NCBI GenBank assembly: GCA_017938625.1
Contig: JAGBBD010000063.1
Span: forward strand, 1 to 64,000
Direction of reading: 5' to 3'
Source of the DNA: Oscillospiraceae bacterium
GTDB taxonomy: Bacteria > Bacillota > Clostridia > Oscillospirales > Oscillospiraceae
DNA: 64,000 nucleotides
Part shown: piece after piece, positions 1 to 64,000 of the stretch
Layout of the letters: each line of letters opens with the position of its first letter
How positions within the stretch are numbered: the stretch's first letter is position 1
Notes under the pieces: generated by a model
Seen by the model: only the letters and a program-made list of their open reading frames with translations
Told to the model about the DNA's origin: nothing
Database searches by the model: none
Made by a program: the position numbers and the translations under genes

Positions 1-24
1 ATTGGAATTTGGTTAACACATTCG

Positions 25-780
25 TTATTTCTTCGCAACTACAATGGGTTGGTAGAACCCTGTTTCTTCGGGGAACATCCATACCACTTCGCTACATCCG
101 TTTGCCATAAGCAAGTCGGTCATTTCCTGTCTGCGGGTGGCTCTGTATTCACATTCAAATTTGCTCACTTGCAAGGTGTCCTCGTCATCAACGATATACT
201 GGATTAGCCGATAGTTATCACCTTCCCATGTCCAGGTCTGGAAAGATACTCTCTGTCCTTTTGTGGTTTTGTGAATATAGGGAGGGGAATAAGGTGGCTT
301 GTCCATAAGCAGAGCGTCATAATCCCGAATACTGGCAACAAACATACCACCATCCTTAATCTGATTTACGATACTCTTGATGGCAGATGCCAAGTCATTA
401 CTGGTAAGCATATGCGGCAGAGCATTGTCCATCGCAATAACGATGTCAAACTGCGCTGAGAAGGTATCTGACAAAGCACAGAAGTTAGCGTGTTCAAAGG
501 AAACACTTACATTGTTCTTCTTGGCTCGTTCTTTGGCTTCAGCGATTTCCCCATCGCTAATATCTGAACCTGTTACATTGTAGCCGATGGCAGCAAGGCC
601 GATTGCCTGTGTTCCGATTCCACAGGCACAATCCAGAATATATGCAGATTTGTCAAAGCCATTACTCACAAAAAGTTTGTCCAGAATGACCGCCTGTTCC
701 TGTGTAGTGGCTTGCCAATCAAGAAACAGTTTATCATATTGGGAAGCCAGATTATCATAAAAAATCTGTGTGATGCTCAT
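25..780 (-). CDS. Class I SAM-dependent methyltransferase
   Basis: A 251-residue protein with the Rossmann methyltransferase glycine motif I (ILDCACGIGTQAIGLA, about residues 48-63), an acidic end of the next strand (GSDIS) and a motif IV region (DIVIAMDNALPHM). This is the fold of small-molecule or protein N/O-methyltransferases, related to the glycine/sarcosine methyltransferase-like group; the substrate cannot be read. The ATG is preceded by a GAGGAG ribosome site on the minus strand. It lies 60 bp downstream of the four-helix-bundle gene on the same strand. The family is secure, the substrate unknown. Confidence 0.85.
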   Translation of the reverse strand: MSITQIFYDNLASQYDKLFLDWQATTQEQAVILDKLFVSNGFDKSAYILDCACGIGTQAIGLAAIGYNVTGSDISDGEIAEAKERAKKNNVSVSFEHANFCALSDTFSAQFDIVIAMDNALPHMLTSNDLASAIKSIVNQIKDGGMFVASIRDYDALLMDKPPYSPPYIHKTTKGQRVSFQTWTWEGDNYRLIQYIVDDEDTLQVSKFECEYRATRRQEMTDLLMANGCSEVVWMFPEETGFYQPIVVAKK

Positions 781-840
781 ATCGTGTTCTCCTCGTCAAA
801 TTCTTATTTATCGGGCAGCGATGATAAGAGGCGCGTTGTT

Positions 841-1185
841 TCATTTCCTCGTCTTCGCAGTATTCAGCGACGCGATAAGCAGTCGCTTCAATTCGGTGCA
901 ATGCTCCAAAACTGTTCTATCTGTATAATACCCACTCTCAATGAGCAACTCCAACCAATATTCACTTTCAGAACACTCTTTAAGCGCAATTTGCAGCTTG
1001 GAAATAAAATCAGCTTTACTATGTCCGTAAAAGGCTTCGCGGATATTAGCGCCGATGCTGGTACCGGAACGAATGAGTTGATTTGTCAGCACCGACTCAT
1101 GTTTAGAAGATTTTACTTCATTGCAAACTTTGATAATTGCCAAGGCAAAAGACTTGGATTTGGAAAGAAGAGGACTATCAGCCAT
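841..1185 (-). CDS. Four-helix-bundle protein (S23/IVP family)
   Basis: A 114-residue, almost entirely helical protein matching the four-helix-bundle family first found inside 23S rRNA intervening sequences (TIGR02436/PF05635 type). Diagnostic parts are the central LIRSGTSIGANIREA stretch and the downstream KECSESEYWLELL segment. Length fits the family. No enzymatic function is known for stand-alone members. The start has a CAGGTGA ribosome site. Upstream on its own strand lie a perfect hairpin (1207-1231) and A/T-rich repeats, an arrangement that suggests a dispersed repeat unit (see findings). Confidence 0.85.
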   Translation of the reverse strand: MADSPLLSKSKSFALAIIKVCNEVKSSKHESVLTNQLIRSGTSIGANIREAFYGHSKADFISKLQIALKECSESEYWLELLIESGYYTDRTVLEHCTELKRLLIASLNTAKTRK

Positions 1186-1206
1186 AATATCACCTGTTTC
1201 AAATAG

Positions 1207-1231
1207 ATTTTCAATTCGCAGAATTGAAAAT
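1207..1231. repeat. Perfect 11-bp inverted repeat (hairpin)
   Basis: ATTTTCAATTC (1207-1217), a GCA loop and GAATTGAAAAT (1221-1231) form a perfect hairpin just upstream of the four-helix-bundle gene. It has no run of T long enough to be a clear terminator. Confidence 0.7.
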
Positions 1232-1235
1232 CACT

Positions 1236-1330
1236 ACACTTATTACCTATTACCTCTTACTTATTACTTTACCAAAAATCCGAATGCGGTTCAAGGTAAT
1301 AGTGAATAGGTAAGAGGTAAAAAGTAAAAA
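1236..1330. repeat. Imperfect inverted TTACCTCTTAC repeats
   Basis: Between 1240 and 1271 the sequence repeats TTATTACCTATTACCTCTTA-like units. Between 1293 and 1327 the complementary units (GGTAAGAGGTAAAAAGTAAAA) appear in opposite orientation, so the two arms form a long imperfect inverted repeat around about 25 bp of spacer. The spacer also carries AAAAATCCGAATGCG, a near copy of one arm of the neighbouring tRNA terminator. Confidence 0.55.
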
Positions 1331-1357
1331 CCCGAACGCTTTCGCATTCGGGTTTTT
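1326..1357 (-). terminator. Terminator of the tRNA-Thr/tRNA-Tyr transcript
   Basis: An 11-bp perfect stem (AAAAACCCGAA / TTCGGGTTTTT) with a 10-base loop. It directly follows the encoded CCA of tRNA-Tyr on the minus strand and ends in T residues on both strands. Confidence 0.8.
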
Positions 1358-1441
1358 GGTGGGGGAAGGTGGATTTGAACCACCGAAAGCAATGCTAACA
1401 GATTTACAGTCTGCCCCCTTTGGCCACTCGGGAATTCCCCC
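1357..1441 (-). tRNA. tRNA-Tyr (GTA)
   Basis: Read on the minus strand, it has the 7-bp acceptor GGGGGAA/TTCCCCC, a class II long variable arm, anticodon loop CTGTAAA giving anticodon GTA, a GGTTCAAATCC T-arm and an encoded CCA at 1359-1357. The 85-nt length including CCA is right for a tyrosine tRNA with its long variable arm. It is co-transcribed with the tRNA-Thr just upstream. Confidence 0.95.
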
Positions 1442-1468
1442 ATATTTACTTTCTTGCTGAGAAAAGGT

Positions 1469-1544
1469 TGGAGCTGGTAGACGGACTCGAACCCCCGACC
1501 TGCTGATTACAAATCAGCTGCTCTACCAACTGAGCTATACCAGC
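1469..1544 (-). tRNA. tRNA-Thr (TGT)
   Basis: Read on the minus strand, acceptor GCTGGTA/TACCAGC, D-arm AGCTCAGTTGGTAGAGC, anticodon loop TTTGTAA with anticodon TGT, GGTTCGAGTCC T-arm and encoded CCA; 76 nt in total. It is the first gene of a two-tRNA transcript starting from the consensus promoter at 1564-1592. Confidence 0.95.
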
Positions 1545-1563
1545 GGCTCAACAAGCATGACTG

Positions 1564-1592
1564 ATTATAATCGCCGAAGTGGCGTTTGTCAA
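1564..1592 (-). promoter_or_regulatory. Consensus promoter of the tRNA operon
   Basis: On the minus strand TTGACA (1592-1587), a 17-bp spacer and TATAAT (1569-1564): both boxes match the housekeeping sigma consensus exactly, as is common for stable RNA genes. The predicted start lies about 12 bases before tRNA-Thr. Confidence 0.85.
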
Positions 1593-1745
1593 GAGTTTTT
1601 TTGAAAAATTTTTTGCTTTTCCCATGGTGGAAATAGGAATGAAAAAAACAGCAGGAAGCATCTGGAATTATGACGGATTTTGCCGCAGGAAGAGCGGAGA
1701 GAATAAGATAGTTTAAACAAAAAATAAAAATTATCGGATTTTCCA

Positions 1746-1774
1746 TTGTAAGTTTTCAAAATTATTAGTAGAAT
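1746..1774 (+). promoter_or_regulatory. Promoter of the nucleoside ABC operon
   Basis: TTGTAA (1746-1751), 17-bp spacer, TAGAAT (1769-1774), about 50 bp before the lipoprotein start. The rest of 1545-1823 is A/T-rich and shows no gene. Confidence 0.6.
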
Positions 1775-1823
1775 ATGAACGAAGATGGGCAATGCGCCCG
1801 AAAATATTAGGAGGAAAACAAAA

Positions 1824-3104
1824 ATGAAGAAGATCATCGCACTGCTGCTGGCTCTGATGATGGTGTTCGGCATGGTCGCTTGCGGCTCCGCTAACGAGGA
1901 AGTCGTCGAAGAGACCACCGAAGAGACCGTTGTCGAAGAGACCACCGAAGAGACCACTGAGGAAGCTGTCGAAGAGACCGAGGAAACTGTTGTTTCCGAT
2001 CTCAAGATCGGCGCCATCCTCGTCCATGACGAGAACTCCGGCTACGATATGGCTCACATCGAGGGCCTGAACGCTGCCTGCGAGGCTCTGGGCATCCCCA
2101 TGGAAAATGTCACCTACAAGTACAACATCCCCGAAGATGAGACCTGCTATGACGCTGCTGCCGATCTGGCTGACTCCGGCTGCTCCATCATCTTCTCCGA
2201 TTCCTATGGTCATCAGACCTACATGGCTCAGGCTGCCGAAGAGTTCCCCGAGACCATGTTCATCGCCTGCACCGGCGACCAGGCTGCTACTTCCGGTCTG
2301 GACAATCTGAAGAACATCTTCCCCTACACCTTCGAGTCCCGCTATGTGTCCGGTGTTGTTGCCGGCATGAAGCTGAAGGCTATGATGGATGAAGGCATCG
2401 TCACCGATCCCTATGTCGGTTACGTCGGCGCTTTCCCCTACGCAGAAGTCGTCTCCGGCTACACTGCATTCTTCCTGGGCATCCAGTCCATCGTTCCCGA
2501 AGCACACATGGACGTTCAGTACACCAACTCCTGGTACGATCCCATCGCTGAAGGCGAAGCTGCCAAGGCTCTGATGGGCAACGGCTGCGCTATCATCGGT
2601 CAGCACGCTGACTCCACCGGCGCTCCCGCCGAAGTGCAGGCAGCTTGGGAAGCAGGTAACCAGGTCTACTCCGTCGGTTACAACATCGACATGCTGGCTG
2701 TTGCTCCCGATGCAGCTCTGACCTCCGCTCAGAACGTCTGGTCTGTCCTGTACCAGGCTACTCTGGAAGCTTTCATGGCCGGCGAAGTTCCCACCGACTA
2801 TGCTTGCGGCGCTGCTAACGGCGCTCAGAAGATCTCCGATCTGGGCCCCAACGTTGCAGAAGGCACTGCTGAAGCTGTTGAAGCCGCTTGGGCAGGTATT
2901 GCTGACGGTTCCATCAAGGTCTTTGATACTGCCAAGTTTACTGTTGGCGGCGAGACTGTCACCACCGCTTTCGGTCTGGATGCTGACGGCGACTTCGTGA
3001 ACGATCATGGCGAAGCCATCGTTGACGGCGCATTCGTCGAGTCTGTCCTGCGCTCCGCTCCTTACTTCTCCCTGCGCATCGACGGCATCACCGAGCTGAA
3101 CTAA
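1824..3104 (+). CDS. BMP-family nucleoside-binding lipoprotein
   Basis: A 426-residue extracytoplasmic substrate-binding protein of the BmpA/PnrA type, which delivers purine or other nucleosides to an ABC importer. The start at 1824 is set by AGGAGG at 1809-1814 and gives a lipoprotein signal (MKKIIALLLALMMVFGMVAC, lipobox MVAC, cysteine at residue 20). A Glu/Thr/Val-rich linker of about 35 residues (residues 24-60) separates the lipid anchor from the binding domain, which opens with DLKIGAILVHDENSGYD. A G/C-rich stem-loop after the gene probably keeps its output above that of the membrane genes behind it. Family is clear from sequence and context; the exact nucleoside is not. Confidence 0.9.
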   Translation: MKKIIALLLALMMVFGMVACGSANEEVVEETTEETVVEETTEETTEEAVEETEETVVSDLKIGAILVHDENSGYDMAHIEGLNAACEALGIPMENVTYKYNIPEDETCYDAAADLADSGCSIIFSDSYGHQTYMAQAAEEFPETMFIACTGDQAATSGLDNLKNIFPYTFESRYVSGVVAGMKLKAMMDEGIVTDPYVGYVGAFPYAEVVSGYTAFFLGIQSIVPEAHMDVQYTNSWYDPIAEGEAAKALMGNGCAIIGQHADSTGAPAEVQAAWEAGNQVYSVGYNIDMLAVAPDAALTSAQNVWSVLYQATLEAFMAGEVPTDYACGAANGAQKISDLGPNVAEGTAEAVEAAWAGIADGSIKVFDTAKFTVGGETVTTAFGLDADGDFVNDHGEAIVDGAFVESVLRSAPYFSLRIDGITELN

Positions 3105-3117
3105 TCAAGAACCATGT

Positions 3118-3149
3118 AAATGGGGGGCATATCTTTGCCCCCCATTTTT
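3118..3149 (+). terminator. Intra-operon terminator/attenuator
   Basis: A 12-bp stem (AAATGGGGGGCA / TGCCCCCCATTT) followed by a T run, located between the lipoprotein and its ABC ATPase. Partial termination here would give the usual excess of binding protein over transporter. Confidence 0.85.
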
Positions 3150-3189
3150 GGACTGTCAGAGAAAGAACATCGATTGACTTTAGGAAAGG

Positions 3190-4794
3190 ATGATTTTCTT
3201 GGCCAACGACAACAGCTGCAAGGACACTCGTAGGTACGAGCAGCCCAGCATCACAGTAGATAACGCTGTCCAAATGAGGGGCGTAACGAAGATCTTCGGA
3301 TCCGTCATTGCCAATGACAAGGTGGATCTGGACATTCGTCATGGTGAGATTCTTTCCCTTCTGGGTGAAAACGGAAGCGGCAAGACCACATTGATGAATA
3401 TGCTCTCCGGCATTTATTTTCCCGATGAGGGTGAAGTCTATGTGGAAGGCGAGCCTGTGACCATTCGCTCTCCCAAAGACGCCATTGATTTGGGCATCGG
3501 TATGGTGCACCAGCATTTCAAGCTGGTCGATGTGCTGACCGCCACGGAGAATATCATTCTGGGTCTGAAGGAGCCGGGCAGATTGAATTTGAAAAAGGCT
3601 GCGGAGAAGATCCGCGCCATCTGCGACAAATACGGCTTTGTGGTAGAACCCGAGAAAAAAGTCTATGATATGTCTGTTTCCGAGAAGCAGACTGTGGAGA
3701 TCGTCAAGGTTTTGTACCGCGGTGCCAACATTCTGGTGCTGGACGAGCCTACGGCAGTTCTGACGCCGCAGGAGACGGAAAAGCTCTTTGACGTCATCCG
3801 CAATATGAAAGAAGACGGCAAGTCCATTATTATCATCACCCACAAGCTCCATGAGGTCATGGCGATCTCTGACCGTGTGGCAGTGCTGCGCAAGGGCGAG
3901 CATGTGGCGGATGTGGACACGGTTGAGACCAACCCCCAGGAACTGACCGATATGATGGTCGGTCACGCGGTGCGTCTGAATATCAACCGTCCCGAACCTA
4001 AGAATCGTGTCAAGCGTCTGGAGATCCGCGATCTGAGCGTCAACAATGTTTACGGTCTGCGCGCGGTGGATAAGGCAAATTTCGATGTCTACGGTGGCGA
4101 GATCCTCGGTATCGCAGGCATTTCCGGCTGTGGTCAGAAGGAACTGCTGGAAGCCATTGCTGGTTTGCAGTCCACAGAAGAGGGAAGCTCCGTGCGCTAT
4201 TATCCGGAGGATACGGATGAGTTCAAGGAACTGGTTGGTATGAATCCTCTGGATATCAAGAAGGCAGGAATCGGCTTCTCCTTCGTGCCGGAGGATCGTC
4301 TGGGCATGGGCTTGGTCGGCTCTGTCGGCATGGTGGATAACATGATGCTGCGCAGCTACCGTGACGGTCATTCCATCTTTACCGATCACAAGGCTCCCAA
4401 AAAGTTGGCAGAAGCGGTCAAGGAGCAGCTGGAGGTCGTGACACCCAGCATCAACACGCCTGTTCGCAGCTTGTCCGGCGGCAATGTGCAGAAGGTGCTG
4501 GTCGGTCGTGAGATCGCAGCCAATCCCAAGGTCTTGATGACTGCCTACGCTGTCCGTGGTCTGGATATCAATACCTCTTATACCATTTATAACCTTTTGA
4601 CCGAGCAGAAAATGAAGGGTGTCGCCGTGATCTATGTGGGCGAAGATCTGGACGTTCTGCTGGAGCTGTGTGACCGTATTCTGGTTCTGTGCGGCGGCAA
4701 GGTCAACGGCATCCTTGATGCCCGTACCGCCACCAAGGAGCAGGTAGGTCTGCTGATGACCAATCTGCAGGAGAAGGAGGAAAATGCCCAATGA
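3190..4794 (+). CDS. Nucleoside ABC transporter, double ATPase subunit
   Basis: A 534-residue protein with two tandem ABC ATPase domains, the layout of the NupA/YufO and RbsA-like ATPases. Domain 1 (about residues 28-260) has Walker A GENGSGKTT, the variant signature SVSEKQ and Walker B ILVLDEPTAVL. Domain 2 (about 275-520) has a degenerate Walker A GISGCGQKE, a canonical LSGGNVQK signature and the altered Walker B region AYAVRGLDI, so only one site is likely fully hydrolytic. The ribosome site AGGAAAGG (3182-3189) touches the ATG at 3190; a TTG at 3199 (reading MANDNS) has better spacing and may be the true start. The stop overlaps the next gene (ATGA). Confidence 0.93.
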   Translation: MIFLANDNSCKDTRRYEQPSITVDNAVQMRGVTKIFGSVIANDKVDLDIRHGEILSLLGENGSGKTTLMNMLSGIYFPDEGEVYVEGEPVTIRSPKDAIDLGIGMVHQHFKLVDVLTATENIILGLKEPGRLNLKKAAEKIRAICDKYGFVVEPEKKVYDMSVSEKQTVEIVKVLYRGANILVLDEPTAVLTPQETEKLFDVIRNMKEDGKSIIIITHKLHEVMAISDRVAVLRKGEHVADVDTVETNPQELTDMMVGHAVRLNINRPEPKNRVKRLEIRDLSVNNVYGLRAVDKANFDVYGGEILGIAGISGCGQKELLEAIAGLQSTEEGSSVRYYPEDTDEFKELVGMNPLDIKKAGIGFSFVPEDRLGMGLVGSVGMVDNMMLRSYRDGHSIFTDHKAPKKLAEAVKEQLEVVTPSINTPVRSLSGGNVQKVLVGREIAANPKVLMTAYAVRGLDINTSYTIYNLLTEQKMKGVAVIYVGEDLDVLLELCDRILVLCGGKVNGILDARTATKEQVGLLMTNLQEKEENAQ

Positions 4795-5903
4795 GTTCTG
4801 TTCATACTGTGCGTGAGCCTCTGATCCGTATCAGCAAGCGAAGCGGCATGCCTGTCTGGAAAAGCTGGCTCATTCGTCTGGCTGCTGTTCTGGTGGCTCT
4901 GCTGCTGAGCGGTTTATTTATCCTTTCCGTTACGGGACTCAACCCCATCAAGGTCTATGTTGCCATGTTTGAAGGCGCGTTGGGAACTACCAGAAAGACT
5001 TGGTTTACCATCCGTGATACTATGATGCTCCTGTGCATCAGTATCGGCCTTGCTCCCGCGTTCAAAATGAAATTCTGGAATATTGGTGCCGAGGGTCAGG
5101 TACTTGTGGGCGGCATTGCCACGGCAGGTCTGATGATCTATTTGGGCGACGGCAGCATTTCTACACCTGCTCTGCTTGTTCTCATGGCTGTGGTCAGCTT
5201 GCTTGCGGGCGCTTTGTGGGGCATCATTCCCGCTGTGTTCAAGGCTCGCTGGGGCACCAATGAGACGCTCTTTACCTTGATGATGAACTACGTTGCCATT
5301 CAGCTGACCTCTTACTGTGTGGCACTGTGGGAAAATCCCTTCGGCTCCAACACTGTCGGTGTGATCAATCGCCAGACCAAAGTGGGTTGGTTCCCCGAGG
5401 TCTTTGGTCAGAACTTTGGCTTGAATGTGATCATTGTTCTGGTGCTGACTGTGGGCATGTATGTGTACCTGAAGTATTCCAAGCAGGGATATGAGATCAC
5501 GGTGCTTGGCGAGAGCGAAAATACAGCACGTTATGCCGGCATGAAACCCGGTGGGGTCATTATCCGAACCATGGCGATCTCCGGTGCGATCTGCGGTCTG
5601 GCGGGCTTTATCGCCGTTGCCGGTGCGAGCCACACCATTTCCACCTCTACGGCAGGCGGTCAGGGCTTTACAGCCATCATCGTGGCATGGCTTGCCAAGT
5701 TCAATACCTTTGTGATGCTGCTGATCTCCTTTATTCTGGCATTCCTGCAGAAGGGCGCCATGGAGATCGCTTCCCAATTCAAGCTCAATGACTTTGCATC
5801 CAATGTCATTACAGGTATCATCCTGTTCTGCATCATTGCCAGCGAATTTTTCATCAACTACCGTATGGTACTGCGCAAGAGAAAGGAGGCTGAACACAAA
5901 TGA
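4791..5903 (+). CDS. Nucleoside ABC transporter permease 1 (NupP/YufP type)
   Basis: A 370-residue polytopic membrane protein of the BPD_transp_2 family, with about nine hydrophobic segments starting at LIRLAAVLVALLLSGLFIL. The conserved loop GFTAIIVAWLAKFN and the earlier NIGAEGQ motif are typical of nucleoside/branched-chain-type permeases. It overlaps the ATPase gene by 4 bp and the second permease by 4 bp, so the subunits are translationally coupled. It forms the membrane channel together with the next gene. Confidence 0.92.
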   Translation: MSSVHTVREPLIRISKRSGMPVWKSWLIRLAAVLVALLLSGLFILSVTGLNPIKVYVAMFEGALGTTRKTWFTIRDTMMLLCISIGLAPAFKMKFWNIGAEGQVLVGGIATAGLMIYLGDGSISTPALLVLMAVVSLLAGALWGIIPAVFKARWGTNETLFTLMMNYVAIQLTSYCVALWENPFGSNTVGVINRQTKVGWFPEVFGQNFGLNVIIVLVLTVGMYVYLKYSKQGYEITVLGESENTARYAGMKPGGVIIRTMAISGAICGLAGFIAVAGASHTISTSTAGGQGFTAIIVAWLAKFNTFVMLLISFILAFLQKGAMEIASQFKLNDFASNVITGIILFCIIASEFFINYRMVLRKRKEAEHK

Positions 5904-6934
5904 TCAATCTGTTTGTGTCTGCCATTGTTTTTGGCACAGTCATCCTCTATGGTGCTCTCGGTGAGATCCTCACCGAAAAAGCGGGCAATCTGAATTTGGG
6001 TGTGCCCGGCATCATGTATCTTGGCGGTATCGCAGGTCTTGCCAGCGCTTTTGCTTATGAGAGCGCTGTGGCAGAGCCTGTAGGCGTGGTGTGTTTGATC
6101 ATCACCTTTGTGGCAGCCTTCCTGGCATCTGCTTTGGGCGGTTTGATCTACAGCTTTCTGACCATCACGCTGCGTGCAAACCAAAACGTTACCGGTCTGA
6201 CGCTGACCATCTTTGGCGGCGGCGTTGCCAACTTCTTCGGCGGCGCGCTCAATACGCTTGCCGGCGGTGTCGGTCAGATCTCCATTGCTGCGACCTCTGC
6301 TGCCTACCGCACCAGTATTCCCGGTATGGGTACCGGAAACTGGTTCTGCCAGATCTTCCTGAGCCATGGCTTTATGGTCTATCTTGCACTTGTTCTTGCC
6401 ATTGCACTGCACGTGTTTTTGAACAAGACGCGCACGGGCTTGAATCTGCGCGCGGTTGGCGAGAATCCTGCCACGGCAGACGCGGCAGGCATCAACGTTA
6501 CCAAGTATAAGTATTTTGCCACTTGCATTGGTGCCGGTATCTCCGGTATGGGTGGTCTGTTCTACACCGTTGACTATATCAAGGGTACTTGGGCGAGCGA
6601 AGGAACTATCGAGGCACTGGGCTGGCTGGCTGTGGCGCTGGTCATCTTCGCCAGCTGGAAAAGCCTCAACGCCATCTGGGGCGCATATCTGTTTGGCTTC
6701 CTCACATGGCTGTACCTGTATGTTCCGCAGCTGCGCACCATGCTCATCGGTGCTCTGAATCTGGATCAGGACGCTCTGCAGATCCTCAATCTGACCAGAA
6801 GCTCTCAGGAACTGTTCAAGATGCTTCCGTATCTTGCCACCATCCTTGTCCTTGTGGTGGTCAGTCTGCGGAAAAAGCGTGAGAACCAGCCCCCGGCACA
6901 TCTGGGACTGCACTACTTCCGCGAAGAAAGATAA
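5900..6934 (+). CDS. Nucleoside ABC transporter permease 2 (NupQ/YufQ type)
   Basis: A 344-residue membrane protein paired with the preceding permease. The N-terminal region TEKAGNLNLGVPGIMYLGG, with its NLGxxG motif, is the hallmark of this permease half. LALVLAIALHVFLNKTRTG and further hydrophobic stretches give eight to ten membrane segments. It is the last gene of the importer, closed by a strong terminator at 6941. Confidence 0.92.
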   Translation: MINLFVSAIVFGTVILYGALGEILTEKAGNLNLGVPGIMYLGGIAGLASAFAYESAVAEPVGVVCLIITFVAAFLASALGGLIYSFLTITLRANQNVTGLTLTIFGGGVANFFGGALNTLAGGVGQISIAATSAAYRTSIPGMGTGNWFCQIFLSHGFMVYLALVLAIALHVFLNKTRTGLNLRAVGENPATADAAGINVTKYKYFATCIGAGISGMGGLFYTVDYIKGTWASEGTIEALGWLAVALVIFASWKSLNAIWGAYLFGFLTWLYLYVPQLRTMLIGALNLDQDALQILNLTRSSQELFKMLPYLATILVLVVVSLRKKRENQPPAHLGLHYFREER

Positions 6935-6940
6935 AACGAC

Positions 6941-6976
6941 AAAAAAGAAGCTGTCTTTTGACAGCTTCTTTTTTTA
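6941..6976 (+). terminator. Terminator of the nucleoside ABC operon
   Basis: AAAAAAGAAGCTGTC / GACAGCTTCTTTTTT, a 15-bp stem with a TTTT loop and a T tail. Confidence 0.9.
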
Positions 6977-7050
6977 TTTCATTTGCACAGCACGAAAGCC
7001 GCCCTTATGAAAAGGGAGGTGGCTGCCCGAAGCGAAACGGAGGAATCGTA

Positions 7051-7305
7051 CTACTTCGGCAGTCCTTCGCCCTCACCGCACAGCCATTCCATACTGACCT
7101 TTAAAACCTTTGCCAGCATCATCAACTCCGCGTCGCAGACGTGGCGCTGATTGTTTTCAATACGGGAAACGATCAGGGGCGTCATGCCCATGCCCAGCAG
7201 ATTAAGCTCTCTTGCAAGATCTTTTTGCTCCATTTTGCGGCAAACTCTTGCCACGCGAACACGATCACCGCAGATATTGCCTTCAATCAGAAAATTCTTT
7301 CTCAT
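7051..7305 (-). CDS. Small XRE-family helix-turn-helix regulator
   Basis: An 84-residue protein that is essentially one Cro/CI-type HTH domain: VRVARVCRKMEQKDLAREL (helices 1-2), then TPLIVSRIENNQRHV, the usual recognition-helix/turn segment, and LAKVLKVSMEWLCGE at the end. Such single-domain regulators often act on their own intergenic region. It is transcribed divergently from the SLOG-like gene, with about 110 bp between the two starts. The ribosome site is weak (TTGGTG). Confidence 0.85.
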   Translation of the reverse strand: MRKNFLIEGNICGDRVRVARVCRKMEQKDLARELNLLGMGMTPLIVSRIENNQRHVCDAELMMLAKVLKVSMEWLCGEGEGLPK

Positions 7306-7418
7306 ACAGACACCAACAATCTATTTAAGATATTATTATCCTTTTCATTGATTTTATAGATTTTTCTGGTATCATGTTTATAACGAAGATAATATTATCT
7401 ACTAAGGATGATGGCGGT

Positions 7419-7871
7419 ATGAAAACTTGTTTTTTATTCGGTCATTCCGATGCACCGGACTTGTTTGCGGAGCTGACCCGTGCACTGCGATATTGCTATG
7501 AGGAACTGGGGATTCGACGTTTTGTGGCAGGCTCCAGAGGCAATTTTGACTGCATCGAAGCAGTCAGAGCCTTCAAATGGCTCAAAGGGGAATATGATGA
7601 TGTCGAGCTGCAGCGCCTCATTGCCTATCATCCTGCCCTGCGCCGCAGGGAGCATCAGTGGCAGGGGAGCGTGTTTGGTTCCACCTACTACCCGGAGGGG
7701 TTGGAAAATACGCCGCCCATCGCCGCCATCCGCAAAGCCAACGAGCTGATGGTGCTGCAGTCGGATGCGGTCATCTGCTATGCCTGCCATCCGGGAAACG
7801 CGCGGGAACTTCTGAGATATGCACGCAGACACGGTGTGTTTTGTATGGAACTGACCCAGGATATCCTGTGA
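7419..7871 (+). CDS. SLOG-like (DUF1273-related) hypothetical protein
   Basis: A 150-residue protein beginning MKTCFLFGHSDAPDL. The N-terminal GH and the middle FVAGSRGNFD and late ANELMVLQSDAVICY segments resemble the Rossmann-like SLOG/DUF1273 proteins of Clostridia, a fold thought to bind nucleotide-derived ligands. The start at 7419 is preferred because AAGGATG lies just upstream and because the conserved family start is MKxCxxxGH. No catalytic role is established. The divergent XRE gene may regulate it. Confidence 0.6.
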   Translation: MKTCFLFGHSDAPDLFAELTRALRYCYEELGIRRFVAGSRGNFDCIEAVRAFKWLKGEYDDVELQRLIAYHPALRRREHQWQGSVFGSTYYPEGLENTPPIAAIRKANELMVLQSDAVICYACHPGNARELLRYARRHGVFCMELTQDIL

Positions 7872-7913
7872 ATGCCCCAAACTTCCGACACTATATTTTG
7901 TGCCTTTTGCGAC

Positions 7914-7942
7914 TTTACAACACATCACACAGCGTGTATAAT
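7914..7942 (+). promoter_or_regulatory. Promoter of the symporter gene
   Basis: TTTACA (7914-7919), 17-bp spacer, TATAAT (7937-7942), 60 bp upstream of the symporter start. Confidence 0.75.
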
Positions 7943-8002
7943 GAAGGAAATTCTTCCTGCTGAGAAATGGAAAAGAGAGGTAGGAAGGCAAGGAGGTACT
8001 TT

Positions 8003-9277
8003 ATGTCCAAAACTCTGAAAAAAAGCAGCTGGCTTCAGAACTATGCGTTCTTGATCGTCATGCTGGTCGCCATCATCGCCGGCTGTATCGTTGGTTGGAT
8101 CTTCCCCAACACCGGTGATGCACAGCAGGGCGCAAGCGTCCTGAAGCCCCTTGGCACAGTGTTCATTAACCTGATGTTCTGTGTTGTTGTTCCTATGGTC
8201 TTTGCTTCCATCGCAGGCGCTGTTGCCAACATGGGCAGCCGCAAGCGTGCCGGTAAGATCATGGGTACCACCATTGCCACCTTTGTGATCACCGGTGCCA
8301 TCGCAGCTGTGATCATGTTCGTGCTGATGAAGATCTTCCCTCCCGTTCTGAACGCTTGGGAAAACATCCCCAGTGAAGAAATGGGTGAGTATGCGACTAT
8401 TTCCGAGCTCATCGTCAACTTCTTCACTGCCAGCGACTTTGTGGGTCTGCTGACCCGTAAGGCTATGCTGCCTCTGATCGTGTTCTCTTTGCTGTTTGGT
8501 TTTGCCACCAATCTGGCAGGTGAGCAGGGCGCCATCATTGCCCAGTGGCTGGAGAGCCTGTCCAATGTGATGATGAAGTTCGTCAAGATCATCACTTACT
8601 ATGCCCCCATTGCCTTCTTCGGTTTCTTTGCTGATCTGGTTGCTGTCTACGGTCCTCAGATCACCGCCGACTATGGCAGAGGCCTGCTGGTCTACTACCC
8701 CCTGTGCCTGGTCTATGTCTTTACTGCATTCCCCCTGTTTGCCTGGTTCGGCGGCGGCAAGGGCGGCGTCAAGACCATGTTCAAGCACATCCTGCGTCCT
8801 GCCATGGTGTCTCTGGGCACCTGCTCCTCTGTCGCTACCATCCCTACCAATATGGAAGTTGCAGAAGAGACCGGCATCTCGAAAGACGTTTCCGACATCG
8901 TTCTGCCTCTGGGCGCTACCATGCACATGGACGGCTCCTGCTTCAGCTGCGTTCTGAAGATCGCCTTCCTGTATGGTGTGTTTGGCCAGCAGTTCACCTG
9001 GGATATGCTGATCCCTGTCATTCTGGTGGCTGTTCTGTCCTCCGTGGGTATGTCCGGTGTTCCCGGCGGCGGCTACATCGGTGAGTACATCATCTGCTCC
9101 ATCTTCTTCCCCACCCAGATGGAACTGGCATTCCCCATTCTGGTCACCATCGGAAATCTGGTCGATCCTCCCGCAACCATGATCAATGCTGCAGGTGACT
9201 ATGTTGTTTCTTACATCGTTGCCCGTTTTGTTGACGGTAAGGATTGGCTGCAGAAGAAGCTGGCTGTCAAAAAGTAA
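8003..9277 (+). CDS. Dicarboxylate/amino acid:cation symporter (DAACS)
   Basis: A 424-residue polytopic membrane protein of the GltP/DctA/SstT family (PF00375). Re-entrant loop signature SSVATIPTNM and the TM7 motif GATMHMDG (normally GATxNMDG) are visible, followed by SGVPGGGYIGEY in the second hairpin. It imports an acidic or neutral amino acid, or a C4-dicarboxylate, with sodium or protons. The Met-His-Met-Asp version of the NMDG motif differs from the standard Asn and could change cation or substrate choice. The start at 8003 follows AAGGAGG (7990-7996). It is a single-gene transcript with its own promoter and terminator. Confidence 0.9.
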   Translation: MSKTLKKSSWLQNYAFLIVMLVAIIAGCIVGWIFPNTGDAQQGASVLKPLGTVFINLMFCVVVPMVFASIAGAVANMGSRKRAGKIMGTTIATFVITGAIAAVIMFVLMKIFPPVLNAWENIPSEEMGEYATISELIVNFFTASDFVGLLTRKAMLPLIVFSLLFGFATNLAGEQGAIIAQWLESLSNVMMKFVKIITYYAPIAFFGFFADLVAVYGPQITADYGRGLLVYYPLCLVYVFTAFPLFAWFGGGKGGVKTMFKHILRPAMVSLGTCSSVATIPTNMEVAEETGISKDVSDIVLPLGATMHMDGSCFSCVLKIAFLYGVFGQQFTWDMLIPVILVAVLSSVGMSGVPGGGYIGEYIICSIFFPTQMELAFPILVTIGNLVDPPATMINAAGDYVVSYIVARFVDGKDWLQKKLAVKK

Positions 9278-9287
9278 AAGTGTATGC

Positions 9288-9322
9288 AAAAATCACCTGT
9301 CCTGTTGGACAGGTGATTTTTT
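9288..9322. terminator. Bidirectional terminator between symporter and tadA
   Basis: AAAAATCACCTGTCC / GGACAGGTGATTTTTT, a 15-bp stem with TGTT loop. A and T runs on both sides let it serve the plus-strand symporter and the minus-strand tadA. Confidence 0.9.
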
Positions 9323-9800
9323 ATTCCAGAATAAAATCGCTTTGCTTTTTCTTGCGCTTGTTTCGAAGCAGCTGGAAAAATTCCTGCAAAAGGCTGAGGC
9401 ACTGTTCCTCCAACAGACCTGTTTCCACTTCCGGACGGTGATTAAAAGGCATGGAGAACAGATCGGTCACGGAACCGCAGGCACCGAAACGGATATCCTT
9501 TGCTCCGTAGACCACCTTGGGGATTCGCGCATTGATGATGGCGCCTGCGCACATGGGGCAGGGCTCCAGGGTCACATACAGGGTGCACTGCCACAGCCGC
9601 CAGCCGCCAAGGGTCTTACAGGCATCGTTGATGGCCTCCAGCTCTGCGTGGGCAAGCGCATTTTTACCAAGCTCCCGGCGGTTTCGTCCTCTGCCGACGA
9701 TGCGATCACCCAGCGTGATGACGCAGCCCACAGGCACTTCGCCCTCTGCCGCGGCCTCCTGTGCAAGCCTGAGCGCTTCCAGCATTATTTGTTCGTCCAT
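9321..9800 (-). CDS. tadA: tRNA-specific adenosine deaminase
   Basis: A 159-residue zinc deaminase that converts A34 to inosine in the wobble position of tRNA-Arg(ACG). The zinc and proton-shuttle motif is HAELEAI (His and catalytic Glu) followed by EPCPMCAGAI (two Cys ligands), spaced as in TadA. VPVGCVI near the N-terminus is also conserved. The ATG has a consensus ribosome site (AAAGGAGGTG on the minus strand). Length matches the family. Confidence 0.95.
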   Translation of the reverse strand: MDEQIMLEALRLAQEAAAEGEVPVGCVITLGDRIVGRGRNRRELGKNALAHAELEAINDACKTLGGWRLWQCTLYVTLEPCPMCAGAIINARIPKVVYGAKDIRFGACGSVTDLFSMPFNHRPEVETGLLEEQCLSLLQEFFQLLRNKRKKKQSDFILE

Positions 9801-9849
9801 GGCGCACCTCCTTTTTCCATATCATACGGTGTTTTCCGTAAAAGGTCAA

Positions 9850-9883
9850 TAAAAAATGCCCCGGATATACGGAGTATCCGGGG
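9850..9883 (-). terminator. Terminator-like hairpin upstream of tadA
   Basis: On the minus strand CCCCGGATA / TATCCGGGG followed by a six-T run (9856-9851). It lies 50 bp upstream of tadA with no coding gene ahead of it, so it may end a small RNA or act as an attenuator. The surrounding 9884-9985 holds two further hairpins and no gene. Confidence 0.65.
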
Positions 9884-9988
9884 TTGGAAAAAATATGGGA
9901 TCGGATGAGCCAAGGCTCGTCCTTGGTGAAGCTGTAAGCCAAGTATAAGAAAAAGTTGCGGCAAAGTCTGCCGAAACCTGTCGCCCTC

Positions 9989-10017
9989 TTGAAAAATTTT
10001 TTTCTGCCTGTTAAAAT
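9989..10017 (+). promoter_or_regulatory. Promoter of mnmG-nth
   Basis: TTGAAA (9989-9994), 17-bp spacer, TAAAAT (10012-10017), 25 bp before the mnmG start. Confidence 0.7.
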
Positions 10018-10042
10018 AGACCCGGTAAAGTGAGGAACGTAT

Positions 10043-11917
10043 ATGGAATATTTTGCAGGACAATATGATATCGCCGTTATCGGCGCCGGTCACGCAGGCA
10101 TTGAAGCCGCTCTGGCAGCTGCCCGCCTTGGGCTGAAAACGGTGATTTTTACCATCAATCTGGATGCCGTGGGCAATATGCCCTGTAATCCTGCCATTGG
10201 CGGCACCGGCAAGGGGCACCTTGTTCGGGAGCTGGACGCGTTGGGCGGCGAAATGGCAAAGGCAGCAGACCGCTGCTGCATCCAGTATCGTATGCTGAAC
10301 CGGGGCAAGGGCCCTGCCGTACACTCCCTTCGCGCACAGGCTGACCGCCGCAGATATCAGGAGGATATGAAGCGCGTTCTGGAGCAGCAGGAAGGGCTTG
10401 ATCTGAAGCAGGCGATGATCACCGACATCCGTCTGAAGGACGGTGCGGTCAGCGCTGTGGTCACGCGCCTTGGAGCGGTCTATGAGGTCAAAGCCGCCAT
10501 CATTTGTTCCGGTACCTATCTTAATGCAAGTGTCATTACCGGTGAATGTGTCTATCATTCCGGCCCCGATGGAATGCACGCCGGCTTGTATCTGACGGAG
10601 AATTTGGCGAACATGGGCCTTTCCATGCGCCGCTTCAAAACAGGTACGCCGCCCCGTATCAATGCCAGAAGTGTGGATTTTTCCAAAATGGAGCTGCAGC
10701 CGGGTGATGAAGATCCCGTGCCGTTCTCTTTCCAGACGGAGCAGGCTCTTGAGAACCGTGCCGTGTGCTGGCTGACCTATACCAATGAGAAGACCCACGA
10801 GATCATCAAACGCAATTTTTCCAGAAGTCCGCTGTTTAACGGACTGATCGAAAGCGTAGGCCCCAGATACTGCCCCAGTATCGAAACGAAGATCGACCGC
10901 TTCCCGGATAAGCCGCGGCATCAGCTGTTTATTGAGCCAACCGGTCTTGGAACGGATGAATTGTATATTCAGGGTCTCAGCTCTTCACTGCCCGAGGATG
11001 TGCAGCTGGAGATGCTGCATACCATCGAGGGATTGGAACATGCGGAAATGATGCGCCCTGCCTATGCCATTGAATATGACTGCATCGACCCCACAGAGCT
11101 GCTGCCTACGCTGGAGACCAAAAAAGTTCCGGGTCTCTACGGCGCGGGACAGTTCAACGGCTCGTCCGGCTATGAGGAAGCTGCCGTACAGGGCTTGGTG
11201 GCAGGTATCAACGCGGCCTTGAAGCTCAAGGGTGAGCCGCCTCTGGTGCTGGCACGGTCGGAGTGCTATATCGGTACGCTCATTGATGACCTTGTGACCA
11301 AGGGAACGGAAGAGCCTTACCGCATTATGACCTCCCGTTCCGAATACCGGCTGCTGCACCGGCAGGACAATGCCGACCAGCGCCTGTGCCACATCGGTCA
11401 CCGTGTGGGATTGGTGTCGGATGAGCGCTATGCAAAGGTCAAAGAAAAGTATGCTCTGGTGGAAAGAGAAATCGCCCGACTGGAAGGCTGCGGCGTGGCG
11501 GAGAGCGAGGAGCTCAATGCCCTGCTGACGGCCCATGAGACGACCCCGGTGCAGGGCTCTGCCCGTATGGCGGATCTGGTGCGCAGACCGCAAATCGGCT
11601 ATGATCTTCTTGCACCCTTTGATCCCACCCGTCCGCAGCTGCCGTCTGATGTGACGGAGCAGGTGGAGATCCGACTCAAATATGATGGATATATTTCCCG
11701 TCAGCTCAAGCAGGTGGCGGAATTTGAAAAAGCCGAAAGCCGCCTTCTGCCGCAGGATGCAGATTATCTGTCCATTACCGGCCTGCGTGTGGAAGCAAGA
11801 GAAAAGCTGCAGAAGATCAGACCCATGTCTGTGGGACAGGCGAGCCGAATCTCCGGTGTCAGTCCGGCAGATGTGGCGGTGCTGCTGATCTGGCTGGAAC
11901 AGAGAGGACGCCAATGA
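10043..11917 (+). CDS. mnmG: tRNA uridine-5-carboxymethylaminomethyl modification enzyme MnmG
   Basis: A 624-residue FAD protein that works with MnmE to install the cmnm5 group on U34 of several tRNAs. The N-terminal dinucleotide site [19 protein letters not shown], the family signature [15 protein letters not shown] with the nearby LDALGGEM, the central [12 protein letters not shown] and the [17 protein letters not shown] segment ([12 protein letters not shown]) are all present. Length is standard. It is followed with a 4-bp overlap by nth. In many Firmicutes mnmG sits with mnmE and rsmG near the origin; here that context is absent. Confidence 0.97.
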
Positions 11918-12558
11918 AAGAAAAAGCCCTTCATATTATCGAAGCCCTGAAGCAAGCATACCCCGATCCCATGTGCGCTCTGCAATATAAAAAAGACTAT
12001 GAACTGATGATCTCCGTGCGTCTGGCGGCCCAGTGCACCGACGCCCGGGTCAATCAGATCACACCGGCGCTGTTTGCCCGTTTCCCCAGTGTGGAAGCCT
12101 TTGCCGAGGCCGATGTTGCCGAGGTGGAGGAGCTGGTAAAGTCCTGCGGCTTCTATCGCCACAAGGCAAGGGATATCGTCCTTGCCTGCAGGATGCTGCT
12201 GGAAAAGTTTGACGGGAAAGTGCCCCAAACCATGGAAGAACTGCTGACCATTCCCGGTGTGGGAAGAAAAACGGCAAATCTTCTTCTGGGCGACCTGTTC
12301 AGCGTGCCCGGCTCTGTGGTCTGCGACACCCATTGCATCCGCATTTCCAACCTGCTGGGTCTTGCCAAGGGAAAAGAGCCGGAAAAAGTGGAGCATCAGC
12401 TGCGCGCAATTCTTCCGCCGGAGGAAAGCTCTGATTTCTGCCACAGAATCGTGCTCCACGGCAGAGCTGTCTGCGTTGCCAGAAGACCCCAGTGCCAAAA
12501 CTGCACTCTGGCACCATGGTGTGATCATTTTCACCTTGACGCAAAGAGTGAAAACTGA
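11914..12558 (+). CDS. nth: Endonuclease III
   Basis: A 214-residue DNA glycosylase/AP lyase for oxidised pyrimidines. The helix-hairpin-helix [16 protein letters not shown] carries the catalytic lysine. The aspartate follows in [12 protein letters not shown]. The C-terminal [4Fe-4S] ligands have the classical Cys-x6-Cys-x2-Cys-x5-Cys spacing ([17 protein letters not shown]). It is translationally coupled to mnmG (ATGA). Its final codons contain the -35 box of the pyrimidine operon promoter. Confidence 0.96.
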
Positions 12559-12564
12559 TACAAT
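12536..12564 (+). promoter_or_regulatory. Promoter of the pyrimidine operon
   Basis: TTGACG (12536-12541), 17-bp spacer, TACAAT (12559-12564). The -35 box lies inside nth and the spacer ends exactly at the nth stop codon. The predicted leader is only about 28 nt, too short for a PyrR-type attenuator. Confidence 0.75.
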
Positions 12565-12598
12565 AAATCGGATAGAAAAAAGGAAGGAGTATGCCTAA

Positions 12599-13795
12599 AT
12601 GATGAACTCCAATATCCGATTTGAATTTCTTGGTCTTCCTGTTCCCAACTGTGGGGATATTGTTTCTTCTTTCCCCTGTGATCGTGAATATACTGTTTTG
12701 CCCGGTTTCGTGGATGTCCATGTACATCTGCGTGAGCCGGGTTTTTCTTATAAGGAGACCATCGCATCGGGAACAAGAGCCTGTGCCAGAGGCGGTTACA
12801 CTGCCGTTTGCGCCATGCCCAATCTGGATCCCGTTCCGGATACGGACGAGCACCTGCGTGTGCAGGAAGAACTCATTGCCAAAGATGCCTGCATCCATGT
12901 GTATCCCTACGGCGCCATTACCATGGGCGAAAAGGGTGAGGAGCTGGCACAGCTGGAAGTTATGGCAAACCGTGTGTGCGGCTTCTCCGATGACGGGCGG
13001 GGCGTTCAGTCAGCAGATATGATGCAGCGGGCCATGGAAGAAGCCAAGCGCCTTGGCAAGCTGATCGTTGCCCATTGTGAAGACAACAGTCTGCTCCGCG
13101 GCGGCTATATCCATGACGGCGCCTATGCCAAAGCCCACGGTCACCGCGGTATCTGCTCCGAAAGCGAGTGGGGCCCCATAGCCAGAGATCTGGAGCTGGT
13201 GGCAAAGACAGGCTGCAGCTATCATGTGTGCCATATTTCCACCAAGGAAAGTGTGCAGATCATCCGTCAGGCGAAAAAGTCCGGTCTGGACGTGACCTGT
13301 GAAACAGGCCCTCACTATCTGACGCTGGATGACAGCTGTTTGCAGGAGCACGGCAGATTTAAAATGAACCCGCCCATCCGTGCAAAAGAGGACAAAGAAG
13401 CATTGGTGGAGGGGCTGTGTGACGGGACCATCGATATGATCGCCACAGACCATGCGCCCCACAGCGCGGAGGAAAAGGGCAGAGGCCTTGAAAAGTCCGC
13501 CATGGGCGTCGTCGGTATCGAGACGGCATTCCCTGTGGTGTATACCTATCTGGTAAAGCCTGGCCATGTGCCCATGGAAACGGTGCTGAAGGCTCTGACA
13601 GTCAACCCTGCCAAGCGCTTTGGCATCGAGCTGGATGGCTGGAGCGTCTGGGATCTTGAAAGAGAATACACCGTAGACCCCCGGGAGTTCGTCACCCTCG
13701 GCAGAGCAACGCCTTTTGAAGGCATGAAAGTATCGGGCAGATGTCTGATGACAGTGGTCAACGGAACGACGGTTTGGAAGGAGAAAGAGCTTTGA
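12599..13795 (+). CDS. pyrC: Dihydroorotase (type I)
   Basis: A 398-residue zinc amidohydrolase that closes N-carbamoyl-aspartate to dihydroorotate. The metal motif DVHVHLREPG sits at about residues 39-48, and the later catalytic IATDHAPHS motif carries the active-site Asp. The 399-codon gene is slightly short for type I enzymes but complete. A three-codon frame (ATG CCT AAA TGA, 12591-12602) lies between the ribosome site GGAAGGAG and the chosen start and ends in an ATGATG junction. First gene of pyrC-K-D-F-E-B-I. Two Met codons, at 12599 and 12602, are possible starts. Confidence 0.95.
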   Translation: MMNSNIRFEFLGLPVPNCGDIVSSFPCDREYTVLPGFVDVHVHLREPGFSYKETIASGTRACARGGYTAVCAMPNLDPVPDTDEHLRVQEELIAKDACIHVYPYGAITMGEKGEELAQLEVMANRVCGFSDDGRGVQSADMMQRAMEEAKRLGKLIVAHCEDNSLLRGGYIHDGAYAKAHGHRGICSESEWGPIARDLELVAKTGCSYHVCHISTKESVQIIRQAKKSGLDVTCETGPHYLTLDDSCLQEHGRFKMNPPIRAKEDKEALVEGLCDGTIDMIATDHAPHSAEEKGRGLEKSAMGVVGIETAFPVVYTYLVKPGHVPMETVLKALTVNPAKRFGIELDGWSVWDLEREYTVDPREFVTLGRATPFEGMKVSGRCLMTVVNGTTVWKEKEL

Positions 13796-14523
13796 AACAG
13801 CAGGATTGTGTGATTTTGGAAAATAAACCTCTGACTGAGCTGGTCTGGCAGATGAAGTTGCAGGCCGATACCTCGGCCATTACGGCTCCCGGTCAGTTTG
13901 TGAATTTGAAGCTGGAGGGGCTGTATCTGCGCCGTCCCATTTCCATCTGTGACTGGGATGAAGAGAGTCTGACCATCATCTACAAGGTGGTGGGCGAGGG
14001 CACACAGCAGATGACCACCCTGCAGCAGGGCAGCAAGATCGATACACTCATCGGTCTTGGCAACGGCTACGATACCTCCAAGTCCGGCAGTGATCCTGTG
14101 CTGCTGGGCGGCGGTGTGGGTGTGCCTCCCATGTACGGCCTTGCCAAAAAGCTCCTTGGAGAAGGCAAATCCGTCAAGGTCATCCTTGGTTTTAATACAA
14201 AAGAAGAGATCTTCTATGAAGAGCAGTTCAAAGCCCTTGGCGCGGAAGTTTTCGTGACCACGGCAGACGGCTCTTACGGCACAAAGGGCTTTGTGACCGA
14301 TGTGCTGAAGACCCTTTCTTATTCCTACTTCTTCACCTGCGGCCCTATGCCTATGTTCCGTGCCATCGAAGCTGTGGCGCAGACCTCCGGTCAGTACAGC
14401 TTTGAGGAGCGTATGGGCTGCGGCTTTGGTGCCTGTATGGGCTGCACCTGTAAGACCAAATACGGCAACAAGCGCATCTGCAAGGATGGCCCCGTTCTGG
14501 AAAGGGAGGAAGTTGTATGGTAA
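13792..14523 (+). CDS. pyrK: Dihydroorotate dehydrogenase B, electron transfer subunit
   Basis: A 243-residue FAD/[2Fe-2S] protein that passes electrons from PyrDB to NAD+. FAD-binding motif RRPISICDW, a NAD-binding GGGVGVPPMYGLAKKL region, and the cysteine cluster near the C-terminus (GCGFGACMGCTCKTK, then a fourth Cys in RICKDG). I chose the TTG at 13792 because GGAAGGAG sits 8 bp upstream and the next conserved residues follow at once; it overlaps the pyrC stop. An ATG at 13741 would extend it into pyrC without a ribosome site. Overlaps pyrD by 7 bp, consistent with the 1:1 complex. Confidence 0.94.
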   Translation: MKQQDCVILENKPLTELVWQMKLQADTSAITAPGQFVNLKLEGLYLRRPISICDWDEESLTIIYKVVGEGTQQMTTLQQGSKIDTLIGLGNGYDTSKSGSDPVLLGGGVGVPPMYGLAKKLLGEGKSVKVILGFNTKEEIFYEEQFKALGAEVFVTTADGSYGTKGFVTDVLKTLSYSYFFTCGPMPMFRAIEAVAQTSGQYSFEERMGCGFGACMGCTCKTKYGNKRICKDGPVLEREEVVW

Positions 14524-15428
14524 ATACGAAAGTTAACCTTTGCGGTATCACGCTGGATAACCCTGTGATCCCTGCTTCCGGCACCTTCGGCTTCGGACAG
14601 GAATTCCATGAATTGTACGATATCAACTGCCTCGGCAGCTTCTCTTTTAAGGGCACCACGCTGGAGCCGCGTTTCGGCAACCCTACTCCCAGAATTGCCG
14701 AGTGCCCCTCCGGCATGCTCAATGCCGTGGGTCTGCAGAACCCCGGTGTAGATCATGTGATCACCCATGAGCTGCCCGAACTGCGCAAGATCTTCCATAA
14801 GCCTGTCATGGCGAACATCTCCGGCTTCGCGGTGGAGGAATATGTGCAGGTATGCGAAAAGCTGGACAGGGAAGATGGCATCGGCTGGCTGGAAGTGAAT
14901 ATTTCCTGCCCCAACGTCCACGGCGGCGGTATGAGCTTCGGCACAGATCCCAAAGCCGCGGCAGAGGTGACCGGGGCCGTGCGCGCCGTTACCAAAAAGC
15001 CCATCATCATCAAGCTCTCTCCCAATGTGACCGATATCGTGTCCATTGCCAAAGCCTGTGAGGATGCAGGCGCGGACGGTGTGAGCCTGATCAATACTCT
15101 GATGGGTATGCGTTTGAATTTGAGAACGAGAAAGCCCATCATTGCCAACGTGACCGGCGGCTATTCCGGCCCTGCTGTGTTCCCGGTGGCAGTACGGATG
15201 GTCTATCAGGTGTCCAAGGCCGTTTCCATCCCTGTGGTGGGTATGGGCGGCGTGTCCACTGCGAAGGATGTCCTCGAAATGATGATGGCAGGCGCCACGG
15301 CCGTGGAAGTGGGCGCCGCCAATCTGGTGGATCCCTTCGCATCCAAAAACATTGTTGAAGACCTGCCCAAGGTCATGCAGGAATATGGAATTGAAAGCCT
15401 CACCGATATCATCGGCGCGGCGCACTGA
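14517..15428 (+). CDS. pyrD: Dihydroorotate dehydrogenase B, catalytic subunit
   Basis: A 303-residue FMN TIM-barrel enzyme oxidising dihydroorotate to orotate. The N-terminal [15 protein letters not shown] and the active-site loop NISCPNV, whose Cys is the catalytic base in class 1 enzymes, identify it. The phosphate-binding end [19 protein letters not shown] is clear. Class 1B is assigned because pyrK is adjacent and overlapping. This form is typical of anaerobic Firmicutes. Confidence 0.96.
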
Positions 15429-15444
15429 ACAGGAGGATTTTATT

Positions 15445-16143
15445 ATGGGAAAAGACGTAATCATTGCTTGTGATTTTGCCAGCCGCGAGGCAACCCTGAA
15501 CTTCTTGGATAAGTTCACCGGCAAGAAGCCCTTTATCAAGATCGGCATGGAGCTGTACTATGCCGAAGGTCCTCAGATCGTCCGTGATCTGAAGGAGAGA
15601 GGTCATAAGATCTTCCTGGATCTGAAGCTTCATGATATCCCCAATACAGTCAAGAAGTCCATGGCAGTTTTGTCCAATCTGGATGTGGATATGACCAACC
15701 TGCACGCTTCCGGCACCAAGGCCATGATGGAAGCTGCGCTGGAAGGTCTGACCAGACCCGACGGTACACGTCCTATTCTGATCGCTGTCACCCAGCTGAC
15801 CTCCACCAGCCCCGAAGCCATGAAGAACGACCTGCTCATCGATGCACCCATGGCGGATGTGGTCATGCACTATGCCCACAATGCCAAGGAAGCCGGTCTT
15901 GACGGTGTTGTCTGCTCTCCTCTGGAAGCAGAAGCTGTCCACGGCAGATGCGGTAAGGACTTCGTTACTGTCACCCCCGGTGTCCGTTTTGCCGATGGCG
16001 ACAAGGGCGACCAGGTTCGTGTTATGACTCCCGAGCAGGCAAAGAAGATCGGCTCTGACTATATCGTGGTCGGTCGTCCCATCACTGCTGCCGAGGATCC
16101 CGTAGCCGCTTACGAGCGCTGCGTCCGTGAGTTTGTTGATTAA
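15445..16143 (+). CDS. pyrF: Orotidine-5'-phosphate decarboxylase
   Basis: A 232-residue TIM-barrel enzyme making UMP from OMP. The active-site motif is [13 protein letters not shown] (Lys and Asp of the catalytic tetrad), with IACDFAS at the N-terminus supplying another Asp and the late IVVGRPI phosphate loop. The ATG at 15445 follows AGGAGG (15431-15436). It lies 16 bp after pyrD. Confidence 0.96.
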
Positions 16144-16161
16144 AATAAAGGAGAGATAACT

Positions 16162-16809
16162 ATGCAGAACGCTGAAATCATCATTGCCAAGGATCTTTTG
16201 AAGATCAAAGCTGTATTCTTCCGTCCCGACGAGCCCTTCACCTGGGCCAGCGGCATCAAGAGCCCTGTCTATACCGACAACCGTCTGACTCTTACTGCTC
16301 CCGAAGTCCGCAACGATGTGGAAAACGCGCTGGCAGATATCATCCGTGAAAAGTATCCCGACGTGGACGTCCTCATGGGCACTTCCACCGCCGGCATTGC
16401 CCACGCTGCTATCGTCGGTCATATCATGGGTCTGCCCATGGGTTATGTCCGTTCCGGCAATAAGGATCACGGCAGACAGAACCAGATCGAAGGCAAGCTG
16501 GAAAAGGGTCAGAAGGTCGTGGTCGTGGAAGATCTGATCTCCACCGGCGGCAGCTGTATCGAAGTGGTCAATGTCCTGCGTGAAGCAGGTGCCGAAGTTC
16601 TGGGCATTGTGTCCATCTTCACCTACGGTATGCAGAAGGGCCTGGATCGTCTGGCAGCAGCCAATGTGGAAAACACCAGCCTGACCAACTTTGACGTCAT
16701 CGCCAAGGTGGCGGCAGAGGAAGGCTACATCGAAGAGGCCGACATTGAGCGCTTGATCAAGTTCCGCAACAATCCCTCCGACGAAAGCTGGATCGGAGGT
16801 AACAAATGA
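16162..16809 (+). CDS. pyrE: Orotate phosphoribosyltransferase
   Basis: A 215-residue type I phosphoribosyltransferase. The PRPP-binding motif [13 protein letters not shown] is unmistakable, and the flexible-loop region [15 protein letters not shown] follows the expected order. It makes OMP from orotate and PRPP. It overlaps pyrB by 4 bp. Confidence 0.96.
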
Positions 16810-17720
16810 GAAGTCTGATCGACATTCTTGATCTGAGCGTGGAAGAGCTTGACGAAATGGTCAAGGTCGCGGAGGACATCATGGCAAACCCTGCCAAGTA
16901 TGCCCATAAGTGCGACGGCAAGAAGCTTGCCACCATGTTCTATGAGCCCTCCACCCGCACCAGACTTTCCTTTGAAGCTGCCATGTATGAGCTGGGCGGC
17001 AATGTGCTGAGTGTGGCGTCTGCCGCTTCTTCCTCCGCTGCCAAGGGCGAGAGCGTTGCCGACACGGCAAAGATGATCAGCTGCTATGCCGATATCCTTG
17101 CCATGCGCCATCCCAAGGAAGGCGCACCTCTGGTGGCATCCATGAATGCTACCATCCCTGTGGTCAATGCAGGCGACGGTGGTCACAACCATCCTACTCA
17201 GACTCTGGCAGACCTTCTGACCATTCATTGCGAAAAGGGCAGATTTGACAATCTGACCATCGGTCTGTGCGGCGACTTGAAGTTCGGCAGAACGGTACAT
17301 TCTCTTATTGCAGCCATGTGCCGCTATCCCAATGTGAAGTTTGTGCTCATCTCTCCTGTGGAACTGAAACTGCCCAGCTATGTGAAGACAGAGCACATCA
17401 AGCCCTCCGGTCATACCTATGAGCAGACCACAGATCTGGAAGCTGTCATGCCTCAGCTGGATGTGCTGTATATGACCCGTGTGCAGAAAGAACGCTTCTT
17501 CAATGAGGAAGACTACCTGCGTCTGAAGGACAGCTACATTCTGACTCCCGAGAAGCTGAGAAACGCCAAGGAAGATATGATCATCATGCATCCGCTGCCT
17601 CGTGTCAACGAGATCTCCGTGGCGGTGGACAATGACCCCAGAGCATGCTATTTCAAGCAGGCTTATTACGGCAAGATCATGCGTGAGGCACTGATTCTGA
17701 AACTTCTGGAGGTGCAGTAA
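16806..17720 (+). CDS. pyrB: Aspartate carbamoyltransferase, catalytic subunit
   Basis: A 304-residue transcarbamoylase joining carbamoyl phosphate and aspartate. The carbamoyl-phosphate loop [12 protein letters not shown] carries STRTR, the HPTQTLADL motif follows, and MHPLPRVNE near the C-terminus is the aspartate-domain signature. The presence of pyrI directly behind indicates an allosteric dodecamer of the E. coli type, rather than the unregulated trimer of Bacillus. Confidence 0.96.
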
Positions 17721-18140
17721 ATGAATATTGATTCCATCCATAACGGTATCGTCATCGACCATATCGCCGCAGGCCGCGGAATGCAGCTGTATCATTTGCT
17801 GCAGCTGGATAAGCTGGATTGCTCTGTTGCCATCATTAAGAATGTCAACTCCCGCAAGATGGGCAAAAAGGACATCATCAAAGTAGACGGCACCGTGGAT
17901 ATCGACATCGATGCCATTGGCTATGTGGATCCCAAGGCCACAGTCAATATTATCCGCGATGAGAAGCTGGTGGAAAAGCGTGACATCGTCCTGCCTGAAA
18001 GGCTGGTCAATGTGGTGCGCTGCAAGAACCCCAGATGCATCTCCTCCACGGAGCAGGAACTGGATCAGGTCTTTGTGCTCAAGGATCGTGACAAGGGTAT
18101 CTACCGCTGCCTGTACTGCGAAGCAAAAGCGGAAGGTTGA
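17721..18140 (+). CDS. pyrI: Aspartate carbamoyltransferase, regulatory subunit
   Basis: A 139-residue subunit that binds nucleotide effectors (CTP/ATP). The N-terminal allosteric domain contains GIVIDHIAAGRGM. The C-terminal zinc ribbon has the four ligands as VRCKNPRC and YRCLYC. It begins on the base after the pyrB stop. It is the last pyrimidine gene of the operon; no clear terminator follows before the HAD gene, only a small GCGGTGCTCCGC hairpin near 18170. Confidence 0.95.
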   Translation: MNIDSIHNGIVIDHIAAGRGMQLYHLLQLDKLDCSVAIIKNVNSRKMGKKDIIKVDGTVDIDIDAIGYVDPKATVNIIRDEKLVEKRDIVLPERLVNVVRCKNPRCISSTEQELDQVFVLKDRDKGIYRCLYCEAKAEG

Positions 18141-18209
18141 AAATAATTTTATTATGTAAACACATCCCTGCGGTGCTCCGCAGCGATATGACAGTATAGG
18201 AGGATTGTT

Positions 18210-18881
18210 GTGATCCATAAAATCAAAGGTGCCATCTTTGATATGGACGGTACACTGATTGACTCGCTCATGCTGTGGGATATCATCTGGGAATCCTTCG
18301 GCAGAACCTATCTCGGCAGGGAGGGCTACCGTCTTCCGGAGCAGGCGGACAAGGCGATCCGCACCATGACCCTTCGTGACGGCATGGAGATGATCCACGA
18401 GACCTGCGGCCTTGGTGAGAGCGGCACGGAGCTTCTGGAGGCTGCCAATGCCATCATCCGCAACTTCTATGCCAATGAGGTGCAGCTGAAACCGGGCGTC
18501 AGGGAGTTTTTGAATAGCTGCCGTGAAAGAGGCATCAAAATGTGCATCGCCTCTGCCACAGGTCCCAAGCTTTTAAAAACTGCCATCGACCGTTGTGAGA
18601 TCGGGGATTATTTCTCCCATATCCTCTCTTGCGCGCAGCTTGGCAAGGGCAAGGATCAGCCGGATATCTATCTGGCTGCCATGGAGCAGCTGGGCACAAC
18701 CAAGGAAGAGACCTGCGTGTTTGAGGACTCCGCTGTTGCCATTGCCACGGCCCATAACATGGGGCTTATGACCGTTGCCATCTATGACCAATATAACTAC
18801 GGTCAGGACGAAATGCGCCGCACCGCCGATGCCTATATCGCAGAAGGCGAGACGTTGTTGAAATTGGTTGCAATCACTTGA
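18210..18881 (+). CDS. HAD-family phosphatase (beta-phosphoglucomutase-like)
   Basis: A 223-residue HAD hydrolase with motif I FDMDGTLIDS, motif II CIASATG, and motif IV VFEDSAVAI. The four-helix cap between residues 20 and 90 puts it in subfamily I, with sugar-phosphate phosphatases and mutases. The GTG start at 18210 is 6 bp after AGGAGG (18198-18203). Substrate unknown. It may be co-transcribed with the pyr operon (69 bp gap), which would fit a nucleotide or sugar-phosphate house-cleaning role, but this is inference. Confidence 0.88.
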   Translation: MIHKIKGAIFDMDGTLIDSLMLWDIIWESFGRTYLGREGYRLPEQADKAIRTMTLRDGMEMIHETCGLGESGTELLEAANAIIRNFYANEVQLKPGVREFLNSCRERGIKMCIASATGPKLLKTAIDRCEIGDYFSHILSCAQLGKGKDQPDIYLAAMEQLGTTKEETCVFEDSAVAIATAHNMGLMTVAIYDQYNYGQDEMRRTADAYIAEGETLLKLVAIT

Positions 18882-18965
18882 TCATGCAACCTGCGTGAGG
18901 TCGTGATCGCTCGCAAGATCTTACAAGCTGGGCGGGGATATCAACACTGCGGCAGTGGATGAAAC

Positions 18966-18999
18966 AAAAAAAGGAATCGCAAAGCGATTCCTTTTTTTA
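18966..18999. terminator. Bidirectional terminator
   Basis: AAAAAAAGGAATCGC / GCGATTCCTTTTTTT, 15-bp stem with an AAA loop, between the converging HAD and M81 genes. Confidence 0.9.
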
Positions 19000-19050
19000 T
19001 TGCGTAAGAGCGTTTTTTGTATGTATAAGAACAGATGTTGATGTTGCAGC

Positions 19051-20550
19051 TTATTTGCAATAGATCTCATCCAACTGCTTGGGGTGCTCGCAGTCTGTGA
19101 AGGGGTAGAATTCTCGGCTCAGTCTCTTAAAGGGCATCTCTGCCAGACGGGCAGAGGATGCGCACAAGGTGTCAACAGAAAGCATCACATCTGCAAACTT
19201 TCCGTAAGGGACGCGGAAAGAGGTGCAGGCTTTGACGATCGCCACATCGTAAAGGGTGGGTTCTACACCAAAATGCCGCAGCAACTGGGGATCGCCGGTG
19301 GTGGACATACCGCTGGTAACGACCACATCGGCATTGCCGATCTTGACGGTCGCAGTCGGTCCGGCGCTGTCTACAACACCTCTCATGGCAGGTCCCTCGA
19401 TAGTGAACGAACCTTCGTGGAGGGAGCAGACCGTCAGTGTGACAGAGTAGGACTTGGACATTTCCGGAGATTTACTGCCGCCGATGGTTGCCTCAAAGGT
19501 GGTGCCTACACCACGCCGGAAGCACTCTTTCACAAGATCGGGATCGTTGACAATGCCTGCGATCTTAACATCGGGCGCTTTCTCCATGATTTCTGCCACA
19601 ATATCGAAATTGTCGCCGGCCGCACCTGCATTGGGGGAATCGGAGAAATCGGAAACCGCCACGGGTTTGCCCTCTGCATGGGTTCTTGCGGCTGCGATGA
19701 CTTCGTCGATGGTATTATTGGGACGAACCATATCATGGCGAATGGCCCACATCTTTCTAAGGCCTTCTCTGACGATCTCCTTGGCGGCGTTTTCGTTCTT
19801 GCCGATGGCGATTACAGCACTGCCGCCTTCGATCACATCCAGCCAGGGCTGCATCTGGAAGGCGGAGAAATCTTCGATCGTTCCGTTTTCGACCTTGGCA
19901 AACAGAGCCTGCATTACATCGAGCAGCTTACCTTCGGAGGTACTATACCCGTTGGCAGGCTGGATCATGGGAACCCGACCGTATGCCATATACAGCTTTT
20001 CTCCGGCCAGAAGGCGATTTGCCAGTTTGGCCGCACGGTAGCCGGTGTTGTAGTGGTCCACATGGGGGTAAGTCTGATAGGCTGTGATGATGTCTGCGTT
20101 GTCAAACATCTTCTTCGTAATATTTCCGTGCAGATCGCAGGAGCAGGCGATGACGACTTCATTGCCAAACAGCTCGCGAGCCAGTACCAGAGCATCGCCG
20201 CAAACATCATCGCTATCTACGGACTGATGGGCACCATGGAAAGACAGATAGCAGCCATCGATCGTTCCGCATTCAGTGGCGATGCGGCGGAAGCGGGTTT
20301 CGAACTCTTTATAGACTTCCGAAGCGGAAACACCGCCTGCTGTGGCACGGATACCAAAGCCGGGAATCACTTCGATGCCGTCTTCTTCCAGAGCGTCGAT
20401 CATGCCGCCCAGACACAGCTGCTTGCCATGTACACGGTTATAAAATTCTTCTCCTTCAGCAAAAAAAGTTCTTTTATAATCCTCCAACACTGCAGGTGTT
20501 GCGCAGAATGTGTTGGTCTCTTGATTGATCTCCATTAAAAGTACACGCAT
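19051..20550 (-). CDS. M81 family metallopeptidase (MlrC-like)
   Basis: A 499-residue protein of the MlrC/DUF1485 family, named for microcystinase C, a zinc peptidase acting on linearised peptides. The N-terminal LLMEINQETNTF, the metal-site stretch SFHGAHQSVDSDDVCGD and ACSCDLHGNIT, and the C-terminal PYGKFADVMLSVDTLCA region are typical. Most homologues have unknown natural substrates. The ATG has an AAAAGGAG ribosome site on the minus strand. It is a single-gene transcript. Confidence 0.88.
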   Translation of the reverse strand: MRVLLMEINQETNTFCATPAVLEDYKRTFFAEGEEFYNRVHGKQLCLGGMIDALEEDGIEVIPGFGIRATAGGVSASEVYKEFETRFRRIATECGTIDGCYLSFHGAHQSVDSDDVCGDALVLARELFGNEVVIACSCDLHGNITKKMFDNADIITAYQTYPHVDHYNTGYRAAKLANRLLAGEKLYMAYGRVPMIQPANGYSTSEGKLLDVMQALFAKVENGTIEDFSAFQMQPWLDVIEGGSAVIAIGKNENAAKEIVREGLRKMWAIRHDMVRPNNTIDEVIAAARTHAEGKPVAVSDFSDSPNAGAAGDNFDIVAEIMEKAPDVKIAGIVNDPDLVKECFRRGVGTTFEATIGGSKSPEMSKSYSVTLTVCSLHEGSFTIEGPAMRGVVDSAGPTATVKIGNADVVVTSGMSTTGDPQLLRHFGVEPTLYDVAIVKACTSFRVPYGKFADVMLSVDTLCASSARLAEMPFKRLSREFYPFTDCEHPKQLDEIYCK

Positions 20551-20586
20551 GATGTATCTCCTTTTAATTTTGTATTTTTCTCTCTC

Positions 20587-20615
20587 TATATATCACATTC
20601 CGGCTTTGTTGTCCA
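20587..20615 (-). promoter_or_regulatory. Promoter of the M81 gene with possible operator
   Basis: On the minus strand TGGACA (20615-20610), 17-bp spacer, TATATA (20592-20587). An inverted repeat CGGCTT (20601-20606) / AAGCCG (20617-20622) straddles the -35 box and could bind a regulator. The rest of 20623-20822 is A/T-rich, without a supported gene. Confidence 0.5.
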
Positions 20616-20822
20616 TAAGCCGAAAGAATACAGAAGGAAAACGCAGAAGAATGAACAAATGCGACGCCGGACTCGGGGCATGTGGCTTTCATCGACGGAG
20701 AAACAAGCACGGATCAATGATTGCCGAGCGATGCAAAAATAAGATCAAGAAAACAATGCTTTATAATGTTGTCTGTAATTATATTATGTAAATTAAAATG
20801 CGAGACGCATATCGTTTTTGTC

Positions 20823-20851
20823 TTGTTGCTTCAGCTGATTTGTAGTATAAT
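20823..20851 (+). promoter_or_regulatory. Promoter of the macro-domain gene
   Basis: TTGTTG (20823-20828), 17-bp spacer, TATAAT (20846-20851), 22 bp before the start codon. Confidence 0.75.
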
Positions 20852-20873
20852 CAGACAAGGAGGCGATTTACAT

Positions 20874-21854
20874 ATGCCTATTCAGATCGTGCGAAACGAT
20901 ATCACAAAAATGAAAGTGGATGCGATTGTCAATGCTGCCAACGAAACGCTTCTGGGTGGCGGCGGTGTGGACGGCTGCATCCACCGCGCGGCAGGGCCGA
21001 AGCTTCTGGCAGAGTGCAGAAAGCTGGGGGGCTGTCCCACGGGAGAGGCAAAAGCCACCAAGGGCTATGATCTGCCATGTAAATATGTGATCCACACCGT
21101 TGGGCCTGTCTGGCAGGGTGGCGGCAGGGGAGAGAAGGAACTGCTTATTTCCTGCTATGCAAGATCTCTGGCTGTTGCCGAGAAGCTGAAGTGTGAGAGC
21201 GTGGCCTTCCCGCTGATCTCGGCCGGCGTCTATGGCTATCCCAAGGATCAGGCCCTGCGGATCGCTATGGATACGATCACAGAGTTTTTGCTCCATCATG
21301 ATATGACGGTCTATATCGTGATCTTTGACAAGAAGGCATATCAGATCAGCAGCAAGCTGGAGGCAGATATCCGCGCTTATATCGATGACCGCTATGTGGA
21401 GGCTCACAGAGATTCTGATGAGCTGATCTGTGCCCGTATGCGGCGAGCCAATGCGGCTGTCATGGATTCCTGTGTCGGCTCGGCGGCCCCCTGTGCGTCT
21501 CGTTCTTTGGAGGATCTTGTGGCAAAGCTGGACGAGAGCTTCTCTCAGATGCTTCTGCGTAAGATCGATGAGCGCGGCATGACAGATGCTCAGTGCTATA
21601 AAAAAGCCAATATTGACCGCAAGCTTTTCTCCAAGATCCGCAACGACCGTCACTATAAGCCCAGTAAGTCCACAGCCATTGCCTTTGCCATTGCTCTGGA
21701 GCTTCCTCTTGCGGAGATGAAAGAACTTCTGGAAAAAGCAGGCTTTGCCCTTTCTCATTCCAACAAGGCTGACATCATCGTGGAGTATTTTGTTTCCAAG
21801 GGCATTTATGATATCTTCACCATCAACGAGGCACTCTTTGCCTTTGACCAGTGA
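20874..21854 (+). CDS. Macro-domain protein with C-terminal helical (HTH-like) domain
   Basis: A 326-residue two-domain protein. Residues 1-165 form a macro domain: [20 protein letters not shown] is the ADP-ribose-binding loop and [10 protein letters not shown] the second phosphate loop, as in O-acetyl-ADP-ribose deacetylases. Residues about 210-326 are helical; the segment [20 protein letters not shown] resembles a Cro-type helix-turn-helix, and the end ([15 protein letters not shown]) is a conserved feature I associate with Firmicutes macro proteins. The start at 20874 is 10 bp after AAGGAGG. Upstream in-frame codons lie beyond the promoter and are rejected. A vWA gene follows in the same direction. 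Confidence 0.88.
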
Positions 21855-21966
21855 CTGTTGGGTGCATAAATTTGTCGCTTGCCAAGCGACCAAACCGGAT
21901 TTCAAAACCGATAAACTATGGCTGTAAGGGAAACCTGCAGCCATAATTTTTTTGGAGGTATGAAGT

Positions 21967-22617
21967 ATGAAAAAAGGTTTGACGGAATTGGTGTTTATCC
22001 TTGATCGCAGCGGCTCTATGCACGGACTGGAAGCTGATACCATCGGCGGCTTCAATTCCATGATCGAAAAGCAGAAGAAAGAGCAGGGAGAAGCACTGGT
22101 ATCCACCGTGCTGTTCAGTGACTGCAGCGAGGTGATCTGCGACAGAGTGGCCTTGGCGGACATTGCGCCTATGACCGACAAAGATTATACCGTGGGCGGC
22201 TGTACAGCTCTGATCGATGCCATCGGCGGTGCCATCCATCATATCGGCAATGTCCATCGCTATATCCGTCCCGAGGACGTGCCGGAGCACACCTTGTTCA
22301 TCATCACCACAGATGGTATGGAAAATGCCAGCCACCGCTATACTGCCGATGCCGTACGGAGTATGATCGGAGAAAAGAAAGAAAAACACGGCTGGGAGTT
22401 CTTGTTCCTCGGCGCAAACATTGATGCTGTGGAAACTGCCGCCCGGTTTGGCATCGGTGCGGACCGTGCCGTGGACTACTGCTGCGACAGCAAGGGAACA
22501 GCACTCAACTATGAGGTTCTCGGCGAAGCCATTACATCCGTCCGTGCCAGCAGACCTCTGCAGGCGAAATGGAAATCCCGCATCGCGCAGGATCACAAAA
22601 ACCGCAGCAACAAATAA
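21967..22617 (+). CDS. vWA-domain protein (YegL/TerY-like)
   Basis: A 216-residue von Willebrand factor A domain. The metal-ion-dependent adhesion site is complete: LDRSGSM (DxSxS) at residues 12-18, GGCTAL (Thr) and TTDGMEN (Asp). The single cytosolic vWA domain resembles proteins associated with Ter (tellurite/stress) gene sets and with ADP-ribose signalling. Ribosome site GGAGG lies at 21954-21958. Together with the macro gene ahead of it, it suggests a small stress or ADP-ribose-linked module; this is inference. Confidence 0.88.
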   Translation: MKKGLTELVFILDRSGSMHGLEADTIGGFNSMIEKQKKEQGEALVSTVLFSDCSEVICDRVALADIAPMTDKDYTVGGCTALIDAIGGAIHHIGNVHRYIRPEDVPEHTLFIITTDGMENASHRYTADAVRSMIGEKKEKHGWEFLFLGANIDAVETAARFGIGADRAVDYCCDSKGTALNYEVLGEAITSVRASRPLQAKWKSRIAQDHKNRSNK

Positions 22618-22619
22618 GC

Positions 22620-22649
22620 AAGACCCGGGAGCAGATCCCGGGTCTTTTT
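22620..22649 (+). terminator. Terminator after the vWA gene
   Basis: AAGACCCGGGA / TCCCGGGTCTT, 11-bp stem with GCAGA loop and T tail. Confidence 0.9.
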
Positions 22650-22725
22650 GATAAAAGAAGACAGCGTGGTTTTCTTTTCTTCTGAGAAGAAATATGATAT
22701 GATATACATGAAAGGGGAGAGAGCT

Positions 22726-23373
22726 GTGGAACTGATCTATCAGGATAAAGATATCGTGGTGTGCATCAAACCGGCGGGGGTCAAGTCCACCGATGAGCCG
22801 GGCGGTGTGCCGGAGCTGGTGCGGGAAGCGCTGGGAGATCCCAATGCCAACGTGCGCACGGTCCACAGGCTGGATCAGGTGGTCAGCGGACTTATGGTGC
22901 TGGCGCGAAATGCCAGATCTGCGTCGGAACTCTCCCGTCAGATTCGGGACGGTGAATTTGGAAAAGCCTATCTTGCGGTCGTTCACGGAGAGCTTCCTGC
23001 TTCCGGTACTATGACCGACCTGCTCCTTCGCAACAAAGCCGAGCGCAAGACCTATGTGGTCACCGAGCCCGGGAAGGACGTGCAGGAGGCGGTACTGGAT
23101 TATACTTGCCTTGATCGCCGCAGCGGCATGAGCAAGGTACATATCATCCTGCGCACCGGCAGGACACATCAGATTCGCTGCCAGTTTTCCTCCCGTGGGT
23201 ATCCCCTTGTAGGTGACCGGAAATACAGCCTTCTGGAAGATGGCTGTCCCATTGCGCTTTGGTCTGCCCATCTTTCCTTTACCCATCCCAAAACAGGGGA
23301 GAAAATGTCCTTCTCCCAAGAGCCTCCCAACGCTGCACCATGGTCAGAATTTGCCGCACAGACGGAAAATTGA
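22726..23373 (+). CDS. RluA-family pseudouridine synthase
   Basis: A 215-residue enzyme of the RsuA/RluA superfamily without an S4 domain. The catalytic motif HRLDQVVSGLMVLAR contains the essential Asp, and GRTHQIRCQF and YPLVGDRKYS are the conserved later motifs. It isomerises a uridine in rRNA or tRNA; which one is not readable. I chose the GTG at 22726, 8 bp behind AAAGGGGA; an ATG at 22708 would add six residues. Confidence 0.9.
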   Translation: MELIYQDKDIVVCIKPAGVKSTDEPGGVPELVREALGDPNANVRTVHRLDQVVSGLMVLARNARSASELSRQIRDGEFGKAYLAVVHGELPASGTMTDLLLRNKAERKTYVVTEPGKDVQEAVLDYTCLDRRSGMSKVHIILRTGRTHQIRCQFSSRGYPLVGDRKYSLLEDGCPIALWSAHLSFTHPKTGEKMSFSQEPPNAAPWSEFAAQTEN

Positions 23374-23455
23374 CCGAAAATGAAAAAAGGTTTTTGGTGA
23401 AATTGCGGATTTTTTCGATTTTACCATGATAAACTGAAAAAGCGACAAACTGCAC

Positions 23456-23484
23456 TTGTGCAAGGCGAACAAAAATGCTATAAT
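23456..23484 (+). promoter_or_regulatory. Promoter of the glycogen operon with overlapping inverted repeat
   Basis: TTGTGC (23456-23461), 17-bp spacer, TATAAT (23479-23484). An 11-of-12 bp inverted repeat, CTATAATGATAA (23478-23489) and TTGTCATTATAG (23499-23510), includes the -10 box and the predicted start site, with arm centres 21 bp apart. That layout fits a repressor operator. Confidence 0.7.
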
Positions 23485-23565
23485 GATAAGTGAAAAATTT
23501 GTCATTATAGTAATCGGTCAAAGGGAAGTTGGCCTAAAAAGTACGTTTAAGGAGGAACCTGTTCT

Positions 23566-24756
23566 ATGTATTTTCTGAAAAAACGCTGTGTTGCCATGCT
23601 GCTTGCCGGCGGACAAGGCAGCCGATTAAAGGTTTTGACGGAGAATACCGCCAAACCGGCAGTACCCTTTGGCGGCAAGTACCGCATCATCGATTTCCCC
23701 CTCTCCAACTGTGTGAACTCCCATATTGATACTGTGGGTGTTTTGACTCAGTACCAGCCTCTGGAGCTCAATGAATATATCGGCAACGGTCAGCCTTGGG
23801 ATCTGAACAGCTCTCACGGCGGTGTTACCGTGCTTCCTCCCTATGCCAGGAGCAAAAAGTCTGACTGGTATAAGGGCACAGCCAATGCGATCTATCAGAA
23901 CATACCTTTTATCGCCCGTTATAATCCCGATGATGTGCTGATCCTGTCCGGTGACCACATCTACGAGATGGATTATGCCAAGATGCTGCGTTATCACAAG
24001 CAGATGGGTGCTGACTGCACCATCGCTGTGCGCCCCGTCCCCATGGAAGAGGCGTCTCGCTTCGGTATCATGAATACCAAGGAAGACGGCAGTATTTTTG
24101 AGTTTGAGGAAAAGCCTAAGAAGCCCAAGTCCAACAAGGCATCCATGGGTATCTATATCTTTAAGTGGGACATCCTGCGTAAGTTCCTGGAAGAGGACGA
24201 AGAGGATCCCAAGTCCGAAAACGATTTCGGCAAGAACATCATCCCCAATCTGCTTAATGCAGGTCATAAGCTCTATGCCTATGAGTTTGACGGCTACTGG
24301 AAGGATGTCGGTACCATCAACAGCCTCTGGGAAGCCAACATGGATCTTTTGGGCGATGAGCCCAAGTTCAACATCTACGGCTCTGCCGGCCGTAAGATCT
24401 ATGCCAGAAACTATGCCATGCCTTCTGCTTTCATCGCAAAGGGCTCTGAGATCTCCGACAGCTTTGTGGCAGAGGGCTGTGAGGTCTTCGGCACGGTCAG
24501 ACATTCCGTTATCTCCTCCGGCTGCGTGATCGGCAAGGGTGCGGAGGTTCGCAACAGTGTCATTATGCCCGATGTTGTGATTGAGCCCGGCGCACAGGTC
24601 TGTCATGCCATTGTGGCTGAAGGCTGTGTCATCAAGGCTGGTGCCAGGGTAGGCGCCGATCAGGAGGGCAATCTGGAAGATCTGAAGATCACCGTCATCG
24701 GCAAGGATGCGACCATCTCCGAGGGGACAGTCGTTGAGCCGGGCGAGATCATTTGA
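23566..24756 (+). CDS. glgC: Glucose-1-phosphate adenylyltransferase
   Basis: A 396-residue ADP-glucose pyrophosphorylase, the committed step of glycogen synthesis. The N-terminal nucleotidyltransferase motif [20 protein letters not shown] and the [12 protein letters not shown] segment are family markers, with the glucose-1-P region EFEEKPKKP. The C-terminal third is a left-handed beta-helix with hexapeptide-like repeats. It heads the glgC-glgD-glgA operon. Confidence 0.96.
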
Positions 24757-24773
24757 GAAAGGATGTGACAGCA

Positions 24774-25889
24774 ATGGAAACCATGGGTATTATTTTCTCC
24801 AATATTTATGATAGCTTCATGGGTGCGCTCACGGAGAAGAGAACTTCCGCATCCATCCCCGTCGGCGGTCGTTATCGCCAGATCGATTTTATCCTGTCCA
24901 ACATGGCGAACTCCGGTGTGCGTCACATTGGCATCATTACAAAATATAACTATCAGTCTCTGATGGATCATCTTGGCTCTTGTCAGGAGTGGGATCTGCA
25001 GCTGAACACCTCCGGCGTCGTGTTCCTGCCTCCCTATGCTACAGGTCATACCGGCATCTACCGTGGCAAGCTGGAAGCGCTGCAGACTGCGCTGCCTGTT
25101 CTGTCCTATGGTGAGCAGGACTATGTGATTCTGGCTGATTCCAATGTGATGTGCTCTCTGGACTTCCGCAAAGTGGTGGAAGATCATGTCAAGTCCGGCT
25201 GTGATGTGACCGTGGTCGCAAAGGCTGGTCTGGCAGACGGCAAGACCACGCAGCACTTCGCTCTGCGTATTGACGAAAATAACCGCGCTGTTTCCATGGG
25301 CGTGGAGTATGCCGCCCCTGCAGGCGATCTGACCGGCATGGGTATGTTCGTCATGAGCCGCAAGCTTTTGCTGGAGACCATTCAGGAAACTGTGCCCCAT
25401 GGTAAGTACCATCTGGAGCGGGACTTCATTATGGAGAGCTTCAATAAGGGCGAACTGAGCGTCAATGTCTATCCCTTTGAGGGGGCTGCGCTCTTTAACC
25501 AGTCCGTGGTCAGCTATTATCAGAACAATATGGCACTATTGGATGCCGATATCCGCAGAAGCCTCTTTAAGGGCGATGTTCCCATTTACACCAAGGTCCG
25601 TGATGAAGTTCCTACCCTCTACGGCAAGAATGCCGAAGTGGCAAACTGCATCGTAGCAGACGGATGCCGTCTGTCCGGCAAGGTGGAAAACAGCGTCATT
25701 TTCCGTGAGGTCAAAGTGGAGGAGGGCGCAGAAGTCGCCGATTCCATTGTCATGCAGGGCTGCACCATCGAAAAGGGTGCCAGTATTCAGTATACCATTC
25801 TGGATAAGGATGTTACCGTTTCTGCAGGCACCAAGCTCCTTGGTTCTCCCGAGCATCCGCTAATCATCAGAAAGGGCGTAACCGTATGA
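24774..25889 (+). CDS. glgD: ADP-glucose pyrophosphorylase, regulatory-type subunit GlgD
   Basis: A 371-residue paralogue of GlgC. The usual GGxGxRLxxLT catalytic loop is missing and replaced by IIFSNIYDSFMGALTEKR, which marks the GlgD subunit of Firmicutes; it stimulates GlgC in a heterotetramer. SIPVGGRYRQIDFILSNM is retained and the C-terminal beta-helix is present. The start is uncertain: ATG at 24774 with AAAGGA upstream is preferred over a TTG at 24753 that overlaps the glgC stop. Overlaps glgA by 4 bp. Confidence 0.94.
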   Translation: METMGIIFSNIYDSFMGALTEKRTSASIPVGGRYRQIDFILSNMANSGVRHIGIITKYNYQSLMDHLGSCQEWDLQLNTSGVVFLPPYATGHTGIYRGKLEALQTALPVLSYGEQDYVILADSNVMCSLDFRKVVEDHVKSGCDVTVVAKAGLADGKTTQHFALRIDENNRAVSMGVEYAAPAGDLTGMGMFVMSRKLLLETIQETVPHGKYHLERDFIMESFNKGELSVNVYPFEGAALFNQSVVSYYQNNMALLDADIRRSLFKGDVPIYTKVRDEVPTLYGKNAEVANCIVADGCRLSGKVENSVIFREVKVEEGAEVADSIVMQGCTIEKGASIQYTILDKDVTVSAGTKLLGSPEHPLIIRKGVTV

Positions 25890-27319
25890 AAATCGCAATT
25901 GCCGCCTCCGAAGCCGCTCCGTTCAGCAAGACCGGTGGACTTGGAGATGTGATGCAGGCATTGCCGGAGGCTCTGAGCCAGATCGCCGGCAACACCGTGT
26001 GTCTGTTCTTGCCCTACTACAGCAGGGTCAAATACAACCCTGCCTTTGAATGTGAGTTTATCACAAGCTTTGCCATCAATCTGGTCTGGCGTAAGTGCCA
26101 TGTGGGTCTGTTCCGGCTCAAGAGTAGACGGAAGAAGCTGCAGATCTATTTCATTGACAACGAGCAGTACTTCAACCGCGACGGTACCTACGGCTATTCC
26201 GACGATGGTGAGCGCTTTGCCTATTTCTCCAAAGCTGTGCTGGCGTGTATGAACTATCTGGATTATAAGCCCGATGTTCTGCAGTGCAACGACTGGCAGA
26301 CCGCTCTGATTCCGGTGCTTCTGCGCAGCGAATTCAAGCCCTGTTTCCCCAATACCAAGTGCATTTTCACCATTCACAACATTGAGTATCAGGGGTGGGC
26401 AGATCAGAATTTCAACGCAGATGTTCTGGGTCTTGACGGCAGCTGGATGGACACCCTGCGCTATGGTGAAAGCATCAACTTTATGAAGGCTGCCATTATG
26501 TCGGCAGATGCAGTGTCCACCGTTTCCGAGACCTATGCCAAGGAACTGCAGTATCCCTATTTCTCTCATGGCATGTCCGATGTTCTGCGGATGCGTGCCG
26601 ATGACTTCTATGGCATCACCAACGGCATCGATACTACCGTCTTTGATCCCAACGCGTCCAAGTCTTTGCCTGCTCACTATACGGCAAAGACCATGGCAGA
26701 GGGCAAGGCAAAGAACAAGGCTGCCCTGCAGAAGGAACTGGGGCTGAAGGTCAAGGCAGATGTGCCGCTGTATGCCATCGTGTCGCGTCTGGCTGGTCAC
26801 AAGGGCATCGATCTTCTGTGCTACATTTGCGATAAGTTTATGGGCATGAATGCCCAGCTTGCCATCATCGGTACCGGTGAGGCACAGTATGAGCACGGAT
26901 TGACTGCGCTTGCCAAGAAGTATCCCGGCAAGATGGTGGTGCGTCTGGCATTCGATCCTGCTCTGGCAGATCGTGTTTATGCAGGTGCCGACGCCTACTT
27001 GATGCCCTCCAAATCTGAGCCCTGCGGCTTGAGTCAGCTGATCGCTATGCACTACGGCACCATTCCTGTGGTCCATGCCACAGGCGGTCTCAATGACACG
27101 GTCAAGCCCTATGATGCCGAAACAGGCGAGGGCTGCGGTTTCACCTTTGTCCGTTATAACGGTGAGGACTTTATGGATGCTGTGGAGCGCTCCATGGCGC
27201 TGTACAACGATGACCGTGCCGCTTGGAATGCCTTGGCGCAGAAGGACATGGCACTGGATGTCAGCTGGAACGCACCTGCGCAGAAATATATGGAATTGTT
27301 CTGGAAAGTCATTGGTTGA
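25886..27319 (+). CDS. glgA: Glycogen synthase
   Basis: A 477-residue GT5 glycosyltransferase using ADP-glucose. The N-terminal KTGGLGDVMQALPEAL motif binds the ADP-glucose phosphates. The C-terminal domain has PSKSEPCGLSQLIAMHYGT with its conserved Glu. Length is standard. Branching enzyme and phosphorylase are not in this operon. Confidence 0.96.
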   Translation: MKIAIAASEAAPFSKTGGLGDVMQALPEALSQIAGNTVCLFLPYYSRVKYNPAFECEFITSFAINLVWRKCHVGLFRLKSRRKKLQIYFIDNEQYFNRDGTYGYSDDGERFAYFSKAVLACMNYLDYKPDVLQCNDWQTALIPVLLRSEFKPCFPNTKCIFTIHNIEYQGWADQNFNADVLGLDGSWMDTLRYGESINFMKAAIMSADAVSTVSETYAKELQYPYFSHGMSDVLRMRADDFYGITNGIDTTVFDPNASKSLPAHYTAKTMAEGKAKNKAALQKELGLKVKADVPLYAIVSRLAGHKGIDLLCYICDKFMGMNAQLAIIGTGEAQYEHGLTALAKKYPGKMVVRLAFDPALADRVYAGADAYLMPSKSEPCGLSQLIAMHYGTIPVVHATGGLNDTVKPYDAETGEGCGFTFVRYNGEDFMDAVERSMALYNDDRAAWNALAQKDMALDVSWNAPAQKYMELFWKVIG

Positions 27320-27325
27320 CTCCTA

Positions 27326-27363
27326 TGTGCAGACACACAGGCTTGTGTGTCTGCACATTTTTT
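27326..27363 (+). terminator. Terminator of the glg operon
   Basis: TGTGCAGACACACA / TGTGTGTCTGCACA, 14-bp stem, GGCT loop, six-T tail. It separates the glycogen operon from the peptide cassette. Confidence 0.92.
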
Positions 27364-27412
27364 ATTGGCAGGGAATAAACAAAAATTTCCAAAAAAATGA
27401 CAATTCTGTGTC

Positions 27413-27441
27413 TTGCAATACATGGAAATAAGTGTTATACT
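27413..27441 (+). promoter_or_regulatory. Promoter of the precursor-peptide cassette
   Basis: TTGCAA (27413-27418), 17-bp spacer, TATACT (27436-27441). The predicted 5' leader to the peptide start is about 120 nt and contains a possible 17-codon frame at 27462-27515. Confidence 0.7.
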
Positions 27442-27569
27442 TACAAAGGAATTGTGTTATTATGCCTATTTGTGGATTTTGGCACATTTTTACCGAAAAC
27501 GGTTATGCAGCTTGAACGGAAACGGGACGGCTACTACATAACAAATATTAAGAAAGGAGATCAAGCAAA

Positions 27570-27668
27570 ATGAAGAAGTACGAAGCTCCTGTCGTTGAAG
27601 TCGAGATCTTCACCGTCGGCGATGTCATGAACGCCTATCTGTGCGAGACCGAGACCGATATCCTGTAA
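27570..27668 (+). CDS. Putative RiPP precursor peptide, 32 residues
   Basis: A 32-codon gene with a near-perfect ribosome site (AAAGGAGA, 27553-27560). The N-terminus MKKYEAPVVEVEIF contains Tyr4-x-x-Pro7-x-Val9, which is the YxxPxL-like leader motif recognised by PqqD/B1-type RiPP recognition elements. Thr15 followed two residues later by Gly17 mimics the Thr(-2)/Gly(+1) cleavage syntax of lasso precursors, but the residues at ring positions 7-9 after Gly17 are Tyr, Leu and Cys, and the first acid is at position 10, so a standard lasso ring is not possible. The C-terminal half is acidic and holds one Cys (25), one Tyr (23) and two late Thr (27, 29). A kinase-like gene, a PqqD-like gene, a peptidase and an exporter follow. 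The precursor role is inferred. Confidence 0.65.
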   Translation: MKKYEAPVVEVEIFTVGDVMNAYLCETETDIL

Positions 27669-27675
27669 GATCGGG

Positions 27676-27710
27676 AAAAGTCCCCGGCAGTTCTCTGCCG
27701 GGGCAACTTT
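27676..27710 (+). promoter_or_regulatory. Stem-loop directly after the precursor gene
   Basis: CCCCGGCAG (27682-27690) and CTGCCGGGG (27695-27703) around a TTCT loop, extended by AAAGT/ACTTT pairing with a two-base bulge. No proper T run follows, so it more likely protects or partly attenuates the transcript, favouring precursor over enzyme expression. Confidence 0.65.
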
Positions 27711-27766
27711 CGTAAACTGCTTTTGATTCTTAATTAGAATTAAAATGACATACATTAGGAGCAACT

Positions 27767-28477
27767 ATGGAACATACCTACAAGATCGCCGGACTGACAG
27801 TCAATATGGATACCTTTGGCTTTGTAGGCAGCAGAGCGCGGCCCTACGAGGTCGAGTACACTTCTGCGCCCGACATGACTGTGGAGAACAAGTGGGAAAA
27901 AGTAAAGCAGATGCATCCGGAAGTGACGGATCCGTTCTGTGAGTATACTGCCACGGCGATCGTGTTTTATGACAAACTTCTGGATTTCCAGGGTATGCTG
28001 CTCCATTCCTCCGCCGTGATCATGGATGGCAAGGCATACTTGTTTACTGCCGATTCCGGCACGGGAAAGTCCACTCACACTTCTTTATATCGCCGCTACT
28101 ACGGTGATGATCGTGTGCGGATCCTCAATGACGACAAACCTGCTCTGCGGCTGGAAGACGGTGAATTCTTCGCCTATGGCACTCCGTGGAGCGGAAAGAC
28201 GGATCTCAATCTGAATTTGCGTGTACCACTGGGCGGCATCTGCGTGCTGGAGCGCGGCGAACACAATGAGATCGAAAGACTGACCGGCAGAAAAGCACTG
28301 AAAAGACTTTTGCCGCAGACGGTCAATCCAAACGATAATGACAAAATGGAAAAGCTTCTGGATCTGATGACCGCTCTGCTGGAGAAGGTTCCTGTCTGGA
28401 TCATGAAGTGCAATATGGATCCGGATGCTGCCAGAGTATCTTACGAGGCGATGTCCGGAATTGGAAAAGGAGATTAA
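27767..28477 (+). CDS. HPr-kinase-like protein (peptide-kinase candidate)
   Basis: A 236-residue protein of the HprK C-terminal kinase fold. The P-loop FTADSGTGKSTHTSL, the following ILNDDKPALR acidic pair and the GTPWSGKTDL loop match the HprK-related proteins found in RiPP clusters; related kinases phosphorylate the C-terminus of some lasso peptides. It lacks the N-terminal HprK sensor domain and is not the metabolic HPr kinase. Ribosome site AGGAGC. It lies 98 bp after the precursor gene and 2 bp before the PqqD-like gene. Whether it phosphorylates the peptide is inference; the peptide has Thr and Tyr but no Ser. Confidence 0.8.
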   Translation: MEHTYKIAGLTVNMDTFGFVGSRARPYEVEYTSAPDMTVENKWEKVKQMHPEVTDPFCEYTATAIVFYDKLLDFQGMLLHSSAVIMDGKAYLFTADSGTGKSTHTSLYRRYYGDDRVRILNDDKPALRLEDGEFFAYGTPWSGKTDLNLNLRVPLGGICVLERGEHNEIERLTGRKALKRLLPQTVNPNDNDKMEKLLDLMTALLEKVPVWIMKCNMDPDAARVSYEAMSGIGKGD

Positions 28478-28479
28478 CC

Positions 28480-28743
28480 ATGAAGCTGAAATCCGGTTTG
28501 ACCCTGCGCCAGATCGCAGGAGAAAATGTGGTCCTTGCTTCCGGTGCAGACACCGAGCTTAAGGGCATGATCACGCTCAATGAAACTGCGTGCCTTCTGT
28601 GGCGCTGCCTGGAAAAGGGTGCTGAGGTCGCTGACCTTGCAGATGCGCTGCTTGCAGAGTACGAGGATGTGGATCCTGCAACTGCTGCAGCCCATGCAGA
28701 GGCTTTTGCTGCAAAGATGAAGGAGCTGGATCTTCTTGTCTGA
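28480..28743 (+). CDS. PqqD-family RiPP recognition element
   Basis: An 87-residue PqqD-like winged-helix protein: an N-terminal beta region ending in MITLNETACLLWRCLEKGAE, which is the PqqD signature (LNExAxxLW), and C-terminal helices. Such proteins bind the leader of a precursor peptide and present it to modifying enzymes. The ATG follows AAGGAG and the end overlaps the peptidase gene by 8 bp. It corresponds to protein B1 of lasso systems. Confidence 0.88.
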   Translation: MKLKSGLTLRQIAGENVVLASGADTELKGMITLNETACLLWRCLEKGAEVADLADALLAEYEDVDPATAAAHAEAFAAKMKELDLLV

Positions 28744-29206
28744 ACTCCGCGCGGATCTGGAGGAACTGCTGCCTGTGATGCAGGAGCAGTTTGCCAAAGG
28801 TGAAAGCTTTGTGATCAGACCGGGTGGTATCAGCATGCTGCCCACCGTAAGGCCGGGAAAGGATGCCGTAGTGCTGTCCGCCCTGCCGCAGCAGCTGAAA
28901 AAATACGATCTGCCGTTCTATCGCAGACCGGACGGATCTTTTGTGCTCCACCGCATCGTAGAGGTGGGGGAGACCTATACCTGTGTAGGAGACGGTCAGT
29001 TCCGTTTTGAGCCGGGGGTCCGGCAGGAGCAAATGATCGCGCTGGCAACAGCCATCATTCGCGGCAAACGCGAGATCTCGGTCAACGCACCGATGTATCG
29101 GCTCTACTGTAAGATCTGGCATCACACCAGAAAAGTTCGCCATGTGATCAAATGGCCCAAGTATTATCTTCGGAGGAGCCTTTCATGGCTGAAGTCAAAA
29201 CTTTAA
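28736..29206 (+). CDS. S24/S26 signal-peptidase-fold protein (leader peptidase candidate)
   Basis: A 156-residue protein with the serine motif GGISMLPTVRPGKDAVVL (SMxPT) and the later strand YRRPDGSFVLHRIVEV. The residue where bacterial type I signal peptidases carry their catalytic Lys appears to be His (LHRI), as in ER-type Sec11/SipW enzymes, so a Ser-His dyad is likely. No N-terminal membrane anchor is present; the C-terminus is strongly basic. The TTG start at 28736 (MSELRADLEELL) is 10 bp behind AAGGAG. It may cut the leader of the 27570 peptide in place of the transglutaminase-like B2 protease of lasso clusters; this is inference. Confidence 0.7.
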   Translation: MSELRADLEELLPVMQEQFAKGESFVIRPGGISMLPTVRPGKDAVVLSALPQQLKKYDLPFYRRPDGSFVLHRIVEVGETYTCVGDGQFRFEPGVRQEQMIALATAIIRGKREISVNAPMYRLYCKIWHHTRKVRHVIKWPKYYLRRSLSWLKSKL

Positions 29207-30858
29207 GCTGGCTGCTGAAGCGGATCCGGCGGCATATTCCCATGCTGCTGGTGCTCATATTGGCAAATGCTGGCAGCGCGCTGCTCAGCGTCCTCTTTGC
29301 TCTCGGAACTCGTGAGGTCATCAATAGTGCCACCAGCTGCAGCCTCGAGGTCTTTTTGAGGGCCTGCGGACTGCAGTTGTCTATTATTGCAGGCTCTATT
29401 CTGTGCACGACGGTCAGCCGTCATCTGACGGCAAAGCTGACGGATGTTCTGGACAGAGACTGGAAAAAGAACTTGTTCCATGAGCTGCTGCAGGGCGAGT
29501 ATTCCGATGTTTCCGCCTATCACAGCGGAGAACTGATCAATCGATTGAATAATGACGTCAAGGCGCTTGATGACGGACTTGTGACGGCGATCCCCAATCT
29601 GATCTCCCTTGTTGTACGCCTTGGCTCTGCTGTGGTGACCTTGTTTGCCATGGAACCCAGACTGACAGGCGCTTTGGTCATCCTCGGTGTTGCCGCCATG
29701 CTGGTCACCGGTGTGGTACGTAAAAACCTCAAGAGCCTTCATAAGCGTGTCAGTGAGTCCGATGGCCGTGTCTTGAGCTTTTTGCAGGAAAACCTGGAAA
29801 AGCTTCTGGCTGTGCAGGCGATGGATCTGTCCGAACAGGTGGAAAAGCGTGCCAACGGTCTCCTGCAGGAGCGCTATCTTGTGCAGCGCCGCCGCCGCAG
29901 AGTGACCCTAACAGCCAATACCTGTGTCAGCGCCCTGTTTTATCTGTGCGGCTTTGCCACCTTGGTCTGGTGCAGCTACGGTCTGCTCCGCGGCAGCATG
30001 GATTTTGGTACTTTGACTGCCATGATGCAGTTGGTCAATCAAGTGCAGGCTCCCTTTGTCAATCTCTCCGGCTTCCTGCCCAAATACGCTGCCATGCTGG
30101 CAGCGGCGGAGCGTTTGAGAGAGCTGGAGCGTATTGCACCGCAGGAATCCTCCGTTATCGAGGATGTGCCTGCTTACTACAGCGCCATGACAGGCTTTGC
30201 TGTTGAGGATCTGACCTTCGCTTATGAAGAGGACAAGATTCTGGAAAACGTTACCTTTACTTTGCCGAAGGGTACCTTCAGTGCCATTACCGGCCCTTCC
30301 GGCATCGGCAAAAGCACGCTGCTGAAGCTGATGCTGGGCGTCTATACGCCGCAGAACGGCGGCATCTATGCCGTTTCCGGCACGCAGTCCCAGCCACTTG
30401 ACCGCGGCACAAGAAGACTGTTTGCTTATGTTCCTCAAGGAAATTTCCTTTTCAGCGGAACTTTGCGGGAAAATTTATTGATGATCGCCCCGGATGCCGG
30501 GGAACAGGAATTGAAAGAAGCTATCTATGTCAGCGCCATGGACCGGTTCATGGATCAGCTGCCGGATGGATTGGATACTGTCATCGGAGAGCACGGTGAA
30601 GGTCTTTCCGAAGGACAGGCACAGCGGGTGTCCATTGCCCGTGCGGTACTCAGCGGTGCACCTGTGCTGCTTTTGGATGAAGCGACCTCTGCGCTGGACG
30701 GTGAGACAGAAACTGTAGTCCTGCAGCGGATCTGCGCCATGAAGAGCCGCACCTGCATTGCTGTGACCCATCGCCCTGCGGCGCTGGAGCAGGCAGATTA
30801 TCAGCTGTGTGTCAATGATCGGAAAATACAGGTCGTCCCTTTGAGACCGGAACAATAG
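29185..30858 (+). CDS. ABC exporter, fused permease-ATPase
   Basis: A 557-residue half-transporter of the ABCB/MsbA type. Residues about 1-300 hold six hydrophobic segments (first: HIPMLLVLILANAGSALLS). The ATPase domain has Walker A GPSGIGKST, signature LSEGQAQRVS and Walker B VLLLDEATSAL. There is no N-terminal C39 peptidase domain, so leader removal must come from elsewhere. The ATG at 29185 has GGAGGA upstream; the gene overlaps the peptidase gene by 22 bp. It is the likely exporter of the peptide, and its stop is only 14 bp before the capsule operon. Confidence 0.9.
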   Translation: MAEVKTLSWLLKRIRRHIPMLLVLILANAGSALLSVLFALGTREVINSATSCSLEVFLRACGLQLSIIAGSILCTTVSRHLTAKLTDVLDRDWKKNLFHELLQGEYSDVSAYHSGELINRLNNDVKALDDGLVTAIPNLISLVVRLGSAVVTLFAMEPRLTGALVILGVAAMLVTGVVRKNLKSLHKRVSESDGRVLSFLQENLEKLLAVQAMDLSEQVEKRANGLLQERYLVQRRRRRVTLTANTCVSALFYLCGFATLVWCSYGLLRGSMDFGTLTAMMQLVNQVQAPFVNLSGFLPKYAAMLAAAERLRELERIAPQESSVIEDVPAYYSAMTGFAVEDLTFAYEEDKILENVTFTLPKGTFSAITGPSGIGKSTLLKLMLGVYTPQNGGIYAVSGTQSQPLDRGTRRLFAYVPQGNFLFSGTLRENLLMIAPDAGEQELKEAIYVSAMDRFMDQLPDGLDTVIGEHGEGLSEGQAQRVSIARAVLSGAPVLLLDEATSALDGETETVVLQRICAMKSRTCIAVTHRPAALEQADYQLCVNDRKIQVVPLRPEQ

Positions 30859-30872
30859 CGAAAGGAACTGCT

Positions 30873-31640
30873 ATGAGAGAAGAAGTAAACAATCGTCAGG
30901 AAGTAGAAAGTGAGATCGACCTTCAGGAAATGCTGTTTTCCTATCTGCACCACTGGTGGGTCATCGCCCTGTGTGTGCTGGCTTTTGTCGGTATGGCAAT
31001 GGCTTATACGAACTTGTTTGTAACTCCTTTGTATCGCGCAAGCGTTACGATCTATGTCAACAACTCTATCAATACCAATGTGGAGTACATTGCAAGTACC
31101 GACCTGTCTGTTTCTCAGAAACTGGTCGATACCTATGTGAATATCATCACCAGCGACACCGTTCTGAACAAGGTCGCTGAGGAAAAGCAGCTGCCTTATT
31201 CTGCCGGTCAGCTTCGCTCCATGCTGACTGCCGAGCAGGTGGATAAGACTGAGATCTTCAAGGTCTTTGTCAGTAATCCCAGTCCCCAGATGGCAGCCAA
31301 GATTGCCGATGCTATTGCCGATGTTGCACCCGGTGAGATCCGTAACTTTGTTGAGGGTTCTTCCACCAAGATCATCGACTATGCCAAGGTGCCCACTTCC
31401 CCCTATTCTCCCAACTATGTGAAGAATGCGGCCATCGGTTTCCTGGCAGGTGCTTTTGTGGCGATCGCTTATCTGACCATCCGCTACCTTCTGGATGTTC
31501 ATGTCAACGATGCCGAGGATCTGGAGAGAATGTTCGAGTATCCCGTTCTGGGTCAGATCCCCGATATTATGTTGGTGCGTTCCAAGACGAGAGGCGCGTA
31601 TGCCAAGTATGCGGAAGAAGCCGGCGGCGAGAGTAAATAA
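30873..31640 (+). CDS. Wzz/CpsC-type polysaccharide chain-length and kinase adaptor protein
   Basis: A 255-residue protein with two membrane segments (WWVIALCVLAFVGMAMAY near residue 29 and AAIGFLAGAFVAIAYL near 190) flanking an extracellular Wzz domain. In Gram-positive bacteria this CpsC/YveK protein activates the cytosolic tyrosine kinase encoded next. First gene of the capsule block, 14 bp after the ABC exporter with an AAAGGA ribosome site. Confidence 0.92.
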   Translation: MREEVNNRQEVESEIDLQEMLFSYLHHWWVIALCVLAFVGMAMAYTNLFVTPLYRASVTIYVNNSINTNVEYIASTDLSVSQKLVDTYVNIITSDTVLNKVAEEKQLPYSAGQLRSMLTAEQVDKTEIFKVFVSNPSPQMAAKIADAIADVAPGEIRNFVEGSSTKIIDYAKVPTSPYSPNYVKNAAIGFLAGAFVAIAYLTIRYLLDVHVNDAEDLERMFEYPVLGQIPDIMLVRSKTRGAYAKYAEEAGGESK

Positions 31641-31668
31641 CCTTACAGCTATAACTGGAGTGTGAAAC

Positions 31669-32649
31669 ATGTCAATGTCAAAGTCATTTTTGAAATTGTT
31701 TAAGAAAACCAAGAAAAAGACCGTGACCAGATCCAGAAGCGCACAGCTGCTTAGTGACCGTAAGGCGCTGCTCTCCTCCAAGAGCAACTTCTTTGTCCGC
31801 GAGGCATACAAGGCTATGCGTACCAATGTCAATTTCTCCATTGCAGACGACAATGATTGCCATGTATTGCTGGTCACCTCCTCTTTGCAGAGTGAGGGTA
31901 AGAGTACCACGTCCATCAATCTGGCTCGTTCTTATGCCGAAAACAATGACAACCGTGTTCTGCTGATCGACTGCGACCTGCGTAAGCCCAAGCTGGCGCG
32001 CCTGTTGGAGCTCAGCGCCACTGCCGGTCTGAGCAACGTGCTGGTCAAGCCTCAGCTGTTGGAGCAGGCGATCATTCCTTCCGGCACGGATAATCTGGAT
32101 GTTCTGCTGTCCGGTGATATCCCCCCCAATCCCTCTGAGCTGCTGGGCTCTGTGAGAATGCACCAGATGCTGGAGGAAATGAAGACAAAGTATAATTACA
32201 TCATCATCGATACGCCTCCCATCAACATGGTCACCGATGCCATGGTTCTGGCACCTCATACTGACGGTGTTCTGATGGTGGTGCGTGCCGGTATCTCCGA
32301 ACGCGGTCCCGTTGCCCACGCTGTGGCACAGCTGGAGTATGCCCAGGCGAAGATCCTTGGCTTTGTGCTCAACGGTGTGGATCTGGAGCGTAAGCGCAAG
32401 TATCCTTATGGCCGTTATCGTTATCAGCAGTACCGCAACAGCTTCGGTAAAATCTATGGCTACGGCGGCTACAGCAAGTACAGCGGCTATAACACCGGTT
32501 ACGGCGGCTATGGCGGCGGTTACGGCAGAGGCTATGGCTACGGCTACGGTTACGGCTATGGCTACGGCTATGGTCAGAACGATGTTTATCCCGAGGAAGA
32601 GATTCCTGCTGTGACCGAAATGCCCGATGGCAGCGGCAAAAGACAATGA
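31669..32649 (+). CDS. CpsD/CapB-type tyrosine autokinase with Gly-Tyr tail
   Basis: A 326-residue BY-kinase. Walker A SLQSEGKSTTSINLAR, Walker A' VLLIDCDLRKPKLARLL and Walker B YIIIDTPPINMVTDA are all in place. The C-terminal tail (from about residue 244, DNA 32398-32590) carries about twenty tyrosines, most in a Gly-Tyr-Gly-Tyr run, far more than the few tyrosines usual in this family. These are the likely autophosphorylation sites controlling capsule assembly. Overlaps the phosphatase gene by 4 bp. Confidence 0.93.
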   Translation: MSMSKSFLKLFKKTKKKTVTRSRSAQLLSDRKALLSSKSNFFVREAYKAMRTNVNFSIADDNDCHVLLVTSSLQSEGKSTTSINLARSYAENNDNRVLLIDCDLRKPKLARLLELSATAGLSNVLVKPQLLEQAIIPSGTDNLDVLLSGDIPPNPSELLGSVRMHQMLEEMKTKYNYIIIDTPPINMVTDAMVLAPHTDGVLMVVRAGISERGPVAHAVAQLEYAQAKILGFVLNGVDLERKRKYPYGRYRYQQYRNSFGKIYGYGGYSKYSGYNTGYGGYGGGYGRGYGYGYGYGYGYGYGQNDVYPEEEIPAVTEMPDGSGKRQ

Positions 32650-33353
32650 CGGATCTGCATACCCACATCCTGCCGGGTGTGGATGACGGTGCAAAAACGG
32701 TGCAGGATAGTCTGGATCTGCTTCGGGCTCAACGTGAGCAGGGCGTGGATCGTGTGGTTCTGACGCCTCACTACTATCCGGATCGTGAGCCGTTTGAGGT
32801 GTTTTTACAGCGCAGAGAGCAGGCATGGCAGCAGCTGAATGCTGCCGTCCGGGCACTGCCGCAGGAAGAGCGCAGCAGCATGCCTGCCATGGTGCTGGGA
32901 GCGGAGGTCGCCTATGTTCCGGGATTGGAAGCTATGGCAGATCTGCGCCGCCTGTGTATTGGAAATACAAGAAATCTTCTTTTGGAGCTGCCGTTCTTTG
33001 CATGGAGCGCACAGATGATTCGTCAGCTGTATGCCTTTCTGGAAAAGGGTGGTGTGACTCCCATTCTTGCTCATATTGAGCGGTATATCCCTTGCCAGCC
33101 ACGGAAGCTCTTTCAAGAGATTCTGGATCTGGGGCTGCCGGTGCAGGTGGGGACGGATATGCTGCACGGTATGTTTTCTCCTGCCATGAAGCTGCTCAAG
33201 CAGGGCAGGGGGCATTTGATCGCGTCTGATTGCCACGATCTGCTTTCACGCAGACCCAATCTTGGTGATGCCTATGAATTGGCAGAAAAAAAGCTTGGGG
33301 TTGACCGCTGCGTGGAGATAGCTGAGCTGACAGCTCAGTTGACTGAAGAATAA
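32646..33353 (+). CDS. CpsB/YwqE-type PHP tyrosine phosphatase
   Basis: A 235-residue PHP-fold metal phosphatase that removes phosphate from the CpsD-type kinase. The N-terminal DLHTHILPGVDDGAKT metal motif, TPHYY and the later SDCHD complete the site. Overlap with the kinase (ATGA) couples their synthesis. Confidence 0.92.
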   Translation: MTDLHTHILPGVDDGAKTVQDSLDLLRAQREQGVDRVVLTPHYYPDREPFEVFLQRREQAWQQLNAAVRALPQEERSSMPAMVLGAEVAYVPGLEAMADLRRLCIGNTRNLLLELPFFAWSAQMIRQLYAFLEKGGVTPILAHIERYIPCQPRKLFQEILDLGLPVQVGTDMLHGMFSPAMKLLKQGRGHLIASDCHDLLSRRPNLGDAYELAEKKLGVDRCVEIAELTAQLTEE

Positions 33354-33384
33354 CTGAACTCCTGAGTTCGTGAGGAGGGGGAGT

Positions 33385-35259
33385 ATGAGACGCAAGTCAC
33401 TGCTCCGGATATTGCTGATCGTCACCCTTGATGTGATCCTAATGGTCGCTGCCGGTGGGATCGCCCTGTTTGTCCGGTACGATTTTTCCTTTAATTCCAT
33501 TCCGGAAGCGGCAGCTGCCACATGGCATGCTTTTCTGCCGTTTCAGATCTGCGGAACATTGGTCGTGTATCTGCTGCGCAGAATGTATCACTATATCTGG
33601 CGGTCTGTGTGCCTGCAGGATGTGGTGAATATGCTTTTATCCGTGCTGCTTGGCTTTGCCCTGTCCTATGCCATGGCATGGGTTACGCATAATACCATGA
33701 CCTATGGGCTGAGCTTTATCACCCTGGTTTGCCAGATGGCTGCGCATATCGGTATGCGCTGTGTTCTGCGCGTATATACGACATTCCGTCATGCCTCCGG
33801 TGTACCCGGTGAAAAGATGGAACGCATCATGCTGATCGGTGCCGGTGAAGCCGGCAGAATATTGCTGCGTGAGATCCAGTCCAGCGCCAAAATCACGGCG
33901 AAGGTCTGCTGTTTGATCGATGATAACGCAGATAAGTGGGGCAAGTATCTGGAAGGTGTCCGTATATACGGCGGCAGAGAGCGTATCCCCGGTATGGTGG
34001 ATCGTGAAAAGATCACCCAGATCATTCTGGCGATTCCCACAGCTTCTGCCAAAGACCGTGCGGATATTCTGGATATCTGTAAGCATACAGGCTGCCGTAT
34101 CCGCATTTTGCCCGGCATCTATCAGATGGTCAACGGCGACGTGAGCATGGCGGCGGTCAAGGATGTGCAGGTGGAAGATCTGCTCAACCGTGATCCCATC
34201 AGGCTGGATGTTGTGAAGATCCGTCAATTCCTGGAAGACCGGACGGTTCTTGTTACAGGCGGCGGTGGATCCATCGGCAGTGAGCTGTGCCGTCAGATCG
34301 CAGCTTGCCGCCCCAAAAAGCTTATTATTCTTGATATTTACGAAAATACCACCTACGACCTTCAGCAGCAGCTGAAGCGTACTTATGGTGATGATCTGGA
34401 TATCAACGTGGAGATCGCCTCTGTCCGTGAAAAGGACAAAGTGTTTGGTCTGTTTGAGCGCTATCATCCCGATATCGTATTCCATGCGGCTGCCCATAAG
34501 CATGTGCCGCTGATGGAGGATTGCCCGGAAGAGGCAATCAAAAACAATATCTTCGGTACTTACCATGTGGTACTGGCTGCCGAAGCATATGGTGTGAAGA
34601 AGTTTGTCATGATCTCTACCGACAAAGCAGTCAATCCCACCAATGTGATGGGTGCGACCAAGCGCTTCGGTGAAATGATCCTGCAGAGCCGCGCCAACAG
34701 CAAGACAGAGTTTGTGTCTGTCCGCTTTGGCAATGTGCTTGGCTCCAACGGCTCCGTGGTACCTTTGTTCAAGCGTCAGATCGAAGAGGGCGGGCCGGTG
34801 ACTATTACAGACAAACGGATCATCCGCTACTTTATGACCATTTCCGAAGCGGTACAGCTTGTTCTGGAAGCAGGTGCCATTGCCGAAAGCAACCAGACCT
34901 TTGTGCTGGATATGGGCGAGCCTGTGAAGATCCTGGATATGGCGGAAAATCTGATCAGACTTTCCGGTTTTGTGCCCTATCGTGATATTGAGATCAAGGA
35001 AGTGGGACTGCGTCCTGGTGAAAAGCTCTATGAGGAACTGTTGATCAATAATATTGATCTGAAAACCACGGAGAACGAAAAGATCTTCATCGACCAGCAT
35101 CAGCCCATTGACCAGAACGATATGGAGCGTTATCTGGAGCGCTTGCGCGTTGCTGTAGAGGGAGATCCTGTCAAGGAAGATGTCATTGCACTGATGAAGG
35201 AACTGGTGCCCACCTACCGTGCGCCCCAGGAACACAACGCAGCGGCAATGAGCAGATAA
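33385..35259 (+). CDS. Membrane UDP-sugar 4,6-dehydratase (EpsC/PglF/CapD-like)
   Basis: A 624-residue protein. About four N-terminal membrane helices (residues 5-130) precede a CoA-binding-like Rossmann domain (ERIMLIGAGEAGRILL) and a C-terminal SDR domain with TGGGGSIGSELCRQI and STDKAVNPTNVMGATKR, where the catalytic Tyr is replaced by Met as in this dehydratase family. It likely converts UDP-GlcNAc to the 4-keto-6-deoxy sugar, first step to bacillosamine- or FucNAc-like sugars. The ATG at 33385 follows AGGAGGGG. Confidence 0.92.
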   Translation: MRRKSLLRILLIVTLDVILMVAAGGIALFVRYDFSFNSIPEAAAATWHAFLPFQICGTLVVYLLRRMYHYIWRSVCLQDVVNMLLSVLLGFALSYAMAWVTHNTMTYGLSFITLVCQMAAHIGMRCVLRVYTTFRHASGVPGEKMERIMLIGAGEAGRILLREIQSSAKITAKVCCLIDDNADKWGKYLEGVRIYGGRERIPGMVDREKITQIILAIPTASAKDRADILDICKHTGCRIRILPGIYQMVNGDVSMAAVKDVQVEDLLNRDPIRLDVVKIRQFLEDRTVLVTGGGGSIGSELCRQIAACRPKKLIILDIYENTTYDLQQQLKRTYGDDLDINVEIASVREKDKVFGLFERYHPDIVFHAAAHKHVPLMEDCPEEAIKNNIFGTYHVVLAAEAYGVKKFVMISTDKAVNPTNVMGATKRFGEMILQSRANSKTEFVSVRFGNVLGSNGSVVPLFKRQIEEGGPVTITDKRIIRYFMTISEAVQLVLEAGAIAESNQTFVLDMGEPVKILDMAENLIRLSGFVPYRDIEIKEVGLRPGEKLYEELLINNIDLKTTENEKIFIDQHQPIDQNDMERYLERLRVAVEGDPVKEDVIALMKELVPTYRAPQEHNAAAMSR

Positions 35260-35271
35260 CAGGAGCAGTCC

Positions 35272-35940
35272 ATGAGAATGTGGAAAAAAGTGATCCTTAT
35301 TGTGTTGGCGGTGCTGATTTTGCTTTTAGGCGGTCTGTACCTGTGGCAGCGGGAGAACATTCATGCATTGATCAAGGTGTTCGTTTCCGATTCCCAAGTC
35401 ATTGCCGATGAACTGGACAGCAAGAGAGCGGAGCACCATGAAGCCATGGAGGAAGCTGCAGGCGGCGAACTGACCGTTAAGCCTGTAACTACCGAGCAGG
35501 GAAGAGACTTGATCGACGGCAAAGTGACAGCCGATGAAGTCAAAGATGCCATGGGTGTTGCGCAGCCGACCGAGACAGAGGCTGTGGGCATCACAAAGCA
35601 AAATCTGGTGGATCAGTGTGTCGCGGAGCTTTATGCCTACAAGGTCGATGTGATGGCATACCTTGGAGGACTCAAGCAGGCGGCGATCGATCAATGGAAC
35701 GGCTTGGAAAAGAGCCAGCGCACCAGCGCAAAAAAGATGGAAATATCCATGGACGGGCTTCGAAAATGCTATGCCTATGAGGCGCAGGTCGATGGCAGAG
35801 TCCAGGAGATTTTGGCTTCCTATCGTGCAAAAATGGCCGAGATCGGAGAGGACAGCAAGCCTATCGATGATCTGTGGTATTTTTACTGCGATGAGAAGGA
35901 AGCAGAAAAAGCATATTATTTTGACCGATATTTAAATTAG
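35272..35940 (+). CDS. Membrane-anchored protein of unknown function
   Basis: A 222-residue protein I do not recognise. One N-terminal membrane helix (VILIVLAVLILLLGGLYLW, residues 7-25) is followed by a charged, mostly helical extracellular part with two Glu/Lys-rich stretches and no cysteines. A TTEQGRDLIDGKVTADEVKDAMG region around residue 75 looks like a short helical repeat. It lies 12 bp after the dehydratase and 13 bp before the SLH gene, inside the capsule operon, so it may help assemble or tether the polymer. Confidence 0.75.
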   Translation: MRMWKKVILIVLAVLILLLGGLYLWQRENIHALIKVFVSDSQVIADELDSKRAEHHEAMEEAAGGELTVKPVTTEQGRDLIDGKVTADEVKDAMGVAQPTETEAVGITKQNLVDQCVAELYAYKVDVMAYLGGLKQAAIDQWNGLEKSQRTSAKKMEISMDGLRKCYAYEAQVDGRVQEILASYRAKMAEIGEDSKPIDDLWYFYCDEKEAEKAYYFDRYLN

Positions 35941-35953
35941 GAGGAACCGAAAC

Positions 35954-37678
35954 ATGAAAAGAACGCTGAAGCGGATCGCAGCCTTGTTTGTGATTGTATG
36001 CCTGACCCTGACGATGTTTACCGGTCTTGTCAGTGCAGCAGGAGTCAATGCTGCTGTGCAGAAGACTCTGGCAGATGGTGCAAGATCTGTTGGATTCTCC
36101 AGAGCCTATATCGACGACTATCATTTTGTGGATGCCGGTCGCGCAGGTGATGCTGTCACCGCCAAACTGCCCCATGATCTGAGTGTGCCCGGCCGTACTG
36201 TGGCTGTTGCCATTCAGGCTGTGGATGCAAACGGCAATGCTCTGGCAGGCCACCATGTGCACTATATCCTGGGTGAGTACAGCAACGGTGCTGTGACTGT
36301 CACCTACCAGGAGGCAGGCTGCCGCTACTTTGCTATGATGCCTATTCAGGGCGTTCTGGAGCAGGGTACCATCCACCATCTGGAAACTACCGGCAGAAAC
36401 AATTATGACGGAACCTATCAGATCTACATTGAGACCAGACTCTCTATGTCCGATGATCTGGCAATGTATGTTATCGCCAATAAAACCGATGAGAAGCTGC
36501 TGAACATGCGCTTTACCTGCTATCTGGAAAGCGATGTCATTGAAAGCGAGCACAATGTGGATCTGCAGGATCTGGTCTTTGAAGACCCTCAGGGCATGTA
36601 TGATCTGATCGAAAAAGAAGCCTATGATGAGGGCGTTATGATCAAGTACAAGCTCAACAGGGAAGAATGGGCCTCTTGGCGCTATATGGCTGCGGCTGAG
36701 CTGAAGGATGTGCTGCAGACTGAAGTGACCATGTACTGCGATGCCCGTGTCAGAGAAGCAGAGCTGCGCGAAGCAGCAAACTATGATGACGAGGTCTGGT
36801 GCCATGGTCATCTGGAACTGACCTACGAGCCCAATGGCATGAAGACGGCCATTCCTTCCGTTAATCTGAAGACCATTCTGATTCCTGCTACCATGGATTA
36901 TATCGTTCTGGATTATGATGGCAGAGATCCTGTCTGGGGCGAAGAGGACGATGATGACATCTGGGGCGACGAGGATGACCGCGAACTGGCTCCTGTGCCC
37001 GGCGCACTCAACGGCAGCGACCACGTTGCTTATGTGATCGGCTACGAGGATGGCTCCGTCAGACCCAACAACAACATTACCAGAGCGGAAGTTGCTACCA
37101 TCTTCTTCCGTCTGCTGAAGGAAAATGTCCGCAAGGCCAATATGACCCAGGAAAATGAATTCTCCGATGTTTCCGAAGGTCAGTGGTTCAACTGCGCCAT
37201 CTCCACCATGGCTGTCATGGATGTGCTCAACGGCTATCCCGATGGTACCTTCCGTCCTAACGCACCCATCACCCGTGCTGAGTTTGCTGCCATCGCTGCC
37301 CGTTTTGACGGCAGAGAAGCTGACAAGCTGGCTGCCTTCAAGGACATCAGAGGGCATTGGGGCGCTGAGGAGATCAGCCGCGCATACTTCAACTGCTGGA
37401 TCGAAGGCTATCCCAACGGTACCTTCTGCCCCGACCAGGATATCACCAGAGCGGAAGCTATGACACTGGTCAACCGTGTGCTGCATCGTAACCCTGAAGA
37501 GCCCGAAGATCTGCTGCCCGGCATGGCTGAATGGTGGGACAACATGAACGAAAAAGCATGGTACTATCTGGCTGTGCAGGAAGCTACCAACAGCCATGAC
37601 TATGCCAGAAAGAACAGCGACTTCGAGTACTGGAAAGAGCTGGAAGCTATCCCCGACTGGTCTTTGCTTGAAAAATAA
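35954..37678 (+). CDS. SLH-domain surface protein
   Basis: A 574-residue secreted protein: signal peptide at residues 1-30 (LFVIVCLTLTMFTGLVSAAG), an unrecognised region of about 320 residues, an acidic Asp/Glu-rich hinge near residue 325 (WGEEDDDDIWGDEDD) and three C-terminal SLH repeats (GYEDGSVRPNNNITRAE, GYPDGTFRPNAPITRAEF, GYPNGTFCPDQDITRAEA). SLH domains bind pyruvylated secondary wall polymer. The gene sits in the capsule operon with AGGAGG at 35939-35944, so it may display or anchor the polymer. Confidence 0.9.
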   Translation: MKRTLKRIAALFVIVCLTLTMFTGLVSAAGVNAAVQKTLADGARSVGFSRAYIDDYHFVDAGRAGDAVTAKLPHDLSVPGRTVAVAIQAVDANGNALAGHHVHYILGEYSNGAVTVTYQEAGCRYFAMMPIQGVLEQGTIHHLETTGRNNYDGTYQIYIETRLSMSDDLAMYVIANKTDEKLLNMRFTCYLESDVIESEHNVDLQDLVFEDPQGMYDLIEKEAYDEGVMIKYKLNREEWASWRYMAAAELKDVLQTEVTMYCDARVREAELREAANYDDEVWCHGHLELTYEPNGMKTAIPSVNLKTILIPATMDYIVLDYDGRDPVWGEEDDDDIWGDEDDRELAPVPGALNGSDHVAYVIGYEDGSVRPNNNITRAEVATIFFRLLKENVRKANMTQENEFSDVSEGQWFNCAISTMAVMDVLNGYPDGTFRPNAPITRAEFAAIAARFDGREADKLAAFKDIRGHWGAEEISRAYFNCWIEGYPNGTFCPDQDITRAEAMTLVNRVLHRNPEEPEDLLPGMAEWWDNMNEKAWYYLAVQEATNSHDYARKNSDFEYWKELEAIPDWSLLEK

Positions 37679-37687
37679 AACATGGAC

Positions 37688-37724
37688 ACAGCAGGCACGC
37701 TGCAAAATGCGGCGTGCCTGCTTA
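37688..37724 (+). promoter_or_regulatory. Stem-loop between SLH and dehydrogenase genes
   Basis: GCAGGCACGC (37691-37700) / GCGTGCCTGC (37712-37721) with an 11-base partly paired loop and only TTAA behind it. Weak as a terminator; possibly an attenuation or processing site. The rest of 37725-37801 shows only a small CGCTCCATAGCG hairpin and the AGGAGG ribosome site. Confidence 0.55.
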
Positions 37725-37801
37725 AGGTGAAAATCGCTCCATAGCGTTACGGATGCTTCGTAGCCGGGTGTGGAGGATTCCCATTTAGGAGGAAGAAACA
37801 G

Positions 37802-39121
37802 ATGAGTCTATATGAGCAGCTGATCTCCGGGCAGCAGTCACTGTCTTTGATCGGCCTTGGCTATGTCGGTATGCCCATCGCTGTGGCATTTGCAAAAAAG
37901 GTGCGCGTGATCGGCTTTGACTACAACCAGAAAAAGATCGAACTCTATCGTTCCGGTATCGATCCCACCAATGAAGTGGGCAATGATGTGATCGCCGCCA
38001 GTACCGTGGAGTTTACAGCAGACGAAACAAAGCTGCGCGAAGCAAAGTTCCATATCGTGGCAGTACCTACCCCTGTCAACAGTGACCACACTCCGGATCT
38101 GACCCCCTTGGAGGGAGCCAGCACCATCCTTGGCAGAAATCTGACCAAGGGAAGTGTGGTGGTTTATGAATCCACCGTCTATCCCGGTGTGACCGAAGAG
38201 GTCTGTGTTCCCATTCTGGAGCGTGTTTCCGGCCTCAAGTGCGGTGTGGACTTCAAGGTCGGCTATTCTCCCGAGCGCATCAACCCCGGTGATAAGCTGC
38301 ATCGTCTGGAAAACATCACTAAGATCGTTTCCGGCATGGACGAAGAGACTCTGGATACTGTTGCCAAGGTCTATGAACTGGTGGTGGAAGTTGGTGTTCA
38401 CAGAGCTGAGAGCATCAAGGTGGCTGAGGCTGCAAAGGTCATTGAGAACAGTCAGCGCGACATCAACATTGCGTTTATGAACGAGCTGTCTATCATCTTC
38501 AATAAGATGGGTATCGACACAAAATCCGTTCTGGAGGCTGCCGGTACCAAGTGGAACTTCCTGCCTTTCCGTCCCGGTCTGGTCGGCGGACACTGCATCG
38601 GTGTGGATCCCTATTATCTGACCTACAAGGCAGAGCAGATGGGCTATCACAGCCAGATCATTTTGTCCGGTCGCCGTATCAACGATGATATGGGCGCCTA
38701 TGTGGCAGAGCAGCTGGTCAAAAAGCTGATCGCAGCCGATGTTCCTGTCAAGTCTGCCAAGGTGGCGATCTTGGGCTTTACCTTTAAGGAAAACTGCCCG
38801 GACACCCGCAATACCAAGGTCATCGACATTGTCAAGGAACTGAACGAATACGGAATCACTCCTATGATCGCCGATCCCTGCGCCGATGCAGAGGAGGCAA
38901 AGCGTGAGTATGGCTTGGAGTTTTCGGATGTTGCCGATGTTAAGGATATGGACGCAGTTGTCCTCGCCGTCGCGCATGAGCAGTTCAAAAGCCTTTCCAT
39001 GGAAGATTTGGATCGTTTCTTTAAGAATGTGTCCAACGACCGGAAGCTGATCGTGGATGTCAAGGGTCTGCTGGATCGCAAGACCTATGAAGCTGCAGGC
39101 TATCGTTACTGGAGACTGTAA
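37802..39121 (+). CDS. Nucleotide-sugar 6-dehydrogenase (WbpO/TviB/CapL type)
   Basis: A 439-residue UDP-sugar dehydrogenase. NAD site LIGLGYVGMPIAVAFA, central ESTVYPGVTEE, KVIENSQRDINIAFMNE, and the catalytic cysteine loop GGHCIGVDPYYL. The sequence is closer to UDP-GlcNAc/UDP-GalNAc 6-dehydrogenases than to UDP-glucose dehydrogenase, so it probably makes an N-acetyl-hexosaminuronic acid precursor for the capsule. Confidence 0.92.
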   Translation: MSLYEQLISGQQSLSLIGLGYVGMPIAVAFAKKVRVIGFDYNQKKIELYRSGIDPTNEVGNDVIAASTVEFTADETKLREAKFHIVAVPTPVNSDHTPDLTPLEGASTILGRNLTKGSVVVYESTVYPGVTEEVCVPILERVSGLKCGVDFKVGYSPERINPGDKLHRLENITKIVSGMDEETLDTVAKVYELVVEVGVHRAESIKVAEAAKVIENSQRDINIAFMNELSIIFNKMGIDTKSVLEAAGTKWNFLPFRPGLVGGHCIGVDPYYLTYKAEQMGYHSQIILSGRRINDDMGAYVAEQLVKKLIAADVPVKSAKVAILGFTFKENCPDTRNTKVIDIVKELNEYGITPMIADPCADAEEAKREYGLEFSDVADVKDMDAVVLAVAHEQFKSLSMEDLDRFFKNVSNDRKLIVDVKGLLDRKTYEAAGYRYWRL

Positions 39122-39148
39122 GCATTCCATACGAATTTTTCTCCGACC

Positions 39149-39262
39149 TGCCATCGTCTGTGATGGCAGGCGGAGCGTGTTATCCTGCATAGAAAATGAA
39201 GCTGCCAAATTGCCGGCAGCGTGAAACTACCTATGACCGCCGCAGATGCGGTCAGATTTTTG
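39149..39262 (+). promoter_or_regulatory. Two stem-loops before the polymerase gene
   Basis: CCTGCCATC / GATGGCAGG (39149-39172) and GACCGC / GCGGTC followed by AGATTTTTG (39235-39262). The second has the form of a modest terminator, suggesting reduced read-through into the epsG-capE-capF part. Confidence 0.55.
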
Positions 39263-39296
39263 TACGGCAATTCAAGCATAGAATGGAGAAAAATCC

Positions 39297-40367
39297 ATGC
39301 TTTTAGTATATAGCGGACTGATTTTTCTGGTTTATATGCAGTTTGCTGCAGGCCAGAATTACAAGAGAAACAGAACTCTGTGTATCTTGATCTTTTTATA
39401 TCTGTTCCTCATTTCGGCATTTAAAGCCATCCCTGCCAGTCCGGACTTGATCTCATACGATGCATCGTTCAACCGTCTTCCCGGCTGGTCTTACCGCAGA
39501 ATTTGGGATGGATGGCGGGTTGAGGAAACGGTCAAGGACGGCGTGTTCTACATGCTGGCAAAGGTTTTCAGCGAGGTGGGTGCGTCATCTTCTGTCTGGA
39601 TGGGCTTCATCTCCCTGCTTTTTGCGGCAGGTGCTTCGTGGTTTATTTTCCGCAACTCTGCAAAACCCATGCTCAGTCTGACATTGCTGCTTAGTCTGGA
39701 GTATTTTCAGTTTACCCTTTCCGGTCTGCGGCAGACCATGGCACTTTCCATCGTTTTGCTGTTTTCCTATGAGTTTATCCTGCAGCGAAAACCCGTTCAT
39801 TTTATCATATCTCTGCTGGTGGCGTCCTTGTTCCACTCCTCTGCGCTGGCATTCCTGCCGGCATATATTGTGGCGGGATGGAAGCTTGGATGGAAGCAGG
39901 TCGTTCTGGTCAGTGTGCTGCTGTTTATTTTCTTCTTTTTTCCGGACTCCATCCGATCTGCGATCGAAGCACTGGCGTGGAACGATACGATTGCATCTTA
40001 TGCAACCAGAACAAAAGGTCTGTCATGGTCGGGTTTTGTGATCCAACTGTGTATTCTGGTGTTCTGTCTGTTCTTCCGGAAGGACATGAAGCTGAACTCC
40101 CAGTGGCGCTGGCTGCGTATTGACGCGTTTATCAACTGTATGGTCATCGGATTGTGTCTGCTGGTGCTTTCTACGCAGATCGCGGAGATGTTCCGTATTG
40201 CATATTATTACACCATCTGCTGTATTGCTGCTGTTCCCAATGCGGTGGTGGAAAACAAGCGCAGAGAGAATCATTCAACCATGTATATTATCATTGGCGC
40301 GTGTATGATCGCCTATATGCTTTGGAGCCGCGCCTACTTCAACTTGACATTCTTCTGGCAGGTCTGA
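39297..40367 (+). CDS. EpsG-family polysaccharide polymerase
   Basis: A 356-residue polytopic membrane protein with about ten hydrophobic stretches. SGLRQTMALSIVLLF and SLFHSSALAFLPAY are the conserved EpsG/Wzy-like features (Arg/Gln in one loop and a His in the next). It presumably joins repeat units outside the membrane. The ribosome site is weak (GGAG). It belongs to the same strand and block as capE and capF. Confidence 0.87.
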   Translation: MLLVYSGLIFLVYMQFAAGQNYKRNRTLCILIFLYLFLISAFKAIPASPDLISYDASFNRLPGWSYRRIWDGWRVEETVKDGVFYMLAKVFSEVGASSSVWMGFISLLFAAGASWFIFRNSAKPMLSLTLLLSLEYFQFTLSGLRQTMALSIVLLFSYEFILQRKPVHFIISLLVASLFHSSALAFLPAYIVAGWKLGWKQVVLVSVLLFIFFFFPDSIRSAIEALAWNDTIASYATRTKGLSWSGFVIQLCILVFCLFFRKDMKLNSQWRWLRIDAFINCMVIGLCLLVLSTQIAEMFRIAYYYTICCIAAVPNAVVENKRRENHSTMYIIIGACMIAYMLWSRAYFNLTFFWQV

Positions 40368-40389
40368 CCTGCGTTGAAAAGGAAAGTGA

Positions 40390-41445
40390 ATGAAAATGGA
40401 TACGACTTTTACAAATAAGACCTTATTGATCACCGGAGGTACCGGCTCTTTCGGCAATGCTGTTCTCAACCGTTTCCTGGAAACGGATATTGGTGAGATC
40501 CGCGTGTTCTCCCGTGATGAAAAAAAGCAGGACGATATGCGCCATGAGTTCCAGGTACGTATGCCCGAGCATGCAGGTAAGATCAAATTCTTCATCGGTG
40601 ATGTGCGGGATCTGGCATCGGTCAAGAATGCCATGCATGGTGTGGACTATATTTTCCATGCTGCAGCGCTAAAGCAGGTGCCGTCTTGTGAGTTTTTTCC
40701 TATGGAGGCAGTCAAGACCAATGTGATCGGTACCGATAACGTGCTGACTGCTGCCATTGACGAAGGCGTTAAGTCTGTTATCTGCCTGTCTACGGACAAG
40801 GCAGCGTACCCCATCAACGCCATGGGTACGTCCAAGGCCATGATGGAGAAGGTAGTCGTTGCCAAGAGCCGCACGGTGTCACCGGAAAAAACCAAGATCT
40901 GCTGCACACGTTACGGCAATGTTATGTGCTCCCGCGGCTCTGTGATTCCTCTGTGGATCGAGCAGATCAAGGCGGGCAATCCCATTACCATTACTGAGCC
41001 TACCATGACCAGATTTATTATGTCCTTGGAAGAGGCAGTGGATCTTGTCCTGTTTGCATTCCAAAACGGCGTCAGCGGCGATATCCTTGTGCAGAAGGCA
41101 CCTGCCTGCACCATCGAGGTGCTGGCAAAGGCTGTGACGGGCCTGTTTGCGCCGAACCACGAGATCAAGGTGATAGGCATCCGTCATGGCGAAAAGCTCT
41201 ATGAGACCCTTTTGACCAATGAGGAGTGTGCCAATGCCACAGACCTCGGTGACTTCTATCGTGTGCCCTGTGACAAGAGAGATCTCAACTATGACAAGTA
41301 TTATTCTCAGGGGGATGTGGAGCGCAATCCTCTGACGGAGTTCAACTCCAACAATACCCAGCTTTTGGATGTGCCGGCTGTGCAGGAAAAGCTTCTGTCT
41401 TTGCAGTATATCCGTGATGAGCTGGCGGCGTGGGAGACAAAATGA
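40390..41445 (+). CDS. capE: UDP-N-acetylglucosamine 4,6-dehydratase/5-epimerase
   Basis: A 351-residue cytosolic SDR enzyme of the CapE/WbjB/FnlA group. NAD site LLITGGTGSFGNAVLNRFL, AALKQVPSCEFFP and the catalytic STDKAAYPINAMGTSKAM region. It carries out the first step of UDP-L-FucNAc synthesis. CapF lies two genes downstream; the third enzyme, CapG, is not in the window. Overlaps the nucleotidyltransferase gene by 4 bp. Confidence 0.93.
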   Translation: MKMDTTFTNKTLLITGGTGSFGNAVLNRFLETDIGEIRVFSRDEKKQDDMRHEFQVRMPEHAGKIKFFIGDVRDLASVKNAMHGVDYIFHAAALKQVPSCEFFPMEAVKTNVIGTDNVLTAAIDEGVKSVICLSTDKAAYPINAMGTSKAMMEKVVVAKSRTVSPEKTKICCTRYGNVMCSRGSVIPLWIEQIKAGNPITITEPTMTRFIMSLEEAVDLVLFAFQNGVSGDILVQKAPACTIEVLAKAVTGLFAPNHEIKVIGIRHGEKLYETLLTNEECANATDLGDFYRVPCDKRDLNYDKYYSQGDVERNPLTEFNSNNTQLLDVPAVQEKLLSLQYIRDELAAWETK

Positions 41446-42599
41446 TGGAGAAAACTCTGAATGCAGTGCTCCGCCTTGTCCGCAGTGCATTGTGCTGTGA
41501 ACCGGCAGTTCTACCGGAACCGTTGGATCTGGAGCAGGTGGCGCAGTTGGCTGTCCTGCATCAGATCGAAGCACTTGTCTATGACGGTGCGATCCGCAGC
41601 GGCATTTCCAAGCAGGAGCCTGCCATGAAACAGCTGTTTCAGGCATACTGCCGCGCGGCTGTGAGAAGTGATCTGCAGCTGGAAAATCTTAATACGCTTT
41701 ACAGGAGCTTTGATGCGGCGAAGATCGACTATCTGCCTTTGAAAGGCTGTATCATGAAGGGTCTGTATCCCAAGGCAGAACTGCGTGCTATGAATGATGC
41801 GGATATCCTTATTCGTGTGGAACAATATGATGCCATCAAGCCTTTGTTGGAGAAGCTGGAATATCGCTTCCTTGCAGAGAGCGACTGCGAGCTTAAGTGG
41901 CGGACAAAGGGACTGTATCTGGAACTTCACAAGCGTTTGATCCCGTCCTTTGTCAAGGATTTTTATGCCTACTTCGGTGACGGTTGGCAGCTGGCGGTGC
42001 CTGCACAGGGCAGCCGATATGAGATGAGCAGGGAAGATGAATTTCTGTTCCTGTTCACTCACTTTGCAAGACACTACCGCGAAGGCGGAGTCGGCATCCG
42101 TCATATGGCGGATATTTGGTACTATCGTCTGAAAACACCGGAACTGAAGAGTGGTGTGGTGGAGGATGTTTTGAAGAAAATGTCATTGGATACCTTCTAT
42201 CACAACATTCTAAAAACCCTTGAAAACTGGTTTGAGGGTGGTGAACAGACACAGATCACTGAGAAGATCACAGAGTATATCGCAAACAGCGGTTCTTTCG
42301 GCACACACGAGACCAAGGTGCTGGCTGACGGATTGCGCAAAGGCGGCAGACGGAAAAATGTGTGCAGACTGCTGTTCCCGCCTTTGGATGATATGCAGTA
42401 TTCTTACCCTGTATTGCGCAAGTGCCCTGCATTGCTGCCTGCCATGTGGATCTACCGCGGCGGACGGCTGGCGCTGTTTGGCAGAGATAGGATCAAACGC
42501 CAGCAGGAACGTCTTGGCACCATGGAAACAGAAAAAATGGATGCATTTGAAAAAAGCCTGCGCGATGTCGGCTTGGGCTTGGAATTTGAGGTAGATTGA
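41442..42599 (+). CDS. PF14907-type nucleotidyltransferase family protein
   Basis: A 385-residue protein. Residues about 85-150 carry a nucleotidyltransferase-like core: YLPLKGCIMKGLYPKAELR followed by MNDADILIRVEQYD with the metal-binding Asp-x-Asp, matching the uncharacterised NTP_transf_5 family. Relatives occur inside or next to lasso-peptide clusters of Firmicutes. It sits between capE and capF with ATGA overlap on one side and 1 bp on the other, so it is co-translated with the capsule genes. Substrate unknown: a sugar or the exported peptide are both possible. Confidence 0.8.
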   Translation: MMEKTLNAVLRLVRSALCCEPAVLPEPLDLEQVAQLAVLHQIEALVYDGAIRSGISKQEPAMKQLFQAYCRAAVRSDLQLENLNTLYRSFDAAKIDYLPLKGCIMKGLYPKAELRAMNDADILIRVEQYDAIKPLLEKLEYRFLAESDCELKWRTKGLYLELHKRLIPSFVKDFYAYFGDGWQLAVPAQGSRYEMSREDEFLFLFTHFARHYREGGVGIRHMADIWYYRLKTPELKSGVVEDVLKKMSLDTFYHNILKTLENWFEGGEQTQITEKITEYIANSGSFGTHETKVLADGLRKGGRRKNVCRLLFPPLDDMQYSYPVLRKCPALLPAMWIYRGGRLALFGRDRIKRQQERLGTMETEKMDAFEKSLRDVGLGLEFEVD

Positions 42600-42600
42600 T

Positions 42601-43761
42601 ATGAAGATTCTTGTGACCGGTTCAGCCGGTTTTGTGGGCAGAAATCTCGTGACTGCGCTGGAAGAGATCCGTGCCGGTCATGATCGTCGTCCTGACCATG
42701 AACTGCCGGAGTTTTCTATCTATGAATATGACCTGAACAATACCGCTGAGGAGCTGGATGCATTTTGCTCCGATTGTGACTTTGTGTTCCATCTGGCAGG
42801 CGTCAACCGTCCCAAGGAAGAGAAAGAATTCCGTGAAGGCAATGTGGGCTTTTCCTGTGATCTGCTCGATGCGCTGCGCCGTCACGGCAACACCTGTCCT
42901 GTTATGCTCTCCAGCTCTGTACAGGCGACTTTGGCGGGTCGCTATGCCGGCAGTAAATACGGTCAGAGCAAACGGGAAGGGGAGGAACTGTTTTTTAACT
43001 ACGGAAAGGAAACCGGGGCAAAGACTTTGGTCTACCGCTTTCCCAATCTGTTCGGTATGTGGTGTCGTCCCAACTACAACAGCGCCGTGGCGACCTTCTG
43101 CTACAACACAGCCAATGGTTTGCCAATTCAGGTCAATGATCCTTCCGTAGAGTTGGATCTTTGCTATATCGACGATGTGGTGGATGAATTGATCGCTGCG
43201 CTGAAGGGCGCGCCTAATCTGCAGTCTGATGGCTACTGTTCCGTTCCTGTGCACCACGAAACGACTCTGGGCCATGTGGCACAGACCATTTTATCGTTCC
43301 CACGGCTGGGTTTGCAGGTGCCGGATCTGTCCGATCCTTTGACCAAAAAGCTCTACGCCACTTATCTGAGTTATCTGCCTGCCGATAAAATGTGCAGCGA
43401 TCTGAAGATGAACTGCGACAACAGAGGCAGCTTTACGGAATTGCTTCGCACACCGGATCGCGGACAGGTGTCTGTCAACATTTCCAAACCCGGTATCACC
43501 AAGGGCAACCACTGGCATCACACCAAACATGAAAAATTCATTGTTGTCAAGGGTGAAGGACTAATCCAGCTTCGAAAGGTGGGCGATCCCGAGATCGTGG
43601 AATACCGGGTCAGCGGTGAAAAGCTGCAGGTGGTGGAGATCGTTCCCGGCTATACCCATAACATCATCAACCTGTCTGATACAGAAGATCTGATCACCAT
43701 CATGTGGGCAAATGAGACCTTTGACCCGGACAGACCGGATACGTTCTTCCTGCAGGTTTAA
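42601..43761 (+). CDS. capF: Bifunctional UDP-sugar epimerase/reductase CapF
   Basis: A 386-residue two-domain enzyme. The N-terminal SDR domain starts MKILVTGSAGFVGRNLV and has the YAGSKYGQSKREGE catalytic stretch. The C-terminal cupin domain contains GNHWHHTKHEKFIVVKGEG, the zinc-binding His/Glu motif. CapF works after CapE in UDP-L-FucNAc synthesis. It is the last gene of the block, closed by a terminator at 43768. Confidence 0.94.
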   Translation: MKILVTGSAGFVGRNLVTALEEIRAGHDRRPDHELPEFSIYEYDLNNTAEELDAFCSDCDFVFHLAGVNRPKEEKEFREGNVGFSCDLLDALRRHGNTCPVMLSSSVQATLAGRYAGSKYGQSKREGEELFFNYGKETGAKTLVYRFPNLFGMWCRPNYNSAVATFCYNTANGLPIQVNDPSVELDLCYIDDVVDELIAALKGAPNLQSDGYCSVPVHHETTLGHVAQTILSFPRLGLQVPDLSDPLTKKLYATYLSYLPADKMCSDLKMNCDNRGSFTELLRTPDRGQVSVNISKPGITKGNHWHHTKHEKFIVVKGEGLIQLRKVGDPEIVEYRVSGEKLQVVEIVPGYTHNIINLSDTEDLITIMWANETFDPDRPDTFFLQV

Positions 43762-43767
43762 AAGCAT

Positions 43768-43808
43768 AAAAAAGATCCCGTTGGTTTTAACCAGCGGGAT
43801 CTTTTTTG
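43768..43808. terminator. Bidirectional terminator after capF
   Basis: AAAAAAGATCCCG / CGGGATCTTTTTT with an inner TGGTT/AACCA pairing. It serves capF and the converging 3D-domain gene. Confidence 0.92.
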
Positions 43809-43811
43809 TAT

Positions 43812-44900
43812 TTACTTCAGGATGTAGATTTTTACATCGCGGCGACCGAACTGGATACATTCTTCATAAGTGTTGAAGTACAGATCCACGATCTTGCCCT
43901 TGATGGCACCGCCGGTATCTTCTGCTGTGCAGTAGCCGTAAATATACTTGCCGTCAGCGGAGACGATGTACATCTTTGTTCCCAAAGGAATGAAATTGGG
44001 ATCTACTGCAATGGCACCAACGCGAGCCTCTGTGCCGGTGTATGTTGTGTTCCATGCGTAGGGCTCACAGTAGTAAGCTGTTGCCTGGAAGTCCAGAATC
44101 TCGCTGTATTCCAGATTGGTGCCGGGCACATGCTTTGTGTCACCGGTGCCGATCTCAGATGTGTGGGACTGCTGGTAATCATCCTGGCCGCTGTTTTCCT
44201 GCTCTTTGACGGAACGATCCACACCGCGGAGAATGACAGTATCCACAGCCTTTGTCACGGTCTTTTCGGACAACACAGTGCGCTCGACTTCCACACCGTT
44301 TTCATAACGGATCTGAGCGGTACAATGCATCAGACCATCGGAGCCCTCTGAAAGCACCACTTCTTCACCGGGGGTGAGGGAAGTGTCCTCGTAGACATTG
44401 GTCTTGTGAGGAATGACTTCGTCGTAAGAAACGACCTCGATCTCGGAGTAAGTCAGCGTGATGGTCATGCCGTCATAGGTCAGCTCGTCCGGATCGCAGG
44501 AAAGCTGTGCTGAGCTTGTCAGCGTGATGTCCAGCGAGGACAGGAGTTCACGCACCGTACCGCCGTAGGATCCTACGACCACAGTATCACCGCCGTCTTG
44601 AACGGTGATCATTTGGATTCGGTTGATATAGATCTCAGAGATCTCTCCATTTGTCTGTGTAGTGTAGGTGTCTTCCGCGCCGAGCTTCAAGCCTGCTTCC
44701 TCGATCACGACCATAGGATCGGAACTGCTGGACATGCAGACGATGATGTTATCGCCGTCGGTAATGACATACTTGGTCTGTGCAAAGGCCGGAAGGGTGA
44801 GGGACAGGATCGTTGCTGCGATGGTAACAGAGATGATGATCCAGCGCAGAATACTGGCACGCGGGGACTTCTCTGTCACGAACTGCTTGACATAGCGCAT
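43812..44900 (-). CDS. G5 and 3D-domain cell-wall protein (YabE-like)
   Basis: A 362-residue secreted protein. An N-terminal membrane segment (residues about 15-40) is followed by DUF348-like repeats (TDGDNIIVCMSSSSDPM onward), a G5 domain (HKTNVYEDTSLTPGEEVV) and a C-terminal 3D domain with ATAYYCEPYAW, GAIAVDPNFIPLGTKMY and CTAEDTGGAIKG, whose Asp residues mark the lytic-transglycosylase-like MltA fold. It probably cuts or remodels peptidoglycan, like the Rpf/YabE group. I chose the Met at 44900 because AAAGGAGG lies just upstream of it on the minus strand. Confidence 0.92.
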   Translation of the reverse strand: MRYVKQFVTEKSPRASILRWIIISVTIAATILSLTLPAFAQTKYVITDGDNIIVCMSSSSDPMVVIEEAGLKLGAEDTYTTQTNGEISEIYINRIQMITVQDGGDTVVVGSYGGTVRELLSSLDITLTSSAQLSCDPDELTYDGMTITLTYSEIEVVSYDEVIPHKTNVYEDTSLTPGEEVVLSEGSDGLMHCTAQIRYENGVEVERTVLSEKTVTKAVDTVILRGVDRSVKEQENSGQDDYQQSHTSEIGTGDTKHVPGTNLEYSEILDFQATAYYCEPYAWNTTYTGTEARVGAIAVDPNFIPLGTKMYIVSADGKYIYGYCTAEDTGGAIKGKIVDLYFNTYEECIQFGRRDVKIYILK

Positions 44901-44937
44901 CAGAAAACCTCCTTTCAACAGGATTGAAGAACTGAAA

Positions 44938-44963
44938 TTAACAAGTGATTACAAAAGGTTACA
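44938..44963 (-). promoter_or_regulatory. Three TGTWAH-like repeats at 10-bp steps
   Basis: On the minus strand TGTAAC (44963-44958), TGTAAT (44953-44948) and TGTTAA (44943-44938) in the 5' leader of the 3D gene. The half-site matches the WalR consensus TGTWAH, but the period is 10 and not the usual 11 bp. Possible cell-wall stress regulator site. Confidence 0.35.
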
Positions 44964-44992
44964 TTGATACCAATACACCTTTGGTTATGCTC

Positions 44993-45020
44993 ATTATAAC
45001 AAATAATTCTAAAAAGTCAA
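44993..45020 (-). promoter_or_regulatory. Promoter of the 3D-domain gene
   Basis: On the minus strand TTGACT (45020-45015), 16-bp spacer, TATAAT (44998-44993). Between 45021 and 45251 the sequence is A/T-rich, with scattered GTTACA/ATTACA hexamers and no gene. Confidence 0.7.
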
Positions 45021-45251
45021 GCCTTAGGCGAAAATAGAGATAAAACTCCAACTTTTGACAGGTTTACAAATAAAACGACAATGTACGAAAACGCACAATA
45101 TATTCTGAGATGGTGCCGAAATCCCCCACAATATGTTGTTAAAGGTTACAATTTAGTTCACATAATATTACAAAAACGAAACCAAAAATAAATTATGTAA
45201 ATCTTTTCTCCACAGACTAAAAGCTTGCATCTTTCTTTGTGATAATACCAT

Positions 45252-45280
45252 TTGACATGGGTCAAAAAACGTGCTATATT
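45252..45280 (+). promoter_or_regulatory. Promoter of thrS
   Basis: TTGACA (45252-45257), 17-bp spacer, TATATT (45275-45280), directly upstream of the T-box leader. Confidence 0.8.
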
Positions 45281-45286
45281 GTGTTG

Positions 45287-45546
45287 GAATAAAGGTGTAG
45301 ACGAAGACACGAGTCTGCGGAAACCGTGCCAAGAGAGGTCTCTTCATTGGCTGAAAGAGAGGCTGCACAGGATCGCTGTACTTACCACTTCCGAACCGCG
45401 CTTCGAAATAAGAGGCGACGGGCCATCCCGTTACAGAGGCTACGAGCGGCAGCCAAGGCTGCAAGCAGGGTGGAACCGTGGAATACGTATTTTGTATCCC
45501 ACCCCTGATCATTTCAGGGGTGGGATCATATTTTTTACCGCCCCAA
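45287..45546 (+). promoter_or_regulatory. T-box riboswitch of thrS
   Basis: The leader contains the canonical T-box AGGGTGGAACCGTG (45477-45490) followed by a Rho-independent terminator (stem TCCCACCCCTGA / TCAGGGGTGGGA, 45507-45535, then TCATATTTTTT). Uncharged tRNA-Thr is expected to pair through its acceptor end and let the GGGTGG/CCACCC antiterminator form. The specifier should be a Thr codon; an ACC at 45384-45386 is a candidate, which I cannot confirm without folding. Confidence 0.92.
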
Positions 45547-45566
45547 ATCACAAGGAGGCAATAACC

Positions 45567-47351
45567 ATGAGCGAAGAAAACATCTACACATTTGAAAATG
45601 CCGAGTACCGCAAGACTTATTGGCATACCTGTTCCCATGTGATGGCACAGGCGGTCAAGCGTCTGTGGCCCGACACCAAGCTGGCGATCGGCCCTGCCAT
45701 TGAAAACGGTTTCTACTATGACTTTGACAGTGAAAAGAACTTTACTGCCGAAGATCTGGAAGCCATCGAAGCTGAGATGCGCAAGATCTGCAAGGAAAAG
45801 CTGAAGCTTGAGCGCTTTGAACTGCCCCGTGCTGAAGCTCTGGAACTGATGAAGGACGAGCCCTACAAGGTAGAGCTCATCAACGATCTGCCCGAAGATG
45901 CTGTCATCTCCTTCTATAAGCAGGGTGACTTTACCGATCTGTGTGCAGGCCCACATCTGGATTCCACCGGTCGTATCAAGGGCAATGCCATCAAGCTGAC
46001 CTCTGCCACCGGCGCATACTGGCGCGGCGATTCCAACCGCAAGATGCTGCAGCGTATCTATGCGGTGGCTTTCCCCAAGAAGGAAGAGCTGGATGCTTAC
46101 CTTGCCGAGCGCGAGGAAGCTATGAAGCGCGACCACAACAAGCTGGGTCGTGAGCTGGAGTATTTCACCACTGTGGACTGCATTGGTCAGGGCCTGCCCA
46201 TCCTGCTGCCCAAGGGCGCCCGTACCATCCAGACTCTGCAGCGTTGGATCGAGGATGAAGAGCAGAAGCGCGGCTATCTGCTGACCAAGACGCCTCTGAT
46301 GGCAAAGAGTGATCTGTATAAGATCTCCGGTCACTGGGATCATTACCGTGACGGTATGTTCATCCTGGGCGATCCCGACGATGAGAGCAAGGAATGCTTT
46401 GCCCTGCGTCCCATGACCTGCCCCTTCCAGTACCAGGCTTATCTGAACCGTCAGCGCTCCTACCGTGATCTGCCCATGCGCTTTGGTGAGACCTCTACGC
46501 TGTTCCGCAATGAGGACTCCGGTGAGATGCATGGTCTGATTCGTGTGCGTCAGTTTACTATTTCCGAGGGCCATCTGGTTCTGCGTCCCGATCAGCTGGC
46601 AGAAGAATTCCGAGGCTGCTTCGAGCTTGCCAACTACTGCATGGAAACGCTGGGTCTGAAGGAAGACTGCTCCTTCCGTTTCTCTCAGTGGGATCCCAAT
46701 AATACCGAAAAGTATGAAGGCACTGCCGAGCAGTGGGATCATGCACAGGGCATCATGAAGGAGATTCTGGATGATCTGGGCATTGACTACAAGGTCGGTA
46801 TCGATGAAGCTGCCTTCTATGGTCCCAAGCTGGATATCCAGATCAAGAACGTCTTCGGCAAGGAAGATACGCTGATCACCATCCAGATCGATATGTTGCT
46901 GGCAGAGAAGTTTGGTATGTATTATATTGATGAAAACGGTGAGAAGGCTCTGCCTTATATCATCCACCGTACCTCCATGGGCTGCTACGAGCGTACACTG
47001 GCTCTGCTGATCGAAAAGTACGCAGGTGCGCTGCCCACGTGGATGGCTCCCGAGCAGGTTCGCTTCCTGCCTGTCACCGACCGTGCATTTGACTACTGCG
47101 CCGATATGAGCCGCAAGCTCAACCTGCAGGGCTACCGTACTGAGGTGGATTACCGCAACGAAAAGGTCGGCAAGAAGCTGCGTGAAGCTCGTCTGGACAA
47201 GGTGCCCTTCATGGTGGTCGTGGGTGACCGCGATATGGAAAACGGCACTGTTTCCCCCACCAACCGTGTGGACGGTGACCTCGGCGCCATGAGCTTTGAG
47301 GCTTTCAATGCTCTGCTGAAGGATGTTGTGGACAACAAACTGAAGAAGTAA
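45567..47351 (+). CDS. thrS: Threonine-tRNA ligase lacking the TGS domain
   Basis: A 594-residue class II synthetase. The editing domain begins almost at once (HTCSHVMAQAVKRLW near residue 20, then DLCAGPHLDSTG), so the usual N-terminal TGS domain of about 60 residues is absent. The catalytic domain retains the zinc ligands in MTCPFQYQ, ISEGHL and IIHRTSMG, with motif 2 FRNEDSGEMHGLIRVR. The anticodon domain ends the protein. The start at 45567 follows AAGGAGG; in-frame codons upstream lie inside the T-box leader. Controlled by that T-box. Confidence 0.96.
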   Translation: MSEENIYTFENAEYRKTYWHTCSHVMAQAVKRLWPDTKLAIGPAIENGFYYDFDSEKNFTAEDLEAIEAEMRKICKEKLKLERFELPRAEALELMKDEPYKVELINDLPEDAVISFYKQGDFTDLCAGPHLDSTGRIKGNAIKLTSATGAYWRGDSNRKMLQRIYAVAFPKKEELDAYLAEREEAMKRDHNKLGRELEYFTTVDCIGQGLPILLPKGARTIQTLQRWIEDEEQKRGYLLTKTPLMAKSDLYKISGHWDHYRDGMFILGDPDDESKECFALRPMTCPFQYQAYLNRQRSYRDLPMRFGETSTLFRNEDSGEMHGLIRVRQFTISEGHLVLRPDQLAEEFRGCFELANYCMETLGLKEDCSFRFSQWDPNNTEKYEGTAEQWDHAQGIMKEILDDLGIDYKVGIDEAAFYGPKLDIQIKNVFGKEDTLITIQIDMLLAEKFGMYYIDENGEKALPYIIHRTSMGCYERTLALLIEKYAGALPTWMAPEQVRFLPVTDRAFDYCADMSRKLNLQGYRTEVDYRNEKVGKKLREARLDKVPFMVVVGDRDMENGTVSPTNRVDGDLGAMSFEAFNALLKDVVDNKLKK

Positions 47352-47354
47352 TAT

Positions 47355-47391
47355 AAAAAGTCCGTCCTATTTTGATAGGACGGACTTTTTT
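47355..47391. terminator. Bidirectional terminator after thrS
   Basis: AAAAAGTCCGTCCTAT / ATAGGACGGACTTTTT, 16-bp stem with TTTG loop, shared with the converging SDR gene. Confidence 0.92.
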
Positions 47392-48142
47392 ATGTTTTCG
47401 CCAAATGGAGCAAGATTGCATGGGGGATGAGTCCAGATAGGACGCGATAGAGTTTATAGAAGAATTTCGGCGTGTAGACAGCGCGGCGCTTTTTGGCTGC
47501 CTTCAAAGCACCGCGAACAACTTTGTGGGGGATGCAGTAGGGGAGCGTGTCGAAGGTTTTGGAATATCCCTTGATGCGTCCTGTTTGAATAAACTCCGTG
47601 TCCATAGGGCCGGGGCAGACAGCGGTGACGCTGATTCTGCGGGGCTTTAACTCTTCGTGAAGACCTCTGGAGAAAAAGCTGACATAGGCTTTGGTGGCGG
47701 AGTAGACCGTCATACGCACATTGGGCACAAAGGAGGCAATGGAGGAAATATTGAGGATCCTGCCACCCTCTGCCATAAAGGGAAGCACGGCGTGGGTCAC
47801 GCAGGACAGGGCGCGGATGTTCAGATCCAGCATCCTGCATTGCTCCTGCAGAGCGCTCTCGTGGAAATTGCCAAGGTAGCCGCAGCCGGCACAGTTGATC
47901 AGCAGCTGCACGTCGGGCTTTTGCGCAGAAAGCTCCTCCTGCAGCCGGGATAAATACGCATCCGATGTCAGATCCAGCGGAAGTACACGCAGAACGACAC
48001 CGGGAACGGAAAGTGCCTGCAGGTGATCTTCCCGTCTTGCAATGAGCCAGTATTCTTCGATCTGGGGGAAAACGTCATGGATCTGGCGGACAAACTCCTT
48101 ACCAAGACCGGAGGAAGCACCGGTGATGATGGCGGTTTTCAT
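47390..48142 (-). CDS. Short-chain dehydrogenase/reductase
   Basis: A 250-residue SDR: cofactor loop TGASSGLGKEFVRQ, NCAG in LLINCAGCGYLGNF, and the catalytic YSATK with a Ser shortly before (ISSIASF). Substrate unknown; the C-terminal basic helix is common in SDRs of Clostridia annotated as general oxidoreductases. The Met at 48142 has a GAGGTG ribosome site; upstream codons reach into the NiaR promoter region and are rejected. Confidence 0.88.
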   Translation of the reverse strand: MKTAIITGASSGLGKEFVRQIHDVFPQIEEYWLIARREDHLQALSVPGVVLRVLPLDLTSDAYLSRLQEELSAQKPDVQLLINCAGCGYLGNFHESALQEQCRMLDLNIRALSCVTHAVLPFMAEGGRILNISSIASFVPNVRMTVYSATKAYVSFFSRGLHEELKPRRISVTAVCPGPMDTEFIQTGRIKGYSKTFDTLPYCIPHKVVRGALKAAKKRRAVYTPKFFYKLYRVLSGLIPHAILLHLAKT

Positions 48143-48215
48143 AATAAGCACCTCGTAAAAAAGATAAAATAATTGTACCACAATTGAATAAAAACTACAA
48201 CTTTTTCCATAAAAC

Positions 48216-48244
48216 TTGAATTTGCCGGAGAATTGCGTTATGAT
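48216..48244 (+). promoter_or_regulatory. Promoter of niaR
   Basis: TTGAAT (48216-48221), 17-bp spacer, TATGAT (48239-48244), 23 bp before the start. Confidence 0.6.
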
Positions 48245-48266
48245 AAACAAAAGGTGAGGTGGAACT

Positions 48267-48815
48267 ATGAACGCGGAACAAAGAAGACATAGAATTATGG
48301 AACTTTTGCGGCAGGCGGAAGCACCCTTGTCCGGATCTGCTCTTGCAAAGCTTTTGGGTGTCAGCCGTCAGATCGTGGTGCAGGACATGGCATTGCTGCG
48401 CGCACAGACGGGGGAAGCGATCATTTCCACCTATCAGGGCTATGTGCTCTTGAAGGAAAAGTCGCGCTGCAGCCGCGTGTTCAAGGTGCGCCACAGCGCA
48501 GAGCGGACGCAGGAGGAACTGCAGGAGATCGTGGATCTGAGCGGCAAGGTGGAGGATGTGCTTATTTACCACCGTGTCTACGGAATCGTCCGTGGACAGC
48601 TGAACATCGCATCGAGAAAAGATGTTCTGGAGTTCATGCAGCGTCTTGGGGAGGGCAGCTCTGCCCCGTTGATGCAGATCACCGACGACTTTCACTATCA
48701 TACTGTCACGGCGGATACGGAACAGACTCTGGATCAGATCGAACTTCGTCTGAAAACACTTGGCTTCCTTGCGCCTTTGCGGGAACATGAGCCCGATGGC
48801 GTAAGTGGACTATAA
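48267..48815 (+). CDS. niaR: NiaR-type NAD biosynthesis repressor
   Basis: A 182-residue regulator with an N-terminal HTH_11 domain (RIMELLRQAEAPLSGSALAK and VSRQIVVQDMALLR) and a C-terminal 3H domain containing the conserved histidines (VRHSAE, YHRVYG, DDFHYHTV). In Firmicutes this family represses NAD synthesis and niacin uptake genes when nicotinic acid is plentiful. No target gene lies next to it here. Confidence 0.9.
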   Translation: MNAEQRRHRIMELLRQAEAPLSGSALAKLLGVSRQIVVQDMALLRAQTGEAIISTYQGYVLLKEKSRCSRVFKVRHSAERTQEELQEIVDLSGKVEDVLIYHRVYGIVRGQLNIASRKDVLEFMQRLGEGSSAPLMQITDDFHYHTVTADTEQTLDQIELRLKTLGFLAPLREHEPDGVSGL

Positions 48816-48826
48816 TTTGATTATGT

Positions 48827-48857
48827 AAACAGCACTGCCTGTGGCAGTGCTGTTTTT
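48827..48857 (+). terminator. Terminator after niaR
   Basis: AAACAGCACTGCC / GGCAGTGCTGTTT, 13-bp stem with TGT loop and short T tail. Confidence 0.85.
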
Positions 48858-48924
48858 GTGTCTTTGGGAATAGTTGTGCGTCCGGCGAATAAGCTTTTTG
48901 TATGATGCGGAAAGAGGTGATGGT

Positions 48925-50211
48925 GTGGAACGACTGGCACAGCTTCTGTGGGGCGCGCCGATGATGCTTCTGTTGTTGTTTACAGGAATGGTACTGACTA
49001 AGCGTACCCGTTTCGTGCAGCTCAGAAGATTGCCTGCTGCTCTTTCTCAGATGGGAAAGAGCCTGCGGCAGGAGCGTTCCGGTTTCCGGGCAGTCTGTAC
49101 CGCATTGGCTGCAACGGTCGGTACGGGGAATATTGCAGGTGTGGCAGGTGCCATCGCGCTGGGTGGGCCCGGTGCGGTGTTCTGGATGTGGGTGGCGGCA
49201 TTTTTCGGTATGGCGACCAAATATGCAGAGGTGTCCCTTGCCATGCGATACCGTACAGAGCAGGGCAGAGGCGGCCCGATGTACTATATTGTAGGAGGCA
49301 TGGGGAAGCGTTTCCGACCTTTGGCGACGTGCTTTGCATTTTTTGCGGTACTGGCATCTTTTGCCATGGGGAATATGGTGCAGATCAACACCATTACCGG
49401 CGCTGTGATAGCAGCGCTGCCTTCTGTAGATCCACGATGGACAGGGCTTGCCGTTGGTCTGGCGGCAGCTTTTTTGGTGGGTCTGGTCACCTTGGGTGGC
49501 GTCAAACGCATCGGTCGGGTAATGGAACTTTTAGTACCTGTCGTGGCAGGTGTCTATGTTGTTTCCATGATGGCTGTGATCGTCCTGCATTGGGGTGCGG
49601 TGGGAAATGCTCTGTCTGCGATCGTTACAGGGGCTTTTTGCCCACGGGCTGTTTTGGGCGGCGGTGTGGGGATCGGGCTGCGGCAGGCGATCTGCTGGGG
49701 TGTGAGCCGCGGTGTGTTTTCCAATGAGGCAGGATTGGGCTCAGCGCCCATCGCCCATGCAGGCTCCAAAGCACGGCCGGAAGAACAAGGATTACTGGGG
49801 ATCTTCGAAGTGTTTCTGGATACCATCGTGCTGTGTACTTTGACAGCCCTTGCCATTTTGACAAGCGGCATCGCTCTCCCATATGGGACAGCCGTGGGGG
49901 CACAGCCTGCCATAGATGCCTTGGAAACGGTGTTTGCATCAGGTGCGCCGTGGATCTGTACGCTGATTCTGGGGTCGTTGGCGCTGGCTACCATGATAAG
50001 CTGGCAGCTTTACGGTCTGCGATGTGCCGAGTATCTCTGGGGCAGGAGTGGGGCGAAAGGCTATGCTGTTTGTTATACAGCAGTAACGGTACTGGGGGCG
50101 ACTATGGATCTGTCCAACGCATGGGCGCTGGCAGATGTGTGCAATGGGCTCATGTGTCTGCCCAATCTGATCGCGCTGTTAGTGCTGGGCGGCAAACATA
50201 AATCTGACTGA
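48925..50211 (+). CDS. Alanine/glycine:cation symporter (AgcS family)
   Basis: A 428-residue polytopic carrier. The signature GTGNIAGVAGAIALGGPGAV with ATKYAEVSLAMRYR, and GVSRGVFSNEAGLGSAPIAH further on, are diagnostic of sodium:alanine/glycine symporters. GTG at 48925 with a GAGGTGA site is chosen; the spacing is short and an upstream start cannot be excluded. Faces the OCD-family gene in the same direction. Confidence 0.9.
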   Translation: MERLAQLLWGAPMMLLLLFTGMVLTKRTRFVQLRRLPAALSQMGKSLRQERSGFRAVCTALAATVGTGNIAGVAGAIALGGPGAVFWMWVAAFFGMATKYAEVSLAMRYRTEQGRGGPMYYIVGGMGKRFRPLATCFAFFAVLASFAMGNMVQINTITGAVIAALPSVDPRWTGLAVGLAAAFLVGLVTLGGVKRIGRVMELLVPVVAGVYVVSMMAVIVLHWGAVGNALSAIVTGAFCPRAVLGGGVGIGLRQAICWGVSRGVFSNEAGLGSAPIAHAGSKARPEEQGLLGIFEVFLDTIVLCTLTALAILTSGIALPYGTAVGAQPAIDALETVFASGAPWICTLILGSLALATMISWQLYGLRCAEYLWGRSGAKGYAVCYTAVTVLGATMDLSNAWALADVCNGLMCLPNLIALLVLGGKHKSD

Positions 50212-50231
50212 TAAACAGGCAGCTTTGTCCC

Positions 50232-50260
50232 TTGACAACGGAAAAAACTTCTCTAATAAT
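50232..50260 (+). promoter_or_regulatory. Promoter of the OCD-GntR pair
   Basis: TTGACA (50232-50237), 17-bp spacer, AATAAT (50255-50260), 37 bp before the start. Confidence 0.65.
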
Positions 50261-50297
50261 GATACTGTCCGACAAATTATTATGGGGAGTGTTATAT

Positions 50298-51287
50298 ATG
50301 GTTGAACAGAAAGCCATGATTATTGGCGAAGAAACCGTAAAAAAATATCTGAGCATCGAAGATGTCATTGATTGTGTGGAAAAGACATGGAGATGGTACG
50401 GCGAGGGCAGCGTTGTCATGCCCAACAAGATCACCACCGATATGTCCGAACTGGGTGTTGCCGGTTGGTTTAACTCCATGCCTGCCTACATTGGCCCCAT
50501 GGACGTTGCCGGTATCAAGGTCGTTGGCGGCTACGATGGCAACCGCGCATTGGGTCTGCCTTATATCAAGGCAAATCTGCTGGTCACTGATTCCAAGACC
50601 GGTGTGCTCCGCGCTCTGGTTTCCGGCGACTTTATCAATGATGCCCGTACCGGCGCGCAGCCTGCCATTATGACAAAGCTGCTGGCAGCATCCACCGATG
50701 TGATCACCTTGATCGGCACCGGTCTTATGGCATACTACAGCCTGCTGTGCATGAGTAAGGTGCTGGAGATGAAGGAGATCCGCTTGTGCGACATTTCTGA
50801 GGAAGCCATGGATCGCTTTATTGCCCGATTCCCCGATGCGCCGTTCAAGTTTGTCAAGTGCAAGAGCAATGAAGAAGGCTGTCGCGGAGCAGATGTGATC
50901 ATCACCATCACCAATGCCAATGCAGATCTGGTGGAAGAGCCTTGGCTGAAGAAGGGCTCTCTCGTTATGACCATGGGCTCCTTCCGTGAGACCTCTTTCG
51001 ACGTGGTACGCAAGGCAGACAAGATCGCGGTGGATCAGGTGGGACAGTCTTTGCACAGAGGCAATGTCAAAGAACTGGCGGAAATGGGTGAGATCAACGA
51101 GAATTCTTTCGATATCCGTATTCCCGAAGTTCTTGCCGGCAAAATGCCTGCCCGCACCAACCCCGATGACCGCATCTATACCCAGATCATTGGTACCGGT
51201 ATGCTGGATGTGGCGCTGGCCGGTCTGGTCTTGGAGAAAATCGAGGCAGCCGGTGTGGATGTCACCCGTGTTGATATGACAAAATGA
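50298..51287 (+). CDS. Ornithine cyclodeaminase/mu-crystallin family protein
   Basis: A 329-residue NAD(P)-dependent enzyme of the OCD/mu-crystallin family. KVVGGYDGNRALGLPY and the DARTGAQPAIMTKLL segment (usually RTAAxxxA) form the substrate site, and LIGTGLMAYYSLL is the dinucleotide motif. Members deaminate ornithine, reduce cyclic imines or act on D-amino acids; the departure from RTAA warns against naming ornithine. ATG at 50298 with a GGGAG site. Overlaps the GntR gene by 4 bp, so the regulator probably controls it. Confidence 0.85.
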   Translation: MVEQKAMIIGEETVKKYLSIEDVIDCVEKTWRWYGEGSVVMPNKITTDMSELGVAGWFNSMPAYIGPMDVAGIKVVGGYDGNRALGLPYIKANLLVTDSKTGVLRALVSGDFINDARTGAQPAIMTKLLAASTDVITLIGTGLMAYYSLLCMSKVLEMKEIRLCDISEEAMDRFIARFPDAPFKFVKCKSNEEGCRGADVIITITNANADLVEEPWLKKGSLVMTMGSFRETSFDVVRKADKIAVDQVGQSLHRGNVKELAEMGEINENSFDIRIPEVLAGKMPARTNPDDRIYTQIIGTGMLDVALAGLVLEKIEAAGVDVTRVDMTK

Positions 51288-51976
51288 GCGAGCCGATCTT
51301 CCGTGTCAAGCTCTATGAAGATGTTGCTGACCGTATTACTGCGCGGATTCGTACGGCGCAGTGGCGGGCAGGGGAGCGGCTTCCACCGGAGGCAGAGCTG
51401 GCAAAGGAATTTGATGTCAGCCGCTCCACGGTCCGGGAAGCCATCCGCAGTCTGCAGCGCACAGGCTTGATTCGTTCCAAGGCAGGCTCCGGCTCCTATG
51501 TGGCGCCCAATGCGCCTGTGATCTTGCAGACGAGAGAACTGGCTGCCATTATGGGCGACCGGGAGCATCTGCACGATCTGGTGCAGACTCGCTATATCCT
51601 TGAGCCGCAGATGGCGGCATTGGCGGCAGCGCAGGCAACCGATGAAGAAAAGCGCCATCTGTGCTATCTGGTGGATCGTATGGCGGAGCAGACAGAGCGC
51701 TTTGAACTTATGGCGGCAGGTCATGCCTTCCATATGGAACTGGCACGTCTTTCTCACAATGTGGTGCTGGATGGTTTCTATCGTTCCGCGGCAGATCAGC
51801 TGCGCAGCATGCGTGTGCTGGATAGCCTAACGGAAGCGGTCTATCGTGACGGAATCGAAGAACATCGTCAGATCGCGCAGGCTGTGGCAGCAGGAGATGC
51901 CGCCGGGGCAAAACAGCTGATGAAGGCGCATCTGAAAAAGGATTACGGAGCATATCTGCAAGATACAGAGGAATAA
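51284..51976 (+). CDS. FadR-subfamily GntR regulator
   Basis: A 230-residue regulator with an N-terminal winged helix (GERLPPEAELAKEFDVSRST, VREAIRSLQRTGLIRSK) and a C-terminal all-helical FCD effector domain containing the metal-binding His residues (AGHAFHMELARLSHN, EEHRQIAQAV). Translationally coupled to the OCD-family gene and located before the catabolic locus; it may sense an amino or sugar acid. Confidence 0.9.
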   Translation: MSEPIFRVKLYEDVADRITARIRTAQWRAGERLPPEAELAKEFDVSRSTVREAIRSLQRTGLIRSKAGSGSYVAPNAPVILQTRELAAIMGDREHLHDLVQTRYILEPQMAALAAAQATDEEKRHLCYLVDRMAEQTERFELMAAGHAFHMELARLSHNVVLDGFYRSAADQLRSMRVLDSLTEAVYRDGIEEHRQIAQAVAAGDAAGAKQLMKAHLKKDYGAYLQDTEE

Positions 51977-51981
51977 AAAAA

Positions 51982-52027
51982 CAGGGAAATCAACAGGGTG
52001 AAAACCTGCGGATTTCCCTGCTTTTTT
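51982..52027 (+). terminator. Terminator of the OCD-GntR pair
   Basis: CAGGGAAATC / GATTTCCCTG outer stem with inner CAGG/CCTG and a six-T tail. Confidence 0.88.
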
Positions 52028-52130
52028 GTCTGTTTGTGAGGGATGAAACAGGGACGTTAGGTGTTCTTACAAAAAACTCGTGCGCAATTTGGAAGAACAC
52101 ACAGATATTGAACGAAACGGTCAAAACTCG

Positions 52131-52159
52131 TTGACAACCAAGACCAAAACAATTAAAAT
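52131..52159 (+). promoter_or_regulatory. Promoter of the sugar catabolic locus
   Basis: TTGACA (52131-52136), 17-bp spacer, TAAAAT (52154-52159), 36 bp before the kinase start. Confidence 0.8.
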
Positions 52160-52195
52160 GTACATATAAGTAATCAAATTCCCGGAGGCAAAAAT

Positions 52196-53680
52196 ATGAA
52201 GCGTTATCTGTTGGGCATTGATGTGGGCACCACCGGCACCAAGACGCTGCTGTTCTGTGAAGACGGTCAGCTTTTGGGTCAGGCATATCGTCCTTATGGT
52301 CTGTCCACACCTCGTGTAGGCTGGAGCGAGCAAAACCCGGAGGATTGGTGGAAGGCTGTGAAAGAAACTGTCACAGAAGTCTGCGCAGATCCCGAGATCG
52401 GCAAGCACGTGGCAGCCATCTCCCTGTCCCTGCAGGGCGGTACGCTGGCTGCGGTAGATGCGGAAGGAAAACCTGTCCGTCCTGCTATGGTCTGGAACGA
52501 TGCCCGATGCGAGCAGGAACAGCAGCAGTTTCTGAAAGAGGTCGGCCCTGCCGACTATATGTATGAGACCACCGGCTGGCGGCTTGGCAAGGCTCTGCTT
52601 GCCAATGAGATCCGCTGGATGAAAAACAACGAGCCGGAGAACTTTGCAAAGACTGCCAAGTTCCTGTCTGTGCCGGACTATGTGTCCATGAAGATGACAG
52701 GGATCGCGGCTGTGGATATGTCCGATGCCGGTATCAATCAGCTGATCGATATCCGCAAGGGCGCCTATGATCCCAAGCTGTTGGCATTTGCCGGTATTAC
52801 GGAAGATCGTCTGCCCAAGCTGGTGCGCTCCGGTGAAGTCATCGGTAATCTGACGCAGGAAGCGGCTGAGGAACTGGGCCTTTCCACCGACTGTGTTCTG
52901 GTGGCAGGTGCGCATGACCAGTATGCTGTTGCTCTTGGCGCAGGTGCCAGCAAGGCTGGTGATATCCTCATCGGCTCCGGTACATGCTGGGTGGTCACTG
53001 CCATCGGTGACGAAGCTGACTTTGAATCCGGTCTTTCTCAGTCTGTGGCAGCTGTGCCCGGCAAATGGGGCTCTCTGTGGTCTTTGTCCTCCGGCGGTGT
53101 GTGCCTGGAGTGGCTGAGAAGAAATGTTGCCGTGGGTCCCAATGGCGAGCAGTTGGGCTTTGATGTGCTCAACGAAGAGATCGCCAAGCGCAAAGCGGCA
53201 GAAGACGGCTTGTTCTTCTATCCCTTTGCAGGTCTTGCTTCTCAGGAGGCGAGATTCTCCAAAGCGTCCTTCATCGGTCTGGATCTTTCTCATGACCGTT
53301 TTGATATTGCCCGTGCCATTATGGAAGGTGTTGCGTTCCAGGTAGTCTGGAAGATGGCGTCGTTCAAGACGAAGCCCTCTAAGGAAGGCCTGAAGCTTGC
53401 AGGAGGCGCATCCAAGAGCACCCTTTGGTGTCAGATGGTGGCGGACATCGCAAACCTGCCCGTGCGGATCCCCGAGGTGGCGGATCTTGCCTGTGTAGGT
53501 GCCGCAGTTCTGGCAGGCACGGGCTGTGGGATCTATCGAAATGCCGAAGAAGGATATGAACGTCTTGCTGTACGGGAACGTGTGCTGCAGCCCGATCCGG
53601 AGCGTGCCAGGATCTATGCCGCTCTGTTTGAGGATTATAAGAAGCATGCCGGTACCCTCGGCACAGTTTACGGACTGTAA
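52196..53680 (+). CDS. FGGY-family carbohydrate kinase (xylulokinase-like)
   Basis: A 494-residue sugar kinase. LLGIDVGTTGTKTLLF is the N-terminal phosphate loop, AGAHDQYAVALGAG holds the catalytic Asp, and LAGGASKSTLWCQMVADI is the C-terminal FGGY signature. Closest in pattern to xylulokinases, but FGGY specificity cannot be read from motifs. First gene of the 52-64 kb locus, with GGAGG at 52184. It would phosphorylate the ketose made by the isomerase-family enzyme at 61201. Confidence 0.92.
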   Translation: MKRYLLGIDVGTTGTKTLLFCEDGQLLGQAYRPYGLSTPRVGWSEQNPEDWWKAVKETVTEVCADPEIGKHVAAISLSLQGGTLAAVDAEGKPVRPAMVWNDARCEQEQQQFLKEVGPADYMYETTGWRLGKALLANEIRWMKNNEPENFAKTAKFLSVPDYVSMKMTGIAAVDMSDAGINQLIDIRKGAYDPKLLAFAGITEDRLPKLVRSGEVIGNLTQEAAEELGLSTDCVLVAGAHDQYAVALGAGASKAGDILIGSGTCWVVTAIGDEADFESGLSQSVAAVPGKWGSLWSLSSGGVCLEWLRRNVAVGPNGEQLGFDVLNEEIAKRKAAEDGLFFYPFAGLASQEARFSKASFIGLDLSHDRFDIARAIMEGVAFQVVWKMASFKTKPSKEGLKLAGGASKSTLWCQMVADIANLPVRIPEVADLACVGAAVLAGTGCGIYRNAEEGYERLAVRERVLQPDPERARIYAALFEDYKKHAGTLGTVYGL

Positions 53681-53718
53681 AAAACCGCAAACAAAACAGT
53701 TTAAGGAGGAAAAATCAA

Positions 53719-55062
53719 ATGATGAAAAAGTGGATTGCCCTGTTGCTCGCTCTGGTGATGGCCTTCAGCCTGATCGCTTGTGGTGCCAAGACCGAAACCA
53801 CCCCCGATACCGACACCGAAACCACCGAAGAAGTCGTAGAAACTACTCCTACCGAAACTCAGGAAGAAGCCACCATTGAAGTGTGGATCGCACAGGTCGA
53901 CTGGGCAGATGCCTGGGACGAACTGGAAGCAAAATTCGAAGAAGAACATCCCTGGATCGAAGTTGAGCACGTTGGTCTGGGCGAGGATGCTACATTCCTT
54001 TCATCCCGTATCGCCGCTAACGATCTGCCCGATGTGATCCAGAGCAACAATACCCCCAACATGGATGCCATGGTCGCCGGCGATATGCTGGTGGATCTGA
54101 CCGACTGGGAGTGCGCCGCTCTCATGGCTGACACCTATAAGGATGCCTACACCAAGGACGGCAAGCTGGTCGGCATGTGCCAGGGCGCTGCATTCTCCTG
54201 CATGTTCTACAACATGGCTATCTTGGAGGAAGCCGGCTGGGCAGAACCTCCTGCAAGCTGGGAAGAGCTGCTGCAGTGCTGCGCTGACATTGAAGCAAAA
54301 ACCGACGCTGCTCCTCTGGTCACCGCTGCCGGCAAGACCACCACTTCCTGGATGATTCTGGAACTGGTGCTTGCAAATATCCTCAACGATGCTGATGCCG
54401 TCAAGGCATATGAGGAAGACTTCAAGAACGGCACCTTCGACTGGGCTGCATATCCGGAACTGGTCGAGAGAATGGATGCTATCGCTCCCTACTTCCTGGA
54501 AGGCTCCGCAGCTGCTCTGGAAGAAGATGCAGCGACCTACATGGCTGACGGTCTGGCAGCAATGTGCCTGGCTGGTAACTGGAACGGCGGCATGCTGGCT
54601 GATGCCATTACCACCGCTTCCGGTGACGAGAGCAAGGTCGTTGCAACTCTGCCTCCCTTCGGCGATGGCGAGACCACTTGGATCTCCAACTCTCCCGAGG
54701 ATGCATTCTGCGTGACTGCAGATCCCGAGCGTTCCGATGCCGAGCAGGCTGCTGTTGAGACTTTCTTCAACTGGCTGTTCGAAGGCGAGAACTTCAAGTA
54801 CATCCAGAATGCCCGCGGCACTGTGCCTGTTATCTCCAGCATGACCGATGATCTCATCGCTCTGCCCGAGTGCATGCTGCCTGTTGTTCCTGCTATGAAC
54901 GCAGCTCCCGCTGTTCTCATGGGCTTCAACCTGTGGGCTGCTGAATTCTCCGATGCTGCCAATGGCATGATCAAGGATCTGCTGTCCGGCAATGCCACCG
55001 CACAGGACATGGTCGACAAGATGGTCGAAGTCATGCCCACCTCTTTCAAGAACCAGGGCTGA
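53719..55062 (+). CDS. Extracellular sugar-binding lipoprotein (CUT1 ABC)
   Basis: A 447-residue solute-binding lipoprotein. Signal MKKWIALLLALVMAFSLIAC with lipobox LIAC, then a Thr/Glu-rich linker (residues about 24-50) and a MalE-like domain (TIEVWIAQVDWADAWDELEA, later YNMAILEEAGW). It feeds the two permeases encoded after it. The AAGGAGG ribosome site is strong, and a 14-bp stem-loop after the gene favours higher expression of this subunit. Confidence 0.92.
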   Translation: MMKKWIALLLALVMAFSLIACGAKTETTPDTDTETTEEVVETTPTETQEEATIEVWIAQVDWADAWDELEAKFEEEHPWIEVEHVGLGEDATFLSSRIAANDLPDVIQSNNTPNMDAMVAGDMLVDLTDWECAALMADTYKDAYTKDGKLVGMCQGAAFSCMFYNMAILEEAGWAEPPASWEELLQCCADIEAKTDAAPLVTAAGKTTTSWMILELVLANILNDADAVKAYEEDFKNGTFDWAAYPELVERMDAIAPYFLEGSAAALEEDAATYMADGLAAMCLAGNWNGGMLADAITTASGDESKVVATLPPFGDGETTWISNSPEDAFCVTADPERSDAEQAAVETFFNWLFEGENFKYIQNARGTVPVISSMTDDLIALPECMLPVVPAMNAAPAVLMGFNLWAAEFSDAANGMIKDLLSGNATAQDMVDKMVEVMPTSFKNQG

Positions 55063-55107
55063 TTTGTTCAGAATATTGAGCAAAAAGCCTGATTAGGACT
55101 TAAAAAC

Positions 55108-55142
55108 TGCCCCAATGGAGGATCCTGCCCTCCATTGGGGCA
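55108..55142 (+). promoter_or_regulatory. Stem-loop between binding protein and permeases
   Basis: TGCCCCAATGGAGG (55108-55121) / CCTCCATTGGGGCA (55129-55142), 14 bp, loop of 7. No T run follows; it likely protects the upstream mRNA end or attenuates transcription into the permeases. Confidence 0.7.
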
Positions 55143-55178
55143 ATGTTGAAGCAACCGCCGACAGAAACGAGGGATCCT

Positions 55179-56099
55179 ATGAAACACACGAAACAGACCA
55201 CCGGCAAGAGAAACGCTCTCGGGCGCAACCAGGTCAGATCCGGCATGGTTTTCATCCTGCCCTCATTGATTCTCTGCGCGATCTTTATGCTGTATCCTCT
55301 TTTTGAGGTCATTCGTTACAGCTTCACCGACTGGGACGGCATAGCTAAGGAATATGACTATGTCGGACTGCATAACTATCTGAATATTTTCAAAATCGAT
55401 GGCTTTAAGGACATGATGATCGCAACGGTCACCTTTGCCATCGGTACGACCATTTTGACAGTCTTTATTGCCTTCATCACCGCTCTGGCGCTGGACAAGA
55501 GGGGAAAGGGCCGTATCAATCGCGGACTTATGCGTTCTCTCTGGTTCCTGCCTGCTCTGCTCTCCGGCGTTGTGGTCGGTATTTTGTGGCGCGTGATGTA
55601 CAACTATAACAACGGCGTGATCAATAAGATCATCACAGGGCTTGGCGGCGAAGCCGTCAACTGGCTGGAAACGCGCGTTGTCACTAACATTGCTGTTATC
55701 GTTGGTGCGACATGGGTGCAGATCGGCTTCTGCGTGATCGTGTTTATGGCAGGACTGCAGAGTATTTCTCAGGAACTGTATGAAGCTGCTGCGCTGGACG
55801 GAGCAAAGCCCCGTCAGCAGCTTTGGCACATCACTTTTCCGATGATGGCATCCTCCATTACCATCAACGTTATTACTACGACCATTGCCGGCTTCAAAGC
55901 GTATGAGCTGCCCTACAACATTTCACAGGGTCTGCCCGGCAAGTCCACCATGCTGATGACACAGCGTATCTTCTTCTTTGGCTTCCAGGACTATGACTAC
56001 GGTCTTGGCTCAGCCCTTTCTGTGATGCTGCTGATCATCATTGCGCTGATATCCTTGATTCAGCTTGTGTACCTGCGCAGAAGGGAGGACATCTACTAA
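55179..56099 (+). CDS. Sugar ABC transporter permease (MalF/UgpA type)
   Basis: A 306-residue CUT1 permease with six hydrophobic segments (first: GMVFILPSLILCAIFMLYPL). The EAA loop that contacts the ATPase reads ELYEAAALDGAKPRQQLWHI. The ATG at 55179 follows GAGGGA; an ATG at 55143 lies inside the stem-loop and is less likely. Overlaps the second permease. Confidence 0.92.
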   Translation: MKHTKQTTGKRNALGRNQVRSGMVFILPSLILCAIFMLYPLFEVIRYSFTDWDGIAKEYDYVGLHNYLNIFKIDGFKDMMIATVTFAIGTTILTVFIAFITALALDKRGKGRINRGLMRSLWFLPALLSGVVVGILWRVMYNYNNGVINKIITGLGGEAVNWLETRVVTNIAVIVGATWVQIGFCVIVFMAGLQSISQELYEAAALDGAKPRQQLWHITFPMMASSITINVITTTIAGFKAYELPYNISQGLPGKSTMLMTQRIFFFGFQDYDYGLGSALSVMLLIIIALISLIQLVYLRRREDIY

Positions 56100-56932
56100 T
56101 GAAAGCCAGAAAGAAACTTCGGACGATCATCGAGGAACTGATCCTTGCTGTCTGCACCATCATTATGATGGTTCCGATCTATTATCTTGTGATCGGCGCG
56201 TTCAAACAGCGTACCGATATTGTCAAATTCCCTCTGACCCTCAATGCGCAGATCTTCACGCTGGAAAACTTCCCCTATGTCATTAAGAAAATGAAATATT
56301 GGAAGGCACTGGGCAACACAGTGTTCATCACCCTGATGGCGCTTTTGATCGTGATCATCTGCGCATCTCTGGCAGGCTTTGCCATTGCGCGGATCCGCAG
56401 CCGTATTTTCTCCGGCTACTATAAGCTGCTGGTCACCTTGATGGTCATTCCGTTCATCGGCTGTCTGCTGCCCTTGACCACCCTGTCTTCCAAGCTGGGG
56501 CTTTATGACAGCATTTGGGGCTGTATCCTGATCCAGGCTGCATGGAATATGCCCTTTTCTGTTTTCCTGTATGCAGGTTTTATGGGAGGTTTGCCAAGGG
56601 AACTGGAGGAAGCTGCCTACATAGACGGCTGTTCCACCTTTGGTGTCTATTCCCGCATTTTCCTGCCTCTGCTTGCTCCCGTCACAGCCACCTGCTGCAT
56701 CCGACAGGGTGTGGGTATCTGGAATGACTATCTTGTTTCCAGAACGCTGCTGAACGAAAACAAAAACCCCACTTTGATGGTGGGCATCAACGGTTTCTTC
56801 GGCGCACGCGGCTCTGAGCTTGGCTACGCCTTTACCGGTATTGTGCTGGTATCCATCCCTATGGTCATTCTCTTCCTGTTCCTGCAGAAATACTTTATCA
56901 AGGGTATTGCCGCAGGTGCAGTCAAGGGCTAA
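56099..56932 (+). CDS. Sugar ABC transporter permease (MalG/UgpE type)
   Basis: A 277-residue CUT1 permease starting on the last base of the previous stop codon. EAA loop ELEEAAYIDGCSTFGVYSRI and six membrane segments. No ATPase gene follows, so the importer probably uses a shared MsmX-like ATPase encoded elsewhere, as is common for CUT1 systems of Firmicutes. Confidence 0.92.
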   Translation: MKARKKLRTIIEELILAVCTIIMMVPIYYLVIGAFKQRTDIVKFPLTLNAQIFTLENFPYVIKKMKYWKALGNTVFITLMALLIVIICASLAGFAIARIRSRIFSGYYKLLVTLMVIPFIGCLLPLTTLSSKLGLYDSIWGCILIQAAWNMPFSVFLYAGFMGGLPRELEEAAYIDGCSTFGVYSRIFLPLLAPVTATCCIRQGVGIWNDYLVSRTLLNENKNPTLMVGINGFFGARGSELGYAFTGIVLVSIPMVILFLFLQKYFIKGIAAGAVKG

Positions 56933-56967
56933 ATAAAACACATCGCAACTAAAAGGAGAAACACAAC

Positions 56968-58023
56968 ATGGCACTTTTTGAAGTAACTGCTTATGACAAA
57001 AAGATTTGGGAGGAAGAACTGAAGGATTTCCTTCCCGATAAGATTCTGGACGTTCATACCCATGTGTGGCTGAACAAGTTCCTGGATCCCGATTGGCTGA
57101 AGAAGAGAGACGGCAGAACCGTCAACTGGCCCAATCTGGTGGCGCCCGACAATTCTCTGGAAGACCTGCAGGAGACCTACCGCCTTATGTTCCCCGGCAA
57201 GGATGTAAAGGCGCTCATGTTCACCAGCAAGGGTGCATGGGATGAAAATAACGCCTATGTTTCCGAAAGCTCCAAGAAGAGCGGCTGGCCGGCTCTGTAC
57301 TATGCAGATCCTGCCGAATCTCCCGAGCAGCTGGAAGCCAACATTCGCAACGGCGGGTTCCTTGGCGTCAAGTCCTACCTTAACCGTACCCCCAAGTATC
57401 TGCCCGAGGCAGAGATCCGCGTGTTTGACTTCTTCCCCAAGAATCAGCTGGCAGTTCTTGACCGCATGGGTGCCATTGCTATGCTTCATATACCCCGTCA
57501 CGGCAGACTGAAGGATCCTGTCAACCTTGCCCAGATCACGGAGCTGAAGCAGGAATTCCCCAATGTCCGTTTGATCATTGCCCATATCGGCAGAGCCTAT
57601 ACTGCCTATGACGTAGGCGATGCGTTCGATACCCTGGACAAGCTGGATCTCATGTATGACTTCTGCGCCAACTGCTGCGAGTATGCCATTACGGAGGTCA
57701 TCAAGCACGCAGGCCCCAAAAAGGTCATGTTCGGCACGGATATGCCTATCCTGCGTATGCGCACTCACCGCATTGAAGAGAACAATACTTACGTCAATCT
57801 CGTTCCTCCCGGACTCTACGGCGATGTCAGCGGCGATCCTCATATGCGTGAGGTCTCTGCCGAAGAGGCCGAAAAGATCACCTTCTTTGCCTACGAAGAA
57901 CTGCTGGCATTCAAGCGTGCTGCCAAGACGCTTGGCTTGAGTAAGCAGGATGTGGAAGATATCATGTATAACAATGCGATGGAACTGATCGAGGGTGCCA
58001 GAAAGTCCATCTACGGCGAATAA
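56968..58023 (+). CDS. Amidohydrolase-2 family protein, copy 1
   Basis: A 351-residue TIM-barrel metal hydrolase of the PF04909 type. ILDVHTHVWLN gives the HxH metal motif, IAMLHIPRHG and LIIAHIGRAY the barrel histidines, and VMFGTDMPILRMRTHR the catalytic Asp. The family includes sugar-acid lactonases and non-oxidative decarboxylases. Strongly similar along its whole length to copy 2 at 59060, including shared ends (MALF at the start, EGARKSIYG at the end). Ribosome site AAAGGAG. Confidence 0.9.
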   Translation: MALFEVTAYDKKIWEEELKDFLPDKILDVHTHVWLNKFLDPDWLKKRDGRTVNWPNLVAPDNSLEDLQETYRLMFPGKDVKALMFTSKGAWDENNAYVSESSKKSGWPALYYADPAESPEQLEANIRNGGFLGVKSYLNRTPKYLPEAEIRVFDFFPKNQLAVLDRMGAIAMLHIPRHGRLKDPVNLAQITELKQEFPNVRLIIAHIGRAYTAYDVGDAFDTLDKLDLMYDFCANCCEYAITEVIKHAGPKKVMFGTDMPILRMRTHRIEENNTYVNLVPPGLYGDVSGDPHMREVSAEEAEKITFFAYEELLAFKRAAKTLGLSKQDVEDIMYNNAMELIEGARKSIYGE

Positions 58024-58064
58024 AAGGAGCACGTAAGAGAAAAGAAAAGTGAGGAATTGACCCC

Positions 58065-59042
58065 ATGCTTACCACATTCCTGACAGTCTTTGAACAGATG
58101 GTTCGCATCATTTTGCTGCTGGCGCTGGGCTTTATGTTCAATAAACTCCATCTGATTCCCAGAGCAGCTGAGGCGGTTTTGTCCAAATTTACCACCATGC
58201 TGTTTTTGCCCTGTCTGGTGCTCAATGCCTATATTGTAGAGTGTGACTTCGGCAGCCTGCTGCAGTATGGGCCCTGGGTGCTGTACGGAGCCTGTTTTAC
58301 GCTGCTTGGCATCGGCTTTGCTTATTTGTTTGCGCCGCGGCTGTCCGGCGGTCATGCTTATACAGAGGGCGTCTACCGCTATACCTTCGCTATGCCGAAT
58401 ACAGGCGCCGGTGCAACTCCTTTGCTGCTTGCCATGTTTGGTACAAAGGGCGTCTTCTTGGGTCAGATGTTCTGCTTTGCCCAAAGCATTGCCACTTATA
58501 CCTGGGGCATTATGCAGCTACAGCCGGCGCACGGACGGCATGATCTGAGGTTCTATCTCAGACGCCTGTTTAACCTGAACTTTATCACCTTGGTGATCGG
58601 CATGGTTCTTGGCGTTATCGGCGCGAAGAACTGGATTCCGTCCATCGTTCTGACCACCATCAGTGACCTTTCCGATGGCTATGTTCCCGTGGCACTGCTG
58701 CTGACAGGCTTTACCATTGCGGACTATCCCATCTTTGATATGATCGCCAACGCAAAGGTCTATTTGTTTTCCTTGCTGCGGCTGATCGTAATTCCCTGTA
58801 TTTATCTGGTTCTGGTCTGGCAGCTGCAGCCGCTTCTGCAGATGCCTGCCATGCTGTGTATGCTCTTTGTGCTCAACTCCTCCTGCCCCGCAGGCATGAA
58901 CTCTGTTGTGTTCCCGGCAGCGTACGGGGAAGATTGCAGACCCGGCGCCAGCATGGTGCTGGTCTCCAGTATTTTGTCCCTTGTGACACTTCCTGTCATG
59001 TATACCTTGGTGACTGCCTTGTGCGGCACACCTACACCATAA
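58065..59042 (+). CDS. AEC-family (auxin efflux carrier-like) transporter
   Basis: A 325-residue membrane protein with ten hydrophobic segments in two five-helix halves (first: RIILLLALGFMFNKLHLIP; later NSSCPAGMNSVVFPAAYGED, the conserved Asn/Pro-rich crossing). Bacterial AEC proteins export or exchange small organic acids such as malate. Placed between amidohydrolase copies 1 and 2, it may move an acidic product of the pathway. Confidence 0.88.
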   Translation: MLTTFLTVFEQMVRIILLLALGFMFNKLHLIPRAAEAVLSKFTTMLFLPCLVLNAYIVECDFGSLLQYGPWVLYGACFTLLGIGFAYLFAPRLSGGHAYTEGVYRYTFAMPNTGAGATPLLLAMFGTKGVFLGQMFCFAQSIATYTWGIMQLQPAHGRHDLRFYLRRLFNLNFITLVIGMVLGVIGAKNWIPSIVLTTISDLSDGYVPVALLLTGFTIADYPIFDMIANAKVYLFSLLRLIVIPCIYLVLVWQLQPLLQMPAMLCMLFVLNSSCPAGMNSVVFPAAYGEDCRPGASMVLVSSILSLVTLPVMYTLVTALCGTPTP

Positions 59043-59059
59043 AAAGGAGAAAAGAAAAA

Positions 59060-60124
59060 ATGGCACTGTTTCCCGTAACTGATTATGACAAGAAAGTGTG
59101 GGAAGAAGAACTGAAGGACTTCCTGCCCGACAAGTTCATTGACTGCCACACCCACGTCTATCGTGAGGATCTGACGGTCTATCCTCCTGTGGATCCCAAT
59201 GAAAAGAAGCGTACTGTCACTTGGACGGCTACCGTTGCTAAGGATAACCCCATTGAAGATTTGAAAGAAACCTATGAACTGATGTTCCCCGGCAAGGACG
59301 TCAGCGCAATGATGTTCATTGGCGGCGGCGGTCTGGATCTGAAGCCTAACAATGACTATGTGTCAAGAGTCTCCAAGGAGACCGGCTGGCCTGCTCTGTA
59401 CTACTCTCATCCCACTCAGTCTGCCGACGAGGTGGAAAAGAATATCCGCGAAGGCGGCTTCCTGGGTGTCAAGTCCTATCTGGATCTGTCCCCCAAGTAT
59501 CTGCCTGTGGGCGAAATTCGCATTTTTGACTTTTTCCCCAAGCATCAGTTGAAGCGTCTGGATGAAATGGGCGCCATCGTCATGCTCCATATTCCCAGGA
59601 ACGGCAGACTGAAAGACCCCGTCAATCTGCACCAGATCTGCGAGATCAAGGAAGAGTTCCCCAATGTTCGCCTGATCGTGGCACACATCGGCAGAGCTTA
59701 TACCAAGGAAGATGTGGGCAATGCCTTTGAGATGCTGGATAAGTATCCCGATCTGATGTATGATTTCTGTGCCAACTGCTGTGAGTATGCCATTACAGAA
59801 GTGCTCAAGCATGCAGGCCCCAAGCATGTCATGTTCGGTACCGATATGCCCATTCTGCGTATGCGTACCCATCGCATTGAAGAAAATGGAACTTATGTAA
59901 ACCTCGTTCCTCCCGGACTGTATCCCGATCCCTATGGAGACCCCCATCTGCGCGAAGTCAGCGAAGAAGAAGCCAAGACCATCACTTTCTTTGCTTATGA
60001 AGAGCTGCTGGCCTTCAAGCGCGCAGCAAAGACTCTCGGACTGACCAAGGAAGATGTGGAGGATGTCATGTACAACAACATCGTCCGTCTGATTGAGGGC
60101 GCAAGAAAGTCCATCTACGGATAA
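59060..60124 (+). CDS. Amidohydrolase-2 family protein, copy 2
   Basis: A 354-residue paralogue of copy 1. Metal motif FIDCHTHVYRED, barrel histidines in IVMLHIPRNG and LIVAHIGRAY, and VMFGTDMPILRMRTHR. The region just after the HTH motif (residues 30-55) differs most between copies, which is where such enzymes shape the pocket. Start at 59060 with AAAAGGAG upstream. Confidence 0.9.
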   Translation: MALFPVTDYDKKVWEEELKDFLPDKFIDCHTHVYREDLTVYPPVDPNEKKRTVTWTATVAKDNPIEDLKETYELMFPGKDVSAMMFIGGGGLDLKPNNDYVSRVSKETGWPALYYSHPTQSADEVEKNIREGGFLGVKSYLDLSPKYLPVGEIRIFDFFPKHQLKRLDEMGAIVMLHIPRNGRLKDPVNLHQICEIKEEFPNVRLIVAHIGRAYTKEDVGNAFEMLDKYPDLMYDFCANCCEYAITEVLKHAGPKHVMFGTDMPILRMRTHRIEENGTYVNLVPPGLYPDPYGDPHLREVSEEEAKTITFFAYEELLAFKRAAKTLGLTKEDVEDVMYNNIVRLIEGARKSIYG

Positions 60125-60134
60125 GGAGAACACT

Positions 60135-61181
60135 ATGGCACTGTTGGATGTAAAACCTTATGACAAATGGTACTATGAGACTGTTCTGAAACCGTTTTTG
60201 CCTCAGAAGTTTATTGACTGCCACGCCCATGTGTGGTTGAATGCGTTCCATAACGAGGGCAGCATGCGTGAGGGCAGTCAGCTCTGGCCCAGAATGGTTG
60301 CTTCGGAGAACTCTGTGGAGGATCTGAACGAGACGAACCGTCTGCTCTTCCCGGACAATCAGGTCATTTCCACCCTCTACAGTGATGCCATCGTCACCAT
60401 TGATCGGGAAAAGAGCAACGAATATGTGGCACAGAAGGCGAAGGAGAACGGTTTCCCGGCATTGTATCTGTCCCATCCGGGGCAGAGTGTGGAGGAACTG
60501 GAGAGAAAGGTGCTGGCGCACCCGGAATTCAAGGGACTGAAGGTCTACCTGCAGTTTGCTCCTGCCTATATCCCTGCCGATGAGATCCGCATTTACGATT
60601 TCCTGCCCCACGAGCATCTGGCACTTGCCAATAAGCATAAGTGGGTGGTGCAGCTGCACATCGCAAGACCCAAACGTCTTGCAGATCCTGTGAACTACTA
60701 TCAGCTGCTGGAGATCGAGCAGCAGTATCCCGATCTGCAGCTGCTGGTGGCGCACCTTGGCAGAGCCTATGCCAATGAGGATCTTGGCGATGCTCTGGAT
60801 TTCCTCAAGCATACAGAGAAGATGGTCTGGGATTTCACAGCCAATACCAACGACTATGTCATGGAAAAGGTGCTGGAGTATTTTGGCTCCGAGCGTTTTA
60901 TCTATGGAACGGATTTTCCCATCTTCCGCATGAAGGCAAGACGCACCGTGGAAAACGGCTTCTATATCAACGAAGTACCGGAAGGGGAGTTCCCCAAAAG
61001 CGCCATTGCCTCAGACAGCCATATGCGTGAGATCCCGTTCCCTGAAGCAGAGAAGATCACCTTCTTCATCTATGAGCAGATCAATGCCTGCCGGATGGCG
61101 TGTGAGCGTCTGGGCCTTGGTAAGCAGGATGTGGAGAAGATTTTCTGGTCTAATAGTGCGAGAATTTTTGATGTAAAATGA
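60135..61181 (+). CDS. Amidohydrolase-2 family protein, copy 3
   Basis: A 348-residue, more diverged paralogue. Metal motif FIDCHAHVWLN, barrel histidines in VVQLHIARPK and LLVAHLGRAY, and the Asp motif FIYGTDFPIFRMKARR. It lacks the CANCCEYAITEV stretch of copies 1 and 2, having FTANTNDYVMEKV instead, so it probably handles a related but different substrate. Start at 60135 with AAGGAG, 10 bp after copy 2. Confidence 0.9.
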   Translation: MALLDVKPYDKWYYETVLKPFLPQKFIDCHAHVWLNAFHNEGSMREGSQLWPRMVASENSVEDLNETNRLLFPDNQVISTLYSDAIVTIDREKSNEYVAQKAKENGFPALYLSHPGQSVEELERKVLAHPEFKGLKVYLQFAPAYIPADEIRIYDFLPHEHLALANKHKWVVQLHIARPKRLADPVNYYQLLEIEQQYPDLQLLVAHLGRAYANEDLGDALDFLKHTEKMVWDFTANTNDYVMEKVLEYFGSERFIYGTDFPIFRMKARRTVENGFYINEVPEGEFPKSAIASDSHMREIPFPEAEKITFFIYEQINACRMACERLGLGKQDVEKIFWSNSARIFDVK

Positions 61182-61200
61182 TTTGAAAGGAGCAAAAACG

Positions 61201-62598
61201 ATGAAAAAAATCAAAGTCGGTTTCCTTCCTTTGTACATTAAACTCTATGACGATTCCTCCGGGCCGTCCTATCGCATTCCCATGGAAAAGTATATGGATA
61301 TGGCGATCAAGATGCTGGAGAATGAAGGCATCGAGGTGCTGCCTGCCGATCAGGTCTGCCGCATCAAGCCGGAGTTTGATGCAGCTGCTGAAAAGTTCAA
61401 CGCGGCCGATGTGGATGCAGTCATTACCTTCCATCTGGCATATTCTCCCTCGCTTGAATCCATAGAAGCCTTGATGAAGCTGAAGGCTCCCATCATCGTC
61501 TTCGATTCCACCCCCCATTATGAGCTGATCAAGGTCGCCGGCTATGAGGGCAGAATCAGCCCCAACCACGGCATCCACGGTGTGCAGGATATGTGCAACC
61601 TGCTCAAGCGCAACGGTAAGCCTTACTTCATCTGCGCAGGTCATGCCCTGCACAGCGAAGTGATCGCAGAGCTTGCCGGTATGTGCCGTGCAGCCAAGGT
61701 CAAAAAGGCATACGAGACCATGAAGGTCGGCTCTGTCGGCGGCAGCTTCACCGGTATGGGTGACTTCCTTGTTTCTGATGAGCGTTACAAAGAAGACATC
61801 GGCGCACAGGTCAGCTATATGACTCCCGAGGTGGTCAAGGAGTATCTTGCCAAGGTCACCGATGAAGAAGTGGCGGCAGAAATGGCGCAGGACAAAGAGA
61901 AGTACAATGTGGAAGTGTCCTACATGGACGAGTACAAGCTGGCGACCAAGTCCGGCCTTGCCATCCGTAAGTGGATGCAGGAAAAGGAGCTTGGCTCCGT
62001 CACTGTCAACTTCCTGACACTGGATATCTGCGGCCTGCCCAAGATGCCCTTCCCCGAGTGCTGCAAGGTTCTTGAACGTGGTCAGGGCTATGCAGGTGAG
62101 GGCGATGTGCTCACAGCAGGTCTTGTGGGTGCTCTGTTTGCAGCCTATCCCAAGACCACCTTTACCGAGATGTTCTGTCCCGACTGGGAGCAGGATGTGA
62201 TTCTGATGAGCCATATGGGTGAAAGCAACCCCAACCTGGCGCAGTGGAAGCCCTATATCCGTGACTGCAACTTCAGCTACAACTCCTGCGGCAATACAGT
62301 TGGTATGTATTCCTGCGGCAGAGCGGGCGATGCAACCATCGTCAATCTGGCTCCCATGAACGATTCCTTCACTCTGATTCTCTGCCCCGGCAAGATGCTG
62401 GATGTGGGACTGGAGCGCGGTGCCTATGCATCCTCCACTCAGGGCTGGTTCAAGCCCGGCAAGCCTCTGCCTCAGTTCCTCAAGGAATACTCCATGGCAG
62501 GCGGTACCCACCACTCCGCCATGGTCTACGATGTTCCCGTGGAAGAGCTTAAGGCGTTTGGTCAGATGATGGGCTTTGACGTTGTTGTCATTGAGTAA
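61201..62598 (+). CDS. L-fucose/L-arabinose isomerase family protein
   Basis: A 465-residue enzyme of the FucI/AraA-like fold. FLTLDICGLPKMPFPECC, the AEGD-like GYAGEGDVLTAGL motif, MGESNP and the late THHSAMVY motif are the conserved metal and substrate segments. It is shorter than classical AraA or FucI and belongs to the broad family of unassigned isomerases. It probably interconverts an aldose and ketose for the FGGY kinase of the same locus. Confidence 0.88.
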   Translation: MKKIKVGFLPLYIKLYDDSSGPSYRIPMEKYMDMAIKMLENEGIEVLPADQVCRIKPEFDAAAEKFNAADVDAVITFHLAYSPSLESIEALMKLKAPIIVFDSTPHYELIKVAGYEGRISPNHGIHGVQDMCNLLKRNGKPYFICAGHALHSEVIAELAGMCRAAKVKKAYETMKVGSVGGSFTGMGDFLVSDERYKEDIGAQVSYMTPEVVKEYLAKVTDEEVAAEMAQDKEKYNVEVSYMDEYKLATKSGLAIRKWMQEKELGSVTVNFLTLDICGLPKMPFPECCKVLERGQGYAGEGDVLTAGLVGALFAAYPKTTFTEMFCPDWEQDVILMSHMGESNPNLAQWKPYIRDCNFSYNSCGNTVGMYSCGRAGDATIVNLAPMNDSFTLILCPGKMLDVGLERGAYASSTQGWFKPGKPLPQFLKEYSMAGGTHHSAMVYDVPVEELKAFGQMMGFDVVVIE

Positions 62599-62608
62599 GG
62601 AGATGCAT

Positions 62609-63619
62609 ATGAATATTGAACTGTTAAAGTATCTTGGCAATATAGACCAGATCGCCGGCATCCGTGAGAGCCAGTTGCTGCGCGGACGCGGTGAGCAGAT
62701 GCACATTGCAGAATTCTATAATGCTGCAGGTCTTCGTTTTACCGTCATGCCCGACCGCTGCATGGATCTGTACGATTTTTCCTATAAGGGCATCAACTTC
62801 TCCTTCCAGAGCAAGAACGGCATTTTGTCCCCTCAGGGCTATTGCCCCACAGACGGAGAATTTGGCGAACAGTGGCCTGCCGGCATGATGGTCACCTGCG
62901 GTCTGGATAATGTGGGCGGTCACAGCCATGAAGGCGGCGAATTCCCCACCCACGGCCGTATCTCCCATATGCCCTGCAAGCGCTTCGGCACCAAGACAGG
63001 CTGGGAAGGCAACAACTATGTTCTGTGTGCCAATGGTGAAGTTCATCAGGGCAAGCTTTTCGGGCGTCACCTTTCCATTGAGCGCACCATTGAAACGGGC
63101 CTGAATGACAAGTGCCTGAAGATTCACGACATTGTTACCAACCACGAGGCGGAGGATGAGCCTTATCTGTTGCTGTATCATATCAACTTCGGCTATCCCA
63201 TCCTGCAGTCTGATTCTGTGGCGGCATTCTCTGAGAACGAGACCATTAAGTTCACCCCCAATGCGGATGATCCCATCAATATGTCCGCTCCCATCGACGG
63301 TAAGCAGGAAGAACTGTTCTTCCATGTGAACAAGGGCGAGAAGGCGTTTGGTGTGATCTACAACGAGCGTCTGGAACTGGGTGCGTATGTGGCATACGAC
63401 ACCAAGAATCTGCCCCGTTTGCTGGAATGGAAGAGCATGAAGTCTCATGACTACGTGCTGGGTCTGGAGCCCTGCAACACCTGGGGCATCAGCCGTCCTC
63501 AGGCGATCGCGGAAGACAAGGCAGCCATTCTGCCTGCTTACTCCAGCATTGAAAACCATCTGGAGCTGGGTGTGCTGGACGGTCTGACCGAGATCCGTCA
63601 GTTCTTGAAGAATATTTAA
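62609..63619 (+). CDS. DUF4432 aldose 1-epimerase-like protein
   Basis: A 336-residue protein of the galactose-mutarotase-like fold, DUF4432 type. FTVMPDRCMDLYDFSYKGIN is the usual N-terminal signature and LLYHINFGYPIL contains the conserved His/Asn. It would speed anomer conversion of the sugar. The ATG at 62609 is 6 bp behind TAAGGAG; an ATG at 62603 overlaps the ribosome site. Confidence 0.88.
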   Translation: MNIELLKYLGNIDQIAGIRESQLLRGRGEQMHIAEFYNAAGLRFTVMPDRCMDLYDFSYKGINFSFQSKNGILSPQGYCPTDGEFGEQWPAGMMVTCGLDNVGGHSHEGGEFPTHGRISHMPCKRFGTKTGWEGNNYVLCANGEVHQGKLFGRHLSIERTIETGLNDKCLKIHDIVTNHEAEDEPYLLLYHINFGYPILQSDSVAAFSENETIKFTPNADDPINMSAPIDGKQEELFFHVNKGEKAFGVIYNERLELGAYVAYDTKNLPRLLEWKSMKSHDYVLGLEPCNTWGISRPQAIAEDKAAILPAYSSIENHLELGVLDGLTEIRQFLKNI

Positions 63620-63647
63620 AAAACATGACGAAAAAGGAGGGCAGCGT

Positions 63648-64000
63648 GTGAAACACGACCGTGAACAAATGCTCATGGCACGGCTTTCCGTGGTGCAGAA
63701 GCTTTCGCTCAGCGAAGCCATGGAACTGCTGAATGTTTCAGAATCCACAGCCCGCCGAATGTTCGCCAAGCTGGAACAGGAAGGTGTGGCCATCCGCACA
63801 CACGGCGGCGTACAAAGCGTGGGCGGCGCGATGACCATGTATTCATTTGAATACGGAGCACGTACCAATATTGAGCGAAAATCCGCCATTGCGCGGAAAG
63901 CTGTCCAATTTCTGGAAGACGGCGATGTGGTATTCTGCGACTCAGGCACCACCATTCAGTGCCTGTGCGCGGAACTGGCACGCCGCATCCGGGAAGATGG
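63648..64000 (+). CDS. DeoR-family regulator (5' part, cut by window end)
   Basis: From a GTG at 63648, preceded by AAAAAGGAGG, a frame stays open for 117 codons to the window end. The N-terminal HTH reads LSLSEAMELLNVSESTARRM followed by KLEQEGVAIRTHGGV, the classic DeoR winged helix (normally TVRRDL). The effector domain begins at IERKSAIARKAVQFL, then GDVVFCDSGTT, the sugar-phosphate-binding DxGTT loop. Likely regulator of the catabolic locus, sensing a phosphorylated sugar. Confidence 0.9.
   Translation, partial: MKHDREQMLMARLSVVQKLSLSEAMELLNVSESTARRMFAKLEQEGVAIRTHGGVQSVGGAMTMYSFEYGARTNIERKSAIARKAVQFLEDGDVVFCDSGTTIQCLCAELARRIRED

Follow-up and report, generated by a model that had tools for sequence, protein, structure and literature searches.

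A probable LPP-type RiPP cassette with a serine-less precursor in an Oscillospiraceae bacterium

A five-gene cassette of an Oscillospiraceae bacterium from the gut, examined within a 64,000-nt stretch of DNA (the window), is best read as a Clostridial RiPP cassette of the linear polyphosphorylated peptide (LPP) type, a reading to which we assign a probability of about 0.8. It comprises, in order, a 32-codon gene, an HprK-fold kinase, a PqqD-like RRE, an S24/S26-fold peptidase and an ABC exporter (A-K-B-S-D), with a probable N gene further downstream. In relatives a central machine with scattered precursors is probable, while the chemistry, the action in trans and the biological role we infer. 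The reading draws on gene order, protein folds, leader conservation, co-occurrence across genomes and the pairing of precursors with secreted proteins. Two points are notable: the core lacks serine in this genus and, across the order, remote precursors are paired with secreted-protein genes.

LPPs were described by Popov et al. (Nat Commun, May 2026; PMC13381572); there the pathway is worked out in Paenibacillus alginolyticus DSM5050, with the gene order found in the window. Its parts are a precursor, the HprK-like kinase LppK, the RRE LppB, the SipW-like peptidase LppS, the pump LppD and the NTP transferase LppN; cleavage depends on the RRE, Ser3 of the core carries multiple phosphates, and clusters often lie in capsule loci. 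In the open-access literature this paper alone was found to describe such a gene set. Since the pathway is in print with the same gene order, the class is no longer undescribed: the initial annotation, which placed the peptide outside the standard RiPP list, had drawn a sound inference, but about a class already published. The cassette would extend the LPP family, so far characterised in Bacilli, to gut Clostridia.

Set against the LPP description, the cassette shares a discrete RRE, an HprK-like kinase, a signal-peptidase-like leader peptidase, an MsbA-like exporter, a YxxP leader and a capsule/EPS locus, and neither a macrolactam cyclase nor a B2 protease belongs to the cluster. It differs in host (Clostridia rather than Bacilli); in the leader, where F-x3-D-[V/I] takes the place of Px9Fx[T/A]; in the core, which has Tyr23, no Ser and a predicted ~12 residues rather than 45; in the LppN-like gene, which is not adjacent; in the peptidase, where the Ser-His spacing of 39 is kept but His-Asp is 14 rather than the 25 of LppS; and in its relatives, many of whose precursors are encoded at a distance and partnered with genes for secreted proteins. 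The lasso peptides paeninodin and pseudomycoidin share with the window an RRE, an HprK-like kinase, an NTP transferase, an exporter and a [Y/W]xxP leader, but near the cassette there is no cyclase or B2, the protease has the signal-peptidase fold, and the leader motif begins with Y rather than W. An HprK-like kinase is also combined with a PqqD-like protein in SynChlorMet and HPr-rel-A cassettes. Matches to their families (NCBIfam ScmC/ScmD, HprK_rel_A, PqqD_rel_X) all fall under the curated cut-offs (E 8e-5 to 0.034), and the window cassette has no radical SAM gene; a literature search on these cassettes found nothing.

Re-examination of the window confirmed a 32-codon gene with a consensus ribosome site ahead of four packed genes, all at the coordinates given in the initial annotation and all on the plus strand. 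The precursor gene (LppA-like, 32 aa; 27570..27668) stands 250 bp behind glgA, is preceded by AAAGGAG, and is separated by 98 bp from the kinase gene (LppK-like; 27767..28477). The RRE gene (LppB-like; 28480..28743) follows after a gap of 2 bp, the peptidase gene (LppS-like, TTG start; 28736..29206) overlaps the RRE gene, and the exporter gene (LppD-like; 29185..30858) overlaps the peptidase gene. The strong promoter that had been proposed is less secure: TTGCAA-17-TATACT (27413..27441, plus strand) is at chance level alone (1 found against 0.9 expected), although identical hexamers with identical spacing precede the homologue in another species of the genus (G004), itself 276 bp behind glgA. 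Between the precursor and kinase genes lies an RNA hairpin (27669..27730, plus strand) with the stem CCCCGGCAG/CTGCCGGGG; the stretch 27660-27730 has a folding energy of -27.9 kcal/mol (z -3.8), and the stem recurs at the G004 cassette. This hairpin is a candidate attenuator or mRNA end, which would keep precursor mRNA in excess.

Sequence-family searches were clear for the RRE (PF05402, E 4.1e-16) but not for the kinase or the peptidase. The kinase gave no match to the PDB by sequence, and its identity came from the fold: as modelled from an alignment of 16 kinases (pLDDT 94.6), it has the PEPCK/HprK fold, with Foldseek matches to PEPCK (1oen, E 1.5e-6) and HprK (1kkl, E 1.1e-5). P-loop residues G98, G100 and K101, together with N121, D123, K124 and P125, are invariant in 16/16. 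Three weak kinase matches were also seen on plasmids. Likeness of the peptidase to signal peptidases of the SipW/archaeal type is only faint in sequence comparison (E 0.0012 and 0.006) but clear from the fold: for a model based on 19 aligned peptidases (pLDDT 93.9), Foldseek placed LexA (E 2.1e-3, probability 1.00), lambda repressor and UmuD at the top, and signal peptidases next (SpsB, 1.3e-2, and human SPC). S33, H72 and D86 are invariant in 19/19, the assignment of the Asp being our own; no N-terminal membrane helix is seen in the model, by which the enzyme would be soluble. The exporter unites its membrane domain and its ATPase domain on a single polypeptide (PF00664, PF00005), and its top match, TIGR02204, lies under that family's cut-off. 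Compared with the PDB, the RRE family profile (A2) scores better against the lasso RREs TbiB1 (1.3e-10), TfuB1 (1.1e-8) and PbaB1 (9x90, 5.6e-8) than against LppB (9x8z, 3.5e-5). By our own mapping, the leader-contacting N33 and F74 of LppB correspond to N34 and F76 of the window RRE, in keeping with the LPP-type reading; against it, the LppB residue that grips the Tyr of the leader, D70, has His72 as its counterpart.

The window peptide contains Y4-x-x-P7-x-V9, in agreement with the LPP leader motif YxxPx[V/L/I], then F14 and D18-V19, and ends in a variable C-terminal part. A consensus from 18 Clostridial precursors (MKKxYExPxxEIxxFxxEDVITxS) was used to align 63 non-redundant precursors, adjacent and remote, window included. 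The leader is common to these 63 sequences: [Y/F/W]xxPx[LVIFAM] is present in 53, and Px9Fx[T/A], after whose FET the Bacilli LPP leader is cleaved (PMC13381572), occurs in none when the first 34 residues are searched. One column is Ser in 53 of the 60 aligned sequences that reach it; it is Glu in L015, and in L021, L034, L106 and L147 a Ser stands one place after it. Tyr23 occupies this column in the window peptide, which has no Ser at all; the local G004 peptide likewise has Tyr there and no Ser, and neither peptide carries the Ser near the core start that characterises LPPs. These two peptides differ at one of the first 20 residues and at seven of the last 12, a pattern that points to a conserved leader and a variable core. 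A second G004 precursor, with the usual DIITSS, is encoded on another contig. In the source genome of the window (G000, 71% complete) a second precursor gave no match at E 1, and inside the window no further precursor was convincing, three other weak ORFs having turned up.

In the Paenibacillus work (PMC13381572), LppK failed to phosphorylate the variants S3T and S3Y, which, with no serine here, makes phosphorylation of the window peptide uncertain. The initial annotation had outlined a peptide bound by the RRE, possibly phosphorylated, cut and exported; the outline agrees with the LPP pathway, but its phosphorylation step does not transfer unchanged. On present evidence the peptide would be highly expressed from its own promoter, with the hairpin dampening read-through into the enzyme genes, and the RRE would bind the leader through Y4-x-x-P7-x-V9. 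The HprK-fold kinase would phosphorylate the core, at serine in relatives and here at Tyr23, at a threonine, or not at all; the phosphate may be decorated with a sugar or a nucleotide by an LppN-like enzyme. By analogy with LPPs, where the target is core position 3, the signal-peptidase-fold enzyme would cut the RRE-presented leader near M20-N21, and the exporter would release a short linear core.

A whole cassette is present in G004, with identities of 75% (peptide), 75% (kinase), 76% (RRE), 64% (peptidase) and 78% (exporter), which argues that the arrangement is more than chance; RRE matches were absent from six further genomes of the genus (G001-G003, G005-G007). Across the order, a kinase profile at E 1e-15 marked 135 of 394 genomes as positive, leaving 259 negative. 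In all, 102 loci were used, 80 of them fetched by kinase matches from the upper part of the match list. K, B and S stand in order on one strand at 62 of the 102 loci (49 of the 80), and an exporter directly follows in 20 of these 62. Conservation of the small gene, on whose loss the earlier idea was to fall, is mixed. It stays beside the other genes in L015 and G004, yet at just 23 of 102 loci (15 of 80; 17 of the 62 K-B-S loci) was a leader-like gene recognised within the fetched stretch, and two of the cassettes most similar to that of the window, L014 and L016, have no recognised precursor.

Leader-like genes nevertheless accompany the kinase across the order, mostly at a distance from it. 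Counted at E 0.001, the leader profile matched 81 of 135 kinase-positive genomes against 12 of 259 negative ones (p 2e-34), or 67 of 121 against 12 of 259 when genomes that had supplied profile rows were removed (p 1e-28); 54 of the 135 thus have no leader match at this threshold. In 69 chosen genomes, 49 of them kinase-positive and 20 negative, the profile matched 45 positives and 3 negatives at E <=1, and 41 positives but no negative at E <=0.01; six of the positives had supplied profile rows, and the negatives all came from one family. A parallel association holds for a gene missed by the initial annotation, an NTP_transf_5 gene (41430..42599, plus strand; PF14907, E 1.1e-40) that lies 10.6 kb downstream of the cassette amid capsule/EPS polysaccharide genes and is the sole match at E 0.1 in G000 (71% complete). 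At E 1e-10 this family was counted in 119 of 135 kinase-positive and 32 of 259 negative genomes among the 394 (p 6e-52). The co-occurrence of kinase, leader and NTP_transf_5, counted over the order as a whole, may be due in part to shared ancestry. We regard the gene as probably the sixth component of the pathway, LppN-like on the assumption that LppN belongs to PF14907. Pseudomycoidin needs an annotated nucleotidyltransferase for the hexoses on its phosphorylated serine (PMC9266682), which makes sugar addition by an LppN-like enzyme a reasonable guess.

Several features sit uneasily with an LPP-type reading: the peptide has no Ser, and the LPP modification is phosphoserine; the Bacilli cleavage half of the leader is absent, the RRE is nearer to lasso RREs, and the LppN-like gene is not adjacent. 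Could the cassette be a degenerate or split lasso cluster, with a lasso precursor whose cyclase and B2 protease lie elsewhere or are lost? The RRE profile, the occurrence of YxxP in lasso leaders also, an Asn_synthase-family gene on another contig and a spacing that would let Ala22 close a ring with Glu28 (position 7) or Asp30 (position 9) all speak for it. Such a ring, however, would leave a tail of just 2 to 4 residues, and the cyclase and B2 protease that mark a lasso cluster were not found with the cassette. That neither is nearby, as the initial annotation had stated, was borne out: no SGG[LFVIM]D[ST][ST] motif occurs in window frames of at least 150 codons, Asn_synthase matches above cut-off in G000 all fall within one 557-codon frame on another contig, and PF13471 (lasso B2) has a single match in that genome, below its cut-off (20.3 against 26 bits). 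At 71% completeness these searches do not prove genome-wide absence; in the 102 loci an Asn-synthase-like motif was flagged once, at L063. A lasso cluster was rejected as the main reading on the cyclase and B2 search results, and we consider it very improbable. A single CX3CX2C motif lies in the window at 49596, 19 kb from the cassette.

A more serious alternative, though still an unlikely one, is that the peptide encoded in the cassette is a relic or does something else, the true substrates being serine-containing precursors elsewhere in the genome. The DIITSS precursor on another G004 contig, the remoteness of leader-like genes in many relatives and the lack of Ser in both local peptides are in its favour. 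Yet both species retain the leader of the local gene along with its hairpin, ribosome site and promoter hexamers, and their cores differ mainly by replacements, which fits an active, diversifying local precursor, and no second precursor was found in G000 at E 1 (71% complete). That the small ORF is spurious, with the K-B-S-D operon acting on something else, is scarcely credible: the ORF is short and at most K-B-S loci the fetched stretch lacks a leader-like gene, but its start, ribosome site, length and leader are kept in G004, and the leader recurs through the 63 non-redundant sequences.

The remote precursors show that searching just a few kilobases around the enzymes can miss leader-like genes. 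At 22 of 32 remote loci the precursor is preceded, at <=60 bp and on the same strand, by a gene for which a signal peptide is called by a crude rule (25 of 32 at <=400 bp), compared with 34 of 633 background genes, all of at least 150 aa, at <=60 bp (p 1e-18); some of the 32 loci are closely related (e.g. L143/L146) and so are not all independent. They are all usable loci of 34, L174 (truncated) and L176 (adjoining a kinase) having been dropped. A first set consisted of 19 hand-picked remote regions and one G004 region, the remaining 15 loci being added later; in the hand-picked, biased set the crude signal peptide was called in 22/22 partner genes, by a simple hydrophobicity test of our own that also called one in 40 of the 143 remaining ORFs from these regions. 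Exceptions are L207, L209, L210, L215 and L216 by the signal-peptide rule, L208 (no such gene) and L211 (truncated where its contig stops). Among the partners are a cohesin protein, an SLH protein, a Big_4 protein and a subtilase that carries LRR_5 repeats. Ten that were scanned have no common Pfam or NCBIfam family, four having no Pfam match; a common partner domain was rejected, as BLAST of the last 160 residues joins several in small groups only.

No report of this pairing was found in the open-access literature. Precursors directly behind secreted surface protein genes suggest that the peptides act on the cell surface or in the capsule and do not serve as antibiotics; if each goes with a specific secreted partner (subtilase-LRR, cohesin, Ig-like, SLH), the peptides probably work on the cell surface, and LPP function becomes testable through the pairs. 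The K-B-S machine of relatives probably has further substrates in precursors from outside its own locus, a large share of them so placed. Tentatively, and with somewhat less than even confidence, we propose that K-B-S(-D-N) in Oscillospirales-like Clostridia is a genome-wide phosphorylation machine working in trans on numerous small precursors, each as a rule encoded second, after the gene of a large secreted surface protein; that the phosphorylated and possibly glycosylated peptide accompanies this protein or tethers it to the capsule or envelope; and that the genus of the window switched its acceptor from serine to tyrosine. The same layout is found for some kinase-adjacent precursors (e.g. 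L015, L027, L063, L089, L090, L112, L117) and not for others (e.g. L030, L094, L103, as well as the window and G004). At L183, L184 and L189 the precursor and its partner are present twice within one stretch, as if the pair had been duplicated as a unit.

Radical SAM genes adjoin precursors carrying the YxxP leader motif at several kinase loci fetched from relatives: at L027 (11150-13555) and L031 (10869-13109) the gene is identified by a match to the Pfam family Radical_SAM, and at L085 by motif only. Together these loci possibly represent a branch of the cassette family in which the peptide is modified by a radical SAM enzyme. Two further leader-like precursors, at L103 and L120, are encoded 3' of the peptidase gene; both end in a GLTAS tail with two cysteines, and an ORF with a radical SAM-like motif is located close by. 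At L020 (1176-1286) and L080 (5' of the kinase), the precursor position is held by small peptides of a different type, which begin MFSMPEIKK... and MYEAPKKSKINFSS....

One such set is plasmid-borne: on pNP243 of Butyrivibrio fibrisolvens (NZ_CP146964.1; L201, 8629-10652), kinase, 57-aa YxxP peptide, PqqD and S24/S26 peptidase are adjoined by the glycosyltransferase genes pssD/pssE. Within the window's own genus, a second precursor, with the canonical DIITSS, is found on contig 45 of another species, G004 (L200, from position 36 onward); the gene that follows has, by eye, a signal-peptide-like start.

In the window, at 30873-33353, a Wzz-like gene starts 14 bp 3' of the cassette, followed by what we take to be tyrosine-kinase-like and phosphatase-like capsule genes. 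A secreted protein with SLH-like repeats, judged by eye, is encoded 5 kb 3' of the cassette (35954-37678). A CX3CX2C motif lies at 49596, within a 241-residue frame.
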